This document shows positions 1 through 35,236 of a DNA stretch of 35,236 bases, piece after piece. The stretch spans positions 1 through 35,236 of the forward strand of contig CANHCM010000004.1 in the NCBI GenBank assembly GCA_947459155.1, in the 5' to 3' direction. Positions within the stretch are counted from its first letter, which is position 1, and every line of letters begins with the position of its first letter. The notes under the pieces are model-generated. The model made no database searches. It was not told the origin of the DNA and saw nothing but the letters and a program-made list of their open reading frames with translations. A program made the translations under genes and the position numbers. This stretch comes from Bacteroidota bacterium (GTDB taxonomy: Bacteria > Bacteroidota > Bacteroidia > M30B66).

Positions 1-2
1 AT

Positions 3-389
3 GACTTCCTCGAGACCTACAATTATTTAAATGCACTGCCGATTTCGTATCTGCATGTATTTACTTACTCAGAGCGCGACAATACGCTGGCCGCAGAGAT
101 GCCCGATTCGGTGCCTGCCGATGAAAGAGCGCGTCGAAGCCAAATGCTGAGAATTCTCTCCGAGAAGAAAAAGCGCGCCTTTTACGAAAACCAATTGCAA
201 AAAACCCTGCCCGTTCTTTGGGAAGGCGAAAACGATCAGGGCTGGATGTATGGATTTACCGCCAATTATGTGAAGGTAAAAACCGCCTGGAATCCACAAT
301 TGGTGAATACAATCACGCCGTTCCGTTTGGATAACATTGACGCCGATGGACTGGTTCAGGGCGAAATCCTTCAATATCAGCCTGCCTAA
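3..389 (+). CDS. mtaB: tRNA (N6-threonylcarbamoyladenosine(37)-C2)-methylthiotransferase MtaB, C-terminal part (5' truncated by window edge)
   Basis: The frame is open from base 3: DFLETYNYLNALPISYLHVFTYSERDNT...; this matches the conserved radical-SAM MTTase motif, followed by a TRAM-like C-terminus (VKVKT...GLVQGEI). Confidence 0.85.
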   Translation, partial: DFLETYNYLNALPISYLHVFTYSERDNTLAAEMPDSVPADERARRSQMLRILSEKKKRAFYENQLQKTLPVLWEGENDQGWMYGFTANYVKVKTAWNPQLVNTITPFRLDNIDADGLVQGEILQYQPA

Positions 390-406
390 GGCTTAAGCAC
401 ATTAGC

Positions 407-1573
407 ATGTACCCAACCATCAGTTTTTTCCTAAAAGAAACCTTCGGCATCGATTTTCCCTTGCCCATACAAACTTTCGGATTCTTCGTTGCGCTTGCCT
501 TTGGAGCCGCTGCCTTTATTCTGAGCAAGGAATTGACCCGCAAGCAAGCTCTGGGAATCTTCAAACCCACCGAACGGAAAATCACTGTTGGCGCACCGGC
601 CAAACCTTCCGACTATCTGGTAAATCTCGTGGGAGGCTTCATTCTCGGGTACAAACTCCTCTTTATCATTAGCAATTACAGTTTGTTTGCCGAAAATCCA
701 CAAGAAGTTTTATTGTCGGGTTTAGGTAGCATTTGGGGTGGCTTGCTGGGTGCCGCCGGATTGGTTTATTGGAAATACCGCGAAATAAAGGCCGCACAAC
801 TGCCCAAGCCCAAGATTGAAATCCTCACGATGAATGCCGCCGACCATATTGGCAATATCATCTTGTTGGGTGTGGTTGGCGGATTGTTAGGGGCCAAGGT
901 GTTTCACAACCTTGAAAACCCGGCCGAGTTTATGGCCGATCCAATCGGAGCACTGCTGTCGTTCTCGGGCCTGACCTTTTACGGAGGCCTGATTGTCGCT
1001 GCAGTGTTGATTATCCGTTATGGAATTAAGAACGGACTGGCGCCACTGGCACTCTGCGATGCTGCAGCTCCGGCCTTGATGCTATCGTACGGAATCGGGC
1101 GTATTGGCTGCCAGGTATCGGGCGATGGCGACTGGGGCGTGGTGAATACCGCTCCGAAGCCGGGCTGGATGTCGGCACTCCCCGACTGGATGTGGTCGTA
1201 CACTTTTCCGCACAACGTGAACAACGAAGGTGTACCCATTCCGGGCTGTGAAGGTCGTTGGTGCCACGAGTTGCCGGAACCCGTTTTTCCTACCTCATTT
1301 TACGAAACCTTGATGGCCATCGTGCTTTTTGCCATTTTGTGGTCAATCAGAAAACGCATCACCACACCGGGGCTGTTGTTCAGCATCTACCTGATATTCA
1401 ACGGCACCGAGCGATTCCTCATCGAATCAATCCGGGTAAATTCTTTGTACCATATCGGGAGTTTGGCCATCACCCAGGCCCAAATCATCTCTACCCTTTT
1501 AATCATTGCCGGCATTGTCGGCGTGGCCTACACCCGTAAAAAAGCAGCCCAAAGTCATGGAAAAGCCGGTTGA
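407..1573 (+). CDS. lgt: Prolipoprotein diacylglyceryl transferase
   Basis: Multi-TM protein with GLTFYGGLI, YGIGRIGCQVSGDGDWG, PTSFYE and RFLIESIRVN motifs typical of Lgt. Confidence 0.9.
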   Translation: MYPTISFFLKETFGIDFPLPIQTFGFFVALAFGAAAFILSKELTRKQALGIFKPTERKITVGAPAKPSDYLVNLVGGFILGYKLLFIISNYSLFAENPQEVLLSGLGSIWGGLLGAAGLVYWKYREIKAAQLPKPKIEILTMNAADHIGNIILLGVVGGLLGAKVFHNLENPAEFMADPIGALLSFSGLTFYGGLIVAAVLIIRYGIKNGLAPLALCDAAAPALMLSYGIGRIGCQVSGDGDWGVVNTAPKPGWMSALPDWMWSYTFPHNVNNEGVPIPGCEGRWCHELPEPVFPTSFYETLMAIVLFAILWSIRKRITTPGLLFSIYLIFNGTERFLIESIRVNSLYHIGSLAITQAQIISTLLIIAGIVGVAYTRKKAAQSHGKAG

Positions 1574-2363
1574 TTTACAGCACCTGTGTGAAGAAGTTTG
1601 CCGCATCAGCCGTGAAGTGGGCAAATTCATTCTGCTCGAACAGAAACGCCTCAGCGATCAAAGTATTGAATCGAAAGGGCTGAACGACTTTGTTACCTAC
1701 GTTGACAAAGCTGCCGAAACATTGCTGGTGAGCGAACTCCAGGCTTTGTTGCCTGGCTCGGGATTTTTGACCGAAGAGAAAACCGTTGCACAGCAAGAGG
1801 CCGAACTGGTGTGGATTATCGACCCCATTGATGGAACCACCAATTTCATCCACGGCTTACCCCTTTTTTCCATTTCCATTGCCTTGGCCTTTCGGGGGAA
1901 AACGATTCTGGGTGTGGTACACGAGGTAAGTCGCGACGAGTGCTTTTCGGCCATTGAGGGCGGAAGAGCCATGCTCAACGGAAAAGTGATTCAGGTGTCG
2001 GAACGCAGCAAGCTGAGCGACTCCTTACTGGTGACCGGGTTTCCATACAAGGATGAAGGACGACTCGAGGCCTGGATGCAACTGTTCATCACCTTGCTTC
2101 GCAAATCGCATGGCGTGAGACGCTTAGGTTCTGCCGCCATCGACCTAGTTTATGTGGCCTGTGGGCGGTTTGAAGCCTTTTACGAGTATGGTCTTAGTCC
2201 TTGGGACGTGGCCGCAGGCGCCTTTATCGTGGAGCAGGCCGGTGGCTTGGTTACCGATTACCAGGGAGGCCCGAATTTCGTGTACGGTAAAGAATTGTTG
2301 GCCGGCAATGGCCGGATGAATGAAGAGCTCCGAGGGGTTATTCTGGAGCACTTTGCCCGCTGA
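1557..2363 (+). CDS. Inositol monophosphatase family protein (start trimmed to ATG 1557)
   Basis: FLTEE...WIIDPIDGTTNFIHGLPLFSISIAL and SPWDVAAGAFIVEQAGG are IMPase signatures. The ATG overlaps the lgt 3' end. Confidence 0.88.
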   Translation: MEKPVDLQHLCEEVCRISREVGKFILLEQKRLSDQSIESKGLNDFVTYVDKAAETLLVSELQALLPGSGFLTEEKTVAQQEAELVWIIDPIDGTTNFIHGLPLFSISIALAFRGKTILGVVHEVSRDECFSAIEGGRAMLNGKVIQVSERSKLSDSLLVTGFPYKDEGRLEAWMQLFITLLRKSHGVRRLGSAAIDLVYVACGRFEAFYEYGLSPWDVAAGAFIVEQAGGLVTDYQGGPNFVYGKELLAGNGRMNEELRGVILEHFAR

Positions 2364-2368
2364 TTTCT

Positions 2369-3232
2369 ATGAAAATAGCCGTGTTGATTAATCCGCTCTC
2401 GGGGGGAATCAATAAGAAAAGCCTGCCAGACCGCCTGAAAAAGGTAATGCCGGCGCAAACGCTGATTCATACAAGCCAATCGGCCGAAGATACCCGAAGC
2501 TTTGCCGCCTATTGCCGAAATGAGCAGTTTGATGTTCTGGTGGTGGCCGGAGGCGATGGAACCTTAAATGATGCAGGCACTGCCCTGTGTGGAAGCCAAA
2601 CAGCCCTCGCCATTTATCCGCAGGGTTCGGGCAATGGCCTGGCGAGATTGCTGGGGGCAAAGTCGCAGCCCGAAGCCCTTGCTCAATCGTTGCAACAGGC
2701 CAAAGCCGCATGGATAGACACCGGTAAAGTAAACGAACGTACTTTTTTAAATGTAGCCGGCGTTGGCTTCGATGCCCATATTGCAGAGCGCTTTGCCTCG
2801 AATGCTGTTCGCGGTTTTGCCGGCTATGTGTCGGAAACACTGTCGGCTTTTGGGCAATACAAGCCCGAAACCTACCGGGTGCGTGCCGGGGAACACACAC
2901 AAGATATTGAAGCATTTCTGTTGACCATTTGCAATGGAAGCCAGTATGGCAACAATGCATGGATTAGTCCACAATCGAGTGTTACCGACGGAGTGCTGGA
3001 GCTGACGGCCATTGCTCCGATTGGCTGGAGGCAAGCGCCGGGCCTCATTTACGGACTGTTTTCGAAACGCATTGGGCAACACAAGACCGTTACGCAGCTG
3101 AGCTCGAGCATTTTTGAGATTAGTCGGGAACACGAAGGTCCGGTGAATATCGACGGCGAGTTTGAAAGGATGGGAAGGGAACTGCGGTTTGAGGTGATTC
3201 CGTCGAGTTTGCGGGTGCTGATGCCAGCCTGA
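2369..3232 (+). CDS. Diacylglycerol kinase family lipid kinase (YegS/BmrU-like)
   Basis: VVAGGDGTLNDAG, YPQGSGNGLAR and VNIDGE motifs of the DAGK catalytic family. Confidence 0.85.
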   Translation: MKIAVLINPLSGGINKKSLPDRLKKVMPAQTLIHTSQSAEDTRSFAAYCRNEQFDVLVVAGGDGTLNDAGTALCGSQTALAIYPQGSGNGLARLLGAKSQPEALAQSLQQAKAAWIDTGKVNERTFLNVAGVGFDAHIAERFASNAVRGFAGYVSETLSAFGQYKPETYRVRAGEHTQDIEAFLLTICNGSQYGNNAWISPQSSVTDGVLELTAIAPIGWRQAPGLIYGLFSKRIGQHKTVTQLSSSIFEISREHEGPVNIDGEFERMGRELRFEVIPSSLRVLMPA

Positions 3233-3316
3233 AACCATTTACACCATCATGCACCGAAGGCCCTCAACAAAGGTGTACGGCTGTTTGGAAAAGCGCCAGC
3301 GGGTGCAGCGAATACC

Positions 3317-3350
3317 CCTTGTAGGGGCGGCTCGTTGCCGCACTACAAGG
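3317..3350. repeat. Intergenic inverted repeat (CCTTGTAG...CTACAAGG) with an inner GGCGGC/GCCGC stem; REP-like element or terminator
   Basis: Perfect 8-bp arms at 3317-3324 and 3343-3350, enclosing a second GC-rich inverted repeat, in a GC-rich intergenic patch. Confidence 0.6.
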
Positions 3351-3560
3351 AGTAGCAGCGAAACACGCGGTGCCCGGCCCTGCAGCCGAGGCGAAATGTG
3401 ATGCCCAGCGAGGCAGGCGCCCAAAAACAGATAATGAATAAACGCTTATGAATTGTTGATTGTCTGAGCATTACATCAATACATCCAGAATATTTTCGGG
3501 CATTTTAAACGCCTCCCCATTTGGATGGTCAGCCCTGCTACTAACGCTAAACCAACACCG

Positions 3561-3812
3561 ATGAACCTGCGACTGAAGAACAACATTGCTGTGAGCGATT
3601 CCGGCTTTGTGTTCAATCCATCTACCGGCGATTCCTTTTCGATTAATCCGGTGGGCATCGATATCATTCAACTGTTGCGGGCGTCGAAGTCTGAGCAGGA
3701 CATTATCGAAGACCTTTCGGACCGATACGACGCCGATACGCAAACGATTGAAAAAGACCTGTACGATTTTTTCACGCTGCTTCTACAGCATCAGCTTGCC
3801 GAAAAAGCATGA
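3561..3812 (+). CDS. PqqD family (RRE-like) small protein
   Basis: GFVFNPSTGDSFSINPVGIDIIQLLRASKSEQDIIEDLSDRYDADTQTIEKDLYDFFTLLLQHQLAEKA follows the PqqD family pattern (tG..f.lN..G..i..ll.....s..eI...l...yd.....ie.D...f...L...gL). Start taken at the internal ATG 3561. Confidence 0.75.
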   Translation: MNLRLKNNIAVSDSGFVFNPSTGDSFSINPVGIDIIQLLRASKSEQDIIEDLSDRYDADTQTIEKDLYDFFTLLLQHQLAEKA

Positions 3813-4852
3813 AGAGTGAGTTGGTCATTGCCGTTTCGGGGCTGAACAATACCGACAACCCCGGTCCCGGCATTCCGGTAATCCGCGCACTGCGCGACTG
3901 GAAAGGGAAAAAAGTACGCATCATCGGTCTTTCGTACGATCATCTGGAGCCGGGTTTGTATTTACCCGAATGGGTTGATAAAAGCTATCAAGTGCCTTAC
4001 CCATCGGCAGGTTCAGACAATTTGATGCTTCGTTTAAAGTACATTCACAGTATTGAAAGGCTGGATTTCATCTTTCCCAACTTCGATGCAGAGCTGTTTT
4101 CGTACATGAAGATGGCACCGGAGTTACAAAGCATGGGCATTCACACCTTTTTACCCGGGCTCGATCAATTTGAGGAAAGGCACAAATACCGTTTGCCGGA
4201 ATTTGGAGAGAAGTATCAATTGGCTGTTCCTAAATCGCTGAGCGTAAACTCACTTGCTGATGTACCGGCAGCGCTGAGCCAATTTGAGTTTCCGGTGGTG
4301 GTGAAGGGTAAATTCTACGAGGCTTACATTGCGTATTCGATGGATCAGGTGCAGAATTATTTTCACAAGATTCAGGCGAAGTGGGGCTTACCGGTTATTT
4401 TCCAGCAGTTTATTCAGGGCAACGAGTACAACGTGGTGGCTATGGGTGATGGCAAAGGGAACACCATAGGCGCCGTACCCATGCGCAAGCAATACATTAC
4501 CGATAAAGGAAAAGCCTGGGCCGGCATAACGCTCGATGAGCCGGCGCTGATTGAAATGACCAGAAAGCTCATTGCGGCCAACCACTGGAGAGGCGGCATG
4601 GAGCTGGAGCTGATTAAAGACCGCAATGGTCAATTGTACATAGTCGAGATTAACCCAAGATTTCCGGCCTGGGTTTATTTAGCCGTAGCGGCTGGTCAGA
4701 ATATGCCGGCGGCGGCCGTGAAGCTGGCTCTTGGCGAGGATGTTCCTCCGTTTGAAAGCTACGAGGTGGGGAAGATGTTTGTTCGTTACTCCTGGGACAA
4801 CATTGTGAACCTCAGCGATTTTGAGAAAATATCAACCTTAGGAGAACTCTAA
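3809..4852 (+). CDS. ATP-grasp domain protein (CarB/PylC-like carboxylate-amine ligase fold)
   Basis: FPVVVKGKFYEAYIAYS, VIFQQFIQGNEYNVVAMGDG, GGMELELIKDRNGQLYIVEINPRFPAW (metal-binding E..N). ATGA overlap with the upstream PqqD gene. Confidence 0.82.
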   Translation: MKSELVIAVSGLNNTDNPGPGIPVIRALRDWKGKKVRIIGLSYDHLEPGLYLPEWVDKSYQVPYPSAGSDNLMLRLKYIHSIERLDFIFPNFDAELFSYMKMAPELQSMGIHTFLPGLDQFEERHKYRLPEFGEKYQLAVPKSLSVNSLADVPAALSQFEFPVVVKGKFYEAYIAYSMDQVQNYFHKIQAKWGLPVIFQQFIQGNEYNVVAMGDGKGNTIGAVPMRKQYITDKGKAWAGITLDEPALIEMTRKLIAANHWRGGMELELIKDRNGQLYIVEINPRFPAWVYLAVAAGQNMPAAAVKLALGEDVPPFESYEVGKMFVRYSWDNIVNLSDFEKISTLGEL

Positions 4853-4858
4853 CGAAGC

Positions 4859-6220
4859 ATGGAAAAGAAAAGATATGAGCGCCCGGTTATTGCGTCACTC
4901 AATGCGGGCATCACCAATAAGTTCGGCACCCGAAATCTGAACGAGCCCATTTCGCATATCGATGGGGCCTCGATTAAGGAGATTACGGAGCAGTATGGTT
5001 CGCCGGTATTTATTCTTTCGGAACGAAAAATCCGCCAGCTCTACCGCGACGCGCACAGGGCATTCAGCACGCGGTATCCGAAAGTGCAGTTTGCCTGGTC
5101 TTACAAGACGAACTACCTGAACGCCGTTTGCAATGTTTTCCATCAGGAAGGCTCCTGGGCCGAGGTGGTGTCGATTTTCGAGTACGAAAAAGCGTTGGCC
5201 AATGGTGTTGAAGGCCGACACATCCTTTTCAACGGGCCCGAAAAAACCGAGTCGGATCTTCGGAAGGCCATTGAGCACGATTCGTTGATTCACATCGATC
5301 ATTTTGATGAGCTTTACCAATTGCTCGAAATGAGCGAAAGCCTGAAAAAGAGGCCACGGGTTGCCATTCGGGTGAACATGGATACAGGCATTTACCCTAT
5401 GTGGGATCGCTTTGGGTTTAACTACGAAAGTGGGCAGGCCTGGGATGCCATCAATAAAATTATCCTCACCAACAAGCTCGACCTCGTTGGGCTGCATTGC
5501 CACATCGGCACCTTTATGCTATCGGCGAATGCCTACGCTGTGGCGGCGGCTAAGCTTGCCGATCTGGCGTTGGGCATTAAGCTGCATCACAAGCAAAACA
5601 TCGAATACCTTGATTTGGGCGGCGGCTTTGCCTCAAAAAACACCTTAAAAGGCTCGTTTTTACCGGGTGCCGACACCATTCCGAGTTTTGATGATTATGC
5701 AGAGGCCATCTGCGGCACCTTGCTCAACGCCGGCTTTACCCGCGAAAATTTACCCATGTTGATTTTAGAAACCGGTCGCGCCTTGGTCGACGAAGCCGGA
5801 TTTCTGGCCGCCTCAGTGGTGGCCAACAAGCGCTTGAGCGATGGTCGGAAAGCCTTGGTGCTCGATGCAGGAGTGAACATCTTGTTTACCTCCTTTTGGT
5901 ACGAACACAAAATGACGCCCGTTGAGCCGGCCAGTCACCACACCGAAGCCTCAGTGGTGTATGGTCCGCTGTGCATGAACATCGACGTTGTGCGCGAAAG
6001 TGTAACTTTACCGCCATTGCGAAAAAACGATCTCGTGCTTATTCATACCGTTGGCGCTTACAACATGACGCAATGGATGCAGTTTATTGCCATGCGGCCG
6101 GCGGTGGTTATGGTCGATCAGGAAGGAAAAACGCACCTCTTGCGCAGGGCTGAGAAAACCGACGACCTCAACGCCATGGAATCTATGCCCGAACACTTAC
6201 AATCCTTTAGTTTGGCGTAA
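4859..6220 (+). CDS. Group-IV PLP-dependent decarboxylase/alanine-racemase-fold enzyme (LysA-like), with about 25 aa N-terminal extension
   Basis: FAWSYKTN (PLP lysine), LVGLHCHIGT, YLDLGGGF, LILETGRALVDEAG, YGPLCMNID motifs. Confidence 0.85.
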   Translation: MEKKRYERPVIASLNAGITNKFGTRNLNEPISHIDGASIKEITEQYGSPVFILSERKIRQLYRDAHRAFSTRYPKVQFAWSYKTNYLNAVCNVFHQEGSWAEVVSIFEYEKALANGVEGRHILFNGPEKTESDLRKAIEHDSLIHIDHFDELYQLLEMSESLKKRPRVAIRVNMDTGIYPMWDRFGFNYESGQAWDAINKIILTNKLDLVGLHCHIGTFMLSANAYAVAAAKLADLALGIKLHHKQNIEYLDLGGGFASKNTLKGSFLPGADTIPSFDDYAEAICGTLLNAGFTRENLPMLILETGRALVDEAGFLAASVVANKRLSDGRKALVLDAGVNILFTSFWYEHKMTPVEPASHHTEASVVYGPLCMNIDVVRESVTLPPLRKNDLVLIHTVGAYNMTQWMQFIAMRPAVVMVDQEGKTHLLRRAEKTDDLNAMESMPEHLQSFSLA

Positions 6221-6223
6221 TTG

Positions 6224-8443
6224 ATGCACAAAAAATGGAGTTTGAAGTCAGTATCGTCTTTCGCCGAAGGCGTATTGAACTCCTATGCCCAGGTTTTCTT
6301 CTCGCAGCGAAAATCGCTGGCGGTACTCCTGTTGTTACTCACGTTCATCGACTACCAGGCCGGAATTAGCGGCTTGTTTGCGGTTGTTATAACCCAACTT
6401 ACTGCGCGTGTGCTGGGTTTGGATGACACAAGCATACAATCGGGGCTCTACAGTTTCAACAGCCTTTCGGTAGGCCTTTGCTTAGGCGTTTACTTTAACC
6501 TGAGCCTGCCCTTTCTGGCCCTGGTGGCCGTGGCCTCGCTGCTGAGCCTGCTCCTCACCGTGTGGATTGGCGGTGCGCTTTACCCCAAAGGCCTGCCTTA
6601 CCTGAGTTTTCCCTTTATCATCACCATTTGGCTAAGCCTGATGGCCTCACGTTCTTACGAAGCCCTGATGCTCAGTGAGCGTGGAATTTACATCTACAAT
6701 GAGCTCTACACGCTGGGCGGACAGGGCTTTGTTGACGCATACATGCAGCTCGAAAACTCTGCTTTCCCGCTGCATTTGGATGTGTACCTCAGATCGCTGG
6801 GAGCCCTGTTTTTTCAGTACAACCTCATTGCCGGCTTTATTGCAGCAGTGGCCCTGTTGATTTACTCACGCATTGCCTTTGCCTTCTCGCTCACCGGCTT
6901 TTACACCGGCTTTATGTTTTACCATTTTCTGGGCGGAAACATTACCGAACTCACCTATTCCTTTATTGGATTCAATTTCATTTTAACAGCCATTGCCCTC
7001 GGCGGATTTTTCCTCATTCCTTCCGCCTGGTCGTTTCTGCTGGTTATGGTTGTTTCTCCGCTCATTGCCCTGTTGAATTCGGCCTTGTCGGGTTTGCTCT
7101 GGGCCTGGCAGCTGCCTTTGTATTCCATGCCCTTCAATCTGGTGGTCATCGGATTGCTCTACCTCTTGCGCATGCGCAGTAAGGTTCGCTATCTCTTTCT
7201 TACACCGGTTCAGCATTATTCACCGGAGATCAACCTCTACAGCTTCAACACGGGCACCGAACGGTTCAAAGGCTCGCCCTCCATTGCCTTTCAGCTGCCT
7301 TTTTATGGCCGGTGGACCGTAACGCAGGCATACAACGGGAAGCACACACACCGCGAGGCCTGGAGACATGCGCTCGATTTTATGCTTTGCGATGAAAACG
7401 GCGAAACACACGAGGGCGGAGGCTTCGAGCTCAAGAATTACTTTGGTTGGCAGAAGCCTGTTTTAGCCCCGGCCGATGGGCTGGTAGTAGACCTTCACAC
7501 GACCATCGACGAAAACCAACCCGGCAAGGTGAACTTAGAAAACAACTGGGGCAACTCGGTGGTCATCAAGCATGGCGAGCAGCTCTACTCGCAGATTTCG
7601 CATTTGCTAACCGGTTCATTTCGGGTGCATTTGGGGCAGTATGTGAAGAAGGGCGAAATTCTGGCCTTGTTGGGGAACTCCGGGCGTTCGCCTTTGCCGC
7701 ACATTCACTTTCAGATTCAGTCGACCCCATACGTGGGCTCAGCCACAGTGCCTTACCCTTTCGGCTATTATTTAAAGTATGCCGAGGGCCGGCAAAGCCT
7801 GATGAGTTTTTCGACTCCGGTAGAAGGCGATCAGATTCAGAATGTGGAGATCACGCCCTTGCTTCGCGATGCTTATTCGTTTATTCCCGGACAGATTCTT
7901 CAGTTCAAGGTAACCGAGGCCCGTAAAACCTATACGGTGCGATGGGAAGTTAGGGTGAGTGCATACAACCAGGTTTACCTGTATTGCTTTAAAACACGGT
8001 CGGTGGCTTACCTTCATAACAATGGAACGATGTTCTATTTCCTGAGCTTTCACGGCGACAAGAAAAGTCTGCTTTACCACTTCTATCTTTCGTCGTACCA
8101 GGTTTTACTCGGCTTTTATCCTGAGATTTTCCTCCGCGACACCTTGCCTGTTCATACGGTAAACAGTGGAATTGTGAGGGTTGTACAGGACTTTCTGGCG
8201 CCTTTCGTGCGGTTTCTCAAAGTGGAGTTTCAACTGGAGTACACTCACATCGACAACCTGTTTACTCCGCGAACACTCGGCTTGCGGTCGGAGGTTCGCA
8301 CCAGTTCGGCCGGAATTGGACAGCAACGCTATCACTTCGAAATTCACATTGCGAAAAACCAGATCGACCAGCTTCACATTAAATTCGGGAATCGCCGAAT
8401 TCTGGCCGAACGACAAAACGAGTACGAAACCACAGAACCCTAA
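6224..8443 (+). CDS. Fusion membrane protein: N-terminal urea transporter (UT)-like domain, M23/LytM peptidase-like domain, C-terminal beta-rich region (ORF extends to TTG 6221)
   Basis: N-terminus: DYQAGISGLFAVVITQLTARVLGLDDTSIQSGLYSFNSLSVGLCLGVYF resembles the UT family. Middle: HALDF...PVLAPADGLVVDLH...GNSVVIKHGEQLYSQISHLLTGSFRVHLGQYVKKGEILALLGNSGRSPLPHIHFQI resembles M23. Confidence 0.78.
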   Translation: MHKKWSLKSVSSFAEGVLNSYAQVFFSQRKSLAVLLLLLTFIDYQAGISGLFAVVITQLTARVLGLDDTSIQSGLYSFNSLSVGLCLGVYFNLSLPFLALVAVASLLSLLLTVWIGGALYPKGLPYLSFPFIITIWLSLMASRSYEALMLSERGIYIYNELYTLGGQGFVDAYMQLENSAFPLHLDVYLRSLGALFFQYNLIAGFIAAVALLIYSRIAFAFSLTGFYTGFMFYHFLGGNITELTYSFIGFNFILTAIALGGFFLIPSAWSFLLVMVVSPLIALLNSALSGLLWAWQLPLYSMPFNLVVIGLLYLLRMRSKVRYLFLTPVQHYSPEINLYSFNTGTERFKGSPSIAFQLPFYGRWTVTQAYNGKHTHREAWRHALDFMLCDENGETHEGGGFELKNYFGWQKPVLAPADGLVVDLHTTIDENQPGKVNLENNWGNSVVIKHGEQLYSQISHLLTGSFRVHLGQYVKKGEILALLGNSGRSPLPHIHFQIQSTPYVGSATVPYPFGYYLKYAEGRQSLMSFSTPVEGDQIQNVEITPLLRDAYSFIPGQILQFKVTEARKTYTVRWEVRVSAYNQVYLYCFKTRSVAYLHNNGTMFYFLSFHGDKKSLLYHFYLSSYQVLLGFYPEIFLRDTLPVHTVNSGIVRVVQDFLAPFVRFLKVEFQLEYTHIDNLFTPRTLGLRSEVRTSSAGIGQQRYHFEIHIAKNQIDQLHIKFGNRRILAERQNEYETTEP

Positions 8444-8453
8444 AACCAACCTT

Positions 8454-9059
8454 ATGCGCTACACGCTTGTATTATCATTTTGCCTGTTTTTCGGCCTTTT
8501 GCAGGCCAACGATGAAAAAGTGCTCCTCGCCTTCAAGCAGAGTTATTCGCTCGAAGCCAAATCGGAATACACCAAAGCCATTGCTGTTTTGAAAGAGGTT
8601 TACGATGAGAACTCATACGAGATAAACCTGCGTTTGGGCTGGCTTTGTTATTCTGCCGGACAGTTTGCCCAAAGCATGAGTTATTACCAGAATGCCATCA
8701 ACCTAAAACCTTATTCGGTTGAGGCCAAGCTGGGTTATGTTTTACCGGCATCGGCCGCCGGAAACTGGGACCAGGTTGTGGTGCAGTACAAGAAAATTCT
8801 CGAGTATGATGCCCAGAACTCTTTGGTGAACTTCAGACTGGGCATGATTTACTATGGCCGAAAAGACTACCAGACCGCCCAAAAATACTTCGAGCGGGTG
8901 GTGAACCTTTACCCTTTCGATTACGACGGCAATGCCATGTTGGCCTGGAGTTATCTGCAAATGGGGAAAATGCGTGAGGCCCGCGTAGTGTTTGGCAAAG
9001 CACTGCTAATTCGTCCCGACGATGCCTCGGTTTTAGAAGGCCTTTCGTTGATCAAGTAA
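8454..9059 (+). CDS. Secreted/periplasmic TPR protein
   Basis: N-terminal signal peptide MRYTLVLSFCLFFGLLQA followed by several TPR-like repeats (FRLGMIYYGRKDYQTAQKYFERVVNLYPFD). The listed ORF from 8181 is over-extended into the upstream gene. Confidence 0.75.
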   Translation: MRYTLVLSFCLFFGLLQANDEKVLLAFKQSYSLEAKSEYTKAIAVLKEVYDENSYEINLRLGWLCYSAGQFAQSMSYYQNAINLKPYSVEAKLGYVLPASAAGNWDQVVVQYKKILEYDAQNSLVNFRLGMIYYGRKDYQTAQKYFERVVNLYPFDYDGNAMLAWSYLQMGKMREARVVFGKALLIRPDDASVLEGLSLIK

Positions 9060-9080
9060 ACATTAATTGGGCGAAATCCC

Positions 9081-9088
9081 TACTTTTG
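9081..9088 (+). promoter_or_regulatory. -7 element TACTTTTG, 4 nt upstream of ATG 9093
   Basis: TACTTTTG-AAAC-ATG. Confidence 0.6.
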
Positions 9089-9092
9089 AAAC

Positions 9093-9614
9093 ATGCGCGT
9101 CTTCAAAAAACTGCTGCTTGTTTTGATGGCATTCGTAGCTACCCTGCTCGTTATCGGATGGTTTTTGCCCGAAACCTCAACGCTGGAGGTGAGCACCGAA
9201 GTAAATCAGGGCCTGGCAGAAACCCGCGCAGAGTTCAGCGATTCCGGTATGTGGACCATGATGAAGCGCTACCGGATTGGCGATTCCAGCATGCGCGATG
9301 GGCAGTTAGGGTTTTTCATTCCCACCACCGATAGTTTGCAGGTTTACCGAGGGCTTCTGGTTACAAAAGTGCCTGCCGAGTTGCGCTCGACCGAAGAGTT
9401 CCGGTTTGATACTTCGGCAAGCGGTTCGAAAATCACCTGGACCTCGAAATCGATACTCACCTACCCTTTGGGAAGATATTGGGGACTGTTTATGCCCGAT
9501 TCGCGCCGAAACACCATGAAAAACCAGCTCGATTCAATGCGCGTATTCATGGAAAGCGCACTCAATGAGCCACCTCAGCCCGTAGATTTTAGCGCAACTA
9601 CCCAACCCGATTAG
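9093..9614 (+). CDS. Membrane-anchored SRPBCC-like protein
   Basis: N-terminal TM segment, then a roughly 145 aa domain resembling the polyketide cyclase/SRPBCC pattern (GMWTMMKRYRIGDSSMRDGQLGFF...TWTSKSILTYPLGRYWGLFM). Family call is moderate. Confidence 0.55.
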   Translation: MRVFKKLLLVLMAFVATLLVIGWFLPETSTLEVSTEVNQGLAETRAEFSDSGMWTMMKRYRIGDSSMRDGQLGFFIPTTDSLQVYRGLLVTKVPAELRSTEEFRFDTSASGSKITWTSKSILTYPLGRYWGLFMPDSRRNTMKNQLDSMRVFMESALNEPPQPVDFSATTQPD

Positions 9615-9654
9615 GTAAAGGCAACAAATTGGGCGAAAGGCTGTTTATGTTTGG

Positions 9655-10326
9655 ATGACCAACTTCGCAACAAAAGGGCTCTCGGTATTTTTAATTTTGC
9701 TCATGCCCGCATGGCTTTCGGCCTGTGGAAGCAAGTCGGCAAAATCTGAACCCTCAACAACCAACGAAAACATGAATATTACTGCAGGTAAAACCGATAC
9801 AGCCATTTTAGGAGCGGGCTGTTTTTGGTGTGTCGAAGCGATTTTCCAGGAACTTAAAGGCGTCTTGAAAGTGGAGTCGGGCTACACCGGCGGAAACATC
9901 TTAAACCCAACTTATAAAGAGGTGTGCACCGGGATGACCGGCCATGCCGAAGTGGCACGCATTATCTACAACCCAGAAGTGTTAAGCTTTGAAGAGGTGT
10001 TAGAGGTATTTTGGCAAACCCACGACCCTACCACACTCAACCGCCAGGGCGCTGATGTGGGAAGTCAATACCGCTCTGCGATATTTTACCTGAATGAGGA
10101 GCAGAAACGACTGGCCGAAGGCTACAAACAAAAACTCGATGTTTCCGGAGCCTTTGAAAAGCCTATCGTAACTGAGATAAGTGCCTTCGACGGGAAATTT
10201 TATGTGGCCGAAGACTACCACCAAAACTATTACAGCGAAAATCCCGATCAGGGTTATTGCCGCATGGTAATTCGTCCAAAGTTGGAGAAATTCCGAAAGG
10301 TATTCATCGAAAAGCTACAGCCCTAA
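9655..10326 (+). CDS. msrA: Peptide-methionine (S)-S-oxide reductase MsrA, predicted lipoprotein
   Basis: GAGCFWCVEAIFQELKGV catalytic motif, GYTGG, GHAEV, YHQNYY. N-terminal lipobox LSAC. Confidence 0.92.
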   Translation: MTNFATKGLSVFLILLMPAWLSACGSKSAKSEPSTTNENMNITAGKTDTAILGAGCFWCVEAIFQELKGVLKVESGYTGGNILNPTYKEVCTGMTGHAEVARIIYNPEVLSFEEVLEVFWQTHDPTTLNRQGADVGSQYRSAIFYLNEEQKRLAEGYKQKLDVSGAFEKPIVTEISAFDGKFYVAEDYHQNYYSENPDQGYCRMVIRPKLEKFRKVFIEKLQP

Positions 10327-10347
10327 GAAGCCGCACACTGTTGCCGA

Positions 10348-10809
10348 TCAAATCAAGTCGCGCATCAGAATAGCATTGTGGAACGATTGCCCCCGTACCT
10401 CTTTTTGATAGTCTTCGATAAGCTCAAAGCCAAGCCTTAATAACAAAGGCTTAAGGAAAATACTGGCATCGGCCCGCAAGTGTGCGTAGGCTTCTTCTGT
10501 AGCATGGTCAACAATGTGCTGAATCAGACGGCTTCCTACACCTTTGCGCTGAAATTCGGGATGCACATAAAGCATTGATAAATCTCCACGCTGATTCATC
10601 GACGCGAAGCCGCACAGTTGCTCTAATTCATAAGCCACAGCCACATACTCACGGCGCATCAATTCTTCCCAAAAACTCAAACCTGCACCAACCGATACCC
10701 ATGCAGCCCGTTGCCCCGGGGTGTATGCACTTCCTGTCCCTTCTACGGCAAGCACGAAAACCGAACGTAGGGCTTGCAATTCGCTTGCTTCTGCTTTCTT
10801 TACAATCAC
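10348..10809 (-). CDS. GNAT family N-acetyltransferase (probable GTG start at 10809; listed ORF begins at TTG 10845)
   Basis: LSMLYVHPEFQRKGVGSRLIQHIVDHA acetyl-CoA binding motif. Confidence 0.8.
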   Translation of the reverse strand: MIVKKAEASELQALRSVFVLAVEGTGSAYTPGQRAAWVSVGAGLSFWEELMRREYVAVAYELEQLCGFASMNQRGDLSMLYVHPEFQRKGVGSRLIQHIVDHATEEAYAHLRADASIFLKPLLLRLGFELIEDYQKEVRGQSFHNAILMRDLI

Positions 10810-10870
10810 GGCCGGCAAGGTATTTCTGCCTACAGGATTGCACAAAACAGAAATCGGGTATTTCTAACTT

Positions 10871-10889
10871 GATGCGACCGGCCCGCATC
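10871..10889. other. Short hairpin GATGCG-N7-CGCATC between the symporter and GNAT genes
   Basis: Perfect 6-bp arms. No U-tract on either strand, so the terminator role is uncertain. Confidence 0.3.
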
Positions 10890-11005
10890 GTTCGTTAGCC
10901 GCTAAAGCGAATCAGTAATTTAAAATTAATGCACTCCAAAGTTTAATATCCAAACAAAAGACTTATTAATCTTCAAACGATTTGAATTTTAGACAAGCCT
11001 ACCCA

Positions 11006-12466
11006 TTAGTGATCTCGATTTCGCAGTAAGAAAAGCCCTAAAAATGTCAAAAGACCGTTAATCAACAGCAGTTCAAATCCAATTTGGTAACCTCCAAAAA
11101 GTGCAGAAGAATAGTAGCTAAGCAAAAAGCTCAACACTGGCGAGCACAAAGCAACAAGAACAACCGGTATTGCTTTGACATGCCACTTTGTAAAAATCCC
11201 AAAGGCAAACAAGCCCAACAACGGCCCGTAGGTGTAACCAGCAGCCGTGAATACGCCATCGATCACAGCCTTGTTGTTAATGGCGTAAAACAGGAGAATA
11301 ACACCCAGCAAAGCCAGCGAAAAACCAGCGTGAATGAAGCCTCTGATGCGGGCTGACTGTTTCTCGCTCAAATTGGACTTACGGTCGTAGCCCAAAATGT
11401 CGATGTAAAAGGATGTGGTGAGCGTTGTTAGCACCGAATCGGCTGAGGAGAACGTAGCCGCCGTAATTCCCAGCAGAAAGAAAACCGCGGCAAAAGTGCC
11501 CAAATGCGAAAAAGTGAGCATCGGCAGGAAACTGTCGGTTGAATCAGGAACGGCAATTCCGCGCTCAGCGGCAAACAGGTACATCAATGCGCCCAACGAA
11601 ACAAAAATCACATTCACCAAAACCACAATCACGCTAAACCACAGAACATTCTTTTGAGCCTCCGGTAGCGTTCGGCAGCTGAGGTTCTTCTGCATCATAT
11701 TTTGGTCTAAGCCCGTCATTACGATAGCCAGAAAAGCTCCTGAAATAAGCTGTTTCCAGAAGTACAGCTTCGACTTCGGGTCCCAGTTAAACACCGAAGA
11801 ATAAGGGCTGTTGGCAATTTGCGAAACCGCCTCAGTAAACGACCAATTCAGTTGCCGGGTGATCGACCAGGCCGTGAGTACAACGCCCAAAATCAAAAAC
11901 AGCGACTGAAACGTGTCGGTCCAGATGAGCGACCGAATGCCTCCACGAAGTGTGTACAGTAAAATGAGCACAATGATGCCGCTCACCGAAACCACAAAGG
12001 GAACACCCAATTGGTCGAAGAGAAAGACCTGTAACACTTTGGCCGAAATAAAGAGGCGAAAGGCCGCTCCAATGGTGCGCGATAAAAGAAAAAACACCGA
12101 ACCGGTCTTCTGCGCAGCCAGTCCGAAACGCCCGCCGAGATAGGTGTAAATCGAGGTCAAATTCAGCCTGTAGTATAAAGGCAACAAAACATAGGCAATC
12201 ACCCAATAACCCAATAAATAGCCCAGCACAATTTGCAGGTAGGCAAACTGCTCAATGCCGACCTTTCCGGGCACTGAAACGAAGGTCACGCCCGACAAAG
12301 AATCGCCAATCATTCCGAAGGCGACGAGGTACCAGGGCGAAGATTTGTTCCCTAAGAAATATCCATCGGCGTTGGCATTGCGACCCTTCCACCAGGAGAT
12401 TCCAAGCAGCACAAAGAAATACAATGCTATGATTAACAGCAGAAAGGGTACACTCAGGTTGGTCAT
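11006..12466 (-). CDS. Sodium:solute symporter family protein (SSS/SLC5)
   Basis: Multi-TM protein: [65 protein letters not shown]. Confidence 0.87.
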
Positions 12467-12470
12467 GTTA

Positions 12471-12478
12471 CAAACTTA
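12471..12478 (-). promoter_or_regulatory. -7 element TAAGTTTG, 4 nt upstream of the symporter ATG
   Basis: Minus strand reads TAAGTTTG-TAAC-ATG; exact match to Bacteroidetes TAnnTTTG. Confidence 0.6.
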
Positions 12479-12611
12479 AAAGGCTAACAACCTACATTTC
12501 CAGCTCAGCTCAAAAGGTTATCAGCCACAAGCTGCGGATAAGTTGCCGGCATTCATTCATCGGAGATCCGAATTATCACTGCCGATTTCAACCAAAGCCA
12601 TGTGGAAGTGT

Positions 12612-12619
12612 TACTTTTG
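12612..12619 (+). promoter_or_regulatory. -7 element TACTTTTG, 5 nt upstream of the recR ATG
   Basis: TACTTTTG-CGCAC-ATG. Confidence 0.6.
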
Positions 12620-12624
12620 CGCAC

Positions 12625-13245
12625 ATGCAGCCCTTACCTTCCAAACTGCTCGAAGAAGCCGTCGATGAGATGGCCTCGCTGCCCGGCGTGGGTAGAAAAA
12701 CGGCGCTCAGACTGGTGCTGCACCTGTTGCGTCGCGAGCCGGAGGCGGTTCGACAGTTTTCCGCTTCGTTCGTAAAACTCAAAGAGGAAATCCAGTATTG
12801 CTCGAGATGCTTCAACCTTTCTGATACCGCCTTGTGCAACATTTGCAGCGATTCCTCGCGCGACGCCTCATTGCTTTGTGTGGTGGAGGACGTTCGAGAC
12901 GTGATGGCCATTGAAAACACCGGTCAATACCGAGGCTACTTCCATGTTTTGGGGGGCATCATTTCTCCCATGCAAGGCATTGGTCCTGCCGACATTGAAA
13001 TAGAAAGTCTGGTGGAACGCGTTTCTGCCGGTCAAATCAATGAAGTCATCTTTGCGCTGAGCGCAACCATGGAAGGCGACACCACCAATTTCTATCTCTA
13101 CAGGCGACTGCGTGATTTTCCTCTCAAAATGAGCACACTCGCACGCGGAGTGGCTGTTGGCGATGAGTTGGAATACGCCGACGAAATCACCCTCGGTCGA
13201 TCCATTTTGCACCGCACGCCCTTCGATTTAAATCCCAGCCGATGA
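12625..13245 (+). CDS. recR: Recombination mediator protein RecR
   Basis: [17 protein letters not shown], CxxC zinc finger [48 protein letters not shown]. Confidence 0.94.
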
Positions 13246-14108
13246 GCACCCTCAGCATAAAAAATTACCTCTCGCTCGTAAAATTCAGCCACACCGTTTT
13301 TGCCCTTCCATTTGCAGTAATCGGCTTCTTTTTGGGTATCGAATTCAGCGCCGATTCGCCCGATTGGAGCCTCTTTTTAAAAGTCGTGCTCTGTATGGTG
13401 TTTGCCCGCTCCGCGGCGATGGGCTTTAATCGATACATCGATCGCGAGTTCGACAAACGCAACCCAAGAACAGCCATTCGCGAAATTCCCGCGGGAATCA
13501 TCAGCCCCACAGCGGCCATCAGCTTCGTGATTCTGATGTGCCTGGCCTTTATCTTCACCACCTGGTGGATTAACCCACTTTGCTTCGCACTCTCACCGGT
13601 AGCCCTGGCCGTGGTGTTGGGCTACAGCATCACCAAACGATTTACCTGGCTTTGTCACCTCATCTTAGGTCTCGGGCTGTCCTTGGCCCCCATCGGTGCT
13701 TTTCTGGCAGTTACCGGGAGCTTTAGTCTGATACCTGTACTTTTCTCCTTCGCCGTACTTTTTTGGACAGCCGGCTTCGACATTATCTATGCGCTTCAGG
13801 ATGAGGAATTTGACCGAAGCCAGCAACTTTACAGCATTCCGGTCAGATTGGGAAGGGTCAAATCGCTTCGCCTTTCTGAAGTACTGCATGTGTTCACGGC
13901 CGCCTTTCTGGCACTGGCCGGATTTCTCGCCTCCTTCGGCATGCTTTACTGGATAGGTTTCGCAGTATTTACCGCCTTGCTCATTTACCAACACCGCCTC
14001 GTAAAACCCGACGATCTGAGCAAGGTCAACCTGGCCTTCTTCACAACCAACGGTGTTGCCAGCATTCTCTTTGCGAGCTTCTTCCTGCTTCATCACTTCC
14101 TGTCGTAA
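13242..14108 (+). CDS. UbiA-family prenyltransferase (menaquinone/futalosine-type UbiA-like)
   Basis: [23 protein letters not shown] and [13 protein letters not shown] Asp-rich motifs. ATGA overlap with recR. Confidence 0.85.
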
Positions 14109-14200
14109 AGGCTGAAAACAGGTTAATAATTCCCTTGCGGGGATGAAATTATCTACGCCCTCAATGTGTATCATTGAAATCTAGAACTTTTGCCAATACA

Positions 14201-15145
14201 GTGAAAATCGCGGTTATCGACATAGGCACCAATACATTCAAACTCATGATTGTACGGGTGCAGGAAGACGGTCAGTTTAGTGTTATTTTCAAAGAGAAAA
14301 TTCCCGTAAAACTGGGTGAAGGCGGCATCAACAATGATGTAATTGCTCACACGCCCTTTCAGCGCGGACTCAAAGCCTTGAAAACCCACAAAGCCACGAT
14401 CGACAAGTTCGAAACGGACCAGATTTTTGCCTTTGCCACTTCGGCCATCCGCAGCGCGAACAACGGAAAAGACTTCGTTAGAAAAGTAAAAGCCGAAACG
14501 GGAATTGAAATAGAGATTATTTCGGGCGACCGTGAGGCAGAGCTCATCTATTACGGCGTGCGAAAGGCGCTCGATATCGGCAAAGAAAAATGCCTCATCA
14601 TGGATATTGGCGGAGGAAGCACCGAATTCATCATTGCCGACCGCGACCGGATGTATTGGCGACACAGTTTCGACCTCGGCGCAGCCCGCCTGTTAGAAGA
14701 AATCAATCCTTCCGAGCCCATTACCAAAGCCGAAATCAAAAAGTTAAAAACCTACCTCAACGATAACCTTCAACTGCTTTGGGGGGCCTGCGAAATTTAT
14801 CCGGTTAAAACCCTCATCGGTTCTTCGGGCAGCTTCGACTCTCTGGCCGAGATGATTTACTACCGCTTCCAAACGGAAGAAAACCCTTTGGTGAAGACAG
14901 AATATCACTTCGACATGAAACACTTCGAGTCGATGTACAAATTGCTCATTAACTCCACCATTGAGAAGCGCTTTCGCATGAAGGGCTTAGCTGCCATGCG
15001 TGTGGAGATGATTGTGGTGGCAACAATCATGATTAAATACGTTTTCAAAGCGCTTAATCTGGAAAAAATGTGCCTGTCGACCTACAGCCTCAAGGAAGGC
15101 ATTCTTTACGACTACCTCCAAAACTCATCCGCAAAAGACGCTTAG
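14201..15145 (+). CDS. Ppx/GppA exopolyphosphatase/pppGpp phosphatase family (probable GTG start 14201; ORF open from TTG 14174)
   Basis: KIAVIDIGTNTFKLMI, FATSAIRSANNG, ISGDREAELIYYGV, LIMDIGGGSTEFI. Confidence 0.9.
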   Translation: MKIAVIDIGTNTFKLMIVRVQEDGQFSVIFKEKIPVKLGEGGINNDVIAHTPFQRGLKALKTHKATIDKFETDQIFAFATSAIRSANNGKDFVRKVKAETGIEIEIISGDREAELIYYGVRKALDIGKEKCLIMDIGGGSTEFIIADRDRMYWRHSFDLGAARLLEEINPSEPITKAEIKKLKTYLNDNLQLLWGACEIYPVKTLIGSSGSFDSLAEMIYYRFQTEENPLVKTEYHFDMKHFESMYKLLINSTIEKRFRMKGLAAMRVEMIVVATIMIKYVFKALNLEKMCLSTYSLKEGILYDYLQNSSAKDA

Positions 15146-15164
15146 CATTTCCTAATTTTACCGC

Positions 15165-16337
15165 ATGGCAAAAATCCTGATTGTTGACGACGAACGTGCG
15201 ATACGCAGTACTTTAAAAGAGATTCTGGAGTACGAAAACCACCAGGTCGACGAAGCACTCGATGGAGCGGAAGGCTGGGAAAAAGTGCAAACCGGTGGCT
15301 ACGATATTCTCCTGAGCGACATTAAAATGCCGAGGATGGATGGCACCGAACTCCTGGAAAAGGTTTTGGGAGCCCGCCTCGAATGTCAGGTAATCATGAT
15401 TTCAGGTCACGGCACCATCGAAACTGCGGTGGAATGCATTAAAAAAGGGGCATTCGACTTTATTGCCAAGCCTCTCGACCTCAATCGGCTGATGATCACC
15501 TTGCGCAATGCGCTCGACAAATCCACCCTGATCGAAGAAACCAAAGTGCTTCGGAAAAAGGTGGCCAAAGGCTCTGAAATGGTCGGCGAATCGGCGGCTA
15601 TCGTGAGGGTGAAGGAAATGATCGCCCGCGTGGCTCCAACCGATGCCCGCGTGTTGATTACCGGCCCCAATGGTACCGGAAAGGAACTGGTAGCCCGGCA
15701 ACTACACGAACTAAGCAACCGCGCCGCAGCTCCCCTCATCGAGGTGAACTGTGCAGCCATCCCATCAGAATTGATTGAAAGTGAACTCTTCGGACACGAA
15801 AAAGGCGCTTTCACCTCTGCCGTAAAACAACGGAAAGGTCAGTTCGAACTCGCCCACCAGGGCACGCTGTTCCTCGATGAAATTGGCGATATGAGCCTCT
15901 CTGCACAGGCCAAAGTGCTCCGTGCCTTGCAGGAAAACAAAATCACCAGGGTGGGCGGAGAAAAAGAAATTCCGGTAGACGTGCGCATTCTCGCCGCAAC
16001 CAATAAAAACCTGAAAGACGAGATCGCCAAAGGCAACTTTCGCGAAGACCTTTACCACCGACTCAGCGTGATTATTGTTGAAGTTCCAGCCTTAAACAAT
16101 CGCCTGGAAGATATTCCCCTGCTCGCTCAGCATTTCCTTAAGTTAATCTGCGACGAATACGGAATTCCAGTTAAGTCGATGCACCCCGATGCCATCCAGG
16201 AATTGCAAAAAATCGCCTGGACTGGAAACATCCGCGAGTTCCGGAATGTGGTTGAACGACTGATCATTTTGTGCGACAAGGAAATTACCCCTGAAAATGT
16301 GCGCACTTTTGCCCTGCCGGCTCGTCAAAATCACTAA
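15165..16337 (+). CDS. NtrC-like response regulator: REC + sigma-54-type AAA+ domain, no C-terminal Fis/HTH domain visible
   Basis: REC: ILIVDDERAIRSTL...DILLSDIKMPRMDG. AAA+: GPNGTGKELVARQLH, HEKGAFTSAVKQRKG, LFLDEIGDMSLSAQAKVLRALQ, DVRILAATNKNL. The protein ends soon after the lid (ENVRTFALPARQNH). Confidence 0.88.
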   Translation: MAKILIVDDERAIRSTLKEILEYENHQVDEALDGAEGWEKVQTGGYDILLSDIKMPRMDGTELLEKVLGARLECQVIMISGHGTIETAVECIKKGAFDFIAKPLDLNRLMITLRNALDKSTLIEETKVLRKKVAKGSEMVGESAAIVRVKEMIARVAPTDARVLITGPNGTGKELVARQLHELSNRAAAPLIEVNCAAIPSELIESELFGHEKGAFTSAVKQRKGQFELAHQGTLFLDEIGDMSLSAQAKVLRALQENKITRVGGEKEIPVDVRILAATNKNLKDEIAKGNFREDLYHRLSVIIVEVPALNNRLEDIPLLAQHFLKLICDEYGIPVKSMHPDAIQELQKIAWTGNIREFRNVVERLIILCDKEITPENVRTFALPARQNH

Positions 16338-16346
16338 CTTGTACTA

Positions 16347-17594
16347 ATGATTCGCGCATTTGTTGTTTTATTGTTTGTAACCCTCTGTTGCAGTCCGGGA
16401 ATAGCACAGCCAGCCAACCTGCGAGCCGGAGCCGAGGCTATAAACAGTGGCGACAATCGAATGAAAGTCAACGACTTCAACGGAGCCGTACTCGATTATA
16501 CAATTGCCATCAATGCCGACCCCGGTTTTGCGGAGGCCTTTTACAAACGCTCTGTTGCCTTGAAAAAACTGGGGCGATTTTCAGAAGCGCTGGCCGACCA
16601 AAATGAGGCCTTGCGGCTGAACCCCGGAATTCTCAAGCTTTACGATGAACGCGCAAAGCTGCGCATGCTGGTTGAGGATTACTCGGGAGCCATCGCCGAT
16701 TTTAACCGCGCCATCGAATACAACCCCAAAGAGCAAAAAAACCTGAAACACCAAAAGGCCAACGCTCAGCTTGCCGCCGAAGACTACCTCGGCGCCGTTG
16801 AAGCCTACAGCGAAGTGCTTGGGCAAAGTCCGCGCGATACGCTGGCTTATGTTTTCAGAGCCCTCGCCTACCTCAACCTCGAAGAAAAACCGAAGGCCCA
16901 TCAAGACATTAACAAAGCGCTCATGCTCGATGCCCGCAACTCTTTAGCCTATGAGGTGCAGGGCATGATTTTCATGGAGGAAAAACGCTACGAAGAGGCG
17001 ATTCGCTCCTATTCGACGGCCATTTCCATCAACCCCGAATTTGCGCTGGCCTGGCACAACAGAGGCGTTGCCCGTAAGCTTCTCGGACAAAATGAGGAGG
17101 CGCAAAAAGACTTCAACAGAGCCATCGCGCTCGACCAAAACTTGAAAAACTCCTACCTCAGCAGGGCGCTCATCAGAACACGTCTGGGCGAAAACGAAGC
17201 TTCGCTCGAGGACCTCAACAAGGCTGTAGCCCTCGATAACAATTACTGTCAGGCGCTACTCTACCGAGGCATGACCAAAAAAGTACTCGGCGATTATCAA
17301 GGAGCACTCGAAGATTTGAATCGAGCCATTCAGATTAATCCTGACAATGCCGAACTTTACAATAACAGGGCAAACATCAGAATGCTTTTCGGCGATTATT
17401 CCCTAGCGGTGGATGATTACTCGGCCGCCATTCGCATACGCGAGTCGTATGATATTGCTTTTTTTAACCGGGCTATCGCCCTGATGATGACCCTCAAACG
17501 AAATCAGGCCTGCGAAGACTTAAGCACAAGCGCCAACTTAGGTTATGCGCCTGCTCAGGATGCCCTCAAAGATTTTTGTGATGACCGCCGTTAG
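16347..17594 (+). CDS. Secreted tetratricopeptide repeat protein
   Basis: Signal peptide MIRAFVVLLFVTLCCSPGIAQ, then about ten TPR units with the A..DF..AI..NP periodicity. Confidence 0.85.
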   Translation: MIRAFVVLLFVTLCCSPGIAQPANLRAGAEAINSGDNRMKVNDFNGAVLDYTIAINADPGFAEAFYKRSVALKKLGRFSEALADQNEALRLNPGILKLYDERAKLRMLVEDYSGAIADFNRAIEYNPKEQKNLKHQKANAQLAAEDYLGAVEAYSEVLGQSPRDTLAYVFRALAYLNLEEKPKAHQDINKALMLDARNSLAYEVQGMIFMEEKRYEEAIRSYSTAISINPEFALAWHNRGVARKLLGQNEEAQKDFNRAIALDQNLKNSYLSRALIRTRLGENEASLEDLNKAVALDNNYCQALLYRGMTKKVLGDYQGALEDLNRAIQINPDNAELYNNRANIRMLFGDYSLAVDDYSAAIRIRESYDIAFFNRAIALMMTLKRNQACEDLSTSANLGYAPAQDALKDFCDDRR

Positions 17595-18834
17595 AGTCCT
17601 CTTTCTACTCCTCGCCCTGCTGAGCACTACACTTGGTCGCACCCAAACCCTTCGGGTATTGTGGATCGGTAACAGCTACACAGCCGGGAACAACCTTCCT
17701 CAACTCGTTTATAACCTTGCGCTTTCGGGTGGCGATACGGTCATCTACGACTCAAACACCCCGGGTGGAGCTACCTTCCAAAACCACACGGTAAATGCTA
17801 CCACGTTGCAGAAAATTCAGGCCGGAGAATGGGACTATGTAGTCTTACAAGCCCAAAGTCAGGAACCCTCCTTCCCCGACAACCAGGTGCAGATTCAAAC
17901 TTATCCTTTTGCTCAGCGGCTCGACAGTATGATTCAGGCCAATAGTGCCTGCGTACGAACGGTGTTCTTCATGACCTGGGGGCGGAAATTCGGCGATCAG
18001 GTAAACTGTCCAAACTTCCCACCTTTGTGCACTTTCGAAGGAATGAACAATCGCCTTCGGCATGCCTATAAATTCATGGCCGACGACAATCAGGCCATCA
18101 TGGCTCCCGTGGGTGTGGCCTGGGAAAAAAGTTGGGAAACCAACAACGCTATCGACCTTTGGACTTCCGACAACAGCCATCCATCACTCGCCGGATCTTA
18201 CCTTGCCGCCAACGTATTTTATGCCACCCTCTTCCGGAAAAGCCCGGTAAACCTAAGCTATACAGCAGGTTTAGATCCGACTCAGGCTGCATTCCTTCGA
18301 CAAACAGCATGGTCAACTGTGAACGATAGCCTCAGCACATGGAACATAGGCACATTCGAGCCTACAGCCAGCTTCAGCTATACCGTCAATGGCTTAGAGG
18401 TGAATTTCCAATCGACCTCGCAGACCACCGAATTCGTCGAATGGCAGTTTGGCGACGGCGCTGAGAGCGACGAGAATGCTCCAAGCCATACCTACCCTGG
18501 CCCCGGCAGCTACCTCGTAAAACTAATCGCCTCCGACTCCTGCTTTAGCGACACCACCACCGTAGAGCTCAATCTCGAAGTAACAGGGCAGTCCACCATC
18601 GAAAGAAACTGGCGCGTGTTCCCCAATCCGGCAAGCCGCGAAGTGATGATTCAGGCCGAAGAGATGGCTGGTTTTGGCATAAAGGTTTACGGCCCCGATG
18701 GCAAACTGGTGCGCGAAAAATATGAGGCCGGGAAATTGATCCGCCTCGATTTCTCCGACTTGCCGCCCGGCATCTATCAGGTAGTGTGTATCTCCGGAAA
18801 AGACTCGAGAATTTTCCGCCTCATGAAGGAATAA
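17581..18834 (+). CDS. Secreted SGNH/GDSL-like hydrolase with PKD domain and T9SS type A sorting domain
   Basis: LRVLWIGNSYTAGNNLP...WDYVVLQAQSQEP...DNSHPSLAGSYLAA, PKD-like FVEWQFGDGAESDENAPSHTYPGPGSYLVKLIASD, C-terminus WRVFPNPASREVMI...LPPGIYQVVCISGKDSRIFRLMKE. Overlaps the upstream TPR gene by 14 nt. Confidence 0.82.
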   Translation: MTAVRVLFLLLALLSTTLGRTQTLRVLWIGNSYTAGNNLPQLVYNLALSGGDTVIYDSNTPGGATFQNHTVNATTLQKIQAGEWDYVVLQAQSQEPSFPDNQVQIQTYPFAQRLDSMIQANSACVRTVFFMTWGRKFGDQVNCPNFPPLCTFEGMNNRLRHAYKFMADDNQAIMAPVGVAWEKSWETNNAIDLWTSDNSHPSLAGSYLAANVFYATLFRKSPVNLSYTAGLDPTQAAFLRQTAWSTVNDSLSTWNIGTFEPTASFSYTVNGLEVNFQSTSQTTEFVEWQFGDGAESDENAPSHTYPGPGSYLVKLIASDSCFSDTTTVELNLEVTGQSTIERNWRVFPNPASREVMIQAEEMAGFGIKVYGPDGKLVREKYEAGKLIRLDFSDLPPGIYQVVCISGKDSRIFRLMKE

Positions 18835-18889
18835 TTCCATCCGCCGGCAGGCGTTCCAACACAATACGCCGCGTTAGTGTCGCCGGTAA

Positions 18890-21316
18890 TTAATTTCTCA
18901 ATTCAGCACCCAGTTGTTCGGTAAATGCCTTGAGGAGCCGCTCCATGGTTTTCTCGATCTGCTTATCGGTAAGCGTTTGCTCATCATCGCCAAATACAAA
19001 AGAAACCGCATACGACTTCTTGCCGGCCGGAAGCTTATCGCCTTCGTAAACATCAAACAAATTCACCTCTTTGAGTAGCTTGCGCTCGGTCTGACGCGCC
19101 AGTCGCGCAACCTCCGCATAGCTTACCTCTTTGGAGAGCAGTAAGGCCAAATCGCGACGAACGGTGGGGAAACGCGAAACTTCCGTGTAGCTCACTTTTG
19201 CCTTACGATAAGCATTCCACAAGGGCAGCCAATTCAATTCAGCCGCAAAAACTGCATTCGGAATGTCGTAATGCTTGCGCAGGCTTCCATGCACCTCGCC
19301 CAGCACAACCAGGGTTTTCCCGTTCAGTTCCCAGGCATACGCTTCTTTAAAGGCTTGGTGACTTACCGCTTTCCAATCCAGCCTCTCTTCCTCTAAACCC
19401 AGAAGCTGTAGTACATGAGAAACCCAACCTTTCAGATGAAAAAATCCAACCGATTGCGGGGCCACATGGATGTTCTCCGGTTGGGTGTTTCCGTAAACCG
19501 CCAGGGCAATTTTCTCAGTTTCAACAAATCCGCCTTCTTCGCCCTGGGCATAAGTTTTCCCCCACTCAAAGAAGCGCAAATCGCTTTGCTGGCGGTTTCG
19601 ATTCCACGCGATATTTTCGAGCAAGGCCGGCAGCATGCTGGTACGCATCACATCGAGCTCTGAGCTCAAGGGATTGGCCAACACCACCGGCTCGGCTCCG
19701 TTGCCGGCAATGGCCGAGATGGCAGATGCACTCAAGGAGTTGTTCAGTACCTCAAAAAAGCCCTGACTGCACAAATGAGCGCTCAAGCGGTTGCGAAGCG
19801 CATGCACATCAGGCTTGGCCGCAGGAGAAATGCTATTGCGCACTTGTGTCGGAATTGCAATTCGGTTGTAGCCGTAAATCCGAAGTATTTCCTCAGTAAT
19901 GTCGGCCGGGCCCTCTACATCGACCTTAAAACCCGGAATTTCAACTTCCAGTCCTTCAGATGACTCTTCGCGAAGTACGAAGCCCAGCTTACTCAATATT
20001 TTCTTGGCATCTTCTCTCGGAACCGGCTCGCCAATCAAGCGGTCCATGAATGCCCAATTGTAGTGACAAGAACGGCGCTCAAGAGACCCGAAAACCTCGT
20101 CGGTATGTCCGCCGGCAATTGTACCTCCACACAGCTTAGTTATCAACGAGGCGGCGCGGTACAAGGCATAAAGCGTTGCTTCCGGATCGGTTCCGCGCTC
20201 AAAACGGAACGAAGAATCGGTTTTCAGGTTGTGGCGTTTTGATGTTCGGCGTACCCAAACGGCATCGAATGTAGCCGACTCCAGAAAAATCTCGGTTGTT
20301 TCGGCGCTCACACCGGAGTTCAGGCCTCCGTAAATGCCGGCCATGCACAAAGGTCCCTCGGCATCGCAAATCATCAGGTCGCTGGGTTCCAGGGCCAGCG
20401 TTTGCCCATCGAGTGTGGTAAATGGAGTTCCGCTTTCGCAGCTTCGCACAACAATTTTCCCACCTCGTATTTTCCCATGGTCAAAGGCATGCAAGGGCTG
20501 CCCGGTTTCGTGAAGCACAAAATTGGTCACATCAACCACCGCATTTATCGGGCGGAGGCCAATGCTCAACAACAGATTCTTCATCCAATCGGGGCTTTCG
20601 CCCACCTTTACACCCGAAATCCGCAGGCTCGAATACCGCTTCAGTGCCTGAGGCTCCTCAACAACAACGGGTGTGTCATGTTTTTCCGCTATCGCGGGGA
20701 TGACCACCTCTTCCCGCAGGAGTTCCACCTCTGGCCGGTTATACAACACCGCAGCAAGGTCGCGCGCGGTACCAAAATGTGAGGCTGCATCAATGTGGTT
20801 CGGCGTCAGCCCAATTTCAAAAACAGTATCGGTTGTCATGCCCAGCACTTCGGCTGCCGGTACTCCAACGGGCGTAGCTTCGGGCAACACTAATATCCCT
20901 GCATGGCTTTCACCAATTCCCAGTTCGTCTTCGGCGCAAATCATACCCTGCGAGCGCTCCCCCCGGATTTTGCTCTCCTTAATCAACAAGGGCTCATGCC
21001 CCGTAGGATACAAGGTGGTTCCTACTGTAGCCACCAACACTTTCTGCCCGGCAGCCACATTGGGAGCTCCACACACAATATCGAGGGGCTCTGCCAATCC
21101 AACATCCACCTTGGTTAACTTCAAACGGTCGGCGTTGGGGTGCTGAATGCAATCCAAGACCAAGCCGGTAACCACTCCTTTTAGGCCTCCTTTCACCGAC
21201 TCAAACGGCGCCCAGCCTTCCACCTCCAAGCCACAGTCGGTAAGGAGTTGAGCGGTTTGTTCGGGTTCGGGAATCGGGCGGATATACCGGCTAAGCCAGG
21301 CGTACGAAATTTTCAT
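18890..21316 (-). CDS. pheT: Phenylalanine--tRNA ligase beta subunit
   Basis: MKISYAWLSRYI, tRNA-binding EMAP-like domain, B3/B4 domain, FRFERGTDP, FDX-ACB C-terminus. Confidence 0.95.
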   Translation of the reverse strand: MKISYAWLSRYIRPIPEPEQTAQLLTDCGLEVEGWAPFESVKGGLKGVVTGLVLDCIQHPNADRLKLTKVDVGLAEPLDIVCGAPNVAAGQKVLVATVGTTLYPTGHEPLLIKESKIRGERSQGMICAEDELGIGESHAGILVLPEATPVGVPAAEVLGMTTDTVFEIGLTPNHIDAASHFGTARDLAAVLYNRPEVELLREEVVIPAIAEKHDTPVVVEEPQALKRYSSLRISGVKVGESPDWMKNLLLSIGLRPINAVVDVTNFVLHETGQPLHAFDHGKIRGGKIVVRSCESGTPFTTLDGQTLALEPSDLMICDAEGPLCMAGIYGGLNSGVSAETTEIFLESATFDAVWVRRTSKRHNLKTDSSFRFERGTDPEATLYALYRAASLITKLCGGTIAGGHTDEVFGSLERRSCHYNWAFMDRLIGEPVPREDAKKILSKLGFVLREESSEGLEVEIPGFKVDVEGPADITEEILRIYGYNRIAIPTQVRNSISPAAKPDVHALRNRLSAHLCSQGFFEVLNNSLSASAISAIAGNGAEPVVLANPLSSELDVMRTSMLPALLENIAWNRNRQQSDLRFFEWGKTYAQGEEGGFVETEKIALAVYGNTQPENIHVAPQSVGFFHLKGWVSHVLQLLGLEEERLDWKAVSHQAFKEAYAWELNGKTLVVLGEVHGSLRKHYDIPNAVFAAELNWLPLWNAYRKAKVSYTEVSRFPTVRRDLALLLSKEVSYAEVARLARQTERKLLKEVNLFDVYEGDKLPAGKKSYAVSFVFGDDEQTLTDKQIEKTMERLLKAFTEQLGAELRN

Positions 21317-21336
21317 GCGAGGGTGTTCTGAGGCCG

Positions 21337-21344
21337 CAAAGATA
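21337..21344 (-). promoter_or_regulatory. -7 element TATCTTTG upstream of pheT
   Basis: Exact TAnnTTTG on the minus strand, 20 nt before the pheT ATG. Confidence 0.45.
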
Positions 21345-21359
21345 AGCGTAGCACTGTGC

Positions 21360-22682
21360 TCAGTATCTCAGCCAACGAAACATTTCGCGCCATGTTGGTC
21401 GCTTACCATACATCAAAATGCCTGTGCGGTAAATCTTGCCTGCTGCCCAAGTGGTAAAAACAAATCCCAAAATGAGCATGGCGAACGAGAGCAACAGCTC
21501 GGTATAATGCACGCCAAACGGAAGGCGAACCATCATAATGATTGGAGAGGTGAATGGTATAATCGACAGCCATTTGGCCATCGTTCCATTCGGATCATTC
21601 AGCACCGCCTGAGCCATCACAAAGGCGAATATCAAGGGTGCCGAAACGGGTAACATAAACTGCTGGGTATCCGATTCACTGTCGACCGCTCCACCAATCG
21701 CCGCAAACAAAGCTCCATACAAAAGATACCCCCCAAGGAAATAGAACAGAAAAGCCGGAATCATCAAACCCCAGTTAATGCTGTTAACCCGACCAATTAC
21801 CTCCTGGGTCTCTTTAATTTGGTCAATGTCATCCACGGAAGTGCCGTCCGGACTTTGTTTTAAAATGGTCTCTACATTTTGAGCGCTGAACTTGTCCTTC
21901 ACTACAGTGGCCATGAAAATGCTGTAAATCGAGCCGGTGAGCACCACCCACAACAAGAACTGCGTAAGGCCAACCAGGGCAATTCCAATAATTTTACCCA
22001 TCATGAGCTGGAAGGGTTTAACTGAGGAAATGATGACTTCCACGATACGGTTGGTCTTTTCCTCAATCACACCGCGCATCACCTGGGCTCCAAACAGGAA
22101 GATGAAGAGGTAAATCAGAATTCCTCCAAACATGCCCAGCACGGTATTCACTTCCACGTCAGATTTGCCTTTCCCATCGAGCGGAATAATTTCAAGAGGC
22201 ACGTTTACGGTCTTTTTCACATTGTCGACCAAATCCTGATCAACGCCCTGCGATTGCAGCTTGAGCCGCTCCACCTGCTTCTCAATTTGAGTGCGTATAA
22301 ACAGCTTGGTACTTAGCGAAACCTGTTCGGCAGAATAAAGCTTAATTTGGCGCTGCAGGTGATTCAAGTCGTTGTCTTCGAAGCGTGGAATGTGCACCAG
22401 GGCAAAGTATCCGGAGGCTTCGAGCTCTTTCTTTGCCTGATCGATTGGTTTGCGGGTATACACAAACTTAATATTGTCGTTCGGGGTCAGCAAACCATCC
22501 ACAAGGCCGGCTTCGTCGAGTACCTGAACGGTTTTTACTGAAACATTCACGGAGGCCATCCACACGGGAACAATCATGAGCGCTCCCATAATCAGAGGCC
22601 CGAGAATGGTCATGATGATAAATGACTTTTTACGCACGCGGGTGAGGTATTCGCGGCGAATGATTAATCCAATTTTACCCAT
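21360..22682 (-). CDS. ABC transporter permease (ABC-2 type, NatB-like)
   Basis: IIRREYLTRVRKKSFIIMTILGPLIMG; RGVIEEKTNRIVEVIISSVKPFQLMMGKIIG; C-terminal TM cluster. Confidence 0.88.
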   Translation of the reverse strand: MGKIGLIIRREYLTRVRKKSFIIMTILGPLIMGALMIVPVWMASVNVSVKTVQVLDEAGLVDGLLTPNDNIKFVYTRKPIDQAKKELEASGYFALVHIPRFEDNDLNHLQRQIKLYSAEQVSLSTKLFIRTQIEKQVERLKLQSQGVDQDLVDNVKKTVNVPLEIIPLDGKGKSDVEVNTVLGMFGGILIYLFIFLFGAQVMRGVIEEKTNRIVEVIISSVKPFQLMMGKIIGIALVGLTQFLLWVVLTGSIYSIFMATVVKDKFSAQNVETILKQSPDGTSVDDIDQIKETQEVIGRVNSINWGLMIPAFLFYFLGGYLLYGALFAAIGGAVDSESDTQQFMLPVSAPLIFAFVMAQAVLNDPNGTMAKWLSIIPFTSPIIMMVRLPFGVHYTELLLSFAMLILGFVFTTWAAGKIYRTGILMYGKRPTWREMFRWLRY

Positions 22683-23616
22683 GGTCTTGCGTGCTTTCTT
22701 GTTGAACGGTGCGAATAAATACGTCGCTCATCGAAGGAATGAGCTCTTGAAAGGAGATGAGTTCACAAACCGGCAAAATGGCCTGGAACAAATTGTTGAC
22801 GGTGTTTCCGCCAAGCAACCTTAGGGTTACCGTACAGTGGTCGCCATCTTGTTTTTTCTCCAAAAGCTCTGCTCCGGCCCACAAGGCATTGGTGAAGGAG
22901 ATGAGATTTCCGGTGAATTCAAGGCGGTAAGTGTGGGTTCGGTATTGCTTACGAATGTCGATCAGCTTGCCGTCGAGTATCTTCTTGCTTTTGTTGATGA
23001 GCGCAATGCTGTCGCAGAGCTCTTCCACCGTTTCCATGCGGTGAGTCGAGAAGATTACGGTGGCACCTTTGCGGCGAAGCTCGAGCACTTCATCGCGAAT
23101 CAAATTGGCATTCACCGGGTCAAAACCCGTAAAGGGCTCATCGAGAATGAGGAGTTCTGGCTCATGGAGCACCGTTACAATAAACTGTACCTTTTGGGCC
23201 ATGCCCTTCGAAAGCTCTTCGATTTTCTTATTCCACCAAGCCTGAATCTCAAACTTCTCAAACCAGCCACGCAGCTTCTTTTTGGCCTCTGCTTCGCTCA
23301 AGCCTTTGAGCCTTGCCAAGTACATGCATTGCTCGCCCACCTGCATTTTACGGTAAAGGCCTCTCTCTTCAGGCAGATAGCCAATGCGGTTTACATCTTC
23401 GGGCTTTAGGGGCTTGCCATCAAAAAAGAGCGCTCCGCTGTCGGGTGCTGTAATTTGATTGATGATGCGTATCAGTGAAGTTTTGCCTGCTCCATTGGGG
23501 CCAAGCAAACCAAAGATGCTGCCTCGTTCAACGGCCAGGCTAACATCCTGTAAGGCAGCATAAGCTCCATAGTTCTTAAAAACAGAGCGGGCCTCAAAAA
23601 TCGGGGTTCCGTGCAT
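22675..23616 (-). CDS. ABC transporter ATP-binding protein (NatA-like; start trimmed to ATG 23616)
   Basis: GLLGPNGAGKTSLIRIINQI, LSKGMAQKVQFIVTVLHEPELLILDEPFTGFDPVN. The listed start (23667) would read through a terminator hairpin. Confidence 0.9.
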   Translation of the reverse strand: MHGTPIFEARSVFKNYGAYAALQDVSLAVERGSIFGLLGPNGAGKTSLIRIINQITAPDSGALFFDGKPLKPEDVNRIGYLPEERGLYRKMQVGEQCMYLARLKGLSEAEAKKKLRGWFEKFEIQAWWNKKIEELSKGMAQKVQFIVTVLHEPELLILDEPFTGFDPVNANLIRDEVLELRRKGATVIFSTHRMETVEELCDSIALINKSKKILDGKLIDIRKQYRTHTYRLEFTGNLISFTNALWAGAELLEKKQDGDHCTVTLRLLGGNTVNNLFQAILPVCELISFQELIPSMSDVFIRTVQQESTQDHG

Positions 23617-23630
23617 AGTGTGAAATAAAA

Positions 23631-23664
23631 ACGTCTGTTCGCACCAGTAGGTACAAACAGACGT
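23631..23664 (-). terminator. Rho-independent terminator downstream of dnaJ
   Basis: Minus strand: ACGTCTGTT-N16-AACAGACGT followed by TTTTATTT. Perfect 9-bp arms plus T-tract. Confidence 0.72.
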
Positions 23665-23679
23665 CAAAGATATTACGCC

Positions 23680-24834
23680 TTATTGAAAATATTCTTTCAT
23701 CCTTTCAAAGAAGGACTTTTCCTTTTTACCGGGCTGTGGCTGAAAGTTGGCTGAATTTCGGAGTTTCTCCATCAACACTTTCTCTTCCTGACTCAAATTT
23801 TGGGGCGTCCAAACATTGACATCAACCAACAAATCTCCACGGTGATACGAGTTCACCTCTGGCAGCCCCTTCCCGCGGAGACGGTAGACTTTACCCGACT
23901 GTGTGCCCGGGTCGATTTTAAACTTCGCCTTACCCTCCAAAGTTGGAATTTCGACGGAAGTTCCCAGAACGGCATCCGCAAAATTGATGTAACAATCGTA
24001 GTAGAGATTGTTTCCGTCGCGCTTTAGCTCGGCGTGCTCCAACTCCTCAATGCTCACCAGCAAATCGCCGGGCACACCGCCACGTGGCGCCGCATTTCCT
24101 TTACCGGCCACATTCAGCTGCATGCCTTCGCCTACACCGGCTGGAATGTTAATCGAAATCACTTCTTCTTCCCGAACAATGCCATCACCGGCGCAACTTT
24201 TACACTTATTGGTGATGGTACGTCCTTCGCCATTGCAGGCCGGACAGGTCGAAGCCGTTTGCATCTGACCCAAGATGGTATTGGTAATCCGGGTAATCCG
24301 GCCAGTGCCTTTACAGGTAGAGCATGTTGAGAATGAACTGCCTTTTTCGGCGCCCGTGCCTCCACAGGGTCTGCAGGAAACAAACTTGTTCACCTTGATT
24401 TTCTTCTCCACCCCATTGGCAATCTCCTCCAGGCTAAGCTTAACCTTGATTCTGAGGTTTGTACCTTTATTTACGCGACGCCCCTGCTGCTGGCCTCCAA
24501 AACCGAAGCCTCCAAAACCGCTGTTGCCGAAGATATCGCCGAACTGACTAAAAATATCATCCATGCTCATGCCGCCGCCAAAGCCTCCGGCTCCGCCACC
24601 CGCAGCACCACCCATGCCCTGATGGCCAAAACGGTCGTATCGGGCTTTTTTCTCCGGATTGCTGAGTACTTCGTAAGCCTCGGCAGCCTCCTTGAAATTC
24701 TCCTCCGCAGCTTTATCTCCGGGGTTTTTATCGGGGTGATATTTAATGGCCAACTTTCGGTAGGCCTTCTTAATCTCTTGTTCGTCGGCGTTTCTGGAAA
24801 CTCCCAGTACGTCGTAATAATCTCTTTTTGCCAT
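23680..24834 (-). CDS. dnaJ: Molecular chaperone DnaJ
   Basis: J domain with [10 protein letters not shown]-rich region, four CxxCxGxG-type zinc repeats. Confidence 0.95.
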
Positions 24835-24844
24835 GCTGTTTCGA

Positions 24845-25435
24845 TCAACTTCCCACTACTACTTTTGCGTAGCGGATTACTTTACCGTTGAGGGCATACC
24901 CTTTTTCCACCTGGTCAATAACTTTGCCCTTCAGACTTTCGTCGGGTGCCGGAATTTGGGTAATCGCTTCGTGAATTTCTGCGTCGAACACCTGACCGGT
25001 GGCATCCATTTCTTCTAAACCACGGGCAACCAGAATTCCCTTCATTTTGGCATGCACCAATTGGAGGCCTTCCCGCAACGATTCTACGGTTGCTCCGGCT
25101 AAATCCATCGCCTTGGTGGCACGGTCAAAATCATCCAGAACTGGCAAAAGGGCAGAAAAAATGTCAGCCGCCGCTGTTTTGCTCAATTCAATGCGCTCTT
25201 TGGCAACCCGTTTTTTGTAATTGTCAAAGTCGGAGTACAAGCGCAAATACCGGTCGTTAATGTCCTTGTATTTGCTTTCCCAATTGTCTAAGGCTGCAGT
25301 TTCTTCCTGCAATTCGGCCGGATTGGGTTGTTCGTCGCTCATCACCGGACCGTCTGTAACGAGGTCTTCGCCGTTGATGTCTTTTTCAGGACTTTCTATA
25401 TCGCTGGGGTTGGATTGCTTTTCTTCGTTACTCAT
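24845..25435 (-). CDS. grpE: Nucleotide exchange factor GrpE (start ATG 25435 preferred; ORF also open from ATG 25468)
   Basis: [51 protein letters not shown]; immediately upstream of dnaJ. Confidence 0.9.
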
Positions 25436-25594
25436 AGCACGGAAAATACGTTTGATAGGATTCTTCATGAACGCGCGCGGCTAAGCAATCATCCTGCCAG
25501 CAGACAGAATTGCGACAGAATGACAGCTATTGGCCATGAAAAAGAAAATGGCCGCTTTCTGAATGAAAACGGCCATTCACGTAGAATACTAAAA

Positions 25595-26143
25595 TTACTT
25601 TGCCAGTTGCTTGTCGAGTTCGGCCTCTAAAGCGGCGCCGCGTAAGTTTTTGGCGAGGATTACACCTTCACCATCAATCAGGTAATTCATCGGAATAGAA
25701 TTCACACCGTAAATGGCGGCAGCCTGAGAACTCCAACCCATTAAATCGCTCACATGGTTCTCCCAAACGAGACCATCTTTCTTGATGGCAGCCAACCAGG
25801 CTTCTTTCTTCATGTCGAGAGAAACATTGTAAATGGTAAAGCCCTTGCCTTTCGCGAATTTGGCATTCTGATATTTGTTAAATGCCTTCACCACATTGGG
25901 GTTTTCCATGCGGCACGGGCCACACCAGGAAGCCCAGAAATCGAGCAATACTACTTTGCCGCGCAACGACGAGAGCTTAATCTCTTTCCCATCAGGGTTT
26001 TTAAAGGCAAGATCGGGCGCTGTGTTGCCTACGTTTAATCCAACTGGTGGTTTTTTGGGACCCTTATCGGTAATTCCATTGAGGGTGGTGGTTGTCAAGG
26101 CGATCGCGATTAAGGCGATGAGGCCAAACAAAATACGCTTCAT
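25595..26143 (-). CDS. TlpA/thioredoxin-like redoxin
   Basis: N-terminal signal/TM, LRGKVVLLDFWASWCGPCRMENP. Confidence 0.88.
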   Translation of the reverse strand: MKRILFGLIALIAIALTTTTLNGITDKGPKKPPVGLNVGNTAPDLAFKNPDGKEIKLSSLRGKVVLLDFWASWCGPCRMENPNVVKAFNKYQNAKFAKGKGFTIYNVSLDMKKEAWLAAIKKDGLVWENHVSDLMGWSSQAAAIYGVNSIPMNYLIDGEGVILAKNLRGAALEAELDKQLAK

Positions 26144-26187
26144 GAATAAAATTTTGGAGTTCGCAATTTACAACAATTATGCCTGCA

Positions 26188-27492
26188 TTAGAAGCGGCGA
26201 ATTTGGGCGCCGATAGACTTCAACCGGGTGTCGATATTTTGATAGCCCCGGTCGATTTGCTCAATATTATCAATCACCGAAATGCCATCCGCCGATAAGG
26301 CGGCAATAAGCAAAGAAACACCTGCCCGAATATCGGGTGATGTCATTTTGATTCCCCGCAGCTTGTACTTTCTATTAATGCCAATAATGGTGGCACGATG
26401 CGGATCGCAAAGGATGATCTGCGCGCCCATGTCGATGAGCTTATCGACAAAGAACAAACGCGATTCGAACATTTTTTGATGGATGAGTACCGAACCATTA
26501 GCCTGTGTGGCGACCACCAATACGATCGAAAGTAAGTCGGGCGTAAAGCCAGGCCATGGCGCATCGGCAACGGTCAAAATCGAGCCATCGATGTACTTAT
26601 TAATGGTGTAGCTTTCCTGTTCGGGGATGACAATATCGTCGCCATCGCGGTGGATTTCAATACCCAGGCGTCGGAACACATCCGGAATCATTCCCAAATG
26701 GTCGTACCCGGTGTCTTTGATGCGAATATGGCTTTGAGTCATCGCGGCAAGCCCAATGAAGGAGCCAATTTCAATCATGTCGGGCAGCATGCGGTGCTCG
26801 CAACCACCCAATTCACGAACGCCCTCAATGCTCAGCAGGTTTGAGCCCACGCCGCTGATTTTGGCGCCCATGCTATTCAGCATTTTACACAACTGCTGAA
26901 TGTAGGGTTCGCAGGCAGCGTTGAAAATGGTGGTAGTGCCTTTGGCCAAAACTGCCGCCATGATAATATTGGCCGTTCCGGTAACCGATGCCTCATCAAG
27001 CAACATGTAGGTTCCGCGGAGCTCCTTCGCCTCGACTTTGTAAAAATTTTCTACGCCATCAAAGTCGAATGTGGCGCCGAGGTTCTGAAAACCAATAAAA
27101 TGGGTATCTAATCTACGGCGCCCTATTTTGTCACCGCCCGGCTTAGGAATGTAACCACGCCCGAAACGGGCCAGTAAGGGTCCAACAATCATTACCGAAC
27201 CCCGAAGTGCAGCACCACGGGTTTTGAATTCTTCGGAAATGAGAAAATCTACGTTAACGTCATCGGCCTGAAAGGCCCAGGAACCCTTGCCCAGATTTTC
27301 CACTTTCACGCCGAGGGCTCCAAGCAAATCGATGAGTTTGTTGACATCCACAATATCGGGAACATTGTGGATTACGCAACGCTCGGCGGTTAGTAGAACG
27401 GCGCAAACAATTTGTAAAGCTTCATTTTTTGCGCCTTGAGGCACCAATTCTCCGTGGAGACGCTTGCCTCCAATAATTTCAAAACGGTTCAT
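26188..27492 (-). CDS. murA: UDP-N-acetylglucosamine 1-carboxyvinyltransferase
   Basis: GGKRLHGELVPQGAKNEALQIVCAVLLT; DIRAGVSLLIAALSADG; NIEQIDRGYQNID. Confidence 0.94.
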   Translation of the reverse strand: MNRFEIIGGKRLHGELVPQGAKNEALQIVCAVLLTAERCVIHNVPDIVDVNKLIDLLGALGVKVENLGKGSWAFQADDVNVDFLISEEFKTRGAALRGSVMIVGPLLARFGRGYIPKPGGDKIGRRRLDTHFIGFQNLGATFDFDGVENFYKVEAKELRGTYMLLDEASVTGTANIIMAAVLAKGTTTIFNAACEPYIQQLCKMLNSMGAKISGVGSNLLSIEGVRELGGCEHRMLPDMIEIGSFIGLAAMTQSHIRIKDTGYDHLGMIPDVFRRLGIEIHRDGDDIVIPEQESYTINKYIDGSILTVADAPWPGFTPDLLSIVLVVATQANGSVLIHQKMFESRLFFVDKLIDMGAQIILCDPHRATIIGINRKYKLRGIKMTSPDIRAGVSLLIAALSADGISVIDNIEQIDRGYQNIDTRLKSIGAQIRRF

Positions 27493-27497
27493 GCGAT

Positions 27498-28142
27498 TCA
27501 GTAGCTAGTGCCGCCGAATTTACGCTTGAACTTATTCTGTTTTCTGGAGTTCTTACCAAACTTCTTACCCTGCTGTTGTGAATAATTTGCCACCAACACT
27601 TCAGTGGCGGCTCCCAATTGTGCGCCCTCAGGCATACTCAGGGCTCCACCGGAGAGCTTTCCAAGGTCTTTTAAAATCGTCTCATCATGCACCGAATCGC
27701 GGTTCCATGCGAGGTACGACTTCTTCAGGTGATGGGCAATAGCACTCACCATAGAGTCTTTCAAAGGCCCCTCTTCCATGCCTTTGGCCGTATCGATCAT
27801 CCGCTCAACCACCTTTCCGTAATGGCGAAACTGGATGTGATTGCTTGGGTAGTTGAGCTTCTCCGGCTTCACATTCAAACTTTCGCGGGTCGGAATGGGG
27901 TAAGGAGAATCAACATCCAACTTGAAATCAGACATAATGAATAAGTGATCCCACAACTTGTGGCGAAAATCACTCATATCGCGAAGTTGCGGGTTGAGTT
28001 GGCCCATCACTGCAATGATCTGACGGGCCAATTGATTTCGTTCTTCACGGTCTTCGACAGTGCAGGCATGATCAACCATACGCTGAACATGGCGGCCATA
28101 TTCAGAGATAATCAGCCTCGGACGCTGGGAATTGTATTCCAT
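27498..28142 (-). CDS. DUF4290 family protein
   Basis: MEYNSQRPRLIISEYGRHVQRMVDHA...LWDHLFIMSDFKLDVDSPYPIP...; family recognised from memory of Bacteroidetes murA neighbourhoods. Basic C-terminal tail. Confidence 0.75.
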   Translation of the reverse strand: MEYNSQRPRLIISEYGRHVQRMVDHACTVEDREERNQLARQIIAVMGQLNPQLRDMSDFRHKLWDHLFIMSDFKLDVDSPYPIPTRESLNVKPEKLNYPSNHIQFRHYGKVVERMIDTAKGMEEGPLKDSMVSAIAHHLKKSYLAWNRDSVHDETILKDLGKLSGGALSMPEGAQLGAATEVLVANYSQQQGKKFGKNSRKQNKFKRKFGGTSY

Positions 28143-28180
28143 AAATGTTGCAGAAAAACCCGAAAATGGCCTCTAAGGGC

Positions 28181-30547
28181 TTAGGGTTGAATAATCTTTA
28201 GTTTGGCAAACTTAAGTAATAATTGTTTCTGTCCGGCAGTATCGAATAAAACCGTAGCCTTTTTCTCACCGGATCGGCCATCTACAAAAACCACTTTGCC
28301 TTTACCAAATTTCTCGTGAATCACCTCCATGCCGGCTTCCAGACCGCTCAGGTCATCACTCACAAAAGCCTGGCTATTTCCGGCCTGAGCCACCGGAACC
28401 ATTTTGGGCTGTGGCTTAAACCCTCCGGATGAGCCATTGGACTTTGGGGCAAAGGAGGCTTCCGGTTTTTCACGAGGCTTAAATGCGGGTGCTGCGCCTT
28501 GTCGGGGTGAGAAACCTCCAAAGCCAAGGCGCTCCTCCTCAAAATTCATGAAGCCCCGCGACTCTGGAGCAATATCGGGCGGCAGTTGCAATAAACCGGG
28601 GTCAATTTCCTGCAGGAATCGACTGGGTTCCGAAAAATCAATTTTACCCCAACGGTAACGGGTGTTGGCATAGGTTAAATACAGGTACTGCTCGGCACGG
28701 GTAAGTGCTACGTAGAAAAGTCGACGTTCTTCTTCGAGCTCCTCCCTCGATTGGAGGGCCATCTGCGAAGGGAAAAGGTTCTCCTCCATTCCGACCACAA
28801 AAACAGCTTTAAACTCCAAGCCTTTGGCGGCATGAATGGTCATCATCGACACCTTATCGGCGTCTTCTTTGTCGTTTTCATCGGCATCAGTCAGCAAGGC
28901 AATATCCTGCATAAATACATCGAGCGTTCGCTCCTGCACCTCGTCTTCGCTTTCAGAAGGGGTATCTACAAACTCCTGTATACCATTGAGCAACTCCTTC
29001 ACATTGTCGTGGCGAGAAATGCCTTCGGGCGTTTTGTCGTTGCCCAGTTCTTTGAGCAAACCTGAGGAACGGGCAATGTGCATGGCCAATTCATAGGCGT
29101 TTGAAGAGACAAGCCCGTGGCGGAAACTCTTAACCATCATCACAAAATCAGAAACCTTTTGAGCTGTAGCTCCGGTAACAGGCCTATACTGCTCAAGGTT
29201 GCTGATGACTTCCCACAGCGAAACATTGTTTTGGTCGGCACAAACCACAATTTTTTCGAGGGTCGTTTTGCCAATTCCGCGCATGGGGTAGTTGATGACC
29301 CTTCGTAAGGCCTCTTCGTCTAACGGATTGATGGCCAGTCGGAAATAGGCCAGCAGATCTTTGATTTCCTTCCGCTTGTAAAATGAAAGTCCACCAAAAA
29401 TGCGGTAAGGAATCCCCCGCTTCCTCAATGCCTCTTCCATGGCGCGGCTTTGGGCGTTGGTGCGGTACAATATGGCAATGTCGCGGTTGGCGAGTTGATG
29501 TTGCATCCGCAAATCGAAAATCCGGTTTGCTACCTGCTGCCCTTCTTCGTTATCGGAACCAGCGCGCATCAACCTCACCGGCTCGCCTTTTTGATTGTTA
29601 GTCCAGACCACCTTCTTGAGCTGGTCGCGGTTGTTTCGGATGACAGAATTGGCGGCCTCCACAATGGTTTGGGTGGAACGGTAGTTTTGTTCGAGCTTAA
29701 AAACCTTCAGTTCCGGGTAGTCTTTCTCAAAATTTAAAATGTTCTGGATGTTCGCTCCGCGGAAGGCATAGATACTTTGTGCATCGTCGCCTACCACACA
29801 GATGTTTTGATACATCGCAGCAAGCTTCTTTACAATGAGGTATTGTGAAAAATTGGTATCCTGATACTCATCCACCAAAATGTAGCGGAACTTCTGCTGA
29901 TATTTATAAAGTACCTCAGGAAACTGTTTGAGCAGGATGTTGGTTTTGAAGAGCAGGTCATCAAAATCCATGGCGGAAGCCTTAAACAGTCTTTTGTCGT
30001 AGGTTTCGTAGATGAGCCCCAGCTTTGGCTTCCCACTCTGGCGGTCTTCGTCGAGAATTTCTGCGTGGCTGTTGTATTCTCGGGCGGAAATCAAATTGTT
30101 TTTGGCTGAGGAGATTCGGCTAAGTACCAGCGAAGGCTTGTAAATCTTGTCGTCGAGTTGAAGTTCGGTGAGAATATTTTTGATGAGCCCTTTGGAATCT
30201 TCGGTATCGTAAATGGTAAAGTTTGATGGATAGCCGATTCTTTCGGCCTCGGCTCTGAGTATGCGGGCGAAGATAGAGTGGAAAGTCCCCATCCAGAGAT
30301 TTCTGGCTTCGGTACCTTCTACCAATCCTGAAATACGCTCTTTCATTTCGCGTGCGGCCTTATTGGTAAAGGTCAGGGCGAGAATATTAAAAGCATCAAC
30401 CCCTTTACTCAGGAGATTGGCAATTCGAAAGGTGAGCACACGGGTTTTCCCGGATCCGGCTCCGGCAATGATCATAACCGGTCCTTCTGTGGTCTCGGCA
30501 GCCTGGCGCTGCACAGGGTTAAGCCCGCTGAGGAAATCATTTTGCAT
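28181..30547 (-). CDS. UvrD/PcrA-family DNA helicase
   Basis: LNPVQRQAAETTEGPVMIIAGAGSGKTRVLTFRI, VDEYQDTNFSQ, GDDAQSIYAFRGA, TIHAAKGLEFKAVFVVG, YVALTRAEQYLYL. Confidence 0.94.
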   Translation of the reverse strand: MQNDFLSGLNPVQRQAAETTEGPVMIIAGAGSGKTRVLTFRIANLLSKGVDAFNILALTFTNKAAREMKERISGLVEGTEARNLWMGTFHSIFARILRAEAERIGYPSNFTIYDTEDSKGLIKNILTELQLDDKIYKPSLVLSRISSAKNNLISAREYNSHAEILDEDRQSGKPKLGLIYETYDKRLFKASAMDFDDLLFKTNILLKQFPEVLYKYQQKFRYILVDEYQDTNFSQYLIVKKLAAMYQNICVVGDDAQSIYAFRGANIQNILNFEKDYPELKVFKLEQNYRSTQTIVEAANSVIRNNRDQLKKVVWTNNQKGEPVRLMRAGSDNEEGQQVANRIFDLRMQHQLANRDIAILYRTNAQSRAMEEALRKRGIPYRIFGGLSFYKRKEIKDLLAYFRLAINPLDEEALRRVINYPMRGIGKTTLEKIVVCADQNNVSLWEVISNLEQYRPVTGATAQKVSDFVMMVKSFRHGLVSSNAYELAMHIARSSGLLKELGNDKTPEGISRHDNVKELLNGIQEFVDTPSESEDEVQERTLDVFMQDIALLTDADENDKEDADKVSMMTIHAAKGLEFKAVFVVGMEENLFPSQMALQSREELEEERRLFYVALTRAEQYLYLTYANTRYRWGKIDFSEPSRFLQEIDPGLLQLPPDIAPESRGFMNFEEERLGFGGFSPRQGAAPAFKPREKPEASFAPKSNGSSGGFKPQPKMVPVAQAGNSQAFVSDDLSGLEAGMEVIHEKFGKGKVVFVDGRSGEKKATVLFDTAGQKQLLLKFAKLKIIQP

Positions 30548-30551
30548 TGGG

Positions 30552-30559
30552 CAAAATTA
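30552..30559 (-). promoter_or_regulatory. -7 element TAATTTTG, 4 nt upstream of the uvrD/pcrA ATG
   Basis: Minus strand reads TAATTTTG-CCCA-ATG. Confidence 0.6.
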
Positions 30560-30875
30560 AGGAAGCTCGCGGGCTCTGGCTCGGGAATTTTTCAACTAAG
30601 CACAATTAAGGGTCGAACAGTTCCTCTACTTTTTGCTTGAGTCGAGACCTGTTTGGTCAAAACAGCGATGTACATTTCAGGCATAACCAGTAGTGAGGCT
30701 AAATTTAGGAATGAAGATTCAAAGGCTGATGGCGAGGAAAAACTGGACTGAAAAGGTCATCAGCAATCATAAAATGAGTGATAGCACAAAAGCTGCTGAA
30801 TGAGCTGCTGGATTCAAAGGCAGATTTTTCACAAATTGCCTGTCCGTGAATCTGAAAATTTTTTCACACTATCAG

Positions 30876-30905
30876 TTGGTTAATAAAAAGTACTTCATAT
30901 CTTTG
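30876..30905 (+). promoter_or_regulatory. Canonical Bacteroidetes promoter of the str operon: TTG - 19 bp - TATCTTTG
   Basis: TTG at 30876-30878 and TATCTTTG at 30898-30905, spacer 19 bp, upstream of rpsL. Confidence 0.75.
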
Positions 30906-30972
30906 CGCTCCCAAAATTGGGGCGATTACCGCATTTCAAGAAGATAAACAAAACATAATCAAGCAGTAAAGC

Positions 30973-31380
30973 ATGCCTACCATTCAGCAGCTTGTACGTA
31001 AAGGCCGCACGCCGAACGCTTCAAAGAGTAAGAGTCCGGCTTTGGATTCTTGTCCACAGCGCCGCGGCGTGTGCACCCGTGTGTACACCACCACACCTAA
31101 GAAGCCAAACTCTGCGATGCGCAAAGTGGCTCGTGTTCGTTTGACCAACTCTAAGGAAGTGAACGCCTACATTCCAGGCGAAGGACACAACCTCCAGGAG
31201 CACTCTATCGTGTTGATTCGCGGTGGTCGTGTGAAGGATTTGCCAGGTGTGCGTTATCACATCGTGCGCGGTGCGCTTGATACTTCTGGTGTTGAGGGAC
31301 GTAATCAGCGTCGTTCAAAATACGGAACGAAGCGTCCAAAACCAGGACAACCCGCAGCAACGACCAAAAAGAAAAAATAA
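30973..31380 (+). CDS. rpsL: 30S ribosomal protein S12
   Basis: [12 protein letters not shown]...[33 protein letters not shown]. Confidence 0.97.
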
Positions 31381-31408
31381 TTCGTCGATTTCAGCATAGT
31401 CAGAATCC

Positions 31409-31876
31409 ATGAGAAAATCCACACCCAAACGCATCCCACGTCTGCCGGATCCACGCTTCGGAGACCCGGTTGTAACCCGTTTCGTAAACAACATGATGTA
31501 CGATGGCAAGAAAAGTATTGCCTTCGGAATCTTCTACGAAGCTATGGACATCATTACCAAGCGTACCGAAGAAAGCGGTCACGAAGTATGGAAACGCGCC
31601 CTGGAAAATGTAAGTCCAACCGTTGAGGTGAAAAGCCGTCGCGTTGGTGGTGCAACATTCCAAATTCCAACAGAAATCCGTCCCGACCGCAAAACAGCGT
31701 TGGGTATGAAGTGGCTGATTATGTTTGCCCGCAAGCGTAACGAGAAGTCGATGGCTGCCAAGCTGGCTTCTGAGATTATCGCGGCGAGCAAAAACGAAGG
31801 TGCGGCTCACAAGAAGAAAGAAGACACTCACCGTATGGCTGAGGCGAACAAAGCATTCTCACATTTCCGCTTTTAA
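31409..31876 (+). CDS. rpsG: 30S ribosomal protein S7
   Basis: [45 protein letters not shown]. Confidence 0.96.
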
Positions 31877-31896
31877 TTCAAAGAATCAACCTCGTC

Positions 31897-34002
31897 ATGA
31901 GTCACGATCTTAAATTCACAAGAAATATCGGTATTGCCGCTCACATCGACGCCGGTAAAACCACCACAACCGAGCGTATCCTTTACTACACCGGTGTTAA
32001 TCACAAAATTGGTGAGGTACACGATGGAGCCGCTACAATGGACTGGATGGTTCAGGAGCAAGAGCGCGGTATCACCATTACCTCAGCAGCTACAACCTGC
32101 TTTTGGAATTACAACGGCAACAAATACAAACTTAACATCATCGATACTCCGGGCCACGTTGACTTTACCGTAGAGGTAAACCGTTCACTCCGTGTACTCG
32201 ATGGTCTGGTGTTCTTGTTCTCTGCTGTGGACGGTGTGGAACCACAGTCGGAAACAAACTGGCGTTTGGCCAATAATTACAACGTAACCCGTATTGGGTT
32301 CGTGAACAAAATGGACCGTCAGGGAGCCGACTTCCTTAATGTAGTGAAGCAAGTTCGTGAAGTATTGGGCGGTAATCCACTTCCACTTCAGCTGCCAATT
32401 GGTGCTGAAGAGACCTTCAAAGGTGTAGTTGACTTGATCAACTGGCGCGGAATGGTTTGGAATGAGCACGACAAAGGGATGACCTATGAAGTGGTTGAAA
32501 TTCCTGCCGACATGGTTGAGGAAGCCAAAGAATGGCGTGAAAAACTTCTCGAGGCAGTAGCCGAGTTCGACGAGAACCTGATGGAGAAGTACTTTGAAGA
32601 TCCAGAATCACTCACAGAGCGTGAAATTCTTACCGCACTTCGCAAAGCGTGTATCGCGAACAAAGTGGTACCGATGGTTTGCGGTTCTTCATTCAAGAAT
32701 AAAGGTGTTCAAACCATGCTCGACCTGGTGATGGAGCTTATGCCAAGCCCGGTAGACAAGGAAAACATCATTGGAACAAATCCTGATACCGGTGCAGAAG
32801 TGGTACGTCGCCCTGATGCGAAAGATCCTTTCACGGCGCTTGCATTTAAGATTGCAACCGATCCATTTGTTGGTCGTCTTTGCTTCTTCCGTGCTTACTC
32901 AGGACGCCTCGATGCTGGTTCTTATATATTGAACACCCGCAGCGGTAACAAAGAGCGTATCAGCCGCATTTTCCAAATGCACGCCAATAAGCAAAATGCG
33001 ATCGAGTACATCGAAGCAGGTGACATTGGAGCAGCTGTAGGTTTTAAAGACATCAAAACCGGAGACACACTCTGCGACGAGAAGAATCCTATCGTCCTTG
33101 AGGCGATGCAATTCCCTGAGCCGGTTATCGGTATTGCCATTGAGCCTAAAACTCAGGCAGATGTTGATAAACTGGGCATGGCACTAGGTAAACTGGCAGA
33201 AGAAGATCCAACCTTCCGCGTTCGTACCGACGAAGAAACAGGCCAAACGATTATTTCTGGAATGGGTGAGCTTCACCTTGAAATCATCATGGACCGTTTG
33301 AAGCGTGAATTTAAGGTAGAGTGTAACCAGGGTGCTCCTCAGGTTAACTACAAAGAGGCAATCACCGGTACTGTTAACCACCGCGAGGTGTACAAGAAGC
33401 AAACTGGTGGTCGTGGTAAATTTGCAGATATCGTTATCACTATCGGTCCTGCCGATGAAGGAAAAGAAGGTTTACAATTCGTAAACGAAGTAGTGGGTGG
33501 TAACATTCCACGTGAATATATTCCATCTGTGGAGAAAGGCTTCAAGGCCGCCATGGCGAATGGTGTTCTTGCCGGTTACACGATGGATAGTATGAAAGTG
33601 CGTCTTACCGATGGTTCTTACCACGCGGTTGACTCCGACTCGCTTTCGTTTGAAATTTGTGCCCGTACTGCATTCCGCGAAGCGTTGCCAAAAGCCAACC
33701 CAATCCTTCTCGAGCCTATCATGAAGGTGGAAGTGTTGACTCCTGAAGAATACATGGGAGACATCATCGGTGACTTGAACAAGCGTCGTGGGCAGTTGGA
33801 AGGCATGGATAGCCGTGCCGGTGCTCAGGTTATTCGCGCCAAAGTTCCACTGAGCGAAATGTTTGGTTACGTAACTACGTTGCGTACCATTTCTTCAGGA
33901 CGTGCGACATCAACTATGGAACCTTCACACTACGCTGAAGCTCCACGCAACGTTGCTGAAGAAGTTATCGCCAAAGCAAAAGGCAAAGCCGCAAAAGTTT
34001 AA
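31897..34002 (+). CDS. fusA: Elongation factor G
   Basis: [57 protein letters not shown]. Confidence 0.97.
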
Positions 34003-34020
34003 TCGTTCTTTATACACTCC

Positions 34021-34326
34021 ATGAGTCAGAAAATCCGTATCAAGCTCAAGTCTTACGACTACAACCTTGTTGACAAGTCGGCAGAGAAAATTGTAAAAAC
34101 AGTGAAAACTACTGGTGCAGTAGTTAGTGGACCTATTCCACTTCCTACAAACAAGAAGATTTACACTGTATTGCGCTCGCCACACGTAAACAAGAAAGCC
34201 CGTGAGCAGTTCCAACTATGCTCTTACAAGCGTCTGTTGGACATTTACTCAACCACTTCAAAAACTGTTGACGCGCTCATGAAACTTGAGTTGCCAAGCG
34301 GTGTGGAGGTTGAAATTAAAGTGTGA
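34021..34326 (+). CDS. rpsJ: 30S ribosomal protein S10
   Basis: [43 protein letters not shown]. Confidence 0.96.
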
Positions 34327-34384
34327 CGTCTTTAGACTCACATCTTGAAATCCAAGCATTGAATTTCCTTTTCAATAAAACAAA

Positions 34385-35002
34385 ATGTCAGGTATCATTG
34401 GTAAAAAAATCGGAATGACCAGTCTTTACAGTGCCGCTGGGAAGAACATCCCATGCACGGTTATCGAAGCTGGTCCTTGCGTAGTAACGCAAGTAAAAAC
34501 CGTCGACAAAGACGGTTATAGCGCTGTTCAACTGGCGTTTGACGAAAAGAAGGAGAAACACACCTCTGCAGCCATGAAAGGGCACTTCGGTAAGGCGAAC
34601 ACCACGCCGAAGCGCAAGATTGCAGAGTTCCGTCACTTCGAGGCTGAGAAGCAACTCGGAGAAACAATCACGGTAGAGTTGTTCTCTGAAGGCGAGTTCG
34701 TTGACGTAATCGGCACCTCTAAGGGAAAAGGTTTCCAGGGTGTTGTGAAGCGTCACGGATTTAGCGGTGTGGGGATGCAGACCCACGGTCAGCACAATCG
34801 TTTACGTGCTCCGGGTTCATTGGGTGCTTCATCTTTCCCATCACGTGTATTCAAGGGAATGCGCATGGCCGGTCAAACCGGTGGCTCCCGCGTTAAAGTT
34901 CAGAACCTCGAAGTTCTGAAGGTTATTCCAGAACAGAATCTTATTGTAGTTCAGGGTGCTATTCCCGGACCAAAAGGTTCATACGTAATGCTTGAGAAAT
35001 AA
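34385..35002 (+). CDS. rplC: 50S ribosomal protein L3
   Basis: [51 protein letters not shown]. Confidence 0.96.
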
Positions 35003-35003
35003 G

Positions 35004-35236
35004 ATGGAATTAGCAGTCTACAACTCCAACGGTCAAGAGACCGGCCGTAAGGTAAAGCTGAGCAGCGATATCTTCGGTATAGAACCTAACGATCACGCGA
35101 TTTACCTTGATGTGAAGCAAATCCTTGCGAATCGTCGTCAGGGAACACACAAATCAAAAGAGCGTGCAGAGGTGGCGTATTCCACCAAAAAACTGAAGCG
35201 CCAAAAAGGAACCGGCGGAGCCCGTGCAGGTTCAAT
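35004..35236 (+). CDS. rplD: 50S ribosomal protein L4, N-terminal part (3' truncated by window edge)
   Basis: [77 protein letters not shown]. Confidence 0.95.

Follow-up and report, generated by a model that had tools for sequence, protein, structure and literature searches.

A conserved gene cassette of Bacteroidota combining a PqqD-like protein, an ATP-grasp ligase, a conjugate-type decarboxylase and a urea transporter-M23 fusion: a tentative biosynthesis-and-export system

The window analysed here, a stretch of 35,236 nucleotides from a Bacteroidota bacterium (contig CANHCM010000004.1), carries five tightly coupled genes on the + strand between positions 3561 and 9059. The first of them (3561..3812) encodes a small PqqD-like protein with the RRE fold; its start was placed at the ATG at 3561 by family alignment, in which an alternative upstream ATG at 3525 had no support. 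This gene overlaps by four nucleotides (ATGA) with that of a PRK12767/CPS-like ATP-grasp ligase (3809..4852), which is followed, after a gap of 6 nt, by a gene for an alanine-racemase-fold PLP decarboxylase (4859..6220). The fourth gene (6224..8443, starting with ATG at 6224 or else with TTG at 6221) codes for a fusion of a urea transporter (UT) fold (approximately 6272-7165), an M23 peptidase domain (approximately 7298-7765) and a C-terminal beta domain (approximately 7766-8443), referred to below as UT-M23. After another 10 nt comes the gene for an exported protein made of TPR repeats and bearing an N-terminal signal-like sequence (8454..9059). Pfam scores were well above the curated cut-offs for PF05402 (48.0 bits versus 23.4), ATPgrasp_Ter (45.6 versus 29.1; ATP-grasp_3 was matched as well), Orn_Arg_deC_N (105.5 versus 23.4), UT (187.4 versus 25), M23 (53.1 versus 28.7) and TPR_2 (70.5 versus 27). 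The layout proposed in an earlier, sequence-only reading was confirmed, including the PF05402 assignment and the separation of about 330 bp from an upstream lipid kinase gene, measured as 328 bp from the stop at 3232. Much of this gap is filled by a dispersed intergenic repeat (3293..3420), which flanks the operon and lies outside it; the segment 3250-3420 gave 50 matches in the same genome.

We are practically certain that these five genes form a real, conserved and co-inherited unit. Two independent searches, with the UT-M23 protein and with an ATP-grasp profile, returned an identical set of 34 genomes out of 396 from Bacteroidota (the latter yielded one extra weak match, E=3e-31), which argues against a chance grouping. 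Gene order was conserved in more than 110 loci. In loci found through UT-M23, the order PqqD>ATP-grasp>decarboxylase>UT-M23 was kept, with an insertion in one of them (L064), while in those found through ATP-grasp the decarboxylase gene adjoined in 77/77 and UT-M23 came next in 63 of the 65 with room for it; PqqD lay upstream of ATP-grasp in 80/80 named loci. Two loci (L075 and L108) had the three biosynthetic genes and no UT-M23 nearby. Gain or loss of the cassette as a block is indicated by two genomes of the same genus (G397 and G398), in which the site is empty and its flanking genes adjoin, and by a third (G399), which carries the cassette at this position. The earlier idea of a co-inherited operon with a cytoplasmic biosynthetic half (PqqD, ATP-grasp and PLP decarboxylase) and an envelope half is supported. 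The cassette is present in about 9% of the sampled Bacteroidota species and is spread over this phylum and related bacteria of neighbouring phyla, and its ATP-grasp gene had at least 570 matches in a genome collection; culturable carriers include species of Algoriphagus, Cyclobacterium and Marinifilum. Among the open-access papers searched, nothing relevant to this gene combination was found, and the cassette is widely conserved and apparently undescribed.

The composition of the cassette was described incompletely before. In most loci a sixth gene encodes an outer-membrane beta-barrel protein (OMP), which the sequence-only reading had missed, as it had an AraC-type regulator gene adjacent to the cassette in 31 loci. 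In the genome of the window, which is 87% complete, an OMP homologue was detected on another contig (HMM E 4e-30), where its gene is cut by the contig end. Barrel genes of three types occur, and hhalign (95-97%) indicates remote homology between them. Both the TPR and OMP proteins have signal-like N-termini, and a hydrophobic N-terminal segment was present in 94% of the 94 members of the TPR family.

The decarboxylase had been described as a LysA-fold PLP enzyme. PLP decarboxylase it is, but it belongs with conjugate decarboxylases such as FslC and FigC and not with LysA. The closest solved chain was 7kh2, an N-citrylornithine decarboxylase (E 3e-58), and in the tree the operon enzymes grouped with FslC (99/99 support, on a long FslC branch), apart from LysA. 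The score against the LysA model TIGR01048 was 217.7 bits, below the curated cut-off of 297.9; operon copies fell below this cut-off in the 24 genomes tested, in 20 of which a canonical LysA rose above it. As the Glu of the LysA CESxD motif is also replaced by Met in 34/34 operon sequences, the role of a LysA/DAP decarboxylase was rejected. The score against the FslC equivalog NF041039 (235.3 bits) was likewise below the cut-off of 500. Relatives found on plasmids were distant (27-31% identity among the matches listed), and many of them are annotated as lysA. Active-site mapping of 34 sequences revealed equivalents of the catalytic K63 and C354 in all of them and of FigC R290, T327, Y331, M355 and Y383 in nearly all; the citrate contacts H357 and R387 were replaced by Ile and Gln, respectively, in 34/34. 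The roles of the FigC residues in contacting the amide, the chain and citrate come from docking (PMC7857480). Since amide and chain contacts are kept and citrate contacts lost, the substrate is probably a side-chain conjugate other than that of citrate, and a rhizoferrin-like citrate siderophore was rejected as the product.

A metallophore of another kind, i.e. a metal-binding amide-amine made by the ligase and decarboxylase and controlled by metal through the adjacent regulator, seems rather improbable to us. The closest characterised decarboxylases do serve siderophore synthesis, and FigC has been grouped with SbnH, AcsE, MccE and BtrK, enzymes of siderophore, microcin or butirosin pathways (PMC7857480). 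The AraC-type regulator, encoded upstream on the same strand, has a heavy-metal-associated-like N-terminus with conserved Cys, and a DUF2202 gene lies upstream in 5 loci. However, the CopZ-like matches of the regulator were weak and far below model cut-offs, no such regulator lies beside the window's own cassette, and the conserved cassette has no NIS synthetase, TonB-dependent receptor or MFS exporter; the loss of citrate contacts also speaks against this explanation.

The protein acting before the decarboxylase would be the ATP-grasp enzyme. Its model (AF2 pLDDT 91.6) was closest in fold to 2pn1 (Foldseek E 9e-22), then to biotin carboxylases/CPS, L-amino acid ligases and PylC, and K166, E206, E280, N282 and R284 were invariant. 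It thus has the fold and the metal- and ATP-binding residues of a carboxylate-amine ligase, and such a role is predicted for it. The PqqD-like protein is more difficult to place. Conserved G, F and N were found in 34 sequences, and there was no invariant Ser, Cys, Lys, Asp or Glu able to carry a substrate and no conserved C-terminus; a covalent carrier similar to BtrI or LysW was therefore rejected. One could consider a RiPP pathway, in which this protein is a true RRE for an unlinked precursor, modified by ATP-grasp and decarboxylase and freed of its leader by a cytoplasmic M23 domain before export. Such a pathway would fit the PF05402 match and the predicted location of M23 beside the enzymes (see below). 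The occurrence of PqqD-like proteins close to regulators, enzymes and transporters was described as a strong indication of RRE-dependent RiPP clusters (PMC7470986), and the substrate of MccE, which belongs to the FigC-type group, is a modified peptidyl-nucleotide (PMC8503589). Nevertheless, more than 110 loci and their surroundings revealed no conserved small ORF suited to a precursor peptide, and the small frames that recurred are apparently the AraC-type regulator gene, or genes of shared flanks, read out of frame; a linked precursor was rejected on this basis. Nor does the cassette, with PqqD, ATP-grasp, decarboxylase, UT-M23, OMP and TPR as its conserved members, include a radical SAM enzyme or other usual RiPP maturase. 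The absence of both, noted previously for the five-gene cluster, is supported, and we consider a RiPP pathway with an unlinked precursor unlikely.

The UT-M23 protein was modelled with high confidence (AF2 pLDDT 90.5). Its transporter part matched dvUT (3k3g; Foldseek E 8e-15, TM 0.83 of the target) and its peptidase part the LytM domain of DipM (7qrl; E 6e-7). The zinc and catalytic residues H377, D386, H461, H494 and H496 were invariant in 30/30 sequences. An Arg occupies the usual HxxxD place, but the apparently missing His is explained by the invariant H377 further upstream, and a degenerate M23 domain was thus rejected. Both LP..PF signature motifs of UT were kept in most sequences, as was Q24 of the Si site in 24/30. 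These features could suggest a genuine urea channel in a urea or nitrogen salvage operon. Yet the So-site position (dvUT E187; Gln in mammalian urea transporters) was occupied by Ala, Leu or another hydrophobic residue, the residues listed for 30 sequences including neither Glu nor Gln, and the conserved cassette contains no urease or urea-cycle gene. With this outer-side Glu lost in 30/30, though Q24 is mostly kept, urea seems an unlikely cargo and simple urea transport an unlikely function; we hold a salvage operon to be very improbable.

The topology of UT-M23 bears on the remaining alternatives. The mean number of K and R residues was 10.3 on the M23 side versus 1.8 on the other side, being higher in 30/30 sequences, and the termini of the UT fold lay on the K/R-rich side in all of them. 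This fits the known topology of UT proteins, whose T5a-Pb loop is extracytoplasmic (PMC4357013). There was no typical hydrophobic segment that could form a further transmembrane helix after the UT domain. From the charge bias and UT fold topology, the M23 domain is predicted to face the cytoplasm, an unusual situation, as members of this family are normally exported. In one locus (L060), UT and M23 are in split frames, likely through a homopolymer frameshift, and this case was set aside as uninformative about topology. Given this predicted placement of M23, the coupling to the cell wall suggested in the sequence-only reading is not supported. A periplasmic M23 domain, opening or remodelling the peptidoglycan to make way for a conduit of TPR and OMP, would agree with the intact zinc site and the export of these two proteins, but in view of the predicted topology it appears improbable. 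More doubtful still is peptidoglycan recycling or remodelling, in which M23 would trim muropeptides taken up into the cytoplasm, ATP-grasp would join them and the decarboxylase would act on the D-centre of their meso-diaminopimelate. M23 domains do cut cell-wall-type peptides, and the decarboxylase is distantly related to DAP decarboxylase and devoid of residues typical of the free-DAP site. Nonetheless, muropeptides are much too bulky for a UT pore, a passage for very small neutral molecules. The conserved cassette has no known recycling gene, and it occurs in less than one-tenth of the sampled phylum.

The reading we prefer, tentatively and well short of conviction, is that a six-component biosynthesis-and-export cassette has these five genes as its main block. 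It would make a small amine conjugate, which UT-M23 would process and TPR and OMP would export. In the cytoplasm, the ATP-grasp enzyme would link the side chain of an amino acid with a second molecule through an amide or similar bond; this step may take place on a peptide bound to the PqqD protein. The FslC-like enzyme would then strip the alpha-carboxylate from the conjugate to give an amine. In the inner membrane, the zinc amidase or peptidase domain on the cytoplasmic face of the UT channel would trim or release the product, which would exit via the pore; the conjugate could be too large for it unless M23 first frees a small piece. The periplasmic TPR protein and the beta-barrel, encoded elsewhere in this genome, would finish the passage. 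Co-inheritance, the protein families, the intact catalytic residues of decarboxylase, M23 and ATP-grasp and the separation from LysA are supported directly, whereas reaction order, transport direction and product identity are what we infer from them. The role of PqqD is unexplained if there is no peptide, which counts against the proposed mechanism. Whether the cassette represents a six-gene system class not described before, in which the product of an ATP-grasp/decarboxylase pair is released directly into a UT channel by the cytoplasmic zinc amidase fused to it and leaves by TPR and barrel proteins of its own, is somewhat more doubtful, and we raise it as a conjecture.

Despite its presence in about one in eleven sampled species, the cassette seems to be nameless and without an assigned function. 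Family labels (PqqD, LysA-like decarboxylase, urea transporter, M23 peptidase) are likely to mislead metabolic reconstructions towards urea uptake and lysine synthesis. Should the predicted topology prove correct, known membrane machines would gain one in which a channel and a cytoplasmic protease are fused; a widespread exported amine metabolite is predicted as well.

Among known systems, FslC/FigC with the NIS synthetase FslA/FigA (rhizoferrin) share with the cassette the decarboxylase fold and clade, the catalytic Lys and Cys and the predicted amide and chain contacts, as well as, in our proposal, ligation preceding decarboxylation. They differ in the H357 and R387 equivalents, in the ligase, which is ATP-grasp here, and entirely in the envelope partners. 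In butirosin side-chain synthesis, where BtrJ is an ATP-grasp ligase and BtrI an acyl carrier protein, ligation is similarly followed by an alanine-racemase-fold decarboxylase, BtrK, acting on a conjugated amino acid; in place of the acyl carrier protein, the cassette has a PqqD protein with no invariant attachment residue, and it lacks an oxygenase and a transferase. Compared with PqqD/RRE proteins, the PF05402 score is clear, and precursor and radical SAM partners are missing from the cassette. The whole UT fold, with both inverted repeats and the signature motifs, is shared with dvUT and UT-A/UT-B (20-24% identity in fold alignments), but the cassette protein adds the C-terminal M23 and beta domains and has lost the So-site Glu. 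Finally, DipM, ShyA and lysostaphin resemble the peptidase domain in fold and in the complete set of zinc and catalytic residues; unlike them, the cassette M23 is fused to a channel, is predicted to be cytoplasmic and has a longer spacing between its first two zinc ligands (H377 and D386).

The five plus-strand genes at 3561-9059, coding for PqqD, an ATP-grasp enzyme, a PLP decarboxylase, UT-M23 (a urea-transporter fold fused to an M23 domain and a C-terminal beta domain) and a TPR protein, are a real unit. A search with UT-M23 found the fusion in 34 of 396 Bacteroidota genomes, including G005, where it is split by frame, and G256, where it is shorter (535 aa), and an ATP-grasp profile recovered the identical 34 genomes from the same set, together with one much weaker match. 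At the loci of these genomes the same genes lie on one strand and in the same order, with a single insertion, in L064. A scan of named genomes yielded at least 570 ATP-grasp relatives; among the best 80 of these loci PqqD was upstream in all, the decarboxylase came next after ATP-grasp in 77/77, and UT-M23 then followed in 63 of the 65 with room. According to the depositors' record titles, the lineages include Bacteroidales, Cyclobacteriaceae, Balneolales, Flavobacteriales, Chlorobi, Kapaibacterium and Neomarinimicrobiota.

Even inside the window's own genus the cassette has a patchy distribution. In genome G399 its neighbours are those of the window, the lipid kinase and, downstream, the 9093-type gene, whereas in G397 and G398 the kinase directly adjoins the 9093-type gene, followed by MsrA, and the site is empty (L193, L195). 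Thus, the five genes are gained or lost as one block. At two other loci, L075 and L108, PqqD, ATP-grasp and decarboxylase genes occur without UT-M23, OMP or TPR nearby. An apparent second copy in G124 (L062 and L065, at the ends of contig C1) is sequence common to both contig ends, probably an untrimmed circular overlap; in L060 (8444-10698) UT and M23 appear in separate frames that overlap at a T homopolymer, which is probably due to a sequencing frameshift.

The positions and tight couplings proposed for the five genes in the sequence-only reading were confirmed in the window, and each of its domain assignments scored above the curated Pfam cut-off. The PqqD start at 3561 is consistent with the family alignment; UT-M23 and TPR probably start at the ATG codons at 6224 and 8454. 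At 3250-3420, the gap 5' of the cassette contains an intergenic repeat that is dispersed through the same genome (about 50 matches) and includes the inverted repeat CCTTGTAG...CTACAAGG.

Most loci encode a sixth component, a signal-peptide-bearing protein of outer-membrane type, whose gene either separates UT-M23 from TPR or closely follows TPR. Its three types, OMP7 (N-terminal TPR and beta-barrel) and OMP6 and OMP19 (barrel alone), are remotely alignable to one another (hhalign probabilities 95-97%), and the character of their sequences, together with weak matches to porins, suggests that they are outer-membrane proteins. Hydrophobic N-termini are present in 94-97% of the TPR and OMP proteins and in about none of the three enzymes. 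The operon of the window's family (L066, L198, L200, L201) lacks an OMP gene. An OMP7 homologue (BLAST E 1e-10, HMM E 4e-30) is encoded elsewhere in the same genome, at L147 8360-8935 on contig C108, where it is cut by the contig end; by eye, it lies downstream of a SufB-like gene.

The structure model of UT-M23 (pLDDT 90.5) shows a full UT fold, a LytM-type domain and, at the C-terminus, a beta-rich domain. All five zinc and catalytic residues of M23 are invariant; the first His, seemingly absent from its usual HxxxD position, is H377, further upstream. The UT repeat topology puts both termini on the same side, which carries a mean of 10.3 K/R versus 1.8 opposite and is the richer one in 30/30 sequences; any hydrophobic stretch that follows the UT domain is too weak for a further TM helix. 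Our loop assignment, made from predicted helices and the inverted repeat rather than from coordinates, agrees with the outside placement of the UT T5a-Pb loop (PMC4357013). Taken together, these features predict that the M23 domain faces the cytoplasm. In the UT filter, Q24 is retained in 24 of 30 sequences, and position E187 is occupied by Ala, Leu or another hydrophobic residue.

The ATP-grasp model is confident (pLDDT 91.6), and its ATP and metal residues are invariant. By fold, the CPS-like uncharacterised 2pn1 ranks first, followed by biotin carboxylases, CPS, L-amino acid ligases and PylC; no substrate could be read from these neighbours and residues. The PqqD family alignment contains no invariant attachment residue and no conserved linked small ORF was found at the cassette loci, so that neither a covalent carrier nor a linked RiPP precursor is supported; a precursor encoded away from the cassette is possible.

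The decarboxylase scores under the cut-off for LysA (diaminopimelate decarboxylase), and a canonical LysA is also present in 20 of 24 carrier genomes. The nearest solved protein is N-citrylornithine decarboxylase (FslC/FigC, 7kh2; E 3e-58), with which all operon decarboxylases group, apart from LysA (99/99), on a tree where FslC forms a long branch and is not shown to fall outside the operon set. FigC residues R290, T327, Y331, M355 and Y383, for which docking predicts amide and chain contacts (PMC7857480), have equivalents in nearly all operon enzymes (Y331 is Phe in 3, T327 is Ser in 1). In 34/34, by contrast, Ile and Gln stand in place of the citrate contacts H357 and R387 (PMC7857480), and Trp in place of T330; the Arg (327) and Glu (355) of LysA are missing (FigC numbering throughout). 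We infer that the substrate is a side-chain conjugate, not a citryl one.

In 31 loci (L084 3356-3955, L124 6967-7626, L131 54-641 and 28 others) an AraC-type regulator, whose N-terminus resembles HMA/CopZ at scores below cut-off, is encoded upstream on the same strand, mostly within 300 nt. Another 12 loci, mostly of a different lineage, carry upstream of PqqD a T9SS-sorted FG-GAP protein (L045 5218-6057, similarly in loci among L046-L059), possibly a lineage-specific extra cassette member. These neighbours, neither of them universal, point to thiol/metal-signal regulation in some lineages and a cell-surface context. A DUF2202 protein gene lies shortly upstream at L145 (6781-7518) and at four other loci.

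The best-supported model, which we put forward tentatively and rate at rather less than an even chance, is that a ligation would be followed by decarboxylation of the conjugate, then by processing at the membrane side and export. Every part belongs to a known family; no match was found for the whole system, the channel-protease fusion especially, and a search of the open-access literature turned up no description of a system made of these genes. We therefore consider the system new in kind and its mechanism uncertain. In its first two steps the cassette resembles FslA/FslC and BtrJ/BtrK, but it is a member of neither system.
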